This document shows positions 1-64,000 of a stretch of DNA of 64,000 bases, in pieces (positions within the stretch are counted from its first letter, which is position 1; every line of letters starts with the position of its first letter). The stretch is from the NCBI RefSeq assembly GCF_019278465.1, contig NZ_CP058983.1, forward strand, positions 558,001-622,000. The letters run 5' to 3'. The notes beneath the pieces are model-generated. The model saw only the letters and a program-made list of their open reading frames with translations, was not told the origin of the DNA and ran no database searches. This stretch comes from Tenacibaculum sp. AHE14PA (GTDB taxonomy: Bacteria > Bacteroidota > Bacteroidia > Flavobacteriales > Flavobacteriaceae). The position numbers and the translations under genes are program-made.

Positions 1-478
1 CACTCCATTCATCATATGGATAAATAGAAGCCCAGTATAAACCTGCATATACAACTCTTGAACAACTAGGTAGGTTAAGTGTAGACATACTTGATGAAAA
101 AGTAGTATTATTCCCAGGAATACCTAAATCATCATCAATATCAATATAGCCTAACTCGAAATCAGTGTTACTATTTCCTCCAAAATTAAAATCATCGTTA
201 GGTCCAATAAAATTAAACCTTGAATCATCTATACTTAATATATTATTACCAACAAAGGTTATATTACCTCTAACATTAATCCCACCAACACCTAATCTGT
301 TGGTAAAAGGAGTATCTGCTTTTTTATTAGCTTTAGATATCTCCTGAATTCTAGATGCTTTTTTTACTTCTAACTTAAATTCATTTGATACTCTTGAGTC
401 ATCGAATAAGTTAAGTTTCTCTTGGGAAAAAGTAATATTGGCAAAAAATAAAATTAGTACTATAAGTATTTTTTTCAT
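1..478 (-). CDS. N-terminal part of a large secreted surface protein (cut by window edge)
   Basis: Reading starts at the ATG at 478 and runs open for 159 codons to the left edge, so only the N-terminus is present. Residues 1-18 form a typical signal peptide (MKK, hydrophobic core, FSQ before the cleavage point). The mature part is rich in Asn, Asp and Gly and contains a VVYAGLYWAS stretch near residues 140-150, which I associate with large flavobacterial T9SS cargo or gliding-type surface proteins. It lies 44 bp downstream of the PorP/SprF-like gene on the same strand, as expected for a secreted partner of that protein. The C-terminal sorting domain would lie outside the window, so T9SS export is an inference. 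No enzymatic domain is visible. Confidence 0.7.
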   Translation of the reverse strand, partial: MKKILIVLILFFANITFSQEKLNLFDDSRVSNEFKLEVKKASRIQEISKANKKADTPFTNRLGVGGINVRGNITFVGNNILSIDDSRFNFIGPNDDFNFGGNSNTDFELGYIDIDDDLGIPGNNTTFSSSMSTLNLPSCSRVVYAGLYWASIYPYDEWS

Positions 479-522
479 CATCTTTTCTCGGGGATTAATT
501 GCTTTGGGGGCTTACAAATTAA

Positions 523-2352
523 TTATTTTATACGTACTATCGTTTTACGATCGTAAAACGAACCGTTTAAATTATTATTATACAACTTAATAGCTTCTTC
601 TCTTGTTTCTGTTTTTGCTATATATGTATGCATATATCCAGTCGTAGGATTTATAAAGTATCCTGCTTCTATGTTATCGTTTCTTAACTCATCAACATTT
701 CTATCTGCCAATGCTTTATTTCCATTTACATATACCTGTAAATAATATCCTGGTGCAACTCCTTGCATGTTAGACATGGTTCTTACTCTTGCTTTAGGTT
801 GTGTTTTAGGTTCTTTGTAACTCTCGCCACTTGTACCTATGGTTAATTTAACCACATAAACTACATCCTTACCGCTTTTCTTTATTACTATTGATGATTT
901 ATCATTTTTATCATCACTCTCGAACATTCGCGTTTTATCTGTCAGCTCTTCTACTTTTTCAACGGCATCTTCTTCTTTTGCAAACCTATCTATATATACA
1001 TAATAATATTTTTCGTTTGGTTCGAAAATATATTTTGCTTCAACATCTGATCTTTTCCATTTATCAATTAAAGGAAAAACATTTTCTTTATTCTTATACC
1101 TATCAGAAACAATATAATACATAGTACCTCCACCGCCACTACCTGCAGTTGTAATAGTACTTTGTCTCCATGGTTTATCTGATCTTCTTCTAAGTGACGT
1201 ATCTTTTTCTTCTACCTTATTTTCTACAGGTGTTGGTACTATTACTTTTTGTGGAGCTGGTTGATTCTTTAACAAGCGTAAAACCTCATCAACTTTTTTA
1301 TTTAAAATATCTATAGAGTCTTGCGCTGTTTGAATTTCATCTGATAAATCGTTATGCTCTTCATTTTTATACTCTTTTTTAGGCGCTCTTTCTGGTAATG
1401 TTACATTTACATTACCCGATCTTCTTGTTGGTCTTTCTCTTGTATATGATTTTTTACCAAAATTATAAATCAACCCTATTTCGTTGGTTGCCGCAAAAGT
1501 ACTTTTCTCATAACTAAAACCAACGGCTAGTTTATCTGAAATATTCACACCTATTCCTGCAGAGATTCCATAGGTTTTATCGTAACCTGCTTTTACCCAA
1601 CCTGCTTTTGGTAAATCTAAGATTACATTACCTCCAACACTAAATTCATTTTCTCCTGGCTTTCTTGCCATTACTAATGTTCTTAAATCTGCTCCTTCTA
1701 AAATTCCTGAAGCATAGGTAAACTCATATGAATACATTGCGTGTGCAGAAAATGTTTTTTCTCCAAAAGAAGTAGCCGTTTCGCTAGTCTTTAAATTAAA
1801 ATCTACTAAATTCTCAAAAAACACTCCAACATCAAACTTACCAAACGATAAGGTAACTGCTGGTTGTAACATTACTAACGGTACATCCTGAAAGTTTGCT
1901 ACTTGCGGATCTGGTACTGTTGAATTTACCTTTACTGCATCGGCACTTCTTCGGCTATATAAAAAATTGAATCCGAAAGTTAAATCCAAGTTTTCATTTA
2001 ACTTTAATCGTTGTGCGTAGTTTATTAAGGCTCCAAAATCTTTAAACACGCCTACTTCTTGTTGATAAATAGCAACACCTGCGCCTACATTTTCTCGCAT
2101 TTTGCCAGAATAGGTCCCAACATATAATCTTGGGTTGTCTTCAAAATCTACATTACTATTACGTACAATAGCAGTCATCTCTGTTTTACTTTCTCGTAAG
2201 GCCGAAAAAGTAGGAACCGTTAAAAAGCGGTTAAACTTCATAAAATTCCTTGAAGTAAAACTATTGTATTGCTGTGCATCATCAGACAATTGTGCTTCTA
2301 CTGAAAACACACTTACTAATAACGCGATACATAATGTAATTTTTTTTATCAT
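523..2352 (-). CDS. PorP/SprF family outer membrane protein with C-terminal SPOR-like repeats
   Basis: 609 residues. A signal peptide (about 1-20, ending VEAQ) is followed by a PorP/SprF-type beta-barrel of about 310 residues, the family of outer membrane proteins that accompany T9SS cargo and anchor gliding adhesins. After the barrel come a charged linker, a short coiled coil (about residues 345-375, DEIQTAQDSIDILNKKVDEV) and two repeats of about 80 residues, each starting with YYIV or YYLQV and ending in an alternating beta/alpha pattern like SPOR peptidoglycan-binding domains. The usual PorP/SprF protein is about 300-350 residues, so the C-terminal half is an extension, plausibly reaching the cell wall. 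It lies between an Ig-repeat T9SS protein (9 bp upstream) and a second secreted protein. Family assignment is firm; the SPOR call is by pattern only. Confidence 0.8.
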   Translation of the reverse strand: MIKKITLCIALLVSVFSVEAQLSDDAQQYNSFTSRNFMKFNRFLTVPTFSALRESKTEMTAIVRNSNVDFEDNPRLYVGTYSGKMRENVGAGVAIYQQEVGVFKDFGALINYAQRLKLNENLDLTFGFNFLYSRRSADAVKVNSTVPDPQVANFQDVPLVMLQPAVTLSFGKFDVGVFFENLVDFNLKTSETATSFGEKTFSAHAMYSYEFTYASGILEGADLRTLVMARKPGENEFSVGGNVILDLPKAGWVKAGYDKTYGISAGIGVNISDKLAVGFSYEKSTFAATNEIGLIYNFGKKSYTRERPTRRSGNVNVTLPERAPKKEYKNEEHNDLSDEIQTAQDSIDILNKKVDEVLRLLKNQPAPQKVIVPTPVENKVEEKDTSLRRRSDKPWRQSTITTAGSGGGGTMYYIVSDRYKNKENVFPLIDKWKRSDVEAKYIFEPNEKYYYVYIDRFAKEEDAVEKVEELTDKTRMFESDDKNDKSSIVIKKSGKDVVYVVKLTIGTSGESYKEPKTQPKARVRTMSNMQGVAPGYYLQVYVNGNKALADRNVDELRNDNIEAGYFINPTTGYMHTYIAKTETREEAIKLYNNNLNGSFYDRKTIVRIK

Positions 2353-2361
2353 CTTAAATCT

Positions 2362-4587
2362 TTAATCTAATACAGATATTGTTCCTGCTTTAATTAATAC
2401 ATCTTCTTTTATAATTTTATAATAGAAGATTTTTTGATTTCCTAAACTTTCTAATGGCCAATCATTTTTATAATCGGTTGTATTTAAAATTTCTTTTCCA
2501 CTCGAATCATACAATTGTATTACTACAGATGGTTGAAATGCGTATTTGTTTGATAATTGCCAAGTATCGTTTATTCCGTCTTCATTAGGTGTAACAATAT
2601 TTGGTACGATAACCTGATCGTCTTGCTCTACAACTTCAACAGTAAGTATTACAATACAAGCACCTACTGAAGCTTCAACGGTATAAAAACCTAATGTAGT
2701 TACATCTAAAGTTTCGTTTGTTGATAAAACAGTTCCGGCAGTATCATCACCCAAATGCCAAACATAAGATTCAGCCCCCGATGCTGTTACAGTTACTGTT
2801 TGCCCTTGTATAAGTACTACTTTTTCTGATGGTGTTACCATTACTACCGATTCATCAAACAATACAACATTGATTGGTGCGTATGTTTTTTCACACCCAA
2901 AACCGGTTATTTTTAATGTATACTCACCAATTTCTGTAACAGCAAAATCTGTAACGTCTGTTGCTATTGCAATGGTATCATCATCTTTAAACCACTCATA
3001 AGTATAGCCTGCTACTAAAACATCAATTGTATATACGATATCACCACCAGGGCATAATGAATTAGAAGATGATGTTGAGGTAATTTCTGGATCTTCAACA
3101 ATAAGTTTTATAGGCAACTCATTAGAGTCTGTAGTTAATGTTCCTACACCTACTTGCAAGGTATAAACTCCATTATCTTGATAAGAACCAACATTATAGC
3201 TAGTCTCTGTAGCACCTGGAACAGCTACTCCATCTTTTTTCCATTGATAATTTAACATATCAATCTGATCAGCAGACAAATCATACTGTTCGTCATCCTG
3301 ACCTATAGCTGTAACACCTACAATGCTTAAATCGGTTGTAACCGTATTACACTCTTCATAAGCTGTTTCGGTCCTAATAGTTACATCGAACGATTTTACA
3401 GCGATTAACTCATATTTTTCCGAATCGACGATAAGATTACACGAAGTAGCTGAAGTTTTGGTTACACGTGCAAAATACGTACCTGCCTCTGTAGCATTCA
3501 TACACAATTGCGTTCTCGAAGCTAAAGGAGCATCATCTTTATACCATTGAATAGTAGCTGAAGTAGCATCATGTGTTATACAAAGCTCTCTTGTTTCTCC
3601 CGGAAGAAGAATAGTTTTTAAAGCACCTACTGTATTTACATTAAAATCGGGCGTTGTTTCTTGTGCCAATACAACATCATTAGATTTCACTTCACAATCA
3701 CCTAATTTCACTATTAAATGATAGGTTCCAAACTGGCCAGCTGTAGGAGTTGTATAGGTATTTAAATTAGATGCTTGCTTTAAAACATCGTCCTGATACC
3801 ATTCGTAGGTATAATTAGTATCGTTTGAACTTGCTGTAAATGTATGTGCTTCGTCTCCACAAATCTCAACGTTAGCAGTACCTGTTATTTGAGCATCTGA
3901 ATTGCTTATTCCAATTGCATTAATAAATCTTGATTTTGGTCCACCACAACTTCCGTAGTCAATCACCACAAAATAAGTTCCTGCTTGTGTTATTGTAAAA
4001 GTAGGGTCTTGTGTTGTTGCTACCAATGTATCAACAGAGCCAACTCTTCTAAACCACTGATATTCTCCAACAATTGCTGTTGTTAGTGATACTTCTTTAC
4101 TTTCGCCATTACACAATGCGAAATCTTCGTCATTATTAATTCCTAATTCAGAATCGACTACCATATCATGGTAAGCTTCAAAAGAAATTGACTCAGAGGT
4201 CATTTCTGGAGAAGTTGTACGAATTCTTATTTTATAATTTTTACCAAAAGTGCCATCTGGCAATTGTATTGTTGTGCTAATATTAAATGCCTGATTAAAA
4301 TTATTAGCTGCTGTACTCTCTAATCTCCTTAATTCCTTCACTAAAGAAGCGTCTGCAAAGCTTCCGTCGACATCAGAAAGCTCTATAAAAAAAACATTCT
4401 CATCATCAAAAACACTACCACTAAAAGAAAAATCGACAGGGAAATCTGTTGCTCCAGAAGTATCACATGCAGAGCCACCACCTGCAATAACAGGGGCATT
4501 TAATGTTTGTGCTAACATTGTATTGCATTGAATACAAATAAGTAATATACCTAAAAGTATTTGTATGCTTCTAGTTATTTTGTTCAT
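2362..4587 (-). CDS. Ig-like repeat protein with T9SS type B (gliding motility-associated) sorting domain
   Basis: 741 residues. An N-terminal signal peptide ends near residue 27 (MLAQ). The body is a series of Ig/PKD-like beta-sandwich repeats of about 80-90 residues, recognisable by recurring YEWF, YQWF or IQWYKDD tryptophan strands followed by GTY or GEY strands. The last 85 residues are a type B C-terminal domain: VTPNEDGINDTW, then IQLYDSSGKEI, then FYYKI. This is the CHU_C domain that sends proteins through T9SS. The product should be surface-exposed. Length and position ahead of a PorP/SprF gene resemble SprC of the Flavobacterium johnsoniae gliding locus, but I cannot confirm orthology and give no symbol. 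First gene of a minus-strand operon. Confidence 0.85.
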   Translation of the reverse strand: MNKITRSIQILLGILLICIQCNTMLAQTLNAPVIAGGGSACDTSGATDFPVDFSFSGSVFDDENVFFIELSDVDGSFADASLVKELRRLESTAANNFNQAFNISTTIQLPDGTFGKNYKIRIRTTSPEMTSESISFEAYHDMVVDSELGINNDEDFALCNGESKEVSLTTAIVGEYQWFRRVGSVDTLVATTQDPTFTITQAGTYFVVIDYGSCGGPKSRFINAIGISNSDAQITGTANVEICGDEAHTFTASSNDTNYTYEWYQDDVLKQASNLNTYTTPTAGQFGTYHLIVKLGDCEVKSNDVVLAQETTPDFNVNTVGALKTILLPGETRELCITHDATSATIQWYKDDAPLASRTQLCMNATEAGTYFARVTKTSATSCNLIVDSEKYELIAVKSFDVTIRTETAYEECNTVTTDLSIVGVTAIGQDDEQYDLSADQIDMLNYQWKKDGVAVPGATETSYNVGSYQDNGVYTLQVGVGTLTTDSNELPIKLIVEDPEITSTSSSNSLCPGGDIVYTIDVLVAGYTYEWFKDDDTIAIATDVTDFAVTEIGEYTLKITGFGCEKTYAPINVVLFDESVVMVTPSEKVVLIQGQTVTVTASGAESYVWHLGDDTAGTVLSTNETLDVTTLGFYTVEASVGACIVILTVEVVEQDDQVIVPNIVTPNEDGINDTWQLSNKYAFQPSVVIQLYDSSGKEILNTTDYKNDWPLESLGNQKIFYYKIIKEDVLIKAGTISVLD

Positions 4588-4790
4588 TTATAGAGGTACT
4601 TAAGGGGCGATAAAAATACACTTTTTTTAAAAAAAAGCAGCATTAACACGATAATATTATAAGTGAATATATAAAAACTATATTAAACGAACAACTAAAG
4701 GCATAAAACTAAGGTAAAACACTTATTTACAAGCTCTTTAAACTTGCCTTAATTTTGAAGTTATTGACCTAAAAAAATAGATTTCTAATG

Positions 4791-4798
4791 TATATTTG
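4791..4798 (+). promoter_or_regulatory. Putative -7 element for cmk
   Basis: TATATTTG matches the Bacteroidetes -7 consensus TAnnTTTG and lies 19 bp before the ATG at 4818. It overlaps a possible upstream ATG at 4788, which argues that the upstream codon is not translated. I see no TTTG at the expected 19-21 bp spacing, so the site is tentative. Confidence 0.4.
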
Positions 4799-4817
4799 TA
4801 TTTTATCTTTATCATTT

Positions 4818-5504
4818 ATGAAACAAAAAATCACCATTGCCATCGACGGATTTTCATCTACAGGAAAAAGCACTATCGCAAAGCAACTTGCAAAAAATTT
4901 AGGCTATATTTATGTAGATACTGGTGCTATGTACAGAGCCGTTACTTTGTATGCAATGCAACAAAATTACATTTCAGATTCCCACTTTAATCCGGAAGAA
5001 TTGGTTACAGATTTACATAAAATCTCACTCTCTTTTAAGTTTAATGAAGAACTTGGTTTTGCAGAAATGTATTTAAATAATACTAACGTTGAAGCCACTA
5101 TTAGAACCATTGAGGTTTCTCGTTTAGTTAGTAAAGTAGCCACTATTTCTGAAGTTAGAAAGAAACTCGTAAGCGAACAACAAGAAATGGGAAAAAACAA
5201 AGGTATTGTAATGGATGGACGTGATATTGGTACGGTTGTTTTTAAAAATGCTGAATTAAAATTATTTATGACTGCCTCTGCCGATAAAAGAGCTACACGT
5301 CGTTATAAAGAATTATTAGATCGTGGTGATAAGGTTAATTATGCCGAAATATTACACAATGTTCAAGAACGTGATCGCATTGATTCTACCAGAGAAGATT
5401 CACCTCTTGTTCGCGCCGATGATGCTATAGAATTTGATAATTCTGATATGGGCTTGAAAGAGCAGTTTGATAGAATTATGAGTTTAGTTAACATACGACT
5501 ATAA
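4818..5504 (+). CDS. cmk: Cytidylate kinase
   Basis: Phosphorylates CMP and dCMP with ATP in pyrimidine nucleotide metabolism; cytoplasmic. The 228-residue product has the P-loop GFSSTGKST near residues 11-19, the YVDTGAMYRAV substrate segment, DGRDIGTVVF and the lid region with REDSPLVRADDA, all in the order usual for Cmk. I chose the ATG at 4818 (MKQKITIAID) rather than the in-frame ATG at 4788, because family members start just before the P-loop strand and the upstream codon lies in a likely promoter element. It may be cotranscribed with the thioredoxin-like gene 33 bp downstream. Confidence 0.96.
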   Translation: MKQKITIAIDGFSSTGKSTIAKQLAKNLGYIYVDTGAMYRAVTLYAMQQNYISDSHFNPEELVTDLHKISLSFKFNEELGFAEMYLNNTNVEATIRTIEVSRLVSKVATISEVRKKLVSEQQEMGKNKGIVMDGRDIGTVVFKNAELKLFMTASADKRATRRYKELLDRGDKVNYAEILHNVQERDRIDSTREDSPLVRADDAIEFDNSDMGLKEQFDRIMSLVNIRL

Positions 5505-5537
5505 TAATTTACCTATTTTTATAGAAAAATAAATTCT

Positions 5538-5966
5538 ATGAAAATGAAAAAAATTATTTTAACCATTGCTTTTTTCACTTGTCTTCAATCTTTTTCTCAG
5601 GGTATTGATTGGCAAACAGATATTGACAGCGCCATAATGTACGGCAAAGAAAACAATAAAGATGTTTTTATATATTTAGGAGAAAAAAAATGTGTGCCTT
5701 GCAGAGCTGTTCAGAAATACGCATATGACACTAAAAAATTTCAAGATTTTTCTAAAAAATTTGTCATGGTAAAAGTTTACAACGATTTAGATAAAAGTAA
5801 AAAAGAAGCACTCGCCTATTTTAATAAAGCAAAAAAACGATTTAACACAAAAATGGTTCCTCGTTTTATTTTAATACGCAACGAAAAAGAAATTGCTAAC
5901 TTTTTTGCTTATGTAAAATCACCCGAAGATTTAATGGATAAAATTACTCCTTATCTAAAAAAATAA
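5538..5966 (+). CDS. Exported thioredoxin-like protein
   Basis: 142 residues. A signal peptide (residues 1-21, ending SFSQ) precedes a thioredoxin-fold domain with the redox pair Cys52-Cys55 (KKCVPCRAV) and a cis-proline-like segment KMVPRFILI. The first part (WQTDIDSAIMYGKENNKDVFIYLG) is typical of DUF255 or thioredoxin_7-type periplasmic proteins, which reduce or isomerise disulfides. The specific substrate cannot be inferred. It follows cmk on the same strand and ends at a strong bidirectional terminator. Confidence 0.82.
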   Translation: MKMKKIILTIAFFTCLQSFSQGIDWQTDIDSAIMYGKENNKDVFIYLGEKKCVPCRAVQKYAYDTKKFQDFSKKFVMVKVYNDLDKSKKEALAYFNKAKKRFNTKMVPRFILIRNEKEIANFFAYVKSPEDLMDKITPYLKK

Positions 5967-5983
5967 TTTTCTTAAACCGAAAA

Positions 5984-6017
5984 CAAAAAAACCAGCTTCA
6001 TGAAGCTGGTTTTTTTG
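5984..6017. terminator. Bidirectional terminator between the thioredoxin-like gene and rluD
   Basis: Perfect palindrome AACCAGCTTCA/TGAAGCTGGTT with A and T runs on the two sides, placed between convergent genes. It can serve both strands. Confidence 0.85.
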
Positions 6018-6031
6018 TTTTATAATATATT

Positions 6032-7072
6032 TTAGACTTGTTCTTCGTGTTTCGAATTCTCTGAATAGGCTCTCCATTTTGCCAAACACGCTTCAATATC
6101 TGCAGGTATTTCTGTATTAAATCGCATAAACTCTCCTGTTGTAGGATGCGTAAAACCTAATGTCTTTGCATGTAACGCCTGCCTTGGCAATACTTTAAAG
6201 CAGTTATTTACAAATTGCTTGTATTTTGTAAACGTTGTACCTTTTAAAATGTCATTACCTCCATAACGCTCATCATTAAAAAGTGTATGACCTACGTATT
6301 TAAAGTGCGCTCTAATTTGGTGAGTTCTTCCAGTTTCTAATTTACATTGCACTAAAGTTACATACGTAAGACGTTCTAAAACTTTGTAATGCGTAACTGC
6401 ATGCTTACCATAATCTCCGTCAGGAAAAACAGCCATTTGCAAACGGTTATTAAAACTACGACCTATGTTTCCTTCTATAGTTCCTTCGTCTTCTTTTACA
6501 TCTCCCCAAACCAATGCGTAATACAAACGCTCTGTAGTTCTATCAAAAAATTGTTTCGATAAATGTGCCATTGCAAACTCTGTTTTTGCAACTACTAACA
6601 ACCCGCTTGTATCTTTATCAATTCTATGAACCAAACCAGGTCGCTCATTAGAGTTTGTTGGTAAGTTTTCTATATGATGAATTAATCCGTTAACCAAAGT
6701 CCCAGAGTAATTACCGTGCCCTGGATGAACCACTATTCCTGCTGGTTTATTTACAACCATAACAGTATCATCTTCATAGACGATATCGATAGGAATATCT
6801 TCTGCAACCAATAAGTTTTCAGCTGGCGGATATGCTAAAACTACACGCACTACATCTTTTGGTTTTACCTTATGATTGGGTTTAACAATCTCATCATTAA
6901 CTAAAACATTTCCTGCTTTTGCTGCTTGCTGAATCTTATTTCGTGTTGAACCCTCAATAAAGTTCATTAAAAATTTATCTACTCTTAAAGGCTCTTGTCC
7001 TTCAGTTGCTACAAACCTATGGTGTTCGTATAAATCGTCGTTTTCTATTGCTAAATTTGCGTCTTCCTGCAT
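6032..7072 (-). CDS. rluD: RluA/RluD family 23S rRNA pseudouridine synthase
   Basis: Converts uridine to pseudouridine in structured RNA, most likely 23S rRNA. In the 346-residue product, an N-terminal S4-like RNA-binding domain (about residues 25-85, RVDKFLMNF to VLVNDEIVKPNHKVKPKD) precedes the catalytic domain. The catalytic Asp lies in HRIDKDTSGL, and a downstream ETGRTHQIRAH motif is also present. Family membership is secure. RluD rather than RluA or RluC is chosen from length and the S4 domain, so position specificity is less certain. It follows the PASTA protein gene by 15 bp on the minus strand, and the two are probably cotranscribed. Confidence 0.9.
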   Translation of the reverse strand: MQEDANLAIENDDLYEHHRFVATEGQEPLRVDKFLMNFIEGSTRNKIQQAAKAGNVLVNDEIVKPNHKVKPKDVVRVVLAYPPAENLLVAEDIPIDIVYEDDTVMVVNKPAGIVVHPGHGNYSGTLVNGLIHHIENLPTNSNERPGLVHRIDKDTSGLLVVAKTEFAMAHLSKQFFDRTTERLYYALVWGDVKEDEGTIEGNIGRSFNNRLQMAVFPDGDYGKHAVTHYKVLERLTYVTLVQCKLETGRTHQIRAHFKYVGHTLFNDERYGGNDILKGTTFTKYKQFVNNCFKVLPRQALHAKTLGFTHPTTGEFMRFNTEIPADIEACLAKWRAYSENSKHEEQV

Positions 7073-7087
7073 GAATCAATTATATAA

Positions 7088-7663
7088 TTAGTTACCATCA
7101 CCTAAAATAAGGTTGATCGTGGTTTTTTTTGGTAATTTTGTTCCTGGTGTAATTCTTTTTCCTTCGTGCTTTAATCCTCTAACAACATCTTTTCCTATAT
7201 CTCTTACATAAGTAACATCTCTTCCTACAATAAAACCTTGAGATTGTAAATGTGTCGTTGCTTGCCTTTTTGTTCGTCCGTTTAAATCAGGAATTATAAT
7301 ATCTCTGTATTTAGATGGATTTAAAGTTAAGTATATTTTACGGTTTTCTTTTACGAAATCTCCTACTTCAGGATCTTGTTCTATAACCGATTTTTTTGGA
7401 TATGCAGGATTATATGTTGCACTATCAATTATAATAAAATCTAAATTAAGTGTTTCTAATTTTTTCTCAACCTCTTCTAAAGACATTTCATGCAAATTAG
7501 GCACTTGTATTTTTTGATTGTGGTTCGTTGTGGTTCCTAGCCACCATTGCAGCACAAAAACAACTATAAACAACGAAGCAATCGCTATTCCTATTTGAAT
7601 AAAGAAGGTTTTACTTTTTAAAAATTGAAATAAATTTTTAAGCTTTTCAGAAAAATTACTCAT
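7088..7663 (-). CDS. Membrane-anchored PASTA domain protein
   Basis: 191 residues. A short cytoplasmic N-terminus and one transmembrane helix (about 20-41) are followed by two PASTA domains of about 65-70 residues, each beginning with the typical strand (IQVPNLHEMSLEEVEKKL, then IIPDLNGRTKRQATTHL). PASTA domains bind peptidoglycan or muropeptides in other bacteria. No kinase or transpeptidase domain is attached, so this is a stand-alone envelope protein, possibly a cell-wall sensor or scaffold. It lies just upstream of rluD and divergent from ddl, a cell-wall gene. A TAAATTTG box on the minus strand (7686-7693) could be its -7 element. Confidence 0.85.
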   Translation of the reverse strand: MSNFSEKLKNLFQFLKSKTFFIQIGIAIASLFIVVFVLQWWLGTTTNHNQKIQVPNLHEMSLEEVEKKLETLNLDFIIIDSATYNPAYPKKSVIEQDPEVGDFVKENRKIYLTLNPSKYRDIIIPDLNGRTKRQATTHLQSQGFIVGRDVTYVRDIGKDVVRGLKHEGKRITPGTKLPKKTTINLILGDGN

Positions 7664-7806
7664 ATTATTTTTTTGTAAGGTGGCGCAAATTTACAGTAAA
7701 AATATTACTATTTTTAATTCATTAACTCTTAAACGAGTTTTTTTGGTAAGTTTGTATAAACTTAGACAAACAATTTTACATTATAAAACAATTCAAAAGC
7801 AGTAAA

Positions 7807-8784
7807 GTGAAAAAAAACATAGCTATTATTATGGGAGGATATTCTTCTGAAGTAGAAATATCTTTAAAAAGTGGTTCGGTTGTTTACAAGCATCTTGATA
7901 AAGAAAAATATACGGCTCACAAAATTCATGTTTTAAAAAACAAATGGGTTTTGGTTGATGAAGAAAATAATGAATATCCTATAAATAAACATGATTTTTC
8001 TGCGGATGTAAATGGCCATAAAATTGTTTTTGATTGTGTTTTTAATGCAATACATGGTATGCCTGGTGAAAACGGACTCATACTTGCTTATTTCGATTTA
8101 ATCGGATTAAAACACACCTCTGCTCCTTTTTATCAAATGGCTTTAACCTTTAATAAACGAGATACTTTAAGTGTTATTAAAGAATATGGTATTGCTACAG
8201 CAATTTCGGTATATTTAAATAAAGGCGACCACATAAATATTGATGAAATTATTACCAAAGTTGGCTTACCTTGTTTTGTAAAACCAAACAATGCAGGCTC
8301 TAGCTACGGTATTTCTAAAGTTCATAAGAAGGCTGAATTAATTCCCGCATTAGAAGTTGCTTATAAAGAAGATTCTGAAATTTTAATAGAAAGTTTTTTA
8401 AACGGAACAGAAGTTTCTGTTGGCGTAATTCAATACGAAGGTAAAACCAAAGTTTTACCAATCACAGAAATTGTTTCAGAAAATGATTTCTTTGATTATG
8501 AAGCTAAATATGAAGGTAAATCACAAGAAATTACACCTGCACGAATTTCTAAATCACAAGAAAAAAACGTTACCGAAGTAGCAAAACGCGTGTATGAAAT
8601 TTTAAATATGAAAGGTTTTACTCGTGCCGAGTATATTTTTATAAATGATAAACCTCATTTCTTAGAAATAAATACCGTACCAGGATTAACGGAAGCAAGT
8701 ATTTTACCACAACAAGCAAGTTGTGCTGGCATCTCTTTAACAGCACTATTTGGCAACGTTATTGAAACAGCATTAAAAAACTAA
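7807..8784 (+). CDS. ddl: D-alanine--D-alanine ligase
   Basis: Joins two D-Ala molecules with ATP to make the dipeptide for peptidoglycan precursors. The 325-residue ATP-grasp protein shows the N-terminal IIMGGYSSEVEIS motif, the FVKPNNAGSSYGISK ATP-binding strand, EVSVGV, and the C-terminal metal- and substrate-binding FLEINTVPGLTEASILPQQ. The start is a GTG at 7807; there is no ATG before the conserved first strand, so GTG is needed. A TAAGTTTG box at 7747-7754 may be the -7 promoter element. coaD follows after 4 bp. Confidence 0.96.
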   Translation: MKKNIAIIMGGYSSEVEISLKSGSVVYKHLDKEKYTAHKIHVLKNKWVLVDEENNEYPINKHDFSADVNGHKIVFDCVFNAIHGMPGENGLILAYFDLIGLKHTSAPFYQMALTFNKRDTLSVIKEYGIATAISVYLNKGDHINIDEIITKVGLPCFVKPNNAGSSYGISKVHKKAELIPALEVAYKEDSEILIESFLNGTEVSVGVIQYEGKTKVLPITEIVSENDFFDYEAKYEGKSQEITPARISKSQEKNVTEVAKRVYEILNMKGFTRAEYIFINDKPHFLEINTVPGLTEASILPQQASCAGISLTALFGNVIETALKN

Positions 8785-8788
8785 ACTT

Positions 8789-9241
8789 ATGAAAAAAGCA
8801 GTTTTTCCAGGATCTTTCGATCCGATTACATTAGGACATGTAGATATTATTGAACGTGGTGTTACCTTGTTTGACGAATTGGTTATTGCCATTGGTATAA
8901 ATGCCGCTAAAAATTACATGTTTTCTTTAGAGGAACGCAAACGTTTTATTGAAGAAACTTTTAAAGATCAGCCTAAAATTAAAGTAGTTACTTATAGCGG
9001 CTTAACAGTTAATTTCTGTAAGGAACAAAATGCTGAGTTTATTTTAAGAGGTTTAAGAAATCCTGGTGATTTTGAGTTTGAAAAAGCCATAGCGCATACC
9101 AACCGTAAACTTTCAGAAATAGAAACCGTTTTTTTACTAACATCTTCTGGTAAAAGCTATATATCATCCTCTATTGTACGTGATGTTATTAGAAATAATG
9201 GTGATTATACAGGCTTAGTTCCCAGTACTGTAAAAAATTAA
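8789..9241 (+). CDS. coaD: Phosphopantetheine adenylyltransferase
   Basis: Transfers AMP to 4'-phosphopantetheine, the penultimate step of coenzyme A synthesis. The 150-residue product has the nucleotidyltransferase signature GSFDPITLGHVDI (the T/HxGH site), RGLRNPGDFEFE and the C-terminal SYISSSIVRDV (ISSTxVR-like). Length is normal for CoaD. It sits in a compact operon with ddl (4 bp upstream) and the M14 peptidase (6 bp downstream). Confidence 0.96.
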   Translation: MKKAVFPGSFDPITLGHVDIIERGVTLFDELVIAIGINAAKNYMFSLEERKRFIEETFKDQPKIKVVTYSGLTVNFCKEQNAEFILRGLRNPGDFEFEKAIAHTNRKLSEIETVFLLTSSGKSYISSSIVRDVIRNNGDYTGLVPSTVKN

Positions 9242-9247
9242 ATTTTA

Positions 9248-10993
9248 ATGAAAAAACTACTTATTCTACTTTGTTTAATTGCTTTCTTCGGATGTAAAAA
9301 AGAACGCATCAATACGGATGATTTTACAACACTTTTCGAAAAATCAAACGGAACAAAAACTCCAGAATATAAAGACGTTATTTCTTTTTATGAAGATTTA
9401 GCGGAAACCTACACTGAAATATCTTTATTTGAAATAGGCAAAACAGATTCTGGAAAACCGTTACATTTAGTAGTTTTTAATTCAGACGGAAAAACGACTT
9501 TAAAAAACATAAAAGATTCGTCTAAAAGCAAAATACTTATTAATAACGGAATTCATCCCGGAGAATCCGACGGAATAGATGCTTCTATGTTGCTTTTAAG
9601 AGATATCGTTCAGAATGATTCTCTAAAAAAAATATATAAAAATTCTTTAATTTCTGTGATTCCTGTATATAATATCGGTGGCGCTTTAAATCGCAACTCA
9701 CATACTAGAGCCAACCAAAACGGACCGAAAGAATACGGATTTAGAGGAAATGCTCGTAACTACGATTTAAATCGTGATTTTATAAAACAAGACACTAAAA
9801 ATGCCGCTGCTTTTGCAGAAATTTTTCATTTAATAAATCCCGATGTTTTTATAGATAATCATGTAAGTAATGGTGCCGATTATCAATACGCGATTACACA
9901 TTTATTTACACAACACAATAAACTAGGTGGTAAACTTGGTGCTTTTTTAGAAACAGAAATGCGCCCGTTTATAGAAAATTCTTTATCAGAAAAACAAATT
10001 CCCATTACTCCATATGTAAACGTTTGGGGAAATACTCCCGAAAAAGGATGGTCGCAGTTTTACGACTCGCCAAGATATTCTACCGGATATACAACCTTAT
10101 TTAACACCTTAGGTTTAATGGTAGAAACACACATGTTAAAACCATATAAAATTCGCGTTGAGCAAACCTATGAATTGTTATTTTCTACATTAGATTTCAC
10201 GGAGAAAAACACTCTTAAAATTAAAGATTTACGTAAAAAAAATCTTAAAGATATTTTAAGTAAAAAAACATACCCTATAACTTTTCAAGTTGATAAAAAC
10301 AATCCTAGCTATTTAGATTTTAAAGGCTATGAAGGTTCTTATATAGATAGTGAAGTAACCAACGGGAAAAGGTTATTTTACGACAAAAGTAAACCATACA
10401 CTAAAAAAGTAACTTATTACAACAACTTTAAAAGCACCAAACAAATAACAATACCCAAAGCATATATAATACAACAAGGTTGGCATAAAATTGTTAAAAG
10501 ACTACAGCAAAATAAAATAGCTTTTACACGTTTTAAAAAAGACACACTTCTAACATTAGAAACACAACATATAACAAATTTTGACACTCAAAAAACAGCC
10601 TACGAAGGACATTATCTACACTATAACACTTCTGTAGCAAAAGAAACTAAACCTGTTAAAATTAAAAAAGGAGATATTTATATTTCTACGCAACAAGAAG
10701 GCCTTAGATATATTATTGAAACATTAGAAGCCGAGGCTACCGACTCTTTTTTTAACTGGAACTTCTTTGATACCATTTTACAGCAAAAAGAAGGTTTTTC
10801 TGCCTATGTTTTTGAAGATGCTGCGGCTATATTTTTAAAAGAAAATCCGTTAGTAAAAGAAGCATTGATGGATAAAATAAATAACGACACCCTTTTTGCA
10901 AAAAACACCTATGCACAATTATACTATGTGTACAAGAAAACACCTCATTATGAAGAGGCGCATATGAAATTACCTATTTATAAAAAATACTAA
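9248..10993 (+). CDS. Lipoprotein M14-family zinc carboxypeptidase
   Basis: 581 residues. A lipoprotein signal has its lipobox at FFGC (Cys16). The M14 domain (about residues 40-310) shows the zinc ligand motif HPGESDG, the substrate-binding NYDLNRD, the third zinc ligand in FIDNHVSNG and a likely catalytic Glu in GLMVETHML. The C-terminal 270 residues carry no domain I recognise. Predicted to cleave peptides or peptidoglycan stem peptides in the envelope. It closes the ddl-coaD operon, which fits a cell-wall or nutrient-peptide role, but the substrate is unknown. Confidence 0.85.
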   Translation: MKKLLILLCLIAFFGCKKERINTDDFTTLFEKSNGTKTPEYKDVISFYEDLAETYTEISLFEIGKTDSGKPLHLVVFNSDGKTTLKNIKDSSKSKILINNGIHPGESDGIDASMLLLRDIVQNDSLKKIYKNSLISVIPVYNIGGALNRNSHTRANQNGPKEYGFRGNARNYDLNRDFIKQDTKNAAAFAEIFHLINPDVFIDNHVSNGADYQYAITHLFTQHNKLGGKLGAFLETEMRPFIENSLSEKQIPITPYVNVWGNTPEKGWSQFYDSPRYSTGYTTLFNTLGLMVETHMLKPYKIRVEQTYELLFSTLDFTEKNTLKIKDLRKKNLKDILSKKTYPITFQVDKNNPSYLDFKGYEGSYIDSEVTNGKRLFYDKSKPYTKKVTYYNNFKSTKQITIPKAYIIQQGWHKIVKRLQQNKIAFTRFKKDTLLTLETQHITNFDTQKTAYEGHYLHYNTSVAKETKPVKIKKGDIYISTQQEGLRYIIETLEAEATDSFFNWNFFDTILQQKEGFSAYVFEDAAAIFLKENPLVKEALMDKINNDTLFAKNTYAQLYYVYKKTPHYEEAHMKLPIYKKY

Positions 10994-11041
10994 CTTAGCT
11001 CCCCTATTTTACGGCTTTGTTTGTATTAAAAAAATAACCCA

Positions 11042-11560
11042 ATGAGTAAAGACCTTTTAAAATCTGTTTGTGAGCAAAAAAATTTCGAAGAAATTTTTAA
11101 CAAACACTCTCAAACCCTAAGAAACTACATATATTATAAATGTGGTAACACTCAGCAGGCAGAAGATATTGTTCAGGAATCTTACATAAAACTTTGGGAT
11201 AATTGCTCTAAAATAATATTTGAAAAAGCGAAATCCTTTTTATATACTGTTGCCAACAATCGTTTTTTTAATGAAGTAGCACATAAAAAAGTGGTCTTAG
11301 AACATCAAAGAAGAAGTATTTCTACAGATAAAACTAACGAAACTCCACAATTTATTTTAGAAGAGGAAGAGTTTTATCAAAAGTTAAAAAAAGTAATCGC
11401 CGATTTACCTGAAAAACAACGAGAGGTTTTTCTTTTAAGTAGAATCGACAAGAAAAAATATGCTGAAATTGCTGAAATTGTAGGTATTTCTGTAAAAGCA
11501 GTAGAAAAAAGAATGAGCAAAGCGTTGCTGATTATCAAAGAAAAAATTGGTAAAATATAA
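11042..11560 (+). CDS. ECF-type RNA polymerase sigma factor (FecI-like)
   Basis: 172 residues. Sigma region 2 (about 20-90) includes QAEDIVQESYIKLWD. Region 4 (about 115-170) includes LPEKQREVFLLSRIDKKKYAEIAEIVGISVKAVEKRMSKA. Both are characteristic of ECF sigma factors paired with FecR regulators in Bacteroidetes. The next genes are a FecR anti-sigma and an STN-containing TonB receptor, which together form a cell-surface signalling cassette. The cognate regulon is probably the receptor itself. Confidence 0.92.
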   Translation: MSKDLLKSVCEQKNFEEIFNKHSQTLRNYIYYKCGNTQQAEDIVQESYIKLWDNCSKIIFEKAKSFLYTVANNRFFNEVAHKKVVLEHQRRSISTDKTNETPQFILEEEEFYQKLKKVIADLPEKQREVFLLSRIDKKKYAEIAEIVGISVKAVEKRMSKALLIIKEKIGKI

Positions 11561-11621
11561 TAAAAAAGTAGGGTAATTAGTAAATTAATTGTTCTTAATA
11601 TAAATAGCAAGAAAAACGAAA

Positions 11622-12545
11622 ATGAAACAAGAATATAACGATGAAACATTTTTAGCTCGATGGATTGCGAATGATTTGTCGTCGGATGAATTAAATAAAT
11701 TTAAAGACTCTGAGGATTATCATCAATATAAAAAAATTAATGATACTTCTCAATTACTAAAAGCTCCTCATTATAATAAAGAGACTGTTTTAAATAAAAT
11801 AAAAGAAGAAAAAAGTACGAAAAAGAAATCTAAAAAGGTTTTTAAACTTTCGCCTTCATGGATGTATAGTGCAGCTGCTTCAATTATTTTATTGTTAACT
11901 GTATTTTACATCAATAAAAATAATACCAGTAATTTTTCATCTGCATATGGTGAACAAATAATAATTAAATTGCCTGACAATTCTACAGCTTATCTTTCAC
12001 CTGGTGCTAGTTTAGAATTCGATAAAAAGAATTGGAGCGAAAAAAGAGATTTATTTTTAACAGGTGAAGCGTATTTTGAAGTTGAAAGAGGAAAATCATT
12101 TACTGTTAATAGCAAACAAGGTAAAGTGGTCGTATTAGGTACTAGGTTTACTGTAAATACTTCAAATAACTTTTTTGAAGTTCAGTGTTTTGAAGGAAAA
12201 GTAAAAGCTACCTCTAAAAACAATAGCCAAGCTATTTTAACAAAAGGAAAGGCGTTTAGAGTTTATGATAATAAGAACGAAAATTGGGAATTTTCTAAAG
12301 AGAAACCATCTTGGTTAAAAGGAGAAAGTAACTTTAACAATGCTCCTTTACATAAAGTTATCTTAACACTAGAAAAGCGATACAATTTAAAATTTAATAC
12401 TAATAAAATAGATGTAAACAGACGCTTTACTGGTGCTTTTACAAATAATGATGTTAATATCGCCTTAAAAACTGTTTTTGCTCCTATGAAAATTTCATTT
12501 AAATTAGCAGAAAATAGCTCGGTTGTGTTAACCTCTGATGAATAA
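11622..12545 (+). CDS. FecR family anti-sigma factor
   Basis: 307 residues. The N-terminal cytoplasmic part (1-78) would hold the sigma factor. One transmembrane helix (about 81-97) leads into a periplasmic FecR domain with GEQIIIKLPDNSTAYLSPG, FLTGEAYFEV and GTRFTVN, and a C-terminal DUF4974-type domain (about 235-305). It transmits the signal from the TonB receptor to the ECF sigma factor encoded upstream. Its last codons overlap the receptor gene by 8 nt (ATGAATAA), suggesting translational coupling. Confidence 0.92.
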   Translation: MKQEYNDETFLARWIANDLSSDELNKFKDSEDYHQYKKINDTSQLLKAPHYNKETVLNKIKEEKSTKKKSKKVFKLSPSWMYSAAASIILLLTVFYINKNNTSNFSSAYGEQIIIKLPDNSTAYLSPGASLEFDKKNWSEKRDLFLTGEAYFEVERGKSFTVNSKQGKVVVLGTRFTVNTSNNFFEVQCFEGKVKATSKNNSQAILTKGKAFRVYDNKNENWEFSKEKPSWLKGESNFNNAPLHKVILTLEKRYNLKFNTNKIDVNRRFTGAFTNNDVNIALKTVFAPMKISFKLAENSSVVLTSDE

Positions 12546-14907
12546 AAAATTAAGTATTCTTTTTATATGCTTAACAATGTCTGTTTTTTCTCAAGAAAAA
12601 ATAGACATTGCTTTTTTTGATGCGCCTATGTTAGACGTTTTAAAAAAAACAGAAACTGATTATAAAATAAAGTTCTCTTTTGACTCTGATATTACGAAAG
12701 GAATTCTATTTTCTTTTTCTAAAAAAGCATGTATTCTTGAAAATTTAATTGATGAAATAGAAGTACAAACTATCCTTAAATTCAATAAAATAGATGAACG
12801 ATACTATTTTATTACTGTTCAAGAGCTCGAAAAAAACTTTAATGTTTTAAAAGAAATCTCAGTAAAAAACTATATTACCTCTGGTATCAATCAAAACAAA
12901 CACGGTTCTATAGCCATTATACCTAAAAAGTTAGGCTTGCTTCCAGGATTAACAGAACCCGATGTTTTAGAAACCTTAAAAATTATACCAGGTGTACAAA
13001 GTCCTAACGAAACAGCTTCTGGTATTTACATAAGAGGTGGAACTCCTGATCAGAACTTAATTTTATGGGACGGAATAAAAATGTATTATTCAGGCCATTT
13101 CTTCGGAACACTTTCTGCTTTTAATCCTTATACAACAAGAGAAATCACCCTATCTAAAAGCGGAACACAAGCAAGGTACGGTAATAAAATATCTGGCGTT
13201 ATAGATATAAAAACAGAAGATGATATTCCTGAGCAAACAACTGGTGGATTTGGTTTTAACATGACACACGCTGATGCCTACATTAGAGTACCTTTAACCA
13301 AAAAAACAGCGATTACTACTTCGTTTAGACGCTCTTTTACTGATCTAATTAACACCTTTACTTTTAATAAATTATCAGACAGAGTATTTCAAACTTTCGA
13401 TGCAAATCAAGAGAGAAACATTATAAACAATAACATTCCTTTTGTTAGAGATAATCATTTTTATTTTGCCGATTATTCTGCAAAAATAATTTTAAAACCA
13501 TCTGTTAACGAAACTTTATCCGTAAGCTTTTTATACACTCAAAATAAGTTATCTAACAGCTTTAAAATACCTATTTATAAAGATATTTATTTAGATGATT
13601 TAAACATTAAGAATAATGGTTTAAGTTTTTTATGGAATAAAAGTTTCACTCCGAAATTAAAACAAGAATTAAAACTTTATTATTCTCATTTTAACCTAAA
13701 CTATAAAGGTAATTACAATTATATTGATGATTATTTAATCAGGAAATCTATCAAAAAAAATTCGGTTAAAGATGTAGGTTTTTCATACAGCCTAAATTAT
13801 AAAACAAATAACAATACGAACCTTTTATTTGGTTACGATTTTCTTTCTAACAAAACGAAATACAGTTTAGAGTACCAAGCTGATATTAATAGTGAAAATA
13901 TAATAAATTCAATAAAAGAAGATGAAGGTACCAATAAAACTCATTCTCTTTTTACAGAATATATTTACGATACCAATAGTTGGAAAATAAATGCAGGTAT
14001 ACGTTTTAATTACTTTAATAAAATTAATAAATCGGTTATAGAACCGAGATTATATATAGAAAAAAGCATTACTTACGACCTTAGTTTTAAAGCTTCCTTA
14101 GAACAAAAAAATCAAACATTAGGCCAAATAGTAGAGTTTCAAACATCTAGCTTAGGGTTCGATCTAGAAAATGAAATTTGGGCGCAAGTAAATGATGATG
14201 ATATTCCTCTTCAAAAAAGTTTTCAGGTTTCATCAGGTTTCCTTTACAATAAAAACAGATGGAAAGTAGATATTGAAACTTATTTTAAAAATGTAAATGG
14301 AATGACTTCTCAAACAAGAGGCTATAATGATCAAACGACTGATTTCTCTAAAGGAACAGGTAAGATATTTGGTATAGATATACTTGTTAATAAAAAATTT
14401 AATAATTACATAACATGGATTAACTATTCATACTCTAAAAATCAATTCAAATTTTTAGATCTAGAAAATAAATTTTTCCCTTCTAACCACGATATTACAA
14501 ATTATTTCTCTTGGTCTCATGCCTTTAAGTTTAATAATTATGAGTTTTCATTAGGTTGGATTCACAGAACAGGTAATGCATACACTCCTATTTCTAATTT
14601 TATTATTGATGCAAACACAGGATCACCTATTATTATTTTAGATACCGACAATATCAATTCAGAACGTTTACCTAAATACCATCGCTTAGATGCGTCTGTT
14701 ACATACTCGTTTAATTTTTCTGATAAATGGAAAGGTAAACTTGGTTTTTCTATTCTAAACATCTACAACCAAAAGAATATAATTAATAGATCATATACTG
14801 CTGTTCCATTTATTAATAATACTAATGAAATTGATTACCGACTAGAAACGGTAGATAAGCGCTCGTTAGGTGTAACACCTAATTTAGTTTTTAGAGTTAG
14901 TTTCTAA
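12538..14907 (+). CDS. STN-domain TonB-dependent outer membrane receptor (transducer)
   Basis: 789 residues. The signal peptide ends near residue 19 (FSQ). It is followed by an STN/secretin-type signalling domain (about 22-100, DAPMLDVLKKTETDYKIKF), a plug with IPGVQSPNETASGIYIRGG and a long beta-barrel ending in the aromatic RVSF. The STN domain is the part that contacts FecR, so the protein should both import a ligand and report on it. No SusD-like partner follows; a terminator does. The N-terminal carboxypeptidase-like (CarboxypepD_reg) domain common in such receptors is absent. The ligand (siderophore, glycan or peptide) cannot be told from the sequence. Confidence 0.88.
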   Translation: MNKKLSILFICLTMSVFSQEKIDIAFFDAPMLDVLKKTETDYKIKFSFDSDITKGILFSFSKKACILENLIDEIEVQTILKFNKIDERYYFITVQELEKNFNVLKEISVKNYITSGINQNKHGSIAIIPKKLGLLPGLTEPDVLETLKIIPGVQSPNETASGIYIRGGTPDQNLILWDGIKMYYSGHFFGTLSAFNPYTTREITLSKSGTQARYGNKISGVIDIKTEDDIPEQTTGGFGFNMTHADAYIRVPLTKKTAITTSFRRSFTDLINTFTFNKLSDRVFQTFDANQERNIINNNIPFVRDNHFYFADYSAKIILKPSVNETLSVSFLYTQNKLSNSFKIPIYKDIYLDDLNIKNNGLSFLWNKSFTPKLKQELKLYYSHFNLNYKGNYNYIDDYLIRKSIKKNSVKDVGFSYSLNYKTNNNTNLLFGYDFLSNKTKYSLEYQADINSENIINSIKEDEGTNKTHSLFTEYIYDTNSWKINAGIRFNYFNKINKSVIEPRLYIEKSITYDLSFKASLEQKNQTLGQIVEFQTSSLGFDLENEIWAQVNDDDIPLQKSFQVSSGFLYNKNRWKVDIETYFKNVNGMTSQTRGYNDQTTDFSKGTGKIFGIDILVNKKFNNYITWINYSYSKNQFKFLDLENKFFPSNHDITNYFSWSHAFKFNNYEFSLGWIHRTGNAYTPISNFIIDANTGSPIIILDTDNINSERLPKYHRLDASVTYSFNFSDKWKGKLGFSILNIYNQKNIINRSYTAVPFINNTNEIDYRLETVDKRSLGVTPNLVFRVSF

Positions 14908-14939
14908 AAAAAGCCTCACAATATTGTGAGGCTTTTTTT
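14906..14939. terminator. Bidirectional terminator
   Basis: Perfect palindrome GCCTCACAATATTGTGAGGC at 14913-14932, flanked by seven As and seven Ts, between the convergent receptor and GlmU-like genes. Confidence 0.88.
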
Positions 14940-16113
14940 AATAATTTCTATTCTTTTTTGTTTCTTCAAATACGTGTTCTAGAATTTTTTTCTCTTTTTC
15001 ATCAAATTCTATATTACGTCTTTTCATTACAACTTCTGCAACTTCAAAAACTTTTGATGTTTTATATTCTGTAAAACCTGATGCGCCTCCCCAACTAAAA
15101 GATGGTACAAAATTTCTTGGAAAACCACTACCAAATATATTTGCAGAAACGCCTACAACTGTTCCTGTATTAAACATAGTGTTTATGCCACATTTAGAAT
15201 GATCTCCCATCATTAAACCACAAAACTGTAAGCCTGTTTTTGCAAAACGCCCAGTTTCATAACTCCATAATTTTACTTCTGCGTAGTTGTTTTTTAAATT
15301 AGAATTGTTTGTATCAGCTCCTAAATTACACCATTCTCCTAGTACAGAGTTCCCTAAAAAACCATCATGTCCTTTACTAGAATATCCCATTAAAACTGAA
15401 TTATTAACCTCTCCTCCTACTTTACAATGCGGACCTAAAGTAGTTGCCCCGTATATTTTTGCTCCTAATTTTAATACTGAATTTTCACACATTGCTAATG
15501 CGCCTCTAACAACAACACCTTCCATTACCTCAGCATCTTTACCTATGTAAATTGGTCCTGTAGAAGCGTTTAAAATAGCATAAGTTAGCTTTGCTCCCTC
15601 TTCTATAAAAATATCTTTTCTATTTATACAACTAACTGTTTCAGGTATTGGTTCTGAATCTCTTCCATCTGTAATTAAATCAAAATCACTTCTAATTGCT
15701 TTATCATTTAATGAAAAAATATCCCAAGTATTTTTTATTTGAATAATTTCTTCATCAAACTCGATTTGCTCATAAGATGAAAAATCTACCTCTTCTTGTG
15801 AATCAAACGTATAAAAAGCAATCACATCTTCTCCTTTAAAAATAGCTTGATTTTTCGTTAAGCTTTTAACCATTTCAATTAATGGTTTCGTTGGTAAAAA
15901 TGAAGCGTTTAACAAAACATTTTCTTCCATTTCAACCATCGGGTATTTTTCTTCTAAATACGCTTCAGTTACTGTAGTTGTAGTTAAACCTAAGTGTTTT
16001 TCCCATTTTTCTCTAATGGTTAAAATACCAACTCTAATATCGGCAACAGGCTTTGTGTATGTAAATGGTAATAATGCGTTACGTACATCACCATCAAATA
16101 AAATATAGTTCAT
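14938..16113 (-). CDS. GlmU-like sugar nucleotidyltransferase / left-handed beta-helix protein
   Basis: 391 residues. The N-terminus (MNYILFDGDVRNALLPFTYTKP) matches the Bacteroidetes group of putative nucleotidyltransferases related to GlmU (NTP_transf_4 type). From about residue 180 the hexapeptide pattern of a left-handed beta-helix appears (IYIGKDAEVMEGVVVRG, SVLKLGAKIYGATTLG). The usual GlmU pyrophosphorylase P-loop (LAAGxGTRM) is missing, so the N-terminal activity is uncertain. Probably involved in nucleotide-sugar synthesis in the cytoplasm. A TAAGTTTG box on the minus strand at 16137-16144 may be its -7 element. Confidence 0.75.
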   Translation of the reverse strand: MNYILFDGDVRNALLPFTYTKPVADIRVGILTIREKWEKHLGLTTTTVTEAYLEEKYPMVEMEENVLLNASFLPTKPLIEMVKSLTKNQAIFKGEDVIAFYTFDSQEEVDFSSYEQIEFDEEIIQIKNTWDIFSLNDKAIRSDFDLITDGRDSEPIPETVSCINRKDIFIEEGAKLTYAILNASTGPIYIGKDAEVMEGVVVRGALAMCENSVLKLGAKIYGATTLGPHCKVGGEVNNSVLMGYSSKGHDGFLGNSVLGEWCNLGADTNNSNLKNNYAEVKLWSYETGRFAKTGLQFCGLMMGDHSKCGINTMFNTGTVVGVSANIFGSGFPRNFVPSFSWGGASGFTEYKTSKVFEVAEVVMKRRNIEFDEKEKKILEHVFEETKKNRNY

Positions 16114-16227
16114 TGTATTTCTTTTTTGAAGATAGACAAACTTACTACTTTCCTTTCATTTTTTAAGTCTAAAATTTAACATTACTTTTGTTCTAAACAA
16201 ACCTCTAAAGGTTTTAACTTCTAAGCA

Positions 16228-16611
16228 ATGAAAAAGATTTTAGCTTTAATTATTAGTGGTATTTTATTAGTCGCTAGTTTATATTACGCTTTTATATATT
16301 ATGTACCTTATAGTGAAGGTGTTCGTTCTGGCGAACTAATAAAAATTAGTAATAAAGGAATGTTTATAAAAACATGGGAAGGAGAAATTAGCCAAGGTAT
16401 TTCTGGCGCGCAAATTTTTTCTTTTTCTGTTGAAGATCAAGCAGAAACGGTAATTGCCGATTTGCAAAAATTTCAAGGTCGTTATGTAAAGGTTACTTAT
16501 AAAGAACGTTACGATTCTTACTTTTGGCTAGGCGATACAAAATATTTTATAACTAAAGTAGAAGAAGAAGTTTCTCCACATTTTAGAGGCTTAAAACCAG
16601 CAAATGAATAA
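16228..16611 (+). CDS. Small conserved single-pass membrane protein, function unknown
   Basis: 127 residues with one N-terminal transmembrane helix (about 4-24) and a compact soluble part of mixed beta/alpha character (YSEGVRSGELIKISNKGMFIKTWEGE, then GRYVKVTYKERY). Similar proteins in flavobacterial genomes sometimes carry a 6-phosphogluconate dehydrogenase label; nothing here supports that (no NAD-binding fold, far too short). It overlaps the thioesterase gene by 8 nt (ATGAATAA) and so is probably translated with it. A TACTTTTG box at 16183-16190 may be the -7 element of the operon. Confidence 0.8.
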   Translation: MKKILALIISGILLVASLYYAFIYYVPYSEGVRSGELIKISNKGMFIKTWEGEISQGISGAQIFSFSVEDQAETVIADLQKFQGRYVKVTYKERYDSYFWLGDTKYFITKVEEEVSPHFRGLKPANE

Positions 16612-17152
16612 CAAAAAACATAAATACGTAAAAGAGACTTATATTACAATTTCTGAGTTAATGCTGCCTTCACATGCTAATTTTAGTGGTAAAATTCATG
16701 GAGGATATATTTTGTCTTTATTAGATCAAATAGCCTTTGCTTGTGCTTCTAAACATTCTGGTGAATATTGTGTTACTGCCTCGGTAGACACGGTAGATTT
16801 TTTAAGTCCGATTGAAGTTGGCGAATTAGTTACCATGAAAGCCTCTGTTAATTATACCGGAAGAACTTCTATGGTAATTGGTATTCGTGTGGATGCTGAA
16901 AATATTAGAACAGGAAAAAAGAAGCACTGCAATTCATCTTATTTTACAATGGTTGCAAAAGACAATGAAGGAAAAAGTATTGAAGTTCCGGGTTTAATTG
17001 TAAAAAATGATATTGAGGTTGGTAGATTTTTAAAAGCCATAAAACGTATTGAAATGAAGAACAAACGTAAAGATGAATTTGATAGTGAAAACTTTGTGCC
17101 TAACAATTACATTAACTATTTAGAAAAATATAACGTAAAAATTGAATTATAG
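16604..17152 (+). CDS. Hotdog-fold acyl-CoA thioesterase
   Basis: 182 residues with one hotdog domain (about 8-130), including the signature HANFSGKIHGGYILSLLDQIA and the sheet strands around VTASVDTVDFLSPIEVGE and GRTSMVIGIRV. This is the YciA/BFIT acyl-CoA hydrolase group, which releases free CoA and fatty acid. Residues beyond about 130 form a charged helical tail. It overlaps the membrane protein gene upstream and is 3 bp from the cyclase gene downstream. The preferred acyl chain is unknown. Confidence 0.88.
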   Translation: MNNKKHKYVKETYITISELMLPSHANFSGKIHGGYILSLLDQIAFACASKHSGEYCVTASVDTVDFLSPIEVGELVTMKASVNYTGRTSMVIGIRVDAENIRTGKKKHCNSSYFTMVAKDNEGKSIEVPGLIVKNDIEVGRFLKAIKRIEMKNKRKDEFDSENFVPNNYINYLEKYNVKIEL

Positions 17153-17155
17153 TTT

Positions 17156-17848
17156 ATGCCTGAAATTATAGATTTAAGTCAGGAAATTTTTGAAGGAATG
17201 CCAGTTTATAAGAGCCTTCCTCAAGTAAAAATGTCTGTTCATAATACACATGAAGAGTGGGATAACATTAAAAAACCAACAACCGAAACTCCCGCTGTTT
17301 ATAAGTTAGAAATGTGCGAACATACCGGCACTCATGTGGATGCTTTAAATCATATGGCCGCAGAATATAAAGACGAATCTATAGACACAATGCCACTTTC
17401 TATGTTTTATACAGAAGGGATTTGCTTAGATTTTTCACATAAAAAACTACAAGAGTTAATCACTACTAAAGAAGTTAAATCGGCTTTGCTCAAAAGCAAC
17501 CAAACCATAAATAAAGGAGATACCGTTTTATTATATACCGATCATTATCGTAAATATTTTAATACTGATAATTGGGGCAAAGGACCTGGAATTACAGCCG
17601 AATGTGCTAGTTGGTTAGGAGAACAAAAAATAGCCGCTTTTGGTGTTGAAACCATGTCGCCAGGTGTTCCAAAAATTTCTAATAAAGAAGTACATCATAT
17701 TTGTGGAGAATTAAAATTCACGCATTATGAGAATATGATTAATTTATATAAATTGATAAACAGAGGTCGATTTCGATTTATAGGTCTTCCTTTAAAAATA
17801 AGAGGCGGCACAGGCTCTCCCGTAAGAGCTGTTGCAATCTTTGAATAA
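17156..17848 (+). CDS. Cyclase/kynurenine-formamidase-like metal-dependent hydrolase
   Basis: 230 residues. It carries the family motif HTGTHVDALNHM (HxGTHxDxxxH), whose His and Asp residues bind a divalent metal in KynB-type formamidases and related cyclases, plus VLLYTDHYRKYF and a C-terminal GLPLKIRGGTGSPVRA stretch. The family acts on small amides and esters. A kynurenine pathway role is possible, but no tryptophan catabolism gene is nearby. It is the last gene of a three-gene operon and is followed by a terminator. Confidence 0.82.
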   Translation: MPEIIDLSQEIFEGMPVYKSLPQVKMSVHNTHEEWDNIKKPTTETPAVYKLEMCEHTGTHVDALNHMAAEYKDESIDTMPLSMFYTEGICLDFSHKKLQELITTKEVKSALLKSNQTINKGDTVLLYTDHYRKYFNTDNWGKGPGITAECASWLGEQKIAAFGVETMSPGVPKISNKEVHHICGELKFTHYENMINLYKLINRGRFRFIGLPLKIRGGTGSPVRAVAIFE

Positions 17849-17882
17849 AAAAATCCGAAGTTAACTAACTTCGGATTTTTTT
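17848..17882. terminator. Bidirectional terminator
   Basis: Stem AATCCGAAGTTA (17852-17863) pairs with TAACTTCGGATT (17866-17877), with A and T runs outside. It lies between the convergent cyclase and tolC-like genes. Confidence 0.85.
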
Positions 17883-17905
17883 CTATTTATGCTAAAATTC
17901 TATTT

Positions 17906-19228
17906 CTAGAAATTCTTATTATCTAATAAAGTTCCTGCTAATTGTAGCAATTGCAATTCAGCATTTTTTGCAGTGTACTTCGCATTACTTACACTTAATT
18001 CAGCATTAATTAAATTTACTTGAGCCTGACGAAAATCTATAGAAGTAATTTGACCTAGTTTATAACGCTCATCTGTTCTATCAAAATTAAGCTTATTCGT
18101 AATTACATTCTTTTCTTGAACTTGTAATGAAAATAAAGCGTTCTGATAAGTTTCCCAAGCATTATTTACATTTCTTTCTAATAACTCTTCTTGTTGCTCC
18201 TTTTGAATTTCTTGTGTTTCTAAAGCTATTTTAGCATTGGTTACATTCGTTTTTGTACGTCCACCATCAAAAAGATTCCAAGACAAGTTTAATCCTGCAT
18301 TTAATCCTTTTCTGGTGTTAGAAATCGGACTAAAAGCATTCGTGGCATCGTTGTTACTTTTATTCCAAGCATACGAACTTGTTAAGCCTACATTTGGCAT
18401 CCAACCAGCTTTATTAATCTTAATATCTAACTGTCGGAGTTCAATATTCTTTTTTGATTGGAGTAAAGTTGCATTATTAGCTTTTGCCTTTGCTAACACG
18501 TCCATTAAATTCAAATCAATCGCGTAAGTAACATCAGTACTTACATCAATAGAAGTATTTACATTTCGTCCCAATACAACGTTTAAATCTCTTTTTGCGT
18601 TGGCTAATTGTCTTTTTACACCTAAATAGGTAATGCTATCATTATTTACATCAACCTCAGCATTTAAAACATCTAACTTTGTATTTTGTCCGTACTCAAA
18701 ACTATACACAGCTCTTTTTAATCGGTTTTTAGAAATGCTTAGCGTTTCTTTTTGTGTTGTTTCATTTTCAGTTAATCTTCCTACCTCGTAGTATGCCAAA
18801 AACAGCGTAGTTAATGTATTTTCAATTATTTGTCGGGCTTGTAATTCGGTTAAATTATAAGATTCCTTTAAGCGTTTAAACGTGTTTTGCCTGTTAAAGC
18901 CATTAAAAATAGTATAATTTAAGCCTACAGATGCGTTGTATGCTTTAGATTCTGCGCCTGTAACTGAATTTACAGTACCATCCTGAAACTCATTATCAGT
19001 ATCATTACTGCTATAGGTAGCCCCTGCATTTGCTGTAACTGTTGGCAAATAACCGCTATTATAGATACTCTTACTGTTTTTAGCTGTTGCTAAGTTGTTT
19101 TTAGTAACTCGTATATCGTAGTTATTCTCTAGCGTTACTTCTACCGCTTTTTCCTTCGATAGTATTTCTTGTCCATAAAATGAAACATTTACAAACAGCA
19201 ATACGATAATTAAATAAGTTGTTTTCAT
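17906..19228 (-). CDS. TolC-family outer membrane efflux protein
   Basis: 440 residues. A signal peptide (1-19, FYGQ) is followed by two outer-membrane-efflux repeats (about 25-210 and 225-430) with long alpha-helical stretches and beta segments such as SYNLTELQARQIIE and GLNLSWNLFDGGRTKTNV. It forms the outer membrane channel for the RND pump encoded directly upstream (15 bp). Last gene of the marR-adaptor-permease-channel operon. Confidence 0.92.
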   Translation of the reverse strand: MKTTYLIIVLLFVNVSFYGQEILSKEKAVEVTLENNYDIRVTKNNLATAKNSKSIYNSGYLPTVTANAGATYSSNDTDNEFQDGTVNSVTGAESKAYNASVGLNYTIFNGFNRQNTFKRLKESYNLTELQARQIIENTLTTLFLAYYEVGRLTENETTQKETLSISKNRLKRAVYSFEYGQNTKLDVLNAEVDVNNDSITYLGVKRQLANAKRDLNVVLGRNVNTSIDVSTDVTYAIDLNLMDVLAKAKANNATLLQSKKNIELRQLDIKINKAGWMPNVGLTSSYAWNKSNNDATNAFSPISNTRKGLNAGLNLSWNLFDGGRTKTNVTNAKIALETQEIQKEQQEELLERNVNNAWETYQNALFSLQVQEKNVITNKLNFDRTDERYKLGQITSIDFRQAQVNLINAELSVSNAKYTAKNAELQLLQLAGTLLDNKNF

Positions 19229-19243
19229 CTTTATATTCTTTTA

Positions 19244-22200
19244 CTATGCTTCTTCAGCTTTTTCAGATTCCATTTCTTTAATAGCTCTTTCTACCGATTC
19301 TCTATTTGGTTTTTTACCTTCCCATAACCACAATGTATATACTTTAGAGTAATTAGCGATTGATAATAAAACTGGTAAAGTTAATAAGGTTAAAAAAGTA
19401 GCTATCATAATTCCGTATGCAATAGATATTGCCATCGGAATTAAAAATTGTGCTTGACGACTTGTTTCTAAAATTAAAGGCGCTAAACCAGCAACTGTAG
19501 TTATAGTCGTTAAAAATATAGCTCTGAATCTAGATTTTCCTGCAGCGAATATTGCTTCATCAAAACTCATTCCTTCCTTTAAATAACTATTAAATTTACT
19601 TATCAATACCAAGCCATCATTAACCATAATCCCTACTAAGGCAATGATTCCTAGAAGTGATAATATATTTACAGCAAAACCATGAAACCAATGCCCCCAT
19701 GCAACACCAATTAAACTAAATGGTACCATAATTAACAACATAAATGGTTGTCCGTAAGATCTAAACGTAAATACAATTACAATATAAATTAGCAATAAAA
19801 TTACAGGTCCTACCAATGCTGCTGAACTCGAAACTTTTGCTGCTTCTCTATTCTGCCCTTCGTACAAGGCTGTTACAGATGGATATTTAGCTTTAATTTC
19901 AGGCATTATCCTTGCTTTAATATCATCTAAAACATCTGTAGCACTTCCTTGAGCATCTTTCATATCAGCATCTACTTTTATTTCACGCTGCCCTTCTATG
20001 TGATTTATAGATATTTCTCCTCGCTCTATTTTATAAGTCGCTATTTCCGATAACGGAACTCTACTACCTGTAGGAGTAGAAATTCGCATATCGTCTAAAT
20101 TTTTAATCGACGAACGTTCATTTTTATCATAACGAACCCAAACTTTTATTTCGTCTTGTCCCCTTTGAAAACGCTGTGCTTGTCTACCAAAAAAACCACT
20201 TCTTATTTGCGACATTACCTCATTTAAATTCAAGCCTAATAAATACGCATTGTCTTTTAACTGTATATTAATTTCTTTGATTCCCTGTGGATCGTTATCT
20301 GTAACATCTTTTAAATTCTGATTTTTACTTAATTCTGATTTTAATTCGGTTTTAGCCGCTTTTAACTCAGCGATGTTGTTACTTAATAATGACACTGAAA
20401 CCGGACTTCCACCAAAATTACCTCCCGAACCAAAAGTTAACGATTCTACGCCGTAAATCTCTCCAACTCTTTTACGTATTTCATTTGTAATTTCTCTCGA
20501 GCCAAAAGTTCTTGTTTCTCCTGGTAATAAATTTATTCTTAAGGATGCTTTTGCCGATCCTGGTCCTATTTGTTTTAAAATATTTTCAACAACTGGCTCA
20601 TCTGTAATTGCATATTTCTCTGTAAATTCTTTTTCAACTTCCCATGTTTTTGCTTCTATAACAGAAATAATACTATCCGTAATTTTTTCGTTAGTTCCTT
20701 GCGGCATGGTTAAATTTACCGATACTCTATCACTCGCTATCGACGGAAAAAAAGTTCCTTTTATGATTCCTCCTTGAAATGCACCAATTGTTATTATAAA
20801 TAAAGCAACCGGAATTATCAGTCCGAAGAACTTATTATCTAAAACAAATCGCAATGCTGGCGCATATAATTTATCTCGCATAAAATCCATAAAATCTTCG
20901 GCATATTTATTAAATGCATACAATTTCTGATTTCTATCTAATGCTTTTGAATGTGCAACGTGTGCAGGCAAAATAATTAAAGCTTCTACCAACGAAAGAA
21001 TTAAGGTAAGTGCAACTACGGTAGCTACTTCTCCAAAAAACTCTCCTATATTTCCTTCTAAGAAAAAGAATACTGAAAAGGCTAAAACTGTAGTAGTAAT
21101 TGCCGATATAATTGGCGGAACAACTTCCATCGTACCATCAATGGCAGCTCTAATAGGGTTTTTCCCCATTTCATAATGATGATAAATATTTTCAGCAATT
21201 ACAATTCCGTCATCTACCAAAATACCAATAACGATAATCATCCCAAATAATGATAATACGTTAATGGTAATATTAAAGTATCCTGCCAACATAAACATTC
21301 CGAAAAATGCTACTGGTAATCCTGCTGCTACCCAAAATGCCAATCTAGGACGTAAAAAAAGCGATAAAAATAACATTACCAACAACATTCCTTGCCATGC
21401 GTTTTTAAACAATAACTCGGTACGCTGATTTAATGTGATTGATGAATCTCTTGTAATTTCAATCTTTATATTGTCATGTTCTTTATTAAACTTGGCTATA
21501 TATTCATTTATTTTTTTAGCTGAAGTTAATAAATCTTCATTATTGGTATTACTTACCTGAATTCTTACCGCTAAGTTTCCGTTGTAAAAATTTCTATTCG
21601 GTGTTTCATTCCAAATATCTTTTACCGTTGCAACCTCTTTTAATCTGATTATTGTTCCGGAAGCATCTGCTTTTACAACCAAATTATCTAGCTCATCACC
21701 ATAATAAGAGCGATTTTTTGCTCGAATTAAATACTCTTCTGCAACTGTTTTTACAGAACCTCCTGAGGTTAATATATTTGCCGTAGAAACTGCTCTTGCA
21801 ACATCATCAAATGTTAAATCGTATGCTCTTAAATCATTTTCTTTAACAGCTATTTCAATTTCTTCTGCTGGATACCCTGAAACAGAAATCTGAGAAATTC
21901 CGTCTATTCTACGGATATCATTTTCTATATCTCTTGCGATATTTTTTAATGATTTTAAAGGGATTTTATCTCCTGTAACCACAAAACTAATCGTTTCTGC
22001 AATGTTTTCTATTTTAGCAACCACCGCAGGTTCCATTCCTGATGGAAAGTTAGGTACTTTATCTACCGCGTTTTTAACATCAGCTAAAACTACATTAATA
22101 TCATAACCTTTTAATATTTCTACTGAAATACTAGCTGAGTTTTCTGATGATGTAGATGTTACTCGATCTACACCTACCAATCCTTTTAAATTGTCTTCAA

Positions 22201-22402
22201 TTTTCAAAACCACTCCTTCTTCCATCTCTTGCGGAGAAGCTCCTGGATATGCTACATTTATATTGATAAATTTAGCATCCGTTAGTGGAAAAAATGATGA
22301 TTTTAAAGAAGAAAAACCAAAGGTTCCTAATACGACAAAGGCAATAATAATGATATTTACCGCCACTGGGTATTTTATAAAATATGCAATTACTTTTTTC
22401 AT
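19244..22402 (-). CDS. RND efflux transporter permease
   Basis: 1052 residues, a normal length for AcrB/CusA-type inner membrane pumps. An N-terminal transmembrane helix is followed by a periplasmic porter domain (about 35-330), a block of helices with VDDGIVIAENIYHHYE (NVxDG-type motif), a second porter domain and a final helix block with GIMVNDGLVLISKFN. It uses proton flow to expel hydrophobic compounds. The substrate is unknown. I see no methionine-rich metal site pointing to a heavy-metal (HME) type, so a drug or detergent (HAE-like) pump is more likely. Confidence 0.93.
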   Translation of the reverse strand: MKKVIAYFIKYPVAVNIIIIAFVVLGTFGFSSLKSSFFPLTDAKFININVAYPGASPQEMEEGVVLKIEDNLKGLVGVDRVTSTSSENSASISVEILKGYDINVVLADVKNAVDKVPNFPSGMEPAVVAKIENIAETISFVVTGDKIPLKSLKNIARDIENDIRRIDGISQISVSGYPAEEIEIAVKENDLRAYDLTFDDVARAVSTANILTSGGSVKTVAEEYLIRAKNRSYYGDELDNLVVKADASGTIIRLKEVATVKDIWNETPNRNFYNGNLAVRIQVSNTNNEDLLTSAKKINEYIAKFNKEHDNIKIEITRDSSITLNQRTELLFKNAWQGMLLVMLFLSLFLRPRLAFWVAAGLPVAFFGMFMLAGYFNITINVLSLFGMIIVIGILVDDGIVIAENIYHHYEMGKNPIRAAIDGTMEVVPPIISAITTTVLAFSVFFFLEGNIGEFFGEVATVVALTLILSLVEALIILPAHVAHSKALDRNQKLYAFNKYAEDFMDFMRDKLYAPALRFVLDNKFFGLIIPVALFIITIGAFQGGIIKGTFFPSIASDRVSVNLTMPQGTNEKITDSIISVIEAKTWEVEKEFTEKYAITDEPVVENILKQIGPGSAKASLRINLLPGETRTFGSREITNEIRKRVGEIYGVESLTFGSGGNFGGSPVSVSLLSNNIAELKAAKTELKSELSKNQNLKDVTDNDPQGIKEINIQLKDNAYLLGLNLNEVMSQIRSGFFGRQAQRFQRGQDEIKVWVRYDKNERSSIKNLDDMRISTPTGSRVPLSEIATYKIERGEISINHIEGQREIKVDADMKDAQGSATDVLDDIKARIMPEIKAKYPSVTALYEGQNREAAKVSSSAALVGPVILLLIYIVIVFTFRSYGQPFMLLIMVPFSLIGVAWGHWFHGFAVNILSLLGIIALVGIMVNDGLVLISKFNSYLKEGMSFDEAIFAAGKSRFRAIFLTTITTVAGLAPLILETSRQAQFLIPMAISIAYGIMIATFLTLLTLPVLLSIANYSKVYTLWLWEGKKPNRESVERAIKEMESEKAEEA

Positions 22403-22405
22403 ATC

Positions 22406-23536
22406 TTATTTTTTTGCAGTGTTAGTAGTTTTTGTAAATATCTTAACAGGCATACCTGCATACGCACCTGCAACCGGTTTATTGATTAATTGAGCACCAT
22501 TTTGCAATCCTTTTATAACCACCGTATTTTCATTAAAATGCACCGCATTGATATTTATTAAATCTAACACGTTGTTCTTTACAACATACACCGCTTTATT
22601 TTCAACCAATAGCTTTCTATTTATCTCAATAGCTTCTGTCATTGTTTTTACAGGTACGTTTGCTTCTAAATACATACCTTCTCTTAACTCTTTTCCTTTT
22701 ACCTCGATAAAAACTTGAACTGTTTGTGTAGCTTGATCTAATTTCCCGTTAATTCGGGCAACTTTACCTGACCACATTTTATTCTTTTCTAAATTTTGAA
22801 GTTCCACCGTTTTACCAACTTTTAAAATATCAGCAAAGCTTCCGTTTACAGACAAAGCCAATTCAAAAACTGAAGTATCTATAAATTCACCCATTTTCTG
22901 ACCAACCCTTACCAAAGTTCCATTAGTAACCAAAGCTTCTGTAACTACACCACTAAAAGGAGCTCTAAGATTGTATTTTCCTAACCTCGACTCTAAATTT
23001 TTAACATTATAATACGTTGTATATATATTCTTACCAGTTACGAAATACTTCTCTTTGTCTGAGTTTGCCTCAGGAAGTGGTTGTACTGTTTTATTTATAT
23101 CATAGTTTTTTAAATAGGTATTCCATTTTTCAAAAGAATTTGGATAGTCTAGTCGTAAATCTGGCATAATAGAAGCTATTAAATTTTGTAATGAGCTCCT
23201 TTGAGATTGAATTGAAGCATAAAACTCTTGACTATTAATATGCAATAATGTTTGTCCTTTGCTATATGATATACCGGCTTTAAATGGTTTTGATGTAGGT
23301 TTTAAAATTCCTTGCACCTCCGAATAAATATCCACTTTATTCTTAGCTTGCAAATTCCCGTTGGCAATAATATTTATAGCAACATCACCATTTTTAACTT
23401 CTTTTACAAAAACAGTTTTTTCTACCTTTGTAACTTTCTGTACAGGAAGTTCCTTACTGTCTTTTAAAATATTGGAGATTATAAATGACAATCCGAGTAC
23501 TGCAACTCCTGCTCCTACAATAATTAGTTTTCTCAT
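22406..23536 (-). CDS. RND efflux periplasmic adaptor (membrane fusion protein)
   Basis: 376 residues. One N-terminal membrane anchor (about 4-22) is followed by a biotinyl/lipoyl-like half (NLQAKNKVDIYSEVQG), a coiled-coil hairpin region, the second lipoyl half (YNLRAPFSGVVTEALV) and a beta-barrel domain. This is the standard MFP order. It links the RND permease (3 bp downstream) to the TolC-like channel. The hairpin region is short with a loop containing KTVQPLPEANSDKE. Confidence 0.92.
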   Translation of the reverse strand: MRKLIIVGAGVAVLGLSFIISNILKDSKELPVQKVTKVEKTVFVKEVKNGDVAINIIANGNLQAKNKVDIYSEVQGILKPTSKPFKAGISYSKGQTLLHINSQEFYASIQSQRSSLQNLIASIMPDLRLDYPNSFEKWNTYLKNYDINKTVQPLPEANSDKEKYFVTGKNIYTTYYNVKNLESRLGKYNLRAPFSGVVTEALVTNGTLVRVGQKMGEFIDTSVFELALSVNGSFADILKVGKTVELQNLEKNKMWSGKVARINGKLDQATQTVQVFIEVKGKELREGMYLEANVPVKTMTEAIEINRKLLVENKAVYVVKNNVLDLININAVHFNENTVVIKGLQNGAQLINKPVAGAYAGMPVKIFTKTTNTAKK

Positions 23537-23547
23537 GGTTTATTTGT

Positions 23548-24003
23548 TTAGCTGTTACTACAACTTTTAGCTGATTTTATATTTAAGTTTTCTTGTATTT
23601 TTTTAATCACATTAATTGTTTGTGCAATTTCTTCTTCTGATATATTTTCTTGTAATGAGGTTACAAATTGCGCCATTATAGGCAAGGTTTCTTTAAATAA
23701 AACATCACCCTTTTTAGTGATATAAATATTATTAATACGTCTATCTAATTTAGAGGGAATTCTAGCAACTAAACCTTTTTTTTCCATCGTATTTACTAAT
23801 CGCGTTAGCGATGTTTTATCTCTACCTGTTAAAAAAGCTAATTCCTGTTGTGGTACTCCGTTTTTTTCTTGTACTTTTTTTAAGAATACCCATTGTATTT
23901 TTGTCAATGAAATATTATGTTCAAAAAACAAGTCATGAACATGGTTTTCAATCATTTTGGTCGTTTTTCCTAACCAAGGAGCTAATGTATTTTCAATACC
24001 CAT
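23548..24003 (-). CDS. MarR family transcriptional regulator
   Basis: 151 residues with a winged helix-turn-helix (about 30-100; KIQWVFLKKVQEKNG, ELAFLTGRDKTSLTRLVNTM, DRRINNIYITKKG), the DNA-binding core of the MarR family. It is the first gene of the efflux operon and lies 11 bp before the adaptor gene. By analogy with marR- and mexR-controlled pumps it probably represses its own operon until a ligand binds. The ligand is unknown. Confidence 0.92.
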   Translation of the reverse strand: MGIENTLAPWLGKTTKMIENHVHDLFFEHNISLTKIQWVFLKKVQEKNGVPQQELAFLTGRDKTSLTRLVNTMEKKGLVARIPSKLDRRINNIYITKKGDVLFKETLPIMAQFVTSLQENISEEEIAQTINVIKKIQENLNIKSAKSCSNS

Positions 24004-24048
24004 ACATATTCTTTAATTGCTGCGAAATTACTAGAAACAAGTATTTTA

Positions 24049-24062
24049 GTTGCATATACAAC
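24049..24062. promoter_or_regulatory. Possible MarR operator (inverted repeat)
   Basis: GTTG-CATATA-CAAC is a short inverted repeat 46 bp upstream of the marR start codon. MarR-type dimers bind such sites (MexR sites have GTTGA/TCAAC half-sites), and the location suits autorepression. A repeat this short can arise by chance. Confidence 0.3.
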
Positions 24063-24077
24063 AGGTTAATTTTTTGT

Positions 24078-24113
24078 TAAAAAAAAAGCCTATCAATAAA
24101 TATTGATAGGCCC
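24078..24113 (-). terminator. Terminator of carB
   Basis: Stem GCCTATCAATA (24088-24098) pairs with TATTGATAGGC (24101-24111). On the minus strand it is followed by a run of nine Ts, 21 bp after the carB stop. Confidence 0.85.
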
Positions 24114-24133
24114 TTAATAAATATTTTTAAAAT

Positions 24134-26986
24134 CTACTTTGTCAAATACATTTTACGTCTTGAATATAAATCGTAAAATTGATCGTCTTTTAAATCATCA
24201 ATAAATAAAATACTTTCTCCTGTTGATTTCATTTCTGGTCCTAACTGCTTATTAACATTCGGAAACTTATTAAATGAAAATACAGGTTGCTTTATCGCAT
24301 AACCTTCTAACTGCGGATTAAAAGTAAAGTCCGTTACTTTTTTCTCTCCTAACATTACCTTGGTTGCATAGTTTACATACGGTTCTTTATAGGCTTTCGC
24401 AATAAAAGGAACTGTACGAGATGCACGCGGATTTGCCTCTATAATATAAACAATATCGTTTTTAATTGCAAACTGAACGTTTATTAAACCAACTGTTTTA
24501 AGCTCTAAAGCAATTGTTTTTGTGTGATCTTTTATTTGTTGTAATACTAAATCACCCAAGTTAAACACTGGCAAAGTTGCATTAGAATCTCCAGAGTGCA
24601 CTCCACAAGGCTCAATATGCTCCATTATTCCGATAATCTGCACGTTTTCACCGTCACAAATTGCATCTGCTTCTGCTTCAATTGCTCCATCTAAATAATG
24701 ATCTAATAATAATTTATTACCAGGCATTCTTCTTAATAAATCTACAACATGCTCTATTAATTCTTCTTTGTTGATAACAATTTTCATTCCTTGCCCACCT
24801 AAAACATAAGATGGTCTTACTAGGATTGGAAAGTCCAATTTATCTGCTAAAGCTAAGGCCTCATCTGCAGTTTCTGCTATTCCGAATTCTGGATACGGAA
24901 TATTATTATTTTTTAATAAGTCAGAAAAACTCCCCCTATCTTCTGCTAAATCTAAAGCTTCGAAAGAAGTTCCTAGTATTTTAACACCATATTTGGTTAA
25001 TTTCTCTGCTAACTTTAAAGCAGTTTGCCCACCTAACTGAACAATAACTCCTTCTGGTTTTTCATGTTTAATGATATCATAAATATGCTCCCAAAAAACA
25101 GGCTCGAAGTATAATTTATCTGCCGTATCAAAATCGGTAGAAACCGTTTCTGGATTACAGTTAATCATAATCGTTTCGTAACCACATTCGGCTGCAGCTA
25201 AAATTCCGTGCACACAACAGTAATCAAATTCAATTCCTTGCCCTATTCGGTTTGGTCCTGAACCTAAAACTATAATTTTCTTTTTTGGTGTAACTTCACT
25301 TTCATTTGCGATTATCGTAACGCCTTCTTTGGTTACAATATCACTTTCGAAAGTTGAATAATAATACGGAGTTTTTGCTTTGAATTCAGCAGCACAAGTA
25401 TCTACTAACTTATAAACTCTATTAATATTTAACTCTTCTCTCTTTTTATATACTTCACTTTCTAAACATCGTAGCATATGTGCAATCTGACGATCTCCAT
25501 ATCCTTTCTGCTTTGCTTCTAATAACAAATCTCTATCAAGCGTATCAACACTGTATTTAGAAATTTCTTTTTCTATTTCGTATAATTCTTCATATTGCTT
25601 TAAGAACCACATATCAATCTGCGTAATTTCGTGGATTTTACTCAACGGAATTCCCATTTTAATGGCATCATAAATAATAAAAACACGATCCCAAGAAGCA
25701 TGTGTTAACTTCTCTATAATTTCTTCGTAATTTTTATTTTCTTTTCCATCAGCACCTAAACCATTACGTTTAATCTCTAATGATTGAGTTGCTTTGTGCA
25801 ATGCTTCTTGAAACGAACGCCCAATTCCCATTACTTCACCTACAGATTTCATTTGTAACCCTAAAGTTCTGTCAGAACCTTCGAATTTATCGAAATTCCA
25901 ACGTGGAATCTTTACGATTACATAATCTAATGTTGGCTCAAATAAAGCAGAAGTAGATTTTGTAATTTGATTATCTAACTCATCTAAATGATATCCTAAT
26001 GCTAACTTCGCTGCAATTTTTGCAATTGGGTAACCAGTTGCTTTACTCGCTAAAGCGGATGAACGTGATACACGTGGGTTAATTTCAATTGCTATTATAT
26101 CTTCCTTTTCATCAGGAGAAATCGCAAACTGCACATTACATCCACCTGCAAAATCACCAATATTACGCATCATATGAATTGCCATATCACGCATTTTTTG
26201 AAAAGTTTTATCAGAAAGTGTCATTGCAGGAGCTACGGTAATAGAATCTCCTGTATGAATTCCAATAGGATCCATATTTTCAATAGAACATATAATAACT
26301 ACATTATCATTTGCATCTCTTAATAACTCTAACTCATATTCTTTCCAACCGATAAGTGCTTTATCAATCATTACCTCATGAATAGGAGAAACTTCTAATC
26401 CTCGGGTTAACAAAGCATCAAAATCTTCTTCTTTATATACAAAAGACGCTCCTTCACCACCTAAAGTAAAAGATGCTCTAATAATTAAAGGAAAACCAAA
26501 CTCTTGTGCTATCTCTTTTCCTTTTAAGAAAGAGGTTGCTGTAGCTTGTGGTGCCATCGGAACTCCAATATCTAGCATTAAGTTTCTAAACTTCTCACGA
26601 TCTTCGGTAATATTAATAGCATCAATATTAACTCCTATAATCTCTACACCAAAATCTTCCCAAATTCCTTTTTCATCAGCTTCAATACATAAATTCAACG
26701 CTGTTTGACCACCCATTGTTGGTAAAACGGCATCAATTTGCGGATGCTCTTTTAAAATTTTTATTATTGACTTTGTGTTTAAAGGCAAGAGATATACATG
26801 ATCGGCCATTGTTGGGTCGGTCATGATTGTTGCAGGATTTGAATTGATTAAAACAGTTTCAATTCCGTCTTCACGTAAAGAACGTAAAGCTTGTGTTCCA
26901 GAATAATCAAACTCACAGGCTTGTCCAATAACAATTGGTCCCGATCCGATTATTAAAATAGATTTAAGGTTTTGATTTTTAGGCAT
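24134..26986 (-). CDS. carB: Carbamoyl-phosphate synthase large subunit, lacking the C-terminal regulatory domain
   Basis: Makes carbamoyl phosphate from bicarbonate, ammonia (from CarA) and two ATP, for arginine and pyrimidine synthesis. 950 residues from the ATG at 26986 (MPKNQNLKSILIIGSGP). The in-frame codon at 27037 is rejected because it lies in AT-rich leader sequence next to the rpmH terminator. Two ATP-grasp halves are clear: GSGPIVIGQACEFDYSG with its carboxy-phosphate domain, the oligomerisation domain, then GSGPNRIGQGIEFDYC and its carbamoyl-phosphate domain. The protein stops soon after LGPEMKSTGESILF, so the MGS-like domain of about 120 residues, which binds UMP and ornithine in E. 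coli CarB (1073 residues), is missing. A terminator follows, so this is the true end. Confidence 0.95.
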   Translation of the reverse strand: MPKNQNLKSILIIGSGPIVIGQACEFDYSGTQALRSLREDGIETVLINSNPATIMTDPTMADHVYLLPLNTKSIIKILKEHPQIDAVLPTMGGQTALNLCIEADEKGIWEDFGVEIIGVNIDAINITEDREKFRNLMLDIGVPMAPQATATSFLKGKEIAQEFGFPLIIRASFTLGGEGASFVYKEEDFDALLTRGLEVSPIHEVMIDKALIGWKEYELELLRDANDNVVIICSIENMDPIGIHTGDSITVAPAMTLSDKTFQKMRDMAIHMMRNIGDFAGGCNVQFAISPDEKEDIIAIEINPRVSRSSALASKATGYPIAKIAAKLALGYHLDELDNQITKSTSALFEPTLDYVIVKIPRWNFDKFEGSDRTLGLQMKSVGEVMGIGRSFQEALHKATQSLEIKRNGLGADGKENKNYEEIIEKLTHASWDRVFIIYDAIKMGIPLSKIHEITQIDMWFLKQYEELYEIEKEISKYSVDTLDRDLLLEAKQKGYGDRQIAHMLRCLESEVYKKREELNINRVYKLVDTCAAEFKAKTPYYYSTFESDIVTKEGVTIIANESEVTPKKKIIVLGSGPNRIGQGIEFDYCCVHGILAAAECGYETIMINCNPETVSTDFDTADKLYFEPVFWEHIYDIIKHEKPEGVIVQLGGQTALKLAEKLTKYGVKILGTSFEALDLAEDRGSFSDLLKNNNIPYPEFGIAETADEALALADKLDFPILVRPSYVLGGQGMKIVINKEELIEHVVDLLRRMPGNKLLLDHYLDGAIEAEADAICDGENVQIIGIMEHIEPCGVHSGDSNATLPVFNLGDLVLQQIKDHTKTIALELKTVGLINVQFAIKNDIVYIIEANPRASRTVPFIAKAYKEPYVNYATKVMLGEKKVTDFTFNPQLEGYAIKQPVFSFNKFPNVNKQLGPEMKSTGESILFIDDLKDDQFYDLYSRRKMYLTK

Positions 26987-27034
26987 TTTGTTTGTTGTGT
27001 TGTGTTGTTGACAAAAATAAAAAATGTTTATATA

Positions 27035-27068
27035 CAAAAAAAGGTGTTACTAAAAAATAGTAACACCT
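27035..27068 (-). terminator. Terminator of rpmH
   Basis: Stem GGTGTTACT (27043-27051) pairs with AGTAACACC (27059-27067). On the minus strand it is followed by eight Ts. It separates rpmH from carB, so carB probably has its own promoter or relies on read-through. Confidence 0.85.
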
Positions 27069-27091
27069 AATATATTAATGATAATTAATCA

Positions 27092-27253
27092 TTATTTTTT
27101 TGGTCTTGGAGCTGAAGATACACTTAAGTTCTTTCTTCCCTTTGCTCTTCTTCTTGCTAGTACTTTACGTCCGTTAGCAGATGCCATTCTTTCTCTGAAA
27201 CCGTGTTTGTTTCTTCTTTTTCTTTTCGATGGTTGGTAAGTTCTTTTCGGCAT
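27092..27253 (-). CDS. rpmH: 50S ribosomal protein L34
   Basis: 53 residues, highly basic: it starts [20 protein letters not shown] and continues with [20 protein letters not shown]. This is the near-invariant L34 pattern, with a short C-terminal extension ending APRPKK as seen in Bacteroidetes. L34 is a component of the large ribosomal subunit. The gene is preceded by a textbook promoter (27325-27355) and followed by its own terminator. It is divergent from pyrG. Confidence 0.97.
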
Positions 27254-27324
27254 TATTTATATTTTTAAAAATGGTCTTTAATTATACGTTGCTTTTATGA
27301 AATTCCGTCTGCTAAAAGCGTGGG

Positions 27325-27355
27325 CAAATATACAACAGTTTTTTTGTTTAACAAA
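27325..27355 (-). promoter_or_regulatory. Promoter of rpmH
   Basis: On the minus strand: TTTG (27355-27352), exactly 19 bp, then TATATTTG (27332-27325). This matches the Bacteroidetes housekeeping consensus TTTG-N19-TAnnTTTG in both boxes. It leaves an untranslated leader of about 65 nt before rpmH. Confidence 0.75.
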
Positions 27356-27433
27356 TACTAGTTTTACTTTTTTCTAATATTTTTTCACTTGGCAAAAATA
27401 GTGAATTTTTATATATCTTTTATCACTTTTTTA

Positions 27434-29096
<1,663 letters not shown>

Positions 29097-29098
29097 AT

Positions 29099-29136
29099 TT
29101 AAAATCCTGTAATTTTTAGTTACAGGATTTTTTTTA
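29099..29136 (+). terminator. Terminator of pyrG
   Basis: Stem AAATCCTGTAA (29102-29112) pairs with TTACAGGATTT (29120-29130), followed by a T run. Confidence 0.85.
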
Positions 29137-29216
29137 TCAAAACGGAATACTATTTGAACTATTAATCTTATCAAAATTAATCACAGTAAAACCTCATAAA
29201 ATATATAAGGTTTCGC

Positions 29217-29224
29217 TACATTTG
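29217..29224 (+). promoter_or_regulatory. Putative -7 element for yidC
   Basis: TACATTTG fits TAnnTTTG and lies 60 bp before the yidC ATG at 29285. No -33 TTTG is visible at the right distance. Confidence 0.35.
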
Positions 29225-29284
29225 TCGGGTTTTTCAATAATGAGAAAAACAAAAAATGACAAGTTGACATTATAATTCATATCA

Positions 29285-31156
29285 ATGGAACAAAAAAAAT
29301 TTGATTTAAATTCCTTTATAGGAATGCTTTTATTAGGAGGAATATTACTATGGTGGATGAACACTCGTGAGCCAGAAGTAACTCCTGAAACAACGAAAAC
29401 AGAACAAGTTTCTGAAACAGCAACTACTCAAAACAATTTAGCAGAAACAACTGTCTTAAATGACTCTTTACAGCAAGTTGCTTTAAAAAACAAATTAGGT
29501 GCTTTTGCATACGGAGCTTCAACTAGTAAAAAGGGAAGTACTTCTATAGAGAACGACCTTATTAAATTAACTATTGATAATAAAGGTGGACAAATTACTG
29601 AAGCTTTAATTAAAAACTTTAAAACATACGATTCGCTTCCTTTATATTTAGTAAAAGATAATAATGCATCTTTTAATATTAATTTCGGAACAACCGATAA
29701 CCGTATTTTAAATACAAAAGATTTATTATTTACGCCTACTTTAACTAAAAACGGAGATACTCAAATACTTTCTATGAAACTGAAAGTGTCTGAAACTAAA
29801 TTTTTAGAATATCGTTATGAAATTAAAAAAGACGATTACCGTGTAGATTTTGCTGTTCGTTCTCAAGGGTTAAATTCAGTAATAAACAGCTCCCAAGCAA
29901 TTAATTTAGATTGGAGTTTAAAAGGTTTTAGACATGAAAAAAGTTTAAAAACCGAAAACATGTACTCTTACTATTATTATAAAGCTGATGATGAAGTTGA
30001 TTATTTACAAATGAACGACGATGAAACGGTTAGTGATGTAAATTGGGTTGCTTATAAACAACATTTCTTTTCTTCAATTTTATCTTCTGATACACCTTTT
30101 AACGAAGCTAGTTTAAAATCTGTTGATTTTGATGGCGAAGAAAAAGATAGTGTTTTCACAAAATCATATGGTTTAAAAACGCCTTTAGCATTAACTAACG
30201 GAGAGTTAAATTATAATATGCAATGGTTTTACGGACCAACAGATTATAATTTATTAGAGTCTTATGAAGGTACTGGTTTAGATGAGATTTCAGATTTAGG
30301 TTGGGGAATTTTCGGATTCTTAAACCGTACTGTATTCTACCCTGTATTTAACCTGTTAAAAGGATTTATTGGTAACTTCGGATTGATTATTATATTAATG
30401 ACAATTGTTGTTCGTATTATCATGTCTCCAGTACTTTATAAATCGTATTTATCGAGTGCAAAAATGAAAGTGATTCGTCCAGAAATGGAAGAAATCAACA
30501 AAAAATATCCTGGTAAAGAAAATGCAATGAAACGTCAGCAAGAAACAATGGCGGTGCAACGAAAAGCTGGTGTAAACATGATGTCGGGTTGTATTCCTGC
30601 ATTAATGCAAATGCCTGTATTCTTTGCTTTATTTAAGTTTTTCCCTACCAATATAGAGTTCAGACAAAAAAGCTTCTTATGGGCGAATGATTTATCATCA
30701 TATGATTTAATTTATCAATTACCTTTTAATATTCCTTTTTACGGAAACCATATAAGTTTATTTCCAATATTAGCTTCGGTTGCTATTTTCTTTTACATGA
30801 GAATGAACCAAAGTCAGCAAGCAAATATGCAAGCTCCTACGCAAGAAGGAATGCCTGATATGCAAAAAATGATGAAGTATATGATTTACTTCTCTCCTAT
30901 TATGATGTTGTTTTTCTTTAACAACTATGCAAGTGGATTAAGTTTATACTACTTTATATCTAACTTATTAACCATCATTATTATGTTAATTATTAAGCAT
31001 TACGTAATTGATGAAGATAAGATTCATGCAAAGATTGAAGAAAACAAAAAGAAGCCTGAAAAAGCTAAAAGTAAGTTCCGTGAGCGTTTAGATAATGCTA
31101 TGAAACAAGCACAAGAACAACAAGCTGCTCAGCAAAAAGCAAAAAAGAAAAAATAA
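29285..31156 (+). CDS. yidC: Membrane protein insertase YidC
   Basis: 623 residues. An N-terminal transmembrane helix (about 8-25) is followed by a large periplasmic beta-sandwich domain (about 80-350) and the conserved five-helix insertase core (GLIIILMTIVVRIIMSPV, then MQMPVFFALFKFFP and SLYYFISNLLTIIIM). The C-terminus is a basic, Gln/Lys-rich tail that may contact ribosomes. It inserts membrane proteins together with or apart from Sec. Length and order are those of Gram-negative YidC. A yidD gene lies 11 kb away beside lgt and cysS. Confidence 0.96.
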   Translation: MEQKKFDLNSFIGMLLLGGILLWWMNTREPEVTPETTKTEQVSETATTQNNLAETTVLNDSLQQVALKNKLGAFAYGASTSKKGSTSIENDLIKLTIDNKGGQITEALIKNFKTYDSLPLYLVKDNNASFNINFGTTDNRILNTKDLLFTPTLTKNGDTQILSMKLKVSETKFLEYRYEIKKDDYRVDFAVRSQGLNSVINSSQAINLDWSLKGFRHEKSLKTENMYSYYYYKADDEVDYLQMNDDETVSDVNWVAYKQHFFSSILSSDTPFNEASLKSVDFDGEEKDSVFTKSYGLKTPLALTNGELNYNMQWFYGPTDYNLLESYEGTGLDEISDLGWGIFGFLNRTVFYPVFNLLKGFIGNFGLIIILMTIVVRIIMSPVLYKSYLSSAKMKVIRPEMEEINKKYPGKENAMKRQQETMAVQRKAGVNMMSGCIPALMQMPVFFALFKFFPTNIEFRQKSFLWANDLSSYDLIYQLPFNIPFYGNHISLFPILASVAIFFYMRMNQSQQANMQAPTQEGMPDMQKMMKYMIYFSPIMMLFFFNNYASGLSLYYFISNLLTIIIMLIIKHYVIDEDKIHAKIEENKKKPEKAKSKFRERLDNAMKQAQEQQAAQQKAKKKK

Positions 31157-31180
31157 GCAAAAAGTATTGTTTAGAAATAA

Positions 31181-31214
31181 AAAAAACCGAAACTTAACAG
31201 TTTCGGTTTTTTTT
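31181..31214. terminator. Bidirectional terminator (copy 1 of a repeated hairpin)
   Basis: AAAACCGAAA (31183-31192) pairs with TTTCGGTTTT (31201-31210), with loop CTTAACAG. It lies between convergent yidC and the glycosylasparaginase gene. Nearly the same sequence occurs at 37591-37623. Confidence 0.87.
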
Positions 31215-32220
31215 ATGCTTTCTGTTTATTAAAATAATCTGATTTAATATTTTTATTTTCACCCTCCTTATACAAGTTATAACTAAACCATTCGTGAATT
31301 GAGTAAGCACCCGTTTCTCCTTGTTTATTCACAGCAATATAACCTACCTGAAAATTCTTAAAATCTTTCCCTGGTTTATTTACAATTCTACCAATAGCAA
31401 TTTCGCAGGCTTCTTGTGGCGATTTTCCTTGTCGCATTAATTCAACTATTAAAAAACTACCTACCGTTTTTAATACTTCCTCTCCTAAACCAGTAGCCGA
31501 AGCTCCTCCTATTTCATTATCAACAAACAATCCACCACCAATAATTGGAGAATCTCCCACTCTACCAGCCATTTTATATGCCAATCCACTTGTGGTACAA
31601 GCACCAGAAATATCTCCGTTTTTATCAATCGCTAACAGACCAATAGTATCGTGATTTTCTATATTGATAATCGGCTTGTATTCCGATTTCACTTTCCATT
31701 GTTCCCAAGCTTTCTTAGAAGAATCTGTTAACAAGTCTTCTCTTTCAAATCCTTTAGAAACGGCAAACTGCTCTGCTCCTTCTGCCACTAACATTACATG
31801 TGGCGTATCTTCCATTACTTTTCTTGCTACAGAAATTACATGCTTTATATTTTTAACACCTAAAACTGCTCCGTAATTCCCTTTTTCATCCATAATGCAG
31901 GCATCTAAAGTTACATTTCCTTCTCTATCAGGTAGCCCACCTTTCCCTACAGATTGTCCTTTTTCATTTGCTTCTTCAATTCTACAACCTTGTTCAACAG
32001 CGTCTAATGCTGCCCCTCCGTTTTGCAAAATTTTGGCTGCAGTTTCAACCGCCAATGGCGTATTCCATGTTGCAATTACTACTGGTCGTATAGGCTGTAA
32101 AACCGTTGTAGAACCTCTTTCTTCTTTAACCGTTTTATTACATGCCATTATGGTTGATGATACCGCTACTAAACCTAAACTAGTAACAGATAATCGTTCT
32201 ATAAACTTTCTACGCTTCAT
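31213..32220 (-). CDS. N4-(beta-N-acetylglucosaminyl)-L-asparaginase (glycosylasparaginase)
   Basis: 335 residues. The N-terminus has a twin-arginine-like signal (MKRRKFIERLSV, hydrophobic core) and a Cys at residue 27 that could be lipidated, so the enzyme is exported. The Ntn-hydrolase core shows the autocleavage and nucleophile site HDTIG with Thr192, then SGACTTSGLAYKMAGRVGDSP and GGASATGLGEE, as in flavobacterial glycosylasparaginase. It cleaves the GlcNAc-Asn bond of N-glycopeptides after self-processing into two chains. The role is probably scavenging host or environmental glycoproteins. Confidence 0.9.
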   Translation of the reverse strand: MKRRKFIERLSVTSLGLVAVSSTIMACNKTVKEERGSTTVLQPIRPVVIATWNTPLAVETAAKILQNGGAALDAVEQGCRIEEANEKGQSVGKGGLPDREGNVTLDACIMDEKGNYGAVLGVKNIKHVISVARKVMEDTPHVMLVAEGAEQFAVSKGFEREDLLTDSSKKAWEQWKVKSEYKPIINIENHDTIGLLAIDKNGDISGACTTSGLAYKMAGRVGDSPIIGGGLFVDNEIGGASATGLGEEVLKTVGSFLIVELMRQGKSPQEACEIAIGRIVNKPGKDFKNFQVGYIAVNKQGETGAYSIHEWFSYNLYKEGENKNIKSDYFNKQKA

Positions 32221-32445
32221 TACTCTTTTATTAAAAAATTAAAATTGATTATTATAATTAAACCTTATAAATTAATTACAATGTCTCCAATTAAAATAAG
32301 CCTTATTTTTTCTTGCTCCTAATCTACAAATTTTACATTTTACCTTGATTTTAACTTTAGGTTTTATTTAACAATCCTTTAACTAAGCAAGATTAAACCT
32401 TTAAAGAACTTCGCAGTCTTATCTCTTTAAACAATAAACTACTCA

Positions 32446-34908
32446 ATGAAAAAAATAACATTTCTTTTTGCATTACTAATCGCTGTTTCTGCATTTGCAC
32501 AAAAACCTACTCGTAAAAAAAATTCTAAAGTTACCTTAACAGGTAAAGTTATAGAAGCCAGTTCTAAACAACCTTTAGAGTATGCTACTTTAGTATTAAC
32601 TCATCTTCAAAACAAACAAGTTTCTGGAGGAATTACAGATTTAAACGGAAATTTTTCTATTACAGTTCCTTCTGGGGAGTATGCTTTAAAAGTGGAGTTT
32701 ATAGGGTTTAAAACTAAAAACCTTCAACAAAGACAAATAACAGAAAACATCAACTTAGGTACAATTACGCTTTCTGAAGATGCAGAAACCTTAGATGAAG
32801 TAGAAATTATTGCCGAAAAATCTACCGTAGAAATACGTTTAGATAAAAAAATATACAATGTTGGTAAAGATATGACTGTAAAAGGTGGTTCAGCTTCTGA
32901 TGTATTAGACAATGTTCCCTCTGTTAATGTAGATGCACAAGGAGCGGTTAGTTTACGTGGTAGTGAAAACGTACGTATTTTAATTGACGGAAAACCTTCG
33001 GCACTTGTTGGTTTAACAGGTACAGATGCTTTAAGAAATCTTCCTGCTGATGCTATTGAAAAGGTAGAAGTAATTACCTCGCCATCGGCACGTTATGATG
33101 CTGAAGGAACTGCAGGTATTTTAAATATTATTCTAAGAAAAGGTAAAATAACCGGTTTTAATGGTTCTGTAAACCTTACCGCTGGTAATCCAGATATGTT
33201 ACGAGTTGCTCCAAACCTGAATTACCGAACAAAGAAAATTAACTTATTTTCTAATCTTGGTTATTCGTACAGAAAAGGTCCTGGTAATTCACAAACCGAG
33301 TTTTCTTATTTAACAAACGGCGTTTTAGACAGCACACAAACCGAGGACAGAACCTTTGATAGAAAAAGCAAAAACTTCAATGCTTCAATTGGTTTAGAAT
33401 ATTACATTAACGATAACAGCTCTATTACAGGTAATTTTGTATATAGAAAATCTGAAGGAAATGATATTGCAACCAACCTAACAGACAGGTTTTTATTTAA
33501 CGACCCTAATCAGGTTTTACTTGAAGAAATTAGAGTCGAAAACGAAGATGAAGATGGAGTAGACAAGCAATACTCTATAAATTATACTAACAGGTTAAAT
33601 GATAATGGTGAGAAATTAACGATCGATTTACAATACGGAGACAGTAATGAAACCGAAAATTCACCTATTAGTGTAAACGGAATTCCGTCTGAAGACAATT
33701 CACAAATCACTAGCTCTAAAGAAAAGTTAGTTCAGGTAGATTATGTGTTACCAATCGGAGAAAACAGTCAGTTTGAAGCTGGACACAAAGCTACTTATCA
33801 AGATTTAAATTCAGATTTTAGAGTAAATATTTTAGACCCTAATATAGATTTTAACCCTTCTAACGATTTAACTTTTAAGCAAAACGTATATGCCTTTTAC
33901 ACTCAGTATGGTAGTAAAATAAATAAGTTTTCATACCTTTTAGGTTTACGTGCTGAAATTACAGATATCGATATCGATTTACAATCAGACACACAAAATA
34001 AAAATTCAGACAAAAATTATACAGAATGGTTTCCTACTGTAAACCTTGGTTACGAATTAAACGACAATGAAAATGTAACTTTAGGGTATAGCAGGCGTTT
34101 AAGAAGACCACGTCACTGGTTTTTAAACCCTTTTGAAAGCCGAAGTTCTGCGACAAGTGTGTTTAGAGGAAATCCTGATTTAAACCCAACATTTACCAGT
34201 TCTTTCGATTTAGGTTATAACACTAAAATCAGAAAATTTAATTTAGGAGCTTCTATATATTATCAAATTTCTACCGATAAAATTGAGAGAGTTTCAATAA
34301 TCGAAGAAAGAAACGGAACCAATGTATTTGTTAGTCAGCCTTTAAATTTAAATAGCGAAGATCGTTACGGGTTTGAATTTACAAGTAATTACAATCCAAC
34401 AAAAAAGGTGCGTTTATCTGCTAGTTTCAACTACTTTAAGTTTAACACAGATGCTTTTTCATACACTTACACAGCGCAAGACAATTCGCAAGTTACTACC
34501 AATCTAGCAGAAGTAAACCAAGACAGTTGGTTTGCCCGTTTTAATGCACGTATAACGTTACCTGCTAAGATAGATTGGCAAACACGTATTATGTACCGTG
34601 GCCCACAAACAAATGCACAAAGCGACAGAGAAGGTATGTTTATGGCAAACCTAGCATTTAGTAAAGACATCTTAAAAGACAAAGCATCGGTTGTTTTAAA
34701 TGTAAGTGATTTATTTAACTCTCGTAAACGAGAAAGTACTACATATTATGGTGGTAGAGAAAATCCTTCAACAATTTCAAATGGAGAATTTCAGTGGAGA
34801 GAGCGTCAAATTTCATTAAGTTTTACATATCGTTTTAATCAGAAGAAAAAAAGAGAAAGACCTGAAGGTGGTGGTCAAGAAAATGGTGGAGGAGATTTTA
34901 ACGGCTAA
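32446..34908 (+). CDS. TonB-dependent receptor with carboxypeptidase-like N-terminal domain
   Basis: 820 residues. The signal peptide ends near residue 19 (AFAQ). A CarboxypepD_reg-type beta-sandwich follows (about 30-115; TGKVIEASSKQPLEYATLVL, GNFSITVPSGEYAL), then a plug (VLDNVPSVNVDAQGAVSLRGSENVRI) and a beta-barrel of the OMP_b-brl_3 type, with YSRRLRRPRHWFLNPFES in an extracellular region. The tail is Gly/Glu-rich (RPEGGGQENGGG). No SusD gene adjoins, so this is the stand-alone receptor type, often for siderophores or peptides. The substrate is not predictable. Confidence 0.9.
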   Translation: MKKITFLFALLIAVSAFAQKPTRKKNSKVTLTGKVIEASSKQPLEYATLVLTHLQNKQVSGGITDLNGNFSITVPSGEYALKVEFIGFKTKNLQQRQITENINLGTITLSEDAETLDEVEIIAEKSTVEIRLDKKIYNVGKDMTVKGGSASDVLDNVPSVNVDAQGAVSLRGSENVRILIDGKPSALVGLTGTDALRNLPADAIEKVEVITSPSARYDAEGTAGILNIILRKGKITGFNGSVNLTAGNPDMLRVAPNLNYRTKKINLFSNLGYSYRKGPGNSQTEFSYLTNGVLDSTQTEDRTFDRKSKNFNASIGLEYYINDNSSITGNFVYRKSEGNDIATNLTDRFLFNDPNQVLLEEIRVENEDEDGVDKQYSINYTNRLNDNGEKLTIDLQYGDSNETENSPISVNGIPSEDNSQITSSKEKLVQVDYVLPIGENSQFEAGHKATYQDLNSDFRVNILDPNIDFNPSNDLTFKQNVYAFYTQYGSKINKFSYLLGLRAEITDIDIDLQSDTQNKNSDKNYTEWFPTVNLGYELNDNENVTLGYSRRLRRPRHWFLNPFESRSSATSVFRGNPDLNPTFTSSFDLGYNTKIRKFNLGASIYYQISTDKIERVSIIEERNGTNVFVSQPLNLNSEDRYGFEFTSNYNPTKKVRLSASFNYFKFNTDAFSYTYTAQDNSQVTTNLAEVNQDSWFARFNARITLPAKIDWQTRIMYRGPQTNAQSDREGMFMANLAFSKDILKDKASVVLNVSDLFNSRKRESTTYYGGRENPSTISNGEFQWRERQISLSFTYRFNQKKKRERPEGGGQENGGGDFNG

Positions 34909-35027
34909 AATTTGGGCGTTCGAGCGGGCTTTCATTACTCGCTTTTTAGTTAGTATGTTCTATAAACACACAAACTAAAAGAGCTCAAGCAAACCATTCA
35001 ATCCCTAACGCGATTATCTAATATATA
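34909..35027. repeat. Intergenic tract resembling a dispersed flavobacterial repeat
   Basis: After the receptor stop, the sequence runs through GGGCGTTCGAGCGGGCTTTC and ends ATCCCTAACGCG before a terminator. From memory, similar GC-richer boundary motifs recur between genes in many flavobacterial genomes. No open reading frame or clear hairpin was seen. Low confidence without a genome-wide search. Confidence 0.35.
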
Positions 35028-35063
35028 CCAAAAAGCTCGTTCTTATTCAACGAGCTTTTTTAT
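35028..35063 (+). terminator. Terminator hairpin upstream of the 94-bp repeat array
   Basis: AAAAGCTCGTT (35031-35041) pairs with AACGAGCTTTT (35049-35059), followed by Ts. It probably ends the receptor transcript. It shares the stem core AAGCTCGTT with the hairpin at 35797-35831 on the other side of the repeat array. Confidence 0.75.
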
Positions 35064-35104
35064 TTCCTATATTTTTTTAAAAAAACATACATATAATGGC
35101 TACA

Positions 35105-35700
35105 CGTCATTGCGAGAAACGAAGCAATATCTCCCATACAAAAAGCATAAATGTGTTAAGGATTGCAGAGACATCCTTTTTAAAAACTTTATAAATCTCC
35201 GTCATTGCGAGGAACGAGGCAATCTCTTCCTCATAAAAAATACACACGCGTTAAGGATTGCAGTGGCATCCTTTTTTAAAGCTTAATAAATATCCGTCAA
35301 TGCGAGGAACGAAGCAATCTCTTTCACACAAAAAGCACACACGCGATAAGGATTGCAGTGGCATCCTTTTTTAAAGCTTAATAAATATCCGTCAATGCGA
35401 GGAACGAAGCAATCTCTTCCTCATAAAAAGTACACGAGTTAAGGATTGCAGTGGCAACCTTTTTTAAAGCTTAATAAATATGCGTCATTGCAAGGAACGA
35501 AGCAAACTCTTCCTCATAAAAAGTACACGCGTTAAGGATTGCAGTGGCATCCTTTTTTAAAGCTTAATATATATCCGTCATTGCGAGGAACGAAGCAATC
35601 TCTTCCTCATAAAAAGTACACGCGTTAAGGATTGCAGTGGTATCCTTTTTTAAAGCTTAATAGAATATGCGTCATTGCAAGGAACGAAGCAAACTAATCA
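35105..35700. repeat. Tandem array of 93-95 bp hairpin repeats (six full copies plus a partial seventh)
   Basis: Units begin CGTCATTGCGAGGAACGAAG at 35105, 35200, 35295, 35390, 35483, 35576 and 35670 (spacings 95, 95, 95, 93, 93, 94). Each full unit holds two stem-loops: ATTGC...GCAAT near its start and AAGGAT-TGCAGTGGC-ATCCTT in its second half, followed by TTTTTTAAAGCTTAATA. Copies differ by scattered substitutions (GCGAG versus GCAAG, CATTGC versus CAATGC), some kept symmetrical in the stem. This looks like a REP/BIME-like element multiplied in tandem. No transposase or RAYT gene is nearby. It occupies most of the 940-bp stretch between 34909 and 35848 that holds no gene. Confidence 0.85.
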
Positions 35701-35796
35701 AATTCTTAGACTGCCATAGTTAATTAAAAAGTAAACCTTGTTTTTTGTAACTATAAAAAAGATATAACGAAAAGCCTGTTTAAACGCCCAGAAACA

Positions 35797-35831
35797 AAAA
35801 AAGCTCGTTCAAATACATGAACGAGCTTATT
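35797..35831 (-). terminator. Terminator of the 57-residue membrane protein gene
   Basis: AAGCTCGTTCA (35801-35811) pairs with TGAACGAGCTT (35818-35828), with a T run on the minus strand. It lies 18 bp past the stop of the small gene. Confidence 0.8.
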
Positions 35832-35848
35832 TTATATCAATTTAAAAA

Positions 35849-36022
35849 CTACTTACCTTCAGCAGCTTTTTTTGCTTCTCTCTTTAACTTTATATTTTCC
35901 CAGATTGTTCCACCAATCCAATAAGGAACTACAAATGTTAATAAGAAAATTAACAACCAAAATCCGGTTGTAAAAATAAACATGAATAATACCAATCCTG
36001 AAAATTCTGAAAAATCTAACAT
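35849..36022 (-). CDS. Small membrane protein (57 residues), function unknown
   Basis: The open frame runs from the ATG at 36022 to a TAG at 35849-35851. It starts MLDFSEFSGLVLFMF, continues with one long hydrophobic helix or a helical hairpin (about residues 9-38) ending VVPYWIGG, and closes with a basic tail (IKLKREAKKAAEGK). It has a terminator just downstream and a promoter-like box upstream (36051-36081), so it is very likely a real gene. It lies divergently from fumC. I do not recognise the family. Confidence 0.8.
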   Translation of the reverse strand: MLDFSEFSGLVLFMFIFTTGFWLLIFLLTFVVPYWIGGTIWENIKLKREAKKAAEGK

Positions 36023-36050
36023 TTGTTTCCTATTAATAATTGTTGTGCGA

Positions 36051-36081
36051 CAAAATTATAACTATTTTTCTTTGAAAGCAA
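36051..36081 (-). promoter_or_regulatory. Promoter of the 57-residue membrane protein gene
   Basis: On the minus strand: TTG (36081-36079), 20 bp, TAATTTTG (36058-36051), fitting the Bacteroidetes consensus with spacing one longer than ideal. Confidence 0.5.
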
Positions 36082-36168
36082 TAAAATCTGATAAAAATCA
36101 CCTACTAAAACTATTAGAATTTGTAATTTTGACTATCGTTAATTTATATTCTTTTAAATCATTTTAAA

Positions 36169-37569
36169 ATGACAAAGTACAGAATCGAAAAAGACACAAT
36201 GGGAAATGTTGAAGTTCCTGCTGATAAATATTGGGGAGCACAAACAGAACGCTCTCGTAACAACTTTAAAATAGGTGCTGCTGGCTCTATGCCATTAGAA
36301 ATAGTATATGGTTTTGCTTATCTTAAAAAAGCTGCTGCCTATACAAATGCTGAATTAGGTGTTTTAACTGATGAAAAAAGAGATTTAATTGCACAAGTTT
36401 GTGACGAAATCTTAACAGGTAAACACGACAATCAATTTCCGTTAGTAATCTGGCAAACAGGTTCTGGTACGCAATCTAACATGAACTGTAACGAGGTAAT
36501 CGCTAACAGGGCTCATGAAATTGCTGGAAAAATAATTGGTGAAGGCGAAAAAACTATTCAACCAAATGATGATGTAAACAAATCACAATCATCAAACGAC
36601 ACCTTTCCTACAGGTATGCACATTGCTGCTTACAAGAAAATTGTAGAAGTAACCATTCCTGGTGTAGAACAATTACGTGATACTTTACAAGCAAAATCAG
36701 AAGCTTTTAAGGATGTTGTAAAAATTGGACGTACGCACTTAATGGATGCTACTCCCTTAACCTTAGGGCAAGAATTTTCTGGTTATGTTGCACAATTAAA
36801 CTTTGGTTTAAAAGCATTAAGAAACTCTTTAGAGCATTTATCGCAATTGGCTTTAGGAGGAACTGCAGTAGGAACGGGTTTAAACACACCTGCTGGTTAC
36901 GACGTATTAGTGGCAAAATATATTGCTGAATTTACAGGTTTACCATTTATTACTGCTGAAAATAAATTTGAAGCTTTAGCTGCTCATGATGCATTTGTTG
37001 AAACACACGGATCTTTAAAGCAATTAGCGGTTTCTATTAATAAAATAGCAAACGATATTCGTATGATGGCTTCAGGGCCACGTTCTGGAATTGGTGAATT
37101 AATTATTCCTGCAAACGAACCAGGTTCTTCTATTATGCCAGGAAAAGTAAATCCAACCCAAGCAGAAGCAATCACAATGGTTTGTGCACAAGTTATGGGT
37201 AACGATGTTGCTGTAACTGTTGGTGGTACGCAAGGACATTACGAATTAAATGTATTTAAACCAATGATGGCAGCTAACGTATTACAGTCTGCTCAGTTAA
37301 TTGGAGATGCTTGTGTATCTTTCGATGTAAATTGTGCTGCTGGTATTGAGCCAAATCACGATAGAATTACGGAGTTGGTAAACAATTCTTTAATGCTAGT
37401 TACTGCTTTAAATACTAAAATAGGATATTATAAAGCTGCAGAAATAGCAAATACAGCACACGCAAACGGCACAACTTTAAAAATTGAAGCAGTACGTTTA
37501 GGCTACGTAACACCTGAAGAATATGATGAATGGGTAAAACCTGAAAACATGACTGGTGGATTAAAATAA
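36169..37569 (+). CDS. fumC: Class II fumarate hydratase
   Basis: Interconverts fumarate and malate in the TCA cycle without an iron-sulfur cluster. The 466-residue product carries the family signature [11 protein letters not shown], the active-site segments [30 protein letters not shown] and [17 protein letters not shown], and the normal FumC length. A TAATTTTG box at 36124-36131 could be the -7 element. A strong terminator follows. Confidence 0.97.
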
Positions 37570-37590
37570 AAACTTACTTTTGTAATCATA

Positions 37591-37623
37591 AAAAAACCGA
37601 AACCTAACAGTTTCGGTTTTTTT
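37591..37623. terminator. Bidirectional terminator (copy 2 of a repeated hairpin)
   Basis: AAAACCGAAA pairs with TTTCGGTTTT, with loop CCTAACAG. It differs from the terminator at 31181-31214 by one loop base. It lies between convergent fumC and the heme lipoprotein gene. Confidence 0.87.
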
Positions 37624-37640
37624 ATAGTTAATTTTTTAAA

Positions 37641-39140
37641 TTAATTCAGCCTATTATTTATAAATTCTTGTACTTCTTGCTTCGCTTTTAACATTTCTAC
37701 TTCATCATGTGTTTTTCCTTCAGCTCTCTTTATATAAGCATCAAATGCATGACTTATATATATTGGCGACTTATTATTTGTATAACTCACAGCATTATGG
37801 CAGCTAAAACAATTTGCTAAATTATCTACTTTAATGCTTTTAAGACTACTATTAAATGTTTGCGTAAAAGTTTCCATAGTTACATTTGCATTATTTAAAG
37901 AACCTCTTGCTGATGAACCTGGAGTTGCATTACCTATTACCCCTCCTAAGTCAACTAACAATTGTGCTTGAGCTTGTGTATTCAAACCATCAGTATCTAC
38001 CCAAATAGAGCCGTTATAGAAATAATTACCCCAAACGTCGTTTAAGCTCTTTTTAACACATGTGTTTATATTTTTAATATTTTTAAAATTAATAGGTTCT
38101 TGTTGGCAAGTTTTCATAAAGTTACCTTCACTATCTCTTGGTACACCGTATTTAAATAAATCGTATGCTTTATACAATTTTGATGGCTGTTGTGTAATTG
38201 TATCCCAATAAATACCTCCAATACCAGTAGTGTTTCCTTTTGCAAATAATAGTTTATCTGAAGAAGAACTTGCTTCATTATCTTTTCTATTATAAAACGG
38301 AGCTAAATCATCTTGTTCGAAAGTTGCCCAAATAAATTCCGGGTGATTTTCTACCACGCCAACAACATGCATTCCTAACAAAGCAACTTCTGTATTAACA
38401 AAATTTCCTTTGCCGTCATCAACAGCTCCTACCGTAGTAAAATAATTGACACGTTTATTTTTAGGAATGGCTGTTACTGTAGTCCATGAAACTTTTAACT
38501 CTAAGGAACCTACAGGAAAAGATGCTAAGTTATCTTTCGCCAACGAACCATTTAAAATTGAGTCTTTAAATTTTTCTGCAGCTATTTTAAACGTTGGTGA
38601 AATATGGATTGAATAAAATACTGTTTCCTCTTTATTATTTGCAGGATTATATGCTGGATTAGTTCTTAAAATACCCGAAGAACCTGCTTGTGCTGTATCT
38701 TCTAAAACTACGGATGCTCCTGGAATTGACTTTACACTTCCTAAATGAGAGTCTACCTGATGCATTTTTTTGGGATTTAAAAACAGTGGTAATGTTTCCC
38801 CTATATATAAAGGCACATCTTTTCCATCTACTTTAACCAAAAGTTTTTCTATTTGATATTCTGGCTTTGTCAACCATAAAAATTTTTGCCAAGACCATTG
38901 ATGAAAAATAGCATTGGTACTCGTATCTACATCAAACGGGCTTCCTTTTCCTTCTTCTGGTGCAGGAGTTTGTGAATGTGGAAACCAATCGCTTTCACAT
39001 AAGTTTTCTAATACAATTTTATTATAAGCAACAGCTGTTGCTTTTTTTTCTGATTCTTGTTTTTTCTTATCACAAGAATTTAAAAACACTATACTTAGTA
39101 AGAGTAACGTTTTTAAAGTAAATTTAAATGATTTCTTCAT
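37641..39140 (-). CDS. Lipoprotein with a single c-type heme site, function unknown
   Basis: 499 residues. A lipoprotein signal has lipobox LNSC (Cys23). One CXXCH heme c motif, CFSCH at residues 444-448, sits close to the C-terminus in a region that otherwise lacks cytochrome features. The long middle part contains Trp-rich IFHQWSWQKFLWL near residue 75 and two short charged loops. I do not recognise a catalytic domain; it may be an electron-transfer or oxidase-type envelope protein anchored in the periplasm or at the surface. It is monocistronic, with its own promoter at 39169-39200 and the shared terminator downstream. Confidence 0.75.
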   Translation of the reverse strand: MKKSFKFTLKTLLLLSIVFLNSCDKKKQESEKKATAVAYNKIVLENLCESDWFPHSQTPAPEEGKGSPFDVDTSTNAIFHQWSWQKFLWLTKPEYQIEKLLVKVDGKDVPLYIGETLPLFLNPKKMHQVDSHLGSVKSIPGASVVLEDTAQAGSSGILRTNPAYNPANNKEETVFYSIHISPTFKIAAEKFKDSILNGSLAKDNLASFPVGSLELKVSWTTVTAIPKNKRVNYFTTVGAVDDGKGNFVNTEVALLGMHVVGVVENHPEFIWATFEQDDLAPFYNRKDNEASSSSDKLLFAKGNTTGIGGIYWDTITQQPSKLYKAYDLFKYGVPRDSEGNFMKTCQQEPINFKNIKNINTCVKKSLNDVWGNYFYNGSIWVDTDGLNTQAQAQLLVDLGGVIGNATPGSSARGSLNNANVTMETFTQTFNSSLKSIKVDNLANCFSCHNAVSYTNNKSPIYISHAFDAYIKRAEGKTHDEVEMLKAKQEVQEFINNRLN

Positions 39141-39168
39141 GGTTTGATAGTTTTTAATAATATCTTAA

Positions 39169-39200
39169 CAAAGTTATCATCTTAAATAAAGCCATTCAAA
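39169..39200 (-). promoter_or_regulatory. Promoter of the heme lipoprotein gene
   Basis: On the minus strand: TTTG (39200-39197), 20 bp, TAACTTTG (39176-39169), a good match to the Bacteroidetes consensus. It lies about 30 bp before the start codon. Confidence 0.6.
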
Positions 39201-39356
39201 AAAAATGTCATGACAGCCTATTCTAGAGTCATATAAAAGTAAATATTAATCACAAGCGTTTATAACAATCATTATTCTTAATAATTTTTAATTTATTTAA
39301 CGAACCACACAAAAGAAAAACCTAATTTTGTAATCCTTTTTTTAAAAATAAAATAG

Positions 39357-39830
39357 ATGAACAAACACGAAGAATATATGAGTGAAGCTGTAAAAGCAGC
39401 TTTAAAAGGAATGAGTAATAACGAAGGCGGACCATTTGGTTGTATCGTTGTAAAAGACGGAGAAATTGTTGGTCGTGGTAATAATAAAGTTACTTCTACA
39501 AACGATCCTACAGCACATGCTGAAGTTACCGCTATTAGAGATGCCTGTAAAAATTTAGGTTCTTTTCAATTAGATGGTTGTATCGTATATACTTCTTGCG
39601 AACCTTGCCCTATGTGTTTAGGTGCAATTTATTGGGCTAGACCAGATAAGGTATACTACGGAAGTAACCAACAAGATGCTGCTAATATTGGTTTTGATGA
39701 CGAATTTATTTATAAAGAAATTCCGTTACCATACGAAAAACGTAGCATTCCGTTTGAACAAGTAGGAAGAAAAATTGCCTTAGAGCCTTTTGAAAAATGG
39801 AGCGAAAAGAATGACAAAATAGAATACTAG
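39357..39830 (+). CDS. Nucleoside/base deaminase, guanine deaminase-like
   Basis: 157 residues of the cytidine-deaminase fold. Zinc ligands His54 (TAHAEVTAI, with catalytic Glu56), Cys84 and Cys87 (CEPCPMCLGAIYWARP). The C-terminal FDDEFIYKEIPLPYE-KRSIPF stretch resembles Bacillus GuaD, which deaminates guanine to xanthine, more than TadA. I therefore favour purine-base salvage or catabolism; tRNA editing is less likely. It stands alone between a promoterless AT-rich region and a terminator. Confidence 0.85.
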   Translation: MNKHEEYMSEAVKAALKGMSNNEGGPFGCIVVKDGEIVGRGNNKVTSTNDPTAHAEVTAIRDACKNLGSFQLDGCIVYTSCEPCPMCLGAIYWARPDKVYYGSNQQDAANIGFDDEFIYKEIPLPYEKRSIPFEQVGRKIALEPFEKWSEKNDKIEY

Positions 39831-39834
39831 AAAT

Positions 39835-39867
39835 AAAAAATCCCAAACTAATCTTTGGGATTTTTTT
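39835..39867 (+). terminator. Terminator of the guanine deaminase-like gene
   Basis: AAATCCCAAA pairs with TTTGGGATTT around loop CTAATC, followed by seven Ts. Confidence 0.85.
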
Positions 39868-39884
39868 ATGGGCTAAGTGTAAAC

Positions 39885-39915
39885 TTGCTTCTCTACTTAT
39901 TATGCATTAAATTTC
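39885..39915 (+). promoter_or_regulatory. Possible promoter of the SIR2-like gene
   Basis: TTG (39885-39887), 20 bp, TAAATTTC (39908-39915), one mismatch from TAnnTTTG. It lies 38 bp before the ATG at 39953 and just after a terminator, so some promoter is needed here. Confidence 0.4.
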
Positions 39916-39952
39916 GCTAACGTTATATCATTACAATTAGCTTTATCATAAA

Positions 39953-41236
39953 ATGAAAAAAAATAAAGAAATATTCCTATTTGGTGCAGGTGCTGCAATT
40001 GACTGGGGTGGTCCTCTTACTTCTGAACTCTCAAAATTAATTAAAAAATATTCATTTCCGATTCGAGGTTCTGAAACAACTATAACGGAATATATTAATC
40101 AAAAATTATTGGAAAATGGTTATTCTCAAACAGAAGTCAATTTCGAGACCATAATAAATGTTATTGAAGAACTAGCGATTTACTTTTCTGAATACAATCG
40201 CAAAAAACAGACTCCATCACTAATTAGATGCTTCATTAAAAATGATGATAGTATTAAAACTATATTAAATTTTGCTATAACCAATGGAAAGAGGCAACAT
40301 GGTTATAAAATCCAAATTCCAGATGGAATAAACTATGATTTCTCGCACCCCTCCTATAAAGATGAAAACCCGAACCAGTTCTTTTTACTTCATTTACTAT
40401 CATCAATATTAACCAATATAACTTCTAGAATATCAAATTATTCTTATCATACAAAATCACATTCTGTAATTGACACAAAATCAGATGAAAGTCAACTTTT
40501 TAAGAATTGGATGAAAGAAAATGCAAAAGAGAACACTTTAAGGCTTTATACTCTAAATTATGACAGGGTTTTCAAAGTATTATTAGATGATATTGGTATT
40601 GATTGCTTCGAAGGCTTTGATACAACTGATACAATTGAGGACATGAATGGAATTAGAGCAGATGTCCTTAGAATTACTAATGACTCTGAAAGCAACGTAC
40701 ATTACAACCTCCATGGTTCAATTTTCTGGAAAGTTTTACCATATGACAATGGTCAGTTACCCAACCCTGAAATTGTATTTACAGGATGCCCTGAATTACC
40801 TGATAATGACGAAATATCTAATGTAGAAATCGAAAAAGGAAAACCTGTTTACCTAACAAACATTATTACTGGTTATCAAAAGGCCCAAAAATCAATGGTT
40901 ACTCCATTCAAGCAACTACATTCTTCATTTGACCGCGATTGCTTGAACGGTAATAAAATTTACATAATAGGTTACTCATTTGGAGACGAACACCTTAACG
41001 AATGTCTAAAGATTGCTTTAAGGTATAACCAAAAACTTAAAGTTGAAATTGTAAGCCCTAATTTTATCAAAGATAAAATAAAAGAAAAATTGATTTTAAC
41101 TCTTTTTCAGTATTTGGATATGCCTCAATACAATGAGAAAAAAATATCTGAAAATAAATATAGTTATTTCAATGATAAAATTTTAGTATACACATTGAAG
41201 TTTAATGAGTATTTAAAACTTAAAAAAATCAACTGA
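39953..41236 (+). CDS. Stand-alone SIR2-like domain protein, candidate NAD-cleaving defence protein
   Basis: 427 residues with no signal peptide or membrane helix. Sequence marks of the SIR2/NADase fold: an N-terminal FGAGAAIDWGG (residues 10-20) where SIR2 proteins bind NAD; LNYD with Asn202; LHGS with His254, the likely catalytic pair; and GYSFGDEHLNE (340-350), the late SIR2_2/SIR2-like motif. Proteins of this type degrade NAD in anti-phage systems such as Thoeris ThsA or SIR2-containing abortive-infection systems. The first two motifs are separated by a long insertion (about 30-195) and no second effector or sensor domain is evident, so it may act alone. It is a single gene between two terminators among housekeeping genes, as expected for a recently inserted accessory gene. 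The defence role is an inference. Confidence 0.75.
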   Translation: MKKNKEIFLFGAGAAIDWGGPLTSELSKLIKKYSFPIRGSETTITEYINQKLLENGYSQTEVNFETIINVIEELAIYFSEYNRKKQTPSLIRCFIKNDDSIKTILNFAITNGKRQHGYKIQIPDGINYDFSHPSYKDENPNQFFLLHLLSSILTNITSRISNYSYHTKSHSVIDTKSDESQLFKNWMKENAKENTLRLYTLNYDRVFKVLLDDIGIDCFEGFDTTDTIEDMNGIRADVLRITNDSESNVHYNLHGSIFWKVLPYDNGQLPNPEIVFTGCPELPDNDEISNVEIEKGKPVYLTNIITGYQKAQKSMVTPFKQLHSSFDRDCLNGNKIYIIGYSFGDEHLNECLKIALRYNQKLKVEIVSPNFIKDKIKEKLILTLFQYLDMPQYNEKKISENKYSYFNDKILVYTLKFNEYLKLKKIN

Positions 41237-41282
41237 TAAGCTTACAAGTAATATACCTCTTTAAATCAAAAAAAATATAAAT

Positions 41283-41317
41283 AAAAAAGCTCCAAGTTTA
41301 AACTTGGAGCTTTTTTG
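41283..41317. terminator. Bidirectional terminator
   Basis: Perfect palindrome GCTCCAAGTTTAAACTTGGAGC flanked by six As and six Ts, between convergent SIR2-like and lgt genes. Confidence 0.9.
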
Positions 41318-41332
41318 TATCTAAAATCTAAC

Positions 41333-42181
41333 TTATTTCGTTTTTCTAAACATCAACCAAAAACCTATTAAAACAAGCGGTATACTTAATACCTGCCCTG
41401 TGTTTAATGAGTTAAATACCCAGTCTTCTCTTCCATCTACTTGTGCTTTCTTTAAAAATTCTATAAAGAAACGTAACGACCACAAAACCACCATAAACAA
41501 TCCGAATAAAAACCCTGATTGGTTCTTCTTATCTGTTTTCCAATAGAAATGCCACAATGCAAAAAACAATGCTAAATAACTAAATGCTTCATATAATTGT
41601 GTTGGATGACACGGCACGGTTTCTCCAACTCTTTTAAAAATAACTCCGAAACTGCTTCCTGTTGGTTTTCCATAGATCTCTGAATTAAAAAAGTTTCCTA
41701 AACGGATAAAAAATCCTGCTAAGGCAACAATAATACCTACTCTATCTAAAATAAATAACCATGGTTTATTTAAATGTTTTTTTGCATAAAAATATAATGC
41801 TAAAGGAATACCAATTGCTGCTCCGTGACTTGCAAACCCAGTAAATCCTGTAAATTTCCATCCTTCAATAAATCCGAACAACGTACTATTTACACTTTCT
41901 TTTATTGGTAAAAATATTTCTAATAAATGATTCTGGTAATAATCCCAGCTATAAAAGAAAACATCTCCTAAACGCATTCCTACTAACATAGAAATGAATA
42001 CATACATAAATAAAGGATCTAGTTTTTCAACAGGAATTTTATCATTTATATAAATTTTCTTCATTAAACGAAGTCCCAATACAAAGGCTGCGATAAACAT
42101 TAAACTGTACCAACGAATACCTAGACTACCAATTTTTATAATTTCAGGATCTAAATCCCATACTATAGATAAAAAATTCAT
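41333..42181 (-). CDS. lgt: Prolipoprotein diacylglyceryl transferase
   Basis: Transfers diacylglycerol from phosphatidylglycerol to the lipobox Cys of prolipoproteins in the inner membrane. The 282-residue multi-pass protein (about seven helices) has the Lgt signature RLGNFFNSEIYGKPT and the downstream HPTQLYEAF, plus IRWYSLMF near the N-terminus. It supports the lipoproteins predicted elsewhere in the window. It lies 137 bp downstream of yidD, separated by a small dispersed repeat. Confidence 0.96.
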   Translation of the reverse strand: MNFLSIVWDLDPEIIKIGSLGIRWYSLMFIAAFVLGLRLMKKIYINDKIPVEKLDPLFMYVFISMLVGMRLGDVFFYSWDYYQNHLLEIFLPIKESVNSTLFGFIEGWKFTGFTGFASHGAAIGIPLALYFYAKKHLNKPWLFILDRVGIIVALAGFFIRLGNFFNSEIYGKPTGSSFGVIFKRVGETVPCHPTQLYEAFSYLALFFALWHFYWKTDKKNQSGFLFGLFMVVLWSLRFFIEFLKKAQVDGREDWVFNSLNTGQVLSIPLVLIGFWLMFRKTK

Positions 42182-42194
42182 TTATTATTATTAT

Positions 42195-42221
42195 ATGTCA
42201 GGTCGAGCGCAGTCGAGACCT
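42195..42221. repeat. Short dispersed palindromic repeat
   Basis: TGTCAGGTCGAGCGCAGTCG and the following AGACCT form an imperfect hairpin (AGGTC at 42200-42204 pairs with GACCT at 42217-42221). It is GC-rich against an AT-rich spacer of 137 bp between yidD and lgt. From memory, very similar GGTCTCGACTGCGCTCGACC elements are scattered through flavobacterial genomes. Confidence 0.55.
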
Positions 42222-42318
42222 ATTTATTAATATATTCTTACTAAAACCTCTTGTAAACTACGTTTCTTTTTTCAACAAAAAATATTTTTATTAAAAATAA
42301 TACTCGAGGTAACAATTA

Positions 42319-42552
42319 TTATTTCTTTTTTTCAGGCACTGGATCGTAACCACTTCCACCCCATGGATGACAGCTAAAGATTCTTTTTGTTGCCAACCAA
42401 CCGCCATAAAACAATCCGTGTTTTTGCAATGCTTCAATTGTGTAACTAGAGCATGTTGGTGAATACCTACATGTTGCTGGTGTAAATGGTGAAATGGCTG
42501 TTTGATAAAATCGCACCAATAGTATAAACGGATATGTGAGTATTTTTTTCAA
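42319..42552 (-). CDS. yidD: Membrane protein insertion efficiency factor YidD
   Basis: 77 residues with the invariant [20 protein letters not shown] motif and [12 protein letters not shown] near the C-terminus, as in YidD. It is a small peripheral membrane protein that assists YidC-dependent insertion. It lies directly after cysS: the last base of the cysS stop (42553) abuts its ATG. Confidence 0.95.
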
Positions 42553-44034
42553 TTAATTAACAGAAAAACTCGTTCCTTCTTTTCCGTCTTTTAGCTGAAT
42601 TCCTAATGCTAATAATCTATCGCGAATTTCATCAGAAAGTGCCCAATTTTTATCTTCTCGTGCTTCTTTTCGCATTTGAATAAGCATCTCTACTACTCCG
42701 TTTAATTTATCAGAATTATTTCCTTCAGAAACTTCGTTCATCAATCCTAAAACATCAAAAACAAACGCTTTCATTGTTACTATTAGCTCTTCTAAATCAT
42801 CCGAAGTTAAACTAGCGTTTTGTTCTTTTATCTGATTTACAGTTTTAACGGCTTCAAATAAATGAGAAATTAATACAGGCGTGTTAAAATCGTCGTTCAT
42901 GGCTGCATAACATTCTTGCTTCCATTTCTGAACATCGAAAGTTGAAGTGTTTCCTGCTTCAATCTTATCTAAGAAATTTACAGCATCCATTAATTTGGTA
43001 TGTCCTTTTTCTGATGCTTCTAAAGCTTCGCCAGAAAAATCAAGAATACTTCTGTAGTTCGCTTGCATATTAAAGAAACGTACCACACTTGCTGAAAATG
43101 CTTTTGGTAATATTTCATTTTCACCAGATAAAATTTCGTTTGGTAAAATAAAATTACCTGTTGATTTTGCCATTTTCTGGCTATTTAACAACAACATATT
43201 GGTATGCATCCAGTAATTTACTGGAGTGACACCACTACAAGTTTGTGATTGTGCTATTTCACATTCGTGATGTGGAAATTTTAAATCCATTCCTCCACCA
43301 TGAATATCAAATTGCTCTCCTAAGTATTTTGTACTCATTACCGAACATTCTAAATGCCAACCAGGAAAACCATCACTCCAAGGAGAAGGCCAACGCATAA
43401 TATGGCGCTCATCGGCTTTTTTCCAAAGGGCAAAATCTTGTGGGTTTTTCTTATCTGACTGTCCGTCTAAGGTTCTTGTATTATGAATAGCATCTTCTAT
43501 TTTTCTACCAGAAAGGATTCCGTAATTACCAGTTTCGTTGTACTTTAAAACATCAAAATACACTGATCCGTTTACTTCGTACGCCAACCCTTTTTCCATG
43601 ATTTCTTTAATCATTTCAATTTGTTCAACAATATGACCTGTTGCCGTAGGCTCGATACTTGGCGGTAAAAAATTGTAATTTTTTAAAACATCATGAAAGT
43701 CTACAGTATACTTCTGCACCACTTCCATTGGTTCGATTTCTTCTAAACGTGCTTTTTTAGAAATTCTATCTTCTCCTTCATCTGCATCATTTTCTAAATG
43801 CCCAGCATCGGTAATATTACGCACATAACGCACTTTATAACCTAAATGTAATAAATAACGATATACCACATCAAAAAACATAAATGTACGTACGTTTCCT
43901 AAATGGGCATTGCTATATACGGTAGGACCACAAACGTACATACCTACATATCCGTCGTTTACAGTTTTAAAAGGCTCTTTAGTTTTTGATAAAGAGTTGT
44001 ATACTTTTAATTGATTTTCTTTATATAATTTCAT
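42553..44034 (-). CDS. cysS: Cysteinyl-tRNA synthetase
   Basis: Class I aminoacyl-tRNA synthetase charging tRNA-Cys. The 493-residue product has the HIGH-type motif [11 protein letters not shown] after MYVCGPTVY, zinc-binding residues in the [10 protein letters not shown] and [11 protein letters not shown] segments, and the KMSKS-type motif KMAKSTGNF. The C-terminal anticodon-binding DALR region has the typical helical character. It is cotranscribed with yidD. Confidence 0.97.
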
Positions 44035-44127
44035 CGAAAAAGTGGCTATTTACAGATGCTAAAGATAGGCACTTTATAAGGAATAATGAAATGGAATTTT
44101 AGTGAAGTTTTAGTTAAAATATAAAAC

Positions 44128-45639
44128 TTATTTCAGTTTAATATCGCCGTAATTAGATACTACAATAAATTTATTAATAGACGTTGTTGATGCTCGTTTA
44201 TATCTAATAAATCCCTCTGAATCTTTAGTTGCTTTATTTAACTTCCCTAACTTTTCATCAAATTCAAATTTCCCGTTTTTAGTGCTAACATCTATTGTGG
44301 TATCTATGTCTGATATATTTATTGTACTGTTTGAATAATTTAAGAAGACCATTAAGTTATTCATTTTTGAATCAATTTTATTTATCAATAATTCTCCAAA
44401 TTCATTTTTTATTGAAACTTCTTCATAAACGTGATCTATAATTAATTTTGATGAATTAGTATTTAATGTAGCGTTAGCAACCGATACTATATGAGCATCG
44501 GTTACATTATTTAAAAATAATTTAGTAGTATTTAGTGAATTTATTGTTACTGGTGAATATGATATATTTAATTCACCTCCGCTTAAAACATCTGCGTTAA
44601 AAGTACCATAACTTACTTTTCCTGAAGCTTTTGTTTTTGGTAATTTCACTTTACAATGGCGTGTATTTAAATCGAAAGTTGCATTTTTAGGTACTTTTAT
44701 AGTAATCTTCTTAGTGACTTTTACTTTTTTTCCGTTTACTGTAACTGCTCCTGATTTATTTAAAAAAACAAAATCTAATTTGGTGTTTTTAAGTGATTCC
44801 TTAGCTTTCCTTAATGCTTCTTTAATTTCTTTCGAGTATTCTTTTTCTGATAAACGAGATTTCTGTAACATCTCTATAGCATTTTTACGAGCTTTATTTC
44901 TAGATTTCTCAGCTATAGCTCTGTGTTTACTCGACGTTTCTCTGCTTTTCAGCATCGTTAAACGACTTTTTCTCATTGTTTCTTTACTTTTTTTAATACT
45001 CTCTTTAAACTTCTTATATTTTTCACTTTTCTTAAACTTCTCCCATTCTTTTTTTGACTTTATAGTAATACCGTTAACACCATCTTTCCACTGAAAAAAA
45101 TAATTTTCACCATCTTTGGCATACTTATCAAAATCGAACTCCATATAATCTAAATCAGATACTATTTCTTCAAAGTTGATTTCAGGGATTTCAATCTCCG
45201 ACATATCGGGCATTTCTGGTAATTCAGGCATCTCTGGCAATACAATAACATTCGATCCATTAGTATTATAATGATAAATGTTATTGTTTTTTGACGAATT
45301 AAAAAATATTATATCATCCGTATTTAAAGAATGAAAACTATTGCTTTTAGCATTAATTTGCACTTTACTTTTATTACCTAAAGCTTCAAATTTCCAGTTT
45401 TCAAAATACTTTTTAGCTTCAGCTTTATCTAATCCTTCTATTTCTATAACAGCCTCTACAGAAACTTCATTTTTATTCCACGTAGTTACATTTACATCCG
45501 CATTAGATGCATTAATATTAACGATTACATCTTTATTTGTTTTAAAGTTTTCGCTAAATTTCTTATCGTATTTCTGAGCAAACACAACACTTGTTGCGAG
45601 TAATAAAAAAGTACTTATTTTAAATTGTTTGAATGTCAT
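44128..45639 (-). CDS. Exported DUF4097-like beta-helix protein with an acidic and a basic block
   Basis: 503 residues from the ATG at 45639 (MTFKQFKIST). The alternative ATG at 45663 would put extra polar residues before the signal peptide. The signal peptide ends near residue 21 (VVFAQ). Residues 22-125 are beta-rich with DVIVNINASNADVNVTTWNK, resembling a DUF4097 adhesin-like strand. Residues 134-177 are very acidic (PEMPELPEMPD and following), 194-287 are a lysine/arginine-rich helical region with KSR/KSK repeats, and 290-503 return to short repeated beta-strands like a right-handed beta-helix. It overlaps the anti-sigma gene by 20 nt, so the ECF operon controls it or is sensed through it. 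Function unknown. Confidence 0.75.
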   Translation of the reverse strand: MTFKQFKISTFLLLATSVVFAQKYDKKFSENFKTNKDVIVNINASNADVNVTTWNKNEVSVEAVIEIEGLDKAEAKKYFENWKFEALGNKSKVQINAKSNSFHSLNTDDIIFFNSSKNNNIYHYNTNGSNVIVLPEMPELPEMPDMSEIEIPEINFEEIVSDLDYMEFDFDKYAKDGENYFFQWKDGVNGITIKSKKEWEKFKKSEKYKKFKESIKKSKETMRKSRLTMLKSRETSSKHRAIAEKSRNKARKNAIEMLQKSRLSEKEYSKEIKEALRKAKESLKNTKLDFVFLNKSGAVTVNGKKVKVTKKITIKVPKNATFDLNTRHCKVKLPKTKASGKVSYGTFNADVLSGGELNISYSPVTINSLNTTKLFLNNVTDAHIVSVANATLNTNSSKLIIDHVYEEVSIKNEFGELLINKIDSKMNNLMVFLNYSNSTINISDIDTTIDVSTKNGKFEFDEKLGKLNKATKDSEGFIRYKRASTTSINKFIVVSNYGDIKLK

Positions 45640-46174
45640 TTTGAATTGGATTTTTAAGTTCATTTAATTGTTTTTGCATACGTTTTAACAGCTGTAAACG
45701 CAATTGCAGGTTCCCAATCAATGCATTGATCGTATTATCGTTAATTCCTTTTTTATTGAGCTCTTCGGTTAACGATTTATATTCGTTGGTTAGCTCGCCT
45801 ATTTTAGCAAAATAACCATCAAAAAAGTCTTTAGTATCATCAGTTAATTCTAACTGACTTAGTTCGTAATTTATCGTATTTATATAATACGATTCTATTG
45901 TTTTTAATTCTGGTGAAATAGTACCTAAACTAATAGTATTTGGGGTGCTATTAATTGGTGTATTTATATTTTCTGATGGATAAAATGTTATTCCTATCCC
46001 TAACAATATTACAATTGATGCCGCTGCATATAACCATTGAAATGATTTTTTTCCTGATGATTTATCATGCAATTCGTCCATCATTTTTTGTTGAAAACGT
46101 TGCCTATGATTTGTTGATAACTTTGCGTTATCTTCACTATTATTTTTTAATATTTCTCTAATATCTTTAGACAT
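45620..46174 (-). CDS. Putative membrane-bound anti-sigma factor
   Basis: 184 residues. A charged cytoplasmic part (1-45), one transmembrane helix (about 46-65) and a periplasmic helical region with long coiled-coil-like stretches (LGNLQLRLQLLKRMQKQLNEL). The architecture and the 8-nt overlap with an ECF sigma gene upstream indicate an anti-sigma factor, although no named anti-sigma domain is obvious. Its 3' end overlaps the DUF4097-like gene by 20 nt. Confidence 0.75.
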   Translation of the reverse strand: MSKDIREILKNNSEDNAKLSTNHRQRFQQKMMDELHDKSSGKKSFQWLYAAASIVILLGIGITFYPSENINTPINSTPNTISLGTISPELKTIESYYINTINYELSQLELTDDTKDFFDGYFAKIGELTNEYKSLTEELNKKGINDNTINALIGNLQLRLQLLKRMQKQLNELKNPIQNDIQTI

Positions 46175-46715
46175 TATATACTGCTTTTAATTGTTCTTGC
46201 ACTTTCTTTTTACCTCTTAACAAATGAGTTCTAGATGTTGATTCTGAAATTCCTAATATTTCGGAAATTTCACCATGATCATAACCTTCTAGCAAAAACA
46301 AGGTTAGTACTACGCTGTATTTATCTTTTAATTTTTGAATGCAGTTTATAATTTCTTGGTATGAAATAACGGTTTCTACTTCCCAATTATCATCTGCTGT
46401 TATTTTTGTTGCTTCTTCATTTATAGCGACAAACTCAAGCTTTTTCTTTTTTAACCAATCAATACTTTGATTAATTACAATACGTTTTAACCAAGCTCCG
46501 AATGCAACTTCCTCTTTATACATTTTCATATTTTTAAAAGCCTTTATAAAAGCTTCTTGCATAATATCTTCTGCTATAAATGTATCTTTTACATAACGAT
46601 TTGCAATAGTAAGCATCGCTTCGCAATACAAATCATACAACTGCATTTGTGCTTTTGCATCGTTGTTTTTACACGCATTTATAATTGATTGATGTAACTG
46701 TTTGGTCGACTTCAT
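46167..46715 (-). CDS. ECF-type RNA polymerase sigma factor
   Basis: 182 residues with sigma region 2 (about 20-90, ANRYVKDTFIAEDIMQEAFIK and GAWLKRIVINQSIDWLKKK) and region 4 (about 120-175, YSVVLTLFLLEGYDHGEISEILG followed by ISESTSRTHLLRGKKKV). The EGYDHGEISEILG form is typical of Bacteroidetes ECF factors paired with small membrane anti-sigma proteins. It is the first gene of the sigma/anti-sigma/DUF4097-like operon. Confidence 0.92.
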   Translation of the reverse strand: MKSTKQLHQSIINACKNNDAKAQMQLYDLYCEAMLTIANRYVKDTFIAEDIMQEAFIKAFKNMKMYKEEVAFGAWLKRIVINQSIDWLKKKKLEFVAINEEATKITADDNWEVETVISYQEIINCIQKLKDKYSVVLTLFLLEGYDHGEISEILGISESTSRTHLLRGKKKVQEQLKAVYNV

Positions 46716-46815
46716 TATTGATTTCTTATACTAAAGACGATACTTTTTAAGCTTCGTTGCATTTTGCTGAATTTTTATTTCTAAATTTACCTTATTATTT
46801 CGTTTTTACTAAAAT

Positions 46816-47901
46816 ATGGCTAATATCAACAAATCTGCTCTTTCTGAAAAAGATGGCGTTTCTCAACCAGAAACGACTAGTAAATCAGCTGCTGAAAAAA
46901 TAAAAATAAGTAGAAGAAAAAAGGCTGACACTCCTAAATATATTCGTGAAATACTAGCAGGAAGTATTCCTTTTTTAAGCAGAGCAATTACTTTGGTTGA
47001 AAGCACCAATACTAAACACCAACAACAGGCTAATGAAATTTTAGAAGCTTGTTTACCACATGCAAACAAATCGGTAAGAATTGGTATTACGGGTGTTCCT
47101 GGAGTTGGAAAAAGTACATTTATTGAGGCTTTTGGTAAGCACTTAACTTCGCTAGGTAAAAAAGTAGCTGTTTTAGCTGTAGACCCAAGTAGCTCTATTA
47201 ATAGAGGTAGTATTTTAGGTGATAAAACTAGAATGGAAGAATTGGTTACCGATAAAAATGCATTTATAAGACCTTCTCCGTCAGGAACTTCATTAGGTGG
47301 TGTTGCTCAAAAAACACGTGAATCTATTATTTTGTGTGAAGCTGCTGGTTTTGATACTATTATTATAGAAACCGTTGGCGTTGGGCAGTCTGAAACTGCC
47401 GTACATTCTATGACCGATTTCTTTTTATTATTAAAACTTGCCGGTGCAGGTGACGAATTACAAGGTATTAAACGAGGAATTATAGAAATGGCTGATGCCA
47501 TTGTTATTAATAAAGCAGATAGTGGTAACGAGAAAAATGCAAAAATCGCAAAAGTTGAGTTCAACAGAGCACTACATTTATATCCACCAAAAAATAGTGG
47601 TTGGCAACCTAAAGTTTTATTAGCAAGTGCGCTACATAATAAAGGTATTGCTGACGTTTATAAAATGATTAACGAATATATAACCTCAGCAATTAATACT
47701 TTTTATTTTCAACAAAAAAGAATTGATCAAAATAAATACTGGTTATTAGAAACAATCAATCAGCAGTTAAAAAGTAATTTTTATAACAATTCTGAAATAA
47801 AAATTTTACTAAAAGAAGAGTTTAAAAAGTTAGAAAACGGAAAAACAACGCCATTTACTGCTGCCAATAGATTACTAAATAAAAACTATGAAAACCCATA
47901 A
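46816..47901 (+). CDS. meaB: Methylmalonyl-CoA mutase-associated GTPase MeaB
   Basis: GTPase chaperone that protects or reloads adenosylcobalamin-dependent methylmalonyl-CoA mutase. In the 361-residue product, G1/P-loop GVPGVGKST (near residue 93), VLAVDPSSSINRGSILGDKTRM, the ETVGVGQSE switch segment and VINKADSGNE (G4) are all typical of the MeaB/ArgK family. The mutase genes are not in the window. It is separated by 41 bp from the csaA-like gene. Confidence 0.95.
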   Translation: MANINKSALSEKDGVSQPETTSKSAAEKIKISRRKKADTPKYIREILAGSIPFLSRAITLVESTNTKHQQQANEILEACLPHANKSVRIGITGVPGVGKSTFIEAFGKHLTSLGKKVAVLAVDPSSSINRGSILGDKTRMEELVTDKNAFIRPSPSGTSLGGVAQKTRESIILCEAAGFDTIIIETVGVGQSETAVHSMTDFFLLLKLAGAGDELQGIKRGIIEMADAIVINKADSGNEKNAKIAKVEFNRALHLYPPKNSGWQPKVLLASALHNKGIADVYKMINEYITSAINTFYFQQKRIDQNKYWLLETINQQLKSNFYNNSEIKILLKEEFKKLENGKTTPFTAANRLLNKNYENP

Positions 47902-47942
47902 TGGATGTTTGGTTAAAATGCTACCTGTAATAATAAATATTT

Positions 47943-48284
47943 ATGAAAGACAATACTTTAACTTGGGATGATTTTACAAAAGTAGAAATGCGTGTAGGAA
48001 CAATACTTTCTGCCGAAGTTTTTAAAGAAGTAAAAAATCCTGCTTATAAAATGCAAATAGATTTTGGCGAATTTGGTATAAAAAAAACTTCTGCTCAAAT
48101 TACAAAACTATACGCTCCAGAAGAATTAATAGGCAACCAAATAGTAGCTGTTATTAACTTTCCTAAAAAACAAATTGCCAACATAATGAGCGAATGTTTG
48201 GTATTAGGTGCTGTTGGCGAACAGCATGAAATAACGCTTATTTCTCCGGATAGGAAAATTAAAAACGGAACACGAATTGGGTAG
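47943..48284 (+). CDS. CsaA-like tRNA-binding domain protein
   Basis: 113 residues comprising a single EMAP/tRNA-binding OB domain (FTKVEMRVGTILSAEVF, then KKTSAQITKLYAPEELIGNQ and NIMSECLVLG). This is the CsaA group, described as export-related chaperones or tRNA-binding proteins in Bacillus. Similar domains occur at the C-terminus of MetG and in PheT, but here it stands alone. Exact role uncertain. Confidence 0.9.
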   Translation: MKDNTLTWDDFTKVEMRVGTILSAEVFKEVKNPAYKMQIDFGEFGIKKTSAQITKLYAPEELIGNQIVAVINFPKKQIANIMSECLVLGAVGEQHEITLISPDRKIKNGTRIG

Positions 48285-48340
48285 ATTTAGGTGTTTTGTA
48301 TAAATTATTATAGATATTTACTTTCCATAAACTACACATT

Positions 48341-48760
48341 ATGACAATAAACAATACTACAATTAAAAAGGGATTTATTGTTGCAGGATTAATGAACGCA
48401 ACAGTCCTTATTTTTTCGAAATTTTTCACGAATACTGTTATTAACGAAGCTGATCCGGTTGTAATGTCTAATTTTGGACTTTTAATGATACTTATTTGGG
48501 GATTGGCATATATGAGTATCGCAAAAAATTACACCAAAGTAAAATGGTTAGTAGGTGTTTTTGCTATTGAAAAATTTATTTATGGTTGTATTTGGATAAA
48601 TTGGATACTTAACAATACCATTTCTAATGTTTTTGAAAAAGACCTAATGGCAGGTGCTTTCTTTGCTATTTACGGAGTAAATGATTGGTTATTTTTCATC
48701 TTTTTTACTACCGTATTTATTCGTTTATTAAAAGAAAAAACACACCTTTTAAAAAACTAA
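48341..48760 (+). CDS. Four-helix membrane protein, function unknown
   Basis: 139 residues with four predicted transmembrane segments (about 10-30, 42-60, 68-90 and 105-128) and a short basic C-terminus. The arrangement, with a conserved-looking NDWLFF and GLMNATVLIFSKFF, is reminiscent of small integral proteins annotated only as hypothetical in flavobacteria. No functional motif seen. It lies between the csaA-like gene and hutI on the same strand, with 56-bp and 102-bp gaps. Confidence 0.7.
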   Translation: MTINNTTIKKGFIVAGLMNATVLIFSKFFTNTVINEADPVVMSNFGLLMILIWGLAYMSIAKNYTKVKWLVGVFAIEKFIYGCIWINWILNNTISNVFEKDLMAGAFFAIYGVNDWLFFIFFTTVFIRLLKEKTHLLKN

Positions 48761-48862
48761 AAACATCAAATTTTTACGGTTGTTTAAAAGTATTCTCATT
48801 TAAAAACTATAGCTTTTATTGTTTTTACCGTAAGTTTGTGTAACAAATTTCATAAAACGATA

Positions 48863-50095
48863 ATGACAACATTATTCATAAACATCAAAGAATTAATTCA
48901 GGTTAGAGAAGCTAATATTAAGAAAGTTTCTGGAAAAGAAATGAGTATTTTACCTACTTTAAAAAATGCTTTTCTATTAATTAAAGATGATAGAATTCTG
49001 GATTTTGGTATGATGACTAATTTATCTGCTAAAGCAGACAAAACTATCGATTGCACGGGTAAAATGATTCTTCCTACTTGGTGTGACTCTCATACTCATA
49101 TCGTATATGCTGGTAATAGAGAACAAGAATTTGTTGACAGAATTAACGGATTAACCTATGAGGAAATAGCTAATAATGGTGGCGGAATTTTAAATTCAGC
49201 CAAGAAACTTCAAGAAACTTCAATAGAAGATTTGTATGAGCAATCAGCAGTTCGATTAGAAGAGGTTATGAAACTTGGTACTGGCGCTGTTGAAATTAAA
49301 TCAGGCTACGGATTAACTGTTAATGCTGAATTAAAAATGTTACGCGTTATTAAAAGGTTACGCGAAAACTACAACTTACCCATCAAAGCTACATTTTTAG
49401 GAGCACACGCTTTTCCAAAAGAATACAAAGATGATAAAAATGGCTACATCGATTTAATTATTAATGAAATGTTACCCAAAATAGCTAAAGAAAAATTGGC
49501 TGATTTTATAGATGCTTTTTGTGAAACTGGTTATTTCTCTGTAAAAGATACAGATAGAATTTTAGAAGCAGGTAAAAAACATGGATTAATACCAAAAGTA
49601 CACGTGAACCAGTTTACAACTATAGGCGGAGTTCAGGTAAGTGTAAAACACAATGCTTTATCTGTAGATCATTTAGAGGTTATGAGTACAGATGATATTT
49701 ATGCCTTAAAAGGAACAAGTACAATGCCTGTAGCATTACCGTCTTGTTCTTATTTTTTAAGTATTCCGTACACTCCAGCTAGAGATATTATAAATGCAGG
49801 ATTACCACTAGCTTTGGCAACTGATTTCAATCCAGGTTCTACACCTTCTGGTAATATGAATTTTGTAGTTGCTACTGCTTGTATTAAAATGAAAATGACA
49901 CCCGAAGAAGCTATAAATGCAGGTACTATAAATGGTGCTTATGCTATGAATTTATCTGATAAAGTTGGAAGTATTACAAAAGGTAAGAAAGCTAATTTTA
50001 TCGTTACAAAAGAAATTTTAAGTTACGGTGCTATTCCTTATAACTTTGGTTCTGTATTAATTGATACGGTATTTATTAACGGTAAATCAATTTAA
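48863..50095 (+). CDS. hutI: Imidazolonepropionase
   Basis: Hydrolyses 4-imidazolone-5-propionate to N-formimino-glutamate in histidine degradation. The 410-residue amidohydrolase has the metal site DSHTHIVYAG, the KSGYGLTV segment, HVNQFTTIGG, DHLEVMS and ATDFNPGSTPSGNM. I chose the ATG at 48863 (MTTLFINIKE). A frame opened by a TTG at 48836 lies within a TAAGTTTG promoter-like box (48831-48838) and is unlikely to be translated. It is followed 1 bp later by hutG. Confidence 0.95.
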   Translation: MTTLFINIKELIQVREANIKKVSGKEMSILPTLKNAFLLIKDDRILDFGMMTNLSAKADKTIDCTGKMILPTWCDSHTHIVYAGNREQEFVDRINGLTYEEIANNGGGILNSAKKLQETSIEDLYEQSAVRLEEVMKLGTGAVEIKSGYGLTVNAELKMLRVIKRLRENYNLPIKATFLGAHAFPKEYKDDKNGYIDLIINEMLPKIAKEKLADFIDAFCETGYFSVKDTDRILEAGKKHGLIPKVHVNQFTTIGGVQVSVKHNALSVDHLEVMSTDDIYALKGTSTMPVALPSCSYFLSIPYTPARDIINAGLPLALATDFNPGSTPSGNMNFVVATACIKMKMTPEEAINAGTINGAYAMNLSDKVGSITKGKKANFIVTKEILSYGAIPYNFGSVLIDTVFINGKSI

Positions 50096-50096
50096 T

Positions 50097-51104
50097 ATGT
50101 TACAGTTATTTACGCAAAAAAACATTAATGATTTTGTAAATCCTCGTGAAGGAGAAACAAAAATAGGGCAATCTGTAAAAGTAATTTCTACTCTTGAAAA
50201 CCTTAAAAAGGTTACTGCTAAATTTGTTATTATTGGCGTACCAGAAGATATTGGTGTAAAAATGAATTACGGAAAAGGTGGCGCGCATACTGCTTTTAAA
50301 CCAGCTTTAAAATCGTTCTTAAATACGCAAGAGAATCAATTTATTAACGGAAAAGATATTCTTGTTTTAGGCTATTTAGACTTTTTAAATGAAGTTTTAA
50401 ATTTTGATGGATCTGATAGAGAAAAAGGAGATTTGCTTGTAAAAGCGATTGATAAAGAATTATCATCTGTTATTAAGATAATTATTGAAGTTGATAAAAT
50501 TCCGATTGTAATTGGTGGCGGGCATAATAACGCTTACGGAAATTTAAAAGGTTTATCCGAAGGAAAAAATCAACCTATAAATGTTATTAATTTAGATGCA
50601 CATACCGATTTACGTCGTTTAGAAGAACGTCATAGCGGTAACGGGTTTTCGTATGCTATAGAACATCAATATTTAGAAAAATATTTTATGTTTGGCTTGC
50701 ATGAAAACTACACTCCACAATATGTTTTCGATTATATTCATAGCAACATAAGTATTGATTATAATACTTATGAAGAATTACAAGTTTACAAATCAATTCC
50801 GTTTGAAAATGAGTTGTTGCGTGCTAAAAACTTTATTAAAGAAAAGTCTTTTGGTATTGAGATTGACTTAGATTGTATCCAAAATTTTCCTAGTAGTGCT
50901 ATGACTCCCTCTGGATTCACATCGCAACAAGCAAGAGAGTTTGTTTATTATTTTGCTAAAAACACCAATGCAAGTTATATTCATATTTGTGAAGGTTCGC
51001 CTACTATTGTTCAAGATCCTTCTGCTATAAATCAAGTTGGTAAATTTATTAGTTATCTGATTTTTGATTTTATAAAAGCAAAGCAGTCGTTGCTTGTTAA
51101 ATAA
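50097..51104 (+). CDS. hutG: Formimidoylglutamase
   Basis: 335 residues. Hydrolyses N-formimino-glutamate to glutamate and formamide, the last step of the hut pathway that also uses HutI. Arginase-fold marks: GGGHNNAYGN, NLDAHTDLR and EIDLDCI, which provide the two-manganese site. The first motif has Asn where arginases have Asp or Glu, as I recall for this flavobacterial HutG group. The start at 50097 is 1 bp after the hutI stop, implying translational coupling; a frame starting at 50061 would overlap hutI. hutH and hutU are not in the window. Confidence 0.92.
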   Translation: MLQLFTQKNINDFVNPREGETKIGQSVKVISTLENLKKVTAKFVIIGVPEDIGVKMNYGKGGAHTAFKPALKSFLNTQENQFINGKDILVLGYLDFLNEVLNFDGSDREKGDLLVKAIDKELSSVIKIIIEVDKIPIVIGGGHNNAYGNLKGLSEGKNQPINVINLDAHTDLRRLEERHSGNGFSYAIEHQYLEKYFMFGLHENYTPQYVFDYIHSNISIDYNTYEELQVYKSIPFENELLRAKNFIKEKSFGIEIDLDCIQNFPSSAMTPSGFTSQQAREFVYYFAKNTNASYIHICEGSPTIVQDPSAINQVGKFISYLIFDFIKAKQSLLVK

Positions 51105-51370
51105 TTAGAGTTTATTTTCTTATAATTTCTCTAAATAACAAACAGTATTTTATATTTATCTGTTTAATCTTTACATCTTCGTACACACTTTCTTTGTTTT
51201 TTTTATTTTTTTAAAATCTCTAACAAAAGCTTATACTAATAAAAATAAACTTTCCTATAAAATAACTCTATAATTAAATAAATTATTACACTGACTAATA
51301 AAGCTTTATAAATAATAGTTTATTAAATTTGGGTATCAATAATATATTAACTTCATAAATACTTTCATAG
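51105..51370. other. AT-rich intergenic region without a recognised gene
   Basis: 266 bp between hutG and katG, very rich in A and T. A TAAATTTG box at 51324-51331, 40 bp before the katG ATG, could be a -7 element, but no -33 TTTG is at the right spacing. No hairpin terminator for hutG and no regulator-binding palindrome were noticed. Confidence 0.4.
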
Positions 51371-53611
<2,241 letters not shown>

Positions 53612-53636
53612 AAACAACCTCTTTTTAATAAATACA

Positions 53637-53682
53637 GTAGCTCACATTATGCTTAACTCTTAGCTAATGTGAGTTACTTTTT
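53637..53682 (+). terminator. Terminator of katG
   Basis: CTCACATTA (53641-53649) pairs with TAATGTGAG (53665-53673), extended by GTAG/TTAC, with a T run after it. The loop of 15 nt is long, so the hairpin is of moderate strength. Confidence 0.65.
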
Positions 53683-53694
53683 ATAACTAATTTT

Positions 53695-54450
53695 TTAATC
53701 AATCCAATTTTTAAATTCCTTTACACGCTCTCTGCTTACTATTATTTCGGCATCAGTATAAGAATGTAATACTAATTGCAAGCGTGAGTTTGTATATGAA
53801 ACAATATCTTTTATGGCATTTATATGCACAATAAAAGTTCTATTTACTCTAAAAAAATGTTCTGGATTTAATTGCTCTTGCCAATGCTCTAATGAATCGT
53901 CTATTAAATAATTTCGATTAGAGTTTGTGTGTATATAAGTTGCTTTATTTTCTGAATAAAAACACTCAATTTCATCAATATGTATGATCTTTATATGCTG
54001 GCCAACCTTAATTGTAAATCGTTTTTTAAATTTTCTATCAACCGGATTTATCAGGAGTTTACGAATATCATCAATATTAACTTTTACTTCAGATTTTTGG
54101 GTTTGATTTTCTTTAAATTTATCTACTGCAACCTTTAGTTCGTCTTCATCGAGTGGTTTTAACAAATAATCAATTGAATTTAATTTAAATGCTTTTAATG
54201 CATATTCATCGTAAGCTGTTGTAAAAATAATGGCCGATTTAACTTCAACTTCTTCAAAAATCTCAAAAGATAACCCGTCTGATAATTGAATATCTAAAAA
54301 AATTAAATCTGGATGCTCGTTATTCTGAAACCAATTAATAGATTCTTCTACAGAATGCAACATCGTTTTTACTTCTATTTCTAATACAGACAACATTCTG
54401 TTTAAACGTCTTGCTGCTGGCTTTTCATCTTCAATAATAATAACATTCAT
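53695..54450 (-). CDS. LytTR-family response regulator
   Basis: 251 residues. An N-terminal receiver domain (1-120) has the acidic pocket Glu7/Asp8 and phospho-acceptor Asp53 (LIFLDIQLSDG), with Thr and Lys in IIFTTAYDEY and YLLKPL. The C-terminal LytTR DNA-binding domain (about 145-250) shows IKIIHIDEIECFYSENKATYIHT and FFRVNRTFIVHINAI. The histidine kinase encoded at the other end of this operon is the obvious partner. The gene lies 12 bp after the last 2TM gene. Confidence 0.93.
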   Translation of the reverse strand: MNVIIIEDEKPAARRLNRMLSVLEIEVKTMLHSVEESINWFQNNEHPDLIFLDIQLSDGLSFEIFEEVEVKSAIIFTTAYDEYALKAFKLNSIDYLLKPLDEDELKVAVDKFKENQTQKSEVKVNIDDIRKLLINPVDRKFKKRFTIKVGQHIKIIHIDEIECFYSENKATYIHTNSNRNYLIDDSLEHWQEQLNPEHFFRVNRTFIVHINAIKDIVSYTNSRLQLVLHSYTDAEIIVSRERVKEFKNWID

Positions 54451-54462
54451 AGTTCTTATTTA

Positions 54463-54771
54463 TTATTTTTCATCCATGTATTCTTTTATTTTTCGCTCTT
54501 CCCAGTTTTTACTAAACAGGTTTTGTTTGCTATACACTTTTACACCGTGTAGTACCAAAATAATTCCCCACCACAAGAAAAAACGATAATTATCTATATC
54601 AAAAAAAGCTTCTTTAAATGAATCACCTAATTTAATATCTTTATAAATTCGGCGTGCTATAAAAAACAAATTTACAAGTATATATACAGATAAATGTTTG
54701 TAAAATTGTTTAAGTTCTTCAACTTTTTTTTGAGCTACTAGGTATTTTTCTGAGTAATTATTAGTTTCCAT
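54463..54771 (-). CDS. 2TM domain protein (array copy 4)
   Basis: 102 residues. I chose the ATG at 54771 (METNNYSEKY), aligning with the starts of the sister proteins; an ATG at 54789 overlaps the upstream stop. A charged helix ending VEELKQFYKHL is followed by a first membrane helix, a polar loop (KDIKLGDSFKEAF), a second membrane helix around FFLWWGIILVLHGVKVY and a conserved tail NWEERKIKEYMDEK. Same architecture as the three genes upstream and as the C-terminus of the kinase. Function of the 2TM domain is unknown. Confidence 0.85.
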   Translation of the reverse strand: METNNYSEKYLVAQKKVEELKQFYKHLSVYILVNLFFIARRIYKDIKLGDSFKEAFFDIDNYRFFLWWGIILVLHGVKVYSKQNLFSKNWEERKIKEYMDEK

Positions 54772-54775
54772 AATT

Positions 54776-55090
54776 TTATTTTTTTTCATTCATAAACTCC
54801 TTTACTTTTTTGTTTTCCCAGGTATCGAGAAAAGTTATTTTACTTTTAAAAACATACAAACCGTGAATTAAAACACCAAAAGCCCATAATAAAGAGTTTA
54901 TCCACATATTAGCTCGTATCCACTTTAAAGTTCCTGCATTATGAATATGGTTTTCAAAAAAACTAAATATTGTATTCGAAAAAACCGCTAATACAACCAT
55001 CATAATTACAAATATTTGCAAATGGTTATAAAAATTCTTGATCCTTTTTACTTTTTTTTCTGCTTGTAAATAATTTGTTTCCGATTCCAT
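54776..55090 (-). CDS. 2TM domain protein (array copy 3)
   Basis: 104 residues with the same plan: helix KKVKRIKNFYNHL, first membrane helix (about 28-48), a longer loop with NAGTLKWIRANMW, a second membrane helix (LLWAFGVLIHGLYVF) and the tail DTWENKKVKEFMNEKK. It is the most diverged copy in the hydrophobic parts. Separated by 2 bp from the copy upstream. Confidence 0.88.
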   Translation of the reverse strand: MESETNYLQAEKKVKRIKNFYNHLQIFVIMMVVLAVFSNTIFSFFENHIHNAGTLKWIRANMWINSLLWAFGVLIHGLYVFKSKITFLDTWENKKVKEFMNEKK

Positions 55091-55092
55091 AA

Positions 55093-55413
55093 TTAAAATT
55101 TATTATCGTCCATATATTGTTCTATCTTTTTTTTCTCCCAATCTTTTCCGAAGAATAAATTAGAACCAAAAACTCCTAACCAATGAAAAAACAGTCCTAT
55201 TCCCCAAAACAACCAAGTAGAATACGTGCCAAAATGCGTAACCGCTTCTATAAAATTATAGGTACCATCGTTCATTAAGCCGAATACAATAACTGCTGAT
55301 ATGAAAATATTTATAACAATAAAAACTGCTAGATGAATATAAAATCCTTTAATTTTTTCTACTCGCTTTTTTGCAAGTATGTATTTTTGCTCTTCAGAAT
55401 AATCTCTTTCCAT
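55093..55413 (-). CDS. 2TM domain protein (array copy 2)
   Basis: 106 residues: helix KKRVEKIKGFYIHL, first membrane helix with VINIFISAVIVF, an extra polar loop (NDGTYNFIEAVTHFG), second membrane helix LFWGIGLFFHWLGVFG, tail KDWEKKKIEQYMDDN. Only 1 bp separates it from the copy upstream. Confidence 0.88.
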   Translation of the reverse strand: MERDYSEEQKYILAKKRVEKIKGFYIHLAVFIVINIFISAVIVFGLMNDGTYNFIEAVTHFGTYSTWLFWGIGLFFHWLGVFGSNLFFGKDWEKKKIEQYMDDNKF

Positions 55414-55414
55414 C

Positions 55415-55711
55415 TTATTTATAGTTTTTATCTTCGTTCATTAATTCTTTAATCTTTCGTTCTTCCCAGTTTTTTGTTAAACCTGTTTTGTTAAACCCAA
55501 AAACATTTAACCAATGGCAAAAAAGACCTGTTCCCCACCCTAATGCAGAAAACCAAAACCAATGAAAATGTGGTTCGAATTTTAAGTTTACAAAAATTAT
55601 TACAGGTATAATAATACAGTATATTGCTAAGTGTGTATAAAACCCTTTAATTTTTTTTACTCTTTTTTTTGCTTGTGTATACTTTTGCTCTGCTATATAT
55701 TTATCTTCCAT
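55415..55711 (-). CDS. 2TM domain protein (array copy 1)
   Basis: 98 residues, closest to the 2TM domain at the end of the histidine kinase: helix KKRVKKIKGFYTHL, first membrane helix (IIIPVIIFVNLKF), FHWFWF, second membrane helix WGTGLFCHWLNVFG, tail NWEERKIKELMNEDKNYK. The FHWFWF stretch and the DKNYK end are shared with the kinase, suggesting a duplication of that part. 1 bp after the kinase stop. Confidence 0.9.
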   Translation of the reverse strand: MEDKYIAEQKYTQAKKRVKKIKGFYTHLAIYCIIIPVIIFVNLKFEPHFHWFWFSALGWGTGLFCHWLNVFGFNKTGLTKNWEERKIKELMNEDKNYK

Positions 55712-55712
55712 C

Positions 55713-57068
55713 TTACTTATAATTTTTATCGTCCTTCATCATTTCTTTAATCTTACGCTCTTCCCAATTTTTTCCTAAGAAAATATTGTAATTATTTACT
55801 TCTAAAAAATGAAACGTTAAGCCTACTCCCCATCCAAAAATCGGAAACCAAAACCAATGAAAACCTGGTGAAAATCTTAAATTTATAAATATTAAAAAAG
55901 GAATTACAATACAGTAAGAGGCTAAGTTTTGATAAAATTCTTTTAATTTCTCTACCTTTTCTACAGCTCTTACATACTTGCTGTTTTCTATATTTTTTGA
56001 ATTGTATGACATATTATTTGTTTTTGTTAACAGCGGTAAACTCACTGTAAATGTTTTATTATTATTTTTAATTTCTACCCGTTCATCAGTTATTAAACCA
56101 TAACGATCTGCAATATTTCTTAACCCTACTTTTGTGCTTTTACCTATTGCTTCTTTAGGATTAACCGTATTTTGAATTTGTAAAAAACCATCTTCTTCAA
56201 AAATGTGAATTTGTAAAGGTTTTTTTGATGAAACTACATTGTGCTTTACTGCATTTTCGAGTAATAATTGTAAAGACAATGGCACTATTTTTAAATCTGA
56301 GTTACTTACCGTGGTTGGAATATTAAATTGCACAGCATCTTCAAATCGCATTTGTAACAACTCCATATATGTTTTTGCAAACCTTAATTCTTCTTCTAAC
56401 GGAATTAATTCTTTATTTCGCTGCTCTAAAACATAACGATATACTTTTGATAATTTGGTGGTAAACCTTTCTGCTTGCTTTGGATTTTCGTCTATTAAAG
56501 AGGTTAAAACGTTTAAACTATTAAATAAAAAATGTGGATCTAACTGACTTTTTAAAGTTTCAAACTTTGCGCTTTCTGTTTTCGCTACAATTTCGTGTTG
56601 AGTAGTTTCTTGTTTTAACGAAGCTTTCCAATTAATCATAAAGCTACGTGCATGAAAAAAGCTTGCAATTCCTAAAGAAATTATAATAGCAAATAAATGA
56701 GACCAAAATAACTTCCCATCAAAAAAACCAGAAAAATCATGCTTAAAAATTAGTACATATTGTATGTAATGAATTAATAAAACCGCTATAATAGTGTAAC
56801 AAATGGTTGCAATTACTCCAGCCCAAACTCTTTCGTTCGTTTGTGTAGCCCAGTTCCATCTAGTATTTAAATAATTATTAATTATTCCGTTTCCTAAGCC
56901 CAATATAAAAGAATACATTGCTGAAAACAAAAATACAACTGCAGCTCCTTTAATAGTAAATTGCTGATTTATAATTGTAAAAATTACACCAAAAATGATC
57001 GTAAGTTTTAAACAAACTAAAAAATCTTTTTTCAAACTTATAAATGTATTGGATGTATATTTTTCCAT
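55713..57068 (-). CDS. LytS/YpdA-type sensor histidine kinase fused to a C-terminal 2TM domain
   Basis: 451 residues. Four N-terminal membrane helices (about 15-35, 42-60, 82-105 and 121-140) are followed by a His_kinase domain with phospho-acceptor His179 (QLDPHFLFNSLNVL) and an ATP-binding part with LLLENAVKHNVV and VGLRNIADRYG. From residue 353 a complete 2TM domain is attached (KVEKLKEFYQNL, two membrane helices, NWEERKIKEMMKDDKNYK). The partner regulator is the LytTR protein at the far end of the operon. The fusion point has an in-frame Met (353), consistent with loss of a stop between two genes. Confidence 0.9.
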   Translation of the reverse strand: MEKYTSNTFISLKKDFLVCLKLTIIFGVIFTIINQQFTIKGAAVVFLFSAMYSFILGLGNGIINNYLNTRWNWATQTNERVWAGVIATICYTIIAVLLIHYIQYVLIFKHDFSGFFDGKLFWSHLFAIIISLGIASFFHARSFMINWKASLKQETTQHEIVAKTESAKFETLKSQLDPHFLFNSLNVLTSLIDENPKQAERFTTKLSKVYRYVLEQRNKELIPLEEELRFAKTYMELLQMRFEDAVQFNIPTTVSNSDLKIVPLSLQLLLENAVKHNVVSSKKPLQIHIFEEDGFLQIQNTVNPKEAIGKSTKVGLRNIADRYGLITDERVEIKNNNKTFTVSLPLLTKTNNMSYNSKNIENSKYVRAVEKVEKLKEFYQNLASYCIVIPFLIFINLRFSPGFHWFWFPIFGWGVGLTFHFLEVNNYNIFLGKNWEERKIKEMMKDDKNYK

Positions 57069-57081
57069 TGCTATCTTATTA

Positions 57082-57498
57082 CTAAAATTTAATTTTTAAA
57101 GATACATTTTTATCAGCAACCGTAAATTTTGCTTGTTCATATTGTGGCGGCCCATATGGATTAATTACATTGTTTGATGAACCGTAATCTTCTAATGGCA
57201 TTCCGTTCGATTTAAAATCCATTTTACCATTATTATTTTTATCGTGAAAACAAATAACAGCATATTCTCCTAATGGTACGTCTTTAAAAACAACCGTACT
57301 TTTACCTTCTTTTATTATCGTTGATGCTGCTTTTATTGGTTTTTTCCTGAAATTGTCTTTAGTATATAAAGCATAACTTATTTTACCTAAGTCTGAAGTC
57401 GCATTTACAACTGTTACTTGTATTTCTTTATTCTGAGCTGTTAATTCGGCCACTATAAAGAGTTGAATTAATATTAATGTTGTAGTTAAGAATTTCAT
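57082..57498 (-). CDS. DUF2141 domain exported protein
   Basis: 138 residues. A signal peptide ends near residue 21 (LTAQ). The rest is a small beta-sandwich with KISYALYTKDNF, DVPLGEYAVICFHDKNNNGKMDF and EDYGSSNN, the pattern of the DUF2141 family. The DKNNNGKMDF stretch resembles a calcium-binding loop. It leads the operon that continues with the histidine kinase 13 bp downstream, and could be the extracytoplasmic ligand or output of that system. Function unknown. Confidence 0.85.
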   Translation of the reverse strand: MKFLTTTLILIQLFIVAELTAQNKEIQVTVVNATSDLGKISYALYTKDNFRKKPIKAASTIIKEGKSTVVFKDVPLGEYAVICFHDKNNNGKMDFKSNGMPLEDYGSSNNVINPYGPPQYEQAKFTVADKNVSLKIKF

Positions 57499-57651
57499 GA
57501 TTCTTCTTTTTTATTGGTTAATTACACTACAAATATGCTGCTGATCTATCGTTTTTAAAACTAAAAACAACTGAACTGTATTTTTTTTAGGATGAACTGT
57601 AACAATTCGTATTTTTGAGCTACTTATAACCAATCAACCATACTAAACTTA

Positions 57652-58146
57652 GTGAATAAAGAGTTAGAAAATAAATTTTTATCTGATTTTGAAGCCAATC
57701 AAAACATTGTGCATAAAATTTGTAGGCTTTATACTACAAACCAAGATGCTCATAACGATTTGTTTCAGGAGGTAACAATTCAACTATGGAAAAACTACAG
57801 TAAGTTTAGAGGAGATGCTAAATTTAGTACATGGATGTATAGAGTGGCTTTAAACACCGCAATTTCTTTATACAGAAAATCTACTAGAACTGTAAAAACA
57901 CAAGATATTACCGACTATGCTTTTAAAATTAAAGCCGTTGACTATGATGAAACAGAAGAATTACAATTAAAAGCACTTTACAATGCCATTAGAAAATTAA
58001 ATGACATTGACAAAGCACTAATATTTTTATATCTAGAAGATAAACCTTACAAAGAGATATCTGTAACTTTAGGTATTAGTGAAGTAAATGCTCGTGTGAA
58101 GATGAACAGAGCAAAGGATAAGTTAAAAAAAGTATTAAACCCATAA
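57652..58146 (+). CDS. ECF-type RNA polymerase sigma factor
   Basis: 164 residues. Region 2 (about 10-75) includes DAHNDLFQEVTIQLWKNYSKF and STWMYRVALNTAISLYRK. Region 4 (about 105-160) includes LNDIDKALIFLYLEDKPYKEISVTLGISEVNARVKMNRAKDKL. The start is a GTG at 57652, since no ATG precedes the conserved region. A TATTTTTG box at 57610-57617 may be its -7 element. The membrane protein 2 bp downstream takes the place usually held by an anti-sigma. Confidence 0.92.
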   Translation: MNKELENKFLSDFEANQNIVHKICRLYTTNQDAHNDLFQEVTIQLWKNYSKFRGDAKFSTWMYRVALNTAISLYRKSTRTVKTQDITDYAFKIKAVDYDETEELQLKALYNAIRKLNDIDKALIFLYLEDKPYKEISVTLGISEVNARVKMNRAKDKLKKVLNP

Positions 58147-58148
58147 TA

Positions 58149-58757
58149 ATGGATTTAGATAAATATAAAAAAGCATGGGATAACCAGCCTCAAGAAACAG
58201 ATACGGTTTCTAAAGTTGATATCTATAAAATGGCACATTCAAGATCATCATCAATCGTAAAATGGATTTTTATTATTGGAGTATTAGAGTTTATACTCTT
58301 AAACTCCATGTATTTTTTCGTTGATATGGATGAAGCCAATAAGGAATATGAAAAAATAGGTTTAGGTCAATTTGTTTTTTATTCTCAAATAGTAGCTTAC
58401 ATCATATTGTTTTATTTTTTGATGAAGTTTTACTTAAATTATAAACGTATATCAGTTACAGACTCTACCAAAGAATTAATGACAAAAATTGTAAATACGA
58501 GAAAAACAGTTAAGTATTACGTTTTGTTTAACTTATCGTATTTATTTGTAATTGCTGTTGCTGTTGCTGTTGCAACTGTTAAATCTCATCCAGAGTTTAC
58601 CAATTCAAAAATGCTAGTTTTTATTGCAGTTACAGCTATTATGTCTTTAATAATGTTAGTATTACTTTGGTTGTTTTACCAGTTAATTTACGGTATTCTA
58701 TTACGTAAATTAAACAAAAATCATAAAGAGTTATCTAAACTAGAAGACTTGAATTAA
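58149..58757 (+). CDS. Membrane protein, candidate anti-sigma partner
   Basis: 202 residues. The first 37 are soluble and start MDLDKYKKAWDNQPQ. Then come four predicted membrane helices (about 38-58, 74-94, 116-138 and 150-173) and a basic C-terminus. The MDLDKYKKAW start and the gene position just after an ECF sigma gene suggest a role as sigma-factor inhibitor or sensor, but no anti-sigma domain can be named. It ends at a strong terminator. Confidence 0.75.
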   Translation: MDLDKYKKAWDNQPQETDTVSKVDIYKMAHSRSSSIVKWIFIIGVLEFILLNSMYFFVDMDEANKEYEKIGLGQFVFYSQIVAYIILFYFLMKFYLNYKRISVTDSTKELMTKIVNTRKTVKYYVLFNLSYLFVIAVAVAVATVKSHPEFTNSKMLVFIAVTAIMSLIMLVLLWLFYQLIYGILLRKLNKNHKELSKLEDLN

Positions 58758-58763
58758 GTACTT

Positions 58764-58798
58764 AAAAAAGAGATTGTTTCATTACAATCTCTTTTTCA
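58764..58798 (+). terminator. Terminator of the sigma/membrane protein operon
   Basis: AAAAAGAGATTGT (58765-58777) pairs with ACAATCTCTTTTT (58784-58796) around loop TTCATT. Confidence 0.88.
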
Positions 58799-58849
58799 TT
58801 TTAACCAATTAAATTTCTTATTTTTACGCGAACTATATTAAATACTTTC

Positions 58850-59332
58850 ATGAAAAAATTTATTACTCTTTCTTTATTTTTATTATCAATAAGTTTATTC
58901 TCTCAAGAATCTGATTTTTGGAACAACACACGTTTTGGTGGTAGTTTTGGTTTTAGTTTTGGTAGCAATACGACTACACTTTCTATATCGCCAAGTGCGG
59001 TTTATGATTTTAACGAAGAGTTCTCTTTTGGTGGTAGTATTGGTTACCTATATAATAAAAGTAGTGACTATAGTGCAAATATGTATTCTGCAAGTGTTAT
59101 TGCTTTATATAGACCAATACCTCAAATAGAATTTTCTGGTGAGCTTTTACAATCTTATGTTAGTAAAAAAATTGGTACCGTTAAAGATAACTACAGCTAT
59201 CCTTCTTTAAATATTGGGGCAGCTTACATTACCGGTAAAGTTACTTTTGGTATTCAGTACGATGTATTATATAAAGAAGATAAAAGCATTTATGCAAATG
59301 CTTTCTCTCCTTTTATTAGAATCTTTTTCTAA
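58850..59332 (+). CDS. Small outer membrane beta-barrel protein
   Basis: 160 residues. A signal peptide (1-19, LFSQ) is followed by alternating beta-strands with aromatic girdles ([43 protein letters not shown]), and the C-terminus ends in Phe as in outer membrane proteins. This suits a porin-like or OmpW/outer-membrane-protein-type eight-stranded barrel. Function unknown. The stop codon overlaps the stop of the convergent threonine aldolase gene by 4 nt. Confidence 0.82.
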   Translation: MKKFITLSLFLLSISLFSQESDFWNNTRFGGSFGFSFGSNTTTLSISPSAVYDFNEEFSFGGSIGYLYNKSSDYSANMYSASVIALYRPIPQIEFSGELLQSYVSKKIGTVKDNYSYPSLNIGAAYITGKVTFGIQYDVLYKEDKSIYANAFSPFIRIFF

Positions 59333-60348
59333 AAACTTTTAAGTTCTTTTAGTAAAATAGTCAGCATTTCATTTGTTAAATTTAAATGCGTAACAACTCG
59401 TATTTTCCCTTCCCCCATAGAGATTAATAGAATACCTTTTGATGCCATTTTATTGATAAAATCCATCGGATCAATCTTGTCATCTACATAAAAGATAATA
59501 ATATTAGTTTCAATAGGTTCTACTTTTGTAACATAAGAACATCCTTCTAAAACAGTTCCTATCTGTTGCGCTTTTTGATGATCCTCTGCTAAACGATTTA
59601 CATTATTATCTAACGCATAAATTGCTGCAGCTGCTAAAAAACCAGCTTGTCGCATTCCCCCACCAAATAATTTACGCACACGTAAAGCTTTTTCCATATC
59701 CTTTTTACTTCCTATTAAAATAGAACCTACAGGAGCTCCTAATCCTTTAGACAAACAAATAGAAATCGTATCAAATAATTCGCCATACTGAGCAGGAGTT
59801 TCGTTTTTAGCCACTAAAGCATTAAATAAACGCGCGCCATCTAAATGAAAAGCTAATTCATTCTTTTTAGCTACTTTCTGAATCTTTTTTAATTCTTCAA
59901 AATCCCAACAAGCACCTCCTCCTTTATTTGTGGTGTTTTCTATACAAACCAAACGACTGTATGGTGCATGAATATCTGCTCTTCCTGATACGGCTTCTTT
60001 TAATTGGTTTGCGGTAAACATACCTCTATGCCCATCGATTAAATGAGAGGTTACTCCTGAGTTAAAAGCGGCTCCACCACCTTCATAATTATACACATGT
60101 GCCCATTTATCACAAAACATTCTATCGCCAGGTTGTGTATGAATTTTAATAGCTGTTTGATTTGCCATTGTTCCCGAAGGAAAAAACAAAGCAGCCTCCA
60201 TATTAAAAAGTTTAGCTACCTTTTCTTGCAATGCGTTTACCGTCGGGTCAGCACCAAAAACATCATCACCAACTTCTGCATTCATCATTGCCTTCATCAT
60301 TAATTTTGCTGGCTTGGTAACAGTATCGCTTATTAAGTTTATTTCCAT
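59329..60348 (-). CDS. Low-specificity threonine aldolase
   Basis: 339 residues, PLP-dependent fold type I. It splits threonine to glycine and acetaldehyde. Seen: [30 protein letters not shown] (GntG/beta-eliminating lyase pattern), [13 protein letters not shown]-like [13 protein letters not shown], and [15 protein letters not shown] with the PLP-binding Lys. Stereospecificity (L-allo versus L) cannot be told. Divergent from prfB with 34 bp between starts. Confidence 0.92.
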
Positions 60349-60370
60349 TTTTATCTACGATTTTAAAATG

Positions 60371-60378
60371 TATTTTTG
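60371..60378 (+). promoter_or_regulatory. Putative -7 element for prfB
   Basis: TATTTTTG fits TAnnTTTG and ends only 4 bp before the prfB ATG at 60383, so a transcript from it would be nearly leaderless. No -33 TTTG was found at 19-21 bp, so the call is weak. Confidence 0.3.
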
Positions 60379-60382
60379 TTGT

Positions 60383-61480
60383 ATGATTACACACGAACAG
60401 CTTAAAAATATTACTGAACGAATTGGCAAGTTAAAAGGATATTTAGAGATTGACAAGAAGTTGATTGAAATTAATAATGAAGAAGAAAAAACTGTTAATC
60501 CTGATTTTTGGAACAATCCTAAAGAAGCCGAAGTTTTAATGAAATCGCTCCGTTTTAAAAAGAAATGGGTAAGCGATTACAATTCGGTTATTTCAATGAA
60601 TGATGATCTTACTGTTTTATATGATTTTTATAAAGAAGATGCTGTTGATGAAACCGAAGTAATAGAACAGTTTGAAAAAACGGCTGCATTTTTAGAAGAT
60701 ATTGAGTTTAAAAATATGCTTTCTGAAGAAGGTGATAATTTAAGTGCAACCATTCAAATTACTGCTGGTGCTGGTGGTACCGAAAGTTGTGATTGGGTAG
60801 AAATGTTAATGCGTATGTACACCATGTGGGCAGAAAAGCAAGGTTTTAAATTAAAAACACTTAATTACCAGGCTGGTGATGTTGCGGGCGTAAAAACAGT
60901 TACTATTGAGATTGATGGTGATTATGCCTTCGGATGGTTAAAAGGTGAAAATGGCGTACATCGATTGGTTCGTATTTCTCCTTTTGATAGTAACGGAAAA
61001 CGACACACCACATTCGGCTCTGTATATGTGTTTCCTGTTGCTGATGATACCATTGAAATAGAAATAAATCCTGCTGATATCGAAATTGTTACCGCTCGTT
61101 CTAGTGGTGCTGGTGGGCAAAATGTAAACAAAGTGGAAACCAAGGTTCAGTTGACTCATAAACCAAGCGGAATTCAAATTCAGTGTTCTAACTCGCGTTC
61201 GCAACATGATAATAGAGCCACCGCTTTAAAGATGCTAAAGTCGCAATTGTATGAAATTGAATTGCAAAAACGTTTGGCTACAAGAGAAAATATTGAAGCT
61301 GGTAAGCTTAAAACCGAATGGGGAAGTCAGATTCGTAATTACGTAATGCATCCTTATAAATTAGTAAAAGATGTGCGTACAGGACACGAAACGGGAAATG
61401 TAGATGCGGTGATGGACGGAAACATAAATCCGTTTTTAAAATCGTATTTAATGTTAAACGGACAAAAAGATAATTCATAA
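60383..61480 (+). CDS. prfB: Peptide chain release factor 2, single uninterrupted reading frame
   Basis: Reads UGA and UAA stop codons and triggers release. The 365 residues start [17 protein letters not shown]. Release-factor motifs: the SPF codon-recognition tripeptide ([18 protein letters not shown]) and the GGQ loop ([14 protein letters not shown]) that triggers hydrolysis. Many bacteria have an in-frame UGA near codon 25 read by +1 frameshift (CUU UGA); here that position reads GGA TAT TTA GAG with no stop, so no frameshift is needed. Upstream in-frame ATGs (60314 onward) are disregarded because they extend into the divergent gene. Confidence 0.96.
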
Positions 61481-61546
61481 AATAGTTCTCGATATAATTT
61501 TCTCTTGAAATCGAAAATTACTCGAACTGATAAAACTTAAAACAAA

Positions 61547-61888
61547 ATGATAAAAATATTTCACAATAACAGGTGTAGTAAATCGCGTTGCGGATTAGAA
61601 ATTTTAGAAAATTCAGGTAAGGAATTTGAAGTTATAAAATACTTAGAGAATATTCCTACAGAGACCGAATTAAAAACGATTATTAACTTATTAAACATCA
61701 CTCCTATTCAATTAGTTCGTAAGAATGAAAAAGTTTGGAAAGAAGAGTTTAAAGGAAAAGAATTGTCTGATGCTGAAATTATACAAGCCATGATTGCTAA
61801 TCCTAAACTAATAGAACGTCCTATTGTTATTAATGGAGATAAAGCTGTTATTGGGCGCCCACCAGAAAGTATTTTAGATATTATTTAA
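61547..61888 (+). CDS. ArsC-family thioredoxin-fold reductase
   Basis: 113 residues. The N-terminus FHNNRCSKSR has Cys10 in the ArsC active-site position, and the C-terminal PIVINGDKAVIGRPPESI carries the arsenate-contacting Arg region (RPxxxxR-like ERPIVI). Family includes arsenate reductases and Spx/YffB-type proteins. Arsenate reduction is plausible, but no ars operon is near, so general thiol chemistry is also possible. Monocistronic, 66 bp after prfB. Confidence 0.85.
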   Translation: MIKIFHNNRCSKSRCGLEILENSGKEFEVIKYLENIPTETELKTIINLLNITPIQLVRKNEKVWKEEFKGKELSDAEIIQAMIANPKLIERPIVINGDKAVIGRPPESILDII

Positions 61889-61896
61889 TATCAGCT

Positions 61897-62281
61897 TCAT
61901 TGTGAACCAAGCGAAGTAGTCTCTTTTTTATGAAGCAAAATTACTTCGTCATTCTTTCTTGTAATGACGAAGTAATCATCGTCTGTCTGAACTTTTTATC
62001 TAGCTTTATAGTTACCCCAGATAAACTCAAAATGATGTAGTAAATTCTGATCGTCATTGCGAACGAAGTGAAGCAATCTCTTTTTGAGAGGTAAGATTAC
62101 TTCGTCATTCTTCCTCGTAATGACGAAGTAATCATCGTCTGTCTGAACTTTTTATCTAGCTTTATAGTTACCCCAGATAAACTCAAAATGATGTAGTAAA
62201 TTCTGATCGTCATTGCGAACGAAGTGAAGCAATCTCTTTTTGAGAGGTAAGATTACTTCGTCATTCTTCCTCGTAATGACG
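61897..62281. repeat. Tandem array with an exact 156-bp period carrying two hairpin types
   Basis: Alternating hairpins: A, CGTCATTGCGA...GCAATCTC (a degenerate copy near 61897-61930, then good copies starting 62052 and 62208), and B, ATTACTTCGTCATT/AATGACGAAGTAAT, a perfect 14-bp inverted repeat around loop CTTCCTCGT (62096-62132; near-copy at 61940; partial copy at 62252-62281). B starts recur at 61940, 62096 and 62252, and A starts at 62052 and 62208, each 156 bp apart. The two full units appear nearly identical, including the non-hairpin spacer, so the duplication is recent. No coding frame within. Confidence 0.85.
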
Positions 62282-62377
62282 ATACATTTCCCGTCAAGCT
62301 AAACTTGTTTCAGCTTGACATCATGATTAATTGTCAACCTTTATGGGATTCCGAAATAAATTCGGAATGATGTAATT
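62282..62377. repeat. Two further hairpin repeats next to the 156-bp array
   Basis: GTCAAGCT (62293-62300) pairs with AGCTTGAC (62312-62319), and ATTCCGAA (62348-62355) pairs with TTCGGAAT (62361-62368). Both recall common flavobacterial intergenic palindromes (CAAGCTGAACTTGTTTCAGC type). Between arsC-like and the glycosyltransferase they may also act as terminators for the two convergent genes. This and the array together fill the 489-bp gap that holds no gene. Confidence 0.6.
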
Positions 62378-63334
62378 TTATTTTTCAGGAAAAAACTTCG
62401 ATTCTAAAAAACCCAAACCGTAACCAATAAACTGTGTAAAAGAAGTGATAATACTTAAAAAAGCTACTTTTATATTTTTATTCTCAATTAATGCATCTAT
62501 AAACAGTAGCGTAAAGTAAAATCCGTAGAAAGCAATAAAATACCAATAGCCAAAAATTGCAAAAAGAGCACTCATATCAAATCCGATAATAAATAAACTC
62601 GGAAACCAATACGTGATTTTAGCTGTTTCTGGATACTTTTTATTTAAAATTGGCCTTGCTGTTCCGAATGAATAAATTTGTTTAAAAAACTGAAGTATCG
62701 TGCTTCTACGTTTATGATATACAAAGGCTTTTTCAATTAACTGTGTTTCTAATCCGTTTTCCCATAAACGAAATGTTAAATCGATATCTTCACCGGTTTT
62801 CATTTTAGAGAACCCATTTGTTTTTCCGAAAGCTTTCCGCGATAAACCTAAATTAAAACTTCGTGGCTGAAACTTACCAACACCTTTTTTCTTACCTCTA
62901 ATTCCGCCTGTAGTTAAAACCGACGTCATCGAATAATTAATTGCTTTCTGTAAATCGGTAAAACTTTTATGCGCGGCATCTGGACCACCAAAAGCATCTG
63001 TAAAATTATTTTCTAAGGCTTTTTTTACTTCTGATACATATTGAGGCGGAACGATAACGTCACTATCTAAAATTATAAAGTAGTTTCCGGTAGCTTGTTG
63101 CATTCCGTAATTCCTACTTGCTCCTGCTCCGCTATTTTCTTTAAAAAAATATTTTAAATCAAGTTGATTTTTATATTTCTCTACAATATTCTCCGACGAA
63201 TCTTCTGAGCCATCTTCTATAATAACAACTTCAAAATCATCAGAAAAATCTTGTTTTGTAAGACTTTCTAACAATTCATCTATTTCTTGCGGACGATTGT
63301 AAACCGGAATTATTATGGAGAAATTTAGTTTCAT
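62378..63334 (-). CDS. Family 2 glycosyltransferase with C-terminal membrane helices
   Basis: 318 residues from the ATG at 63334 ([15 protein letters not shown]), which overlaps the upstream stop by one base (TAATG). A frame opened earlier (63379) runs inside the DUF3050 gene. The GT-A domain (1-220) has IIPVYNRP, VVIIEDGSED, the metal-binding DSD in FIILDSDVIVPP, and a late GEDIDLTFRLWENG (ED acceptor-base motif). About three membrane helices follow (225-310). It probably adds sugars to an undecaprenyl- or lipid-linked or surface polymer. The specific polymer is unknown. Confidence 0.9.
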   Translation of the reverse strand: MKLNFSIIIPVYNRPQEIDELLESLTKQDFSDDFEVVIIEDGSEDSSENIVEKYKNQLDLKYFFKENSGAGASRNYGMQQATGNYFIILDSDVIVPPQYVSEVKKALENNFTDAFGGPDAAHKSFTDLQKAINYSMTSVLTTGGIRGKKKGVGKFQPRSFNLGLSRKAFGKTNGFSKMKTGEDIDLTFRLWENGLETQLIEKAFVYHKRRSTILQFFKQIYSFGTARPILNKKYPETAKITYWFPSLFIIGFDMSALFAIFGYWYFIAFYGFYFTLLFIDALIENKNIKVAFLSIITSFTQFIGYGLGFLESKFFPEK

Positions 63335-64000
63335 TAGTTCACAGTATTGTTTATTATTTGCCTTGATATTCCGTCCCAAAGATTAATTCTTTTCCTTAAA
63401 GATTCTTTAGCATAATATAAAACATCATTCCACTTTTGTGCATCATTACCGCATAATTCTTCTATCATCCTTAAAGATAATGGCCCATGTTCGTCTCCAT
63501 CTAACTCTATATGTCTTTTTAAATAATAGGTTAGTTTATTGTAGTTTAAAGTTGAGTTATCTTCTGTATTCTTAATAATTTCTAAAAACATATCCGGAAT
63601 CACATCTTCTCTTCCAAAAGTAAAACTAGCCGCTATAATATGAGGTTCTTGAGTGTTAATTACGTTAAAAGAAAATGACACAAACTCCTTTACTTCTTTT
63701 AAAACTAAACACTTGTTTAAAGATTCATCAATAGTATTATGCTCTATAATGCTATTTATAAAACTAGCTATTTCAACTGTACTTGCTTCTGCTTGCTTCA
63801 TAGCATCAATATACATTTCGAAATGACTTTTAGGTTCTCCTAATTCATTTACATCTGTTTCTTCCCCTAAAACTATTTCATTAATAAATCTTGCTGTTTT
63901 AGGATTTACTACAGGAAGCCAAGGCAAGGTAGTACATGTTAATTTTTCTTGTAAAGCTTTTAACAACGACATAAAATCCCATACCGCAAAAACATGTGAC
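63334..64000 (-). CDS. DUF3050 family protein (N-terminus outside the window)
   Basis: The frame remains open through the right edge: upstream of the ATG at 63972 it reads SHVFAVWDF in phase, which matches the segment preceding this point in the DUF3050 family. The true start is therefore beyond 64000 and the 222 codons seen are a C-terminal part. Helical throughout, with [13 protein letters not shown] and [10 protein letters not shown] and a charged [18 protein letters not shown] segment bearing His residues suited to metal or heme binding, as in heme oxygenase-like folds. Coupled to the glycosyltransferase by a one-base overlap. Function unknown. Confidence 0.85.

Follow-up and report, generated by a model that had tools for sequence, protein, structure and literature searches.

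Described systems related to the locus

Several described regulatory systems resemble the locus reported here in part. In Staphylococcus aureus, SaePQRS is an autoregulated operon whose products are a secreted lipoprotein, a small protein with several TM segments, a kinase and its regulator; its accessory proteins enter a complex with the kinase and induce it to act as a phosphatase (reviewed in PMC5083920). The likeness to our locus is one of operon layout and logic only. SaePQRS has one membrane protein and a kinase without an accessory-related tail, whereas operons of the kind described below have one to seven 2TM domains and a related tail. The LytTR Regulatory Systems (HdrRM, BrsRM), as excerpted, place one or more membrane proteins beside a LytTR regulator, are autoactivated, and likewise carry 9-bp direct repeats, separated by 12 bp, in front of the promoter of the operon; the minimal systems consist of a regulator and a membrane inhibitor of it, with no kinase and with the regulator gene first (PMC6193735). 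BtsSR and YpdAB, in the partial descriptions available, likewise pair a LytS-type kinase with a LytTR regulator. In the open-licence literature we found no paper on an operon with a 2TM-tailed kinase and 2TM proteins. A kinase/LytTR pair mutated in F. johnsoniae was considered and is probably another system, because its locus tags are consecutive in the excerpted report, with no gene between kinase and LytTR regulator (PMC10197871).

Layout of the operon

The operon lies on the minus strand of the window, by which we mean the whole 64,000-nucleotide stretch of DNA analysed. Its first gene (57082..57498) encodes a DUF2141 protein that, judged by eye, appears to have a signal peptide; the span 53695-57498 marked in the initial annotation includes this gene, which the accompanying text did not mention. 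DUF2141 stands immediately 5' of the kinase, 9-52 bp apart, in 29/29 loci of the genus (window counted). The LytS-type histidine kinase (55713..57068) comprises four N-terminal helices, a histidine domain containing H179, an ATPase domain and a C-terminal 2TM tail of the short-loop type (residues 367-445; 55734..55970). Four free 2TM proteins follow: copy 1 (55415..55711), of the short-loop type; copy 2 (55093..55413), of the long-loop type; copy 3 (54776..55090), which is fast-evolving and ambiguous in class, both profiles scoring it equally; and copy 4 (54463..54789), a long-loop protein in the usual last position. The last gene of the operon (53695..54450) encodes a response regulator that combines a receiver domain with a LytTR DNA-binding domain. 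The ORFs confirm the four free 2TM proteins first annotated between a 2TM-tailed kinase and a LytTR regulator. The accompanying claim of 1-4 bp gaps holds for kinase-copy 1 (1 bp), copy 1-copy 2 (1 bp) and copy 2-copy 3 (2 bp), but copy 4 and the regulator are 12 bp apart, and copies 3 and 4 have a 4-bp gap from the second ATG but a 14-bp overlap from the first.

The kinase matches His_kinase (PF06580) with an E value of 1e-25, and residues H179, N272 and G315 show no variation across 74 kinases; we take H179 to be the phospho-acceptor histidine and N272 and G315 to be ATPase motif residues. The protein is modelled with a membrane hairpin C-terminal of the ATPase domain in addition to the four N-terminal helices. 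Judged from sequence, the kinase core is intact, with membrane segments flanking it at both ends. Weak second matches in some kinases raised the idea that the N-terminal TM region is an extra 2TM pair, which profile comparison did not bear out (best probability 18%, E 0.001). Both the receiver and the LytTR domain of the regulator were matched, and its nearest NCBIfam models, LytR and BtsR, each scored far under cut-off. By domain content, kinase and regulator together are a LytS/LytTR two-component system. Its membrane architecture differs from that of BtsS, a 7-TM receptor in the excerpted description, in having four N-terminal helices, a post-ATPase hairpin and a 2TM set. In a plasmid search, none of the 280 matching records held at least 80% of the kinase in one place.

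All five 2TM domains of the operon score above the gathering cut-off of Pfam 2TM (PF13239), with E values of 8e-28 for the kinase C-terminus (residues 367-445) and 3e-27, 4e-24, 2e-15 and 2e-21 for copies 1 to 4. As first annotated, the free copies form a set with the kinase and regulator, and profile-profile comparison (probability 99.9-100%) identifies the kinase tail as this same domain. Of the six 2TM domains in the window's genome (a single contig of 2.82 Mb), five lie in this operon, and in the family (flavobacteria) 130/149 sampled genomes have the domain. We found no known function for it; for a free copy, the best E value in a fold search against PDB was 3.7, and a sequence search gave no convincing match.

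The 2TM proteins as candidate kinase subunits

We propose, with a probability of roughly 0.6, that the operon encodes a self-regulated LytS/LytTR two-component system in which the 2TM proteins serve the kinase as accessory membrane subunits, as SaePQ do in SaePQRS. This proposal rests in part on the constancy of the association. Among 160 distinct kinase-to-regulator loci, the number of free 2TM domains ranges from 1 to 7 (loci sharing identical last 300 kinase residues were merged, copies were counted as domains so that one fused pair is two, and the count omits 6/166 distinct loci in which no regulator could be seen). A tailed kinase without free copies occurred in 0/160 distinct closed loci, a count in which such kinases, and tailless ones, may be under-sampled because loci were located via 2TM matches or the full-length kinase (60 drawn non-randomly from the strongest 2TM matches, and 80 more that were the best full-length kinase matches). 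On these loci, the operon with its variable 2TM set is found across the flavobacteria family. The copy number, first thought to stand out, is ordinary: four is the mode among close relatives (the genus group), in 21/52 loci with a range of 2-6. The possibility raised at the outset that copy number is unrelated to the kinase/regulator pair applies to the number, which varies freely, but not to the presence of copies, which is constant.

The proposal rests also on the near-universal long-loop copy and on selection. A long-loop copy is present in 156/160 loci, is at the last position in 150, and is the single copy in 21/21 one-copy loci; when labels were reassigned at random in 2000 rounds the maxima were 152, 107 and 19, respectively, the classes themselves being defined in part via domain length. 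A clear long-loop copy is missing in 4/160 loci. In eight pairs of relatives, dN/dS is 0.04-0.30 for orthologous free copies and 0-0.08 for the kinase tail, and by this measure the free copies are under purifying selection. The long-loop and short-loop classes, as assigned by profile, predate the genus. These observations bear on whether the copies are redundant duplicates kept by chance, as the spread from 2 to 6 in the genus group and an in-frame stop in one copy of G164 would allow. Such neutral amplification is already disfavoured and, given the purifying selection, the age of the classes and the near-universal, last-placed long-loop copy, we regard it as the most improbable of the explanations considered.

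Natural fusions and relatives lacking 2TM domains also enter into the subunit proposal. 2TM-2TM fusions occur in L096, L156 and L160 and, together with the kinase-2TM fusion, suggest contact between the domains; L257 was left uncounted, its first half being too weak (E 0.0024). In L182, from another family of the class, a free 2TM gene lies beside a tailless kinase and a LytTR gene. G166 retains the kinase core, regulator and operator but has lost the tail along with DUF2141 and every 2TM protein; in the tree its kinase is nested among tailed kinases. This joint loss counts toward the proposal; tail and array could nevertheless have gone in one contiguous deletion, only the loss of DUF2141 being separate. 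G128 has the order operator, DUF2141, tailless kinase, regulator, without any 2TM gene, so the circuit can exist without 2TM proteins, which counts against the proposal. G061 was considered as a tailless orthologue, but its kinase groups with another paralogue on a long branch and was not used in the tail argument; G007 and G022 likewise fall outside.

A different logic, that of the LytTR Regulatory Systems, would have the LytTR regulator itself, and not the kinase, as the target of inhibition by the membrane proteins. Membrane proteins adjoin a LytTR regulator here too, and the upstream 9-bp repeats with 12-bp spacing recur (excerpted in PMC6193735). However, the window operon has a kinase and places its regulator last, the reverse of the minimal gene order; the regulator carries a receiver domain and is paired with an intact kinase of its own, to which 2TM is fused, and none of the loci read had a labelled 2TM-regulator fusion. 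We consider this logic improbable.

Under the accessory-subunit proposal, the free 2TM proteins and the kinase's 2TM tail would form a hetero-oligomer that, with the putatively secreted DUF2141 protein, would set the kinase/phosphatase balance; hetero-assembly with the kinase is the best mechanism we can offer. Activation of the operon would yield more accessory proteins and hence feedback on the kinase, whose sign is most likely negative, as for SaePQ on SaeS, although this is a guess. The likeliest guess for the signal is the state of the outer membrane or envelope. Tandem duplication and loss would create and remove extra copies, varying the assembly. A broader and distinctly tentative idea is that of a family-wide modular membrane sensor, with a core between two anchors and a C-terminal hairpin needing a long-loop 2TM partner, in which subunits are swapped or added to re-tune the circuit and the system counts the subunits made by its own operon, which restrain it. 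The 2TM domain gains a defined setting in this operon, with a constant tailed-kinase partner, a candidate operator, a small candidate regulon and a natural deletion genome.

Origin of the free copies

The initial annotation derived copy 1 from a duplication of its own kinase's tail, citing shared strings. These strings exist, but FHWFWF (17/29 kinase tails and 25/125 free copies in the genus) and NWEERKIKE (11/29 and 9/125) are frequent enough in both to be family motifs, and only DKNYK (4/29 and 1/125) is peculiar. Graded divergence was also claimed; identity of the tail to copies 1 to 4 is 58, 40, 33 and 41%, which is not ordered by position, and synonymous difference is high (pS 0.62-0.78). 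The proposed duplication is contradicted because all 29 of the genus's kinase tails fall into a single clade (support 96; 99 in a subset tree of 67 rows from 13 loci) and AU tests, run on 13/29 genus loci chosen by us, rejected the window tail and copy 1 as sisters (p-AU 6e-5). One origin for all five window domains was rejected as well (p 4e-31). Tail duplication may have occurred in other lineages, since 3/125 genus free copies, and 54/496 over all loci, score best on the kinase-tail profile.

Candidate operator and regulon

Upstream of the operon lies a candidate LytTR-type operator, the direct repeat TACAGTTCA-N12-TACAGTTCA (57572..57601, minus strand; consensus TACARYTCR-N12-TACARYTCR), followed by a -7-box-like CATATTTG (57530..57537, minus strand) whose TTTG is 38 bp from the operator. 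Two repeats of about 9 bp with 12-bp spacing are what a LytTR operator has, and the window repeat is the sole exact match in the genome. The operator and regulator family of SaePQRS differ from those of this operon. With at least 16/18 positions matched, the repeat precedes the operon in 49/50 distinct genus-group promoters (that of L208, without a site, retained in the counts) and in 79/110 other loci, versus 0.4% of shuffles; TTTG stands at a fixed offset from it in 44/44 promoters with sufficient sequence (42/42 distinct). This conserved operator is a further ground for the accessory-subunit proposal.

A regulon consisting of the operon alone was abandoned because a two-mismatch site precedes DUF2141/TPR genes in the window's genome, where we discerned only two operator-linked loci. 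In the genus, a TonB-receptor/DUF2141/TPR locus is linked to a further operator in 17/17 fetched paired-site regions. The regulator would bind the repeat and activate both its own operon and this locus, which together make a small candidate regulon. These sites bear on a rather unlikely alternative to kinase subunits, that the free 2TM proteins constitute the output, acting on the membrane as effectors whose level the kinase senses through its 2TM tail (titration feedback). The array does sit in one of the two operator-linked loci, and its variable copy number is as expected of dosage; yet the operator-linked genes beyond the operon encode TonB receptor, DUF2141 and TPR proteins and no 2TM, and 2TM fusions elsewhere with helix-turn-helix or dihydrofolate reductase domains make 2TM look like an anchoring or pairing part. 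In G061 a 17/18 match also stands before another kinase paralogue that has no tail, so the operator site may be shared with other regulators.

Architecture of the array operon

The array operon lies on the minus strand and comprises, in order, a DUF2141 gene (57498-57082), a LytS-type kinase of 451 residues (57068-55713) in which Pfam places His_kinase at residues 167-245 and 2TM at 367-445, four free 2TM proteins of 98, 106, 104, and 108 residues with Pfam 2TM over each, and a 251-residue regulator (54450-53695) with Pfam receiver and LytTR domains. Among named records, the kinase matches those from Tenacibaculum best (T. pelagium, 80% identity). Divergent from the operon, with the operator's intergenic region common to both, are genes for an ECF sigma factor and for a membrane protein of 202 residues (57652-58757); the two adjoin the array at 8 of 29 loci from the genus and at 2 of the 59 other loci. 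In some relatives (L157 (= L224), L171, L174, L177, and L203), the array operon is followed, 83-182 bp on, by a second kinase/LytTR pair that lacks 2TM.

An AlphaFold2 model of the kinase (mean pLDDT 78, pTM 0.42) places four helices before the kinase core and a hairpin (359-399/407-424/435-450) at the C terminus; among solved structures, the kinase core of GanS is closest. Across 74 aligned tailed kinases there is no variation at the kinase-motif residues H179, N272, and G315, and tail residues W405, W413, G416, and W435 are likewise invariant. Because the tail comes after a cytoplasmic domain, both ends of the 2TM hairpin should be cytoplasmic. Free copy 2 was modeled (pLDDT 83) as a single long hairpin plus a terminal helix, and structure and sequence searches returned no convincing solved relative of a free 2TM copy. 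In eight pairs of relatives, dN/dS was 0.04-0.30 for orthologous free copies (excluding the saturated-dS comparisons, c1 and c2 of the window/L192, and the paralogue pairings, c4-c1 of L164/L165 and c3-c2 of L156/L168), 0-0.08 for kinase tails, and 0.02-0.05 for regulators; the free copies are therefore kept, under looser constraint than the tail.

Distribution and number of 2TM copies

The 2TM domain was present in 130 of 149 sampled genomes of the family, 33 of 40 genus genomes, and 25 of 118 genomes of the phylum sample. Fourteen of the 130 contained a single 2TM, and none of these 14 had it in a frame of tailed-kinase length (frames of 147-316 residues). Among the nine that were readable, six look by eye like 2TM-dihydrofolate reductase fusions, one of them confirmed by Pfam (L274 in G121; DHFR_1 E 6e-63, 2TM E 4e-22) and the others called by eye (L277, L278, L280, L281, L286). 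Such fusions, apparently membrane-anchored folate enzymes, occur in family genomes without a further 2TM match; at L190 the gene that overlaps a 2TM gene resembles folA by eye. The window's own genome (2.82 Mb, one contig) has six 2TM domains, five of them in the array operon and the sixth fused to a helix-turn-helix domain. Pfam calls Cro/C1-type helix-turn-helix/2TM fusions at G000:C1:873292-873510 in this genome and at L191:4775-5233, and the product is a probable membrane-tethered transcription factor.

We read loci in three sets: 60 loci, one from the genus; 27 further genus loci with two order-level and eleven others; and 80 with named records. Merging duplicates left 166 distinct tailed-kinase loci, 160 of which are closed by a regulator. 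Free 2TM domains numbered one to seven in 21, 39, 37, 37, 19, 6, and 1 of the closed loci, respectively, and none of the 160 had a tailed kinase without a free 2TM domain. In the genus group, which comprises the genus and the named-record loci with the most similar kinases (Polaribacter-named included), two to six free domains were found in 4, 9, 21, 16, and 2 of 52 loci. Copy number, which the initial annotation had singled out as unusual, is thus not a distinguishing feature: four is the commonest count in this group, and the window is typical.

Proposed coupling of the array to the kinase

Several loci bear, indirectly, on a possible physical coupling between the 2TM proteins and the kinase. 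In G166, a genus member without a 2TM match, the orthologous kinase stops exactly where the tail would start, the regulator begins 9 bp past it, and a 17-of-18 operator is retained; the sole remnant in the operator-kinase interval is a 22-codon ORF resembling, by eye, a DUF2141 signal peptide. This kinase nests within the tailed kinases in the tree, and tail and array could have been lost in a single deletion; DUF2141 lies on the opposite side of the kinase core from them. In G128, from another genus and also without a 2TM match, the order is operator, DUF2141, tailless kinase, regulator, and the kinase branches close to where the tailed kinases begin to diverge, a loose placement. At L182, from a different family within the class, the gene for a free 2TM protein lies 3 bp ahead of a tailless kinase and its LytTR gene. 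Two 2TM domains share one ORF at L096, L156, and L160, the latter two probably representing one event.

We favor, at a probability of roughly 0.6, a role for the 2TM proteins as kinase subunits working through the tail. In SaePQRS, the operon switched on by the regulator encodes a secreted and a membrane protein, both of which bind to the kinase and stimulate its phosphatase activity (PMC5083920), and the parts of the array operon match this logic. That the 2TM proteins, encoded in an operon with its own candidate operator, are instead chiefly the output is less likely than their being kinase subunits, and that they act on the regulator is unlikely. Among the open-licence papers listed by our searches, PMC11237479, PMC6193735, PMC10057207, PMC5395568, and PMC10197871 included, none appeared to describe this system.

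Copy classes and origin of the array

A tree of 154 genus domains, in which stars mark only 29 of 150 inner branches, splits into two halves with 99* support: one (84 rows) contains the full set of 29 kinase tails together with the majority of short-loop copies, and the other (70 rows) the majority of long-loop copies, among them all 29 last copies. The tails form a single clade (96* in this tree, 99* in a 67-row subset). In that subset, constraining the window's tail and copy 1 as sisters was 74 log units worse (p-AU 6e-5), and constraining all five window domains together 349 log units worse (p 4e-31). With the tails in one clade and the sister pairing rejected, the earlier proposal that copy 1 arose by duplication of this kinase's tail does not hold. 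Tail duplication is possible in other lineages, because 3 of 125 genus free copies group with tails (L037, L157, L178) and 54 of 496 free copies over all loci score best on the tail profile. Arrays may grow by tandem duplication, as suggested by three similar last-type copies in succession, already diverged, at L225 of Flavobacterium. An in-frame TGA in one free copy (G164:C1:1625843-1626082, locus L161) indicates that arrays also shed copies through decay.

By profile scores, with classes first cut by domain length and hence tied to it, 156 of 160 loci include a long-loop copy, the last copy is of this type in 150, and all 21 one-copy loci have it; maxima over 2000 label shuffles were 152, 107, and 19, respectively. 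Loci L067, L253, L265, and L270 have no clear long-loop copy. Window copy 3 scores equally on both class profiles and is a long branch in the tree's kinase half.

Candidate operator and regulon

Upstream of DUF2141 is a candidate operator, TACAGTTCA-N12-TACAGTTCA (57572-57601, minus strand). Genus-group promoters scored at least 15 of 18 in 51 of 52 cases, versus 0.27% of 2600 shuffles, and at least 16 in 49 of 50 distinct promoters; other repeat periods, 17 to 26, reached 15 in at most 5. Since the consensus was derived from these same promoters, loci outside the group are the fairer test, and there 79 of 110 score at least 16 within 3.5 kb upstream of the kinase, versus 0.4% of shuffles. A TTTG, as in the Bacteroidetes -7 box, lies 38 bp past the operator in all 44 sufficiently long genus-group promoters (42 of 42 distinct ones), a placement that would suit activation. 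The layout resembles that described for LytTR Regulatory Systems (PMC6193735), in which 9-bp repeats, mostly spaced by 12 bp, immediately precede the promoter.

The GT-extended site, with at most two mismatches, occurs 120 times in 40 genus genomes versus 8 for the reversed pattern. We examined 20 site regions, 17 with paired sites (a part of such pairs) and three with single sites. All 17 paired-site regions contain a TonB-receptor-like gene and a TPR gene, and 14 have a gene that Pfam labels DUF2141; two of the three single-site regions lack TonB-receptor, TPR, and DUF2141 genes, and the third is that of G166. Outside the genus, 41 of 59 loci have a TPR-gene homologue ahead of the kinase and on its strand, at a median distance of 11 bp, and 20 of 59 have a homologue of the receptor farther upstream. 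The same genes are therefore tied to the array by either route, neighborhood outside the genus and operator within it. Of the 33 genus genomes with 2TM matches, 27 carry the TPR gene, as against none of the seven without; because those seven are mostly small, this co-absence may in part reflect general gene loss.

In the window's genome the array-operon site is the sole exact match. Sites with two mismatches number eight, close to the six of the control. One of these, scoring 16 of 18, precedes a 268-residue gene, DUF2141, and a TPR gene and adjoins the receptor gene, in front of which no site of 16-of-18 quality occurs in this genome. The 268-residue protein at this second regulon locus, between operator and DUF2141, looks secreted (G000:C1:1457389-1458195; L358:7390-8196). 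In G061, a 17-of-18 operator (L359:6893-6922) lies ahead of a tailless kinase that belongs to a different paralogue group. A 256-residue gene separates that kinase from its LytTR gene, and the operator may be common to paralogous systems. In a genus genome without a 2TM match (L344, G162:C9), a one-mismatch operator at 4672 is kept before a 187-residue gene.
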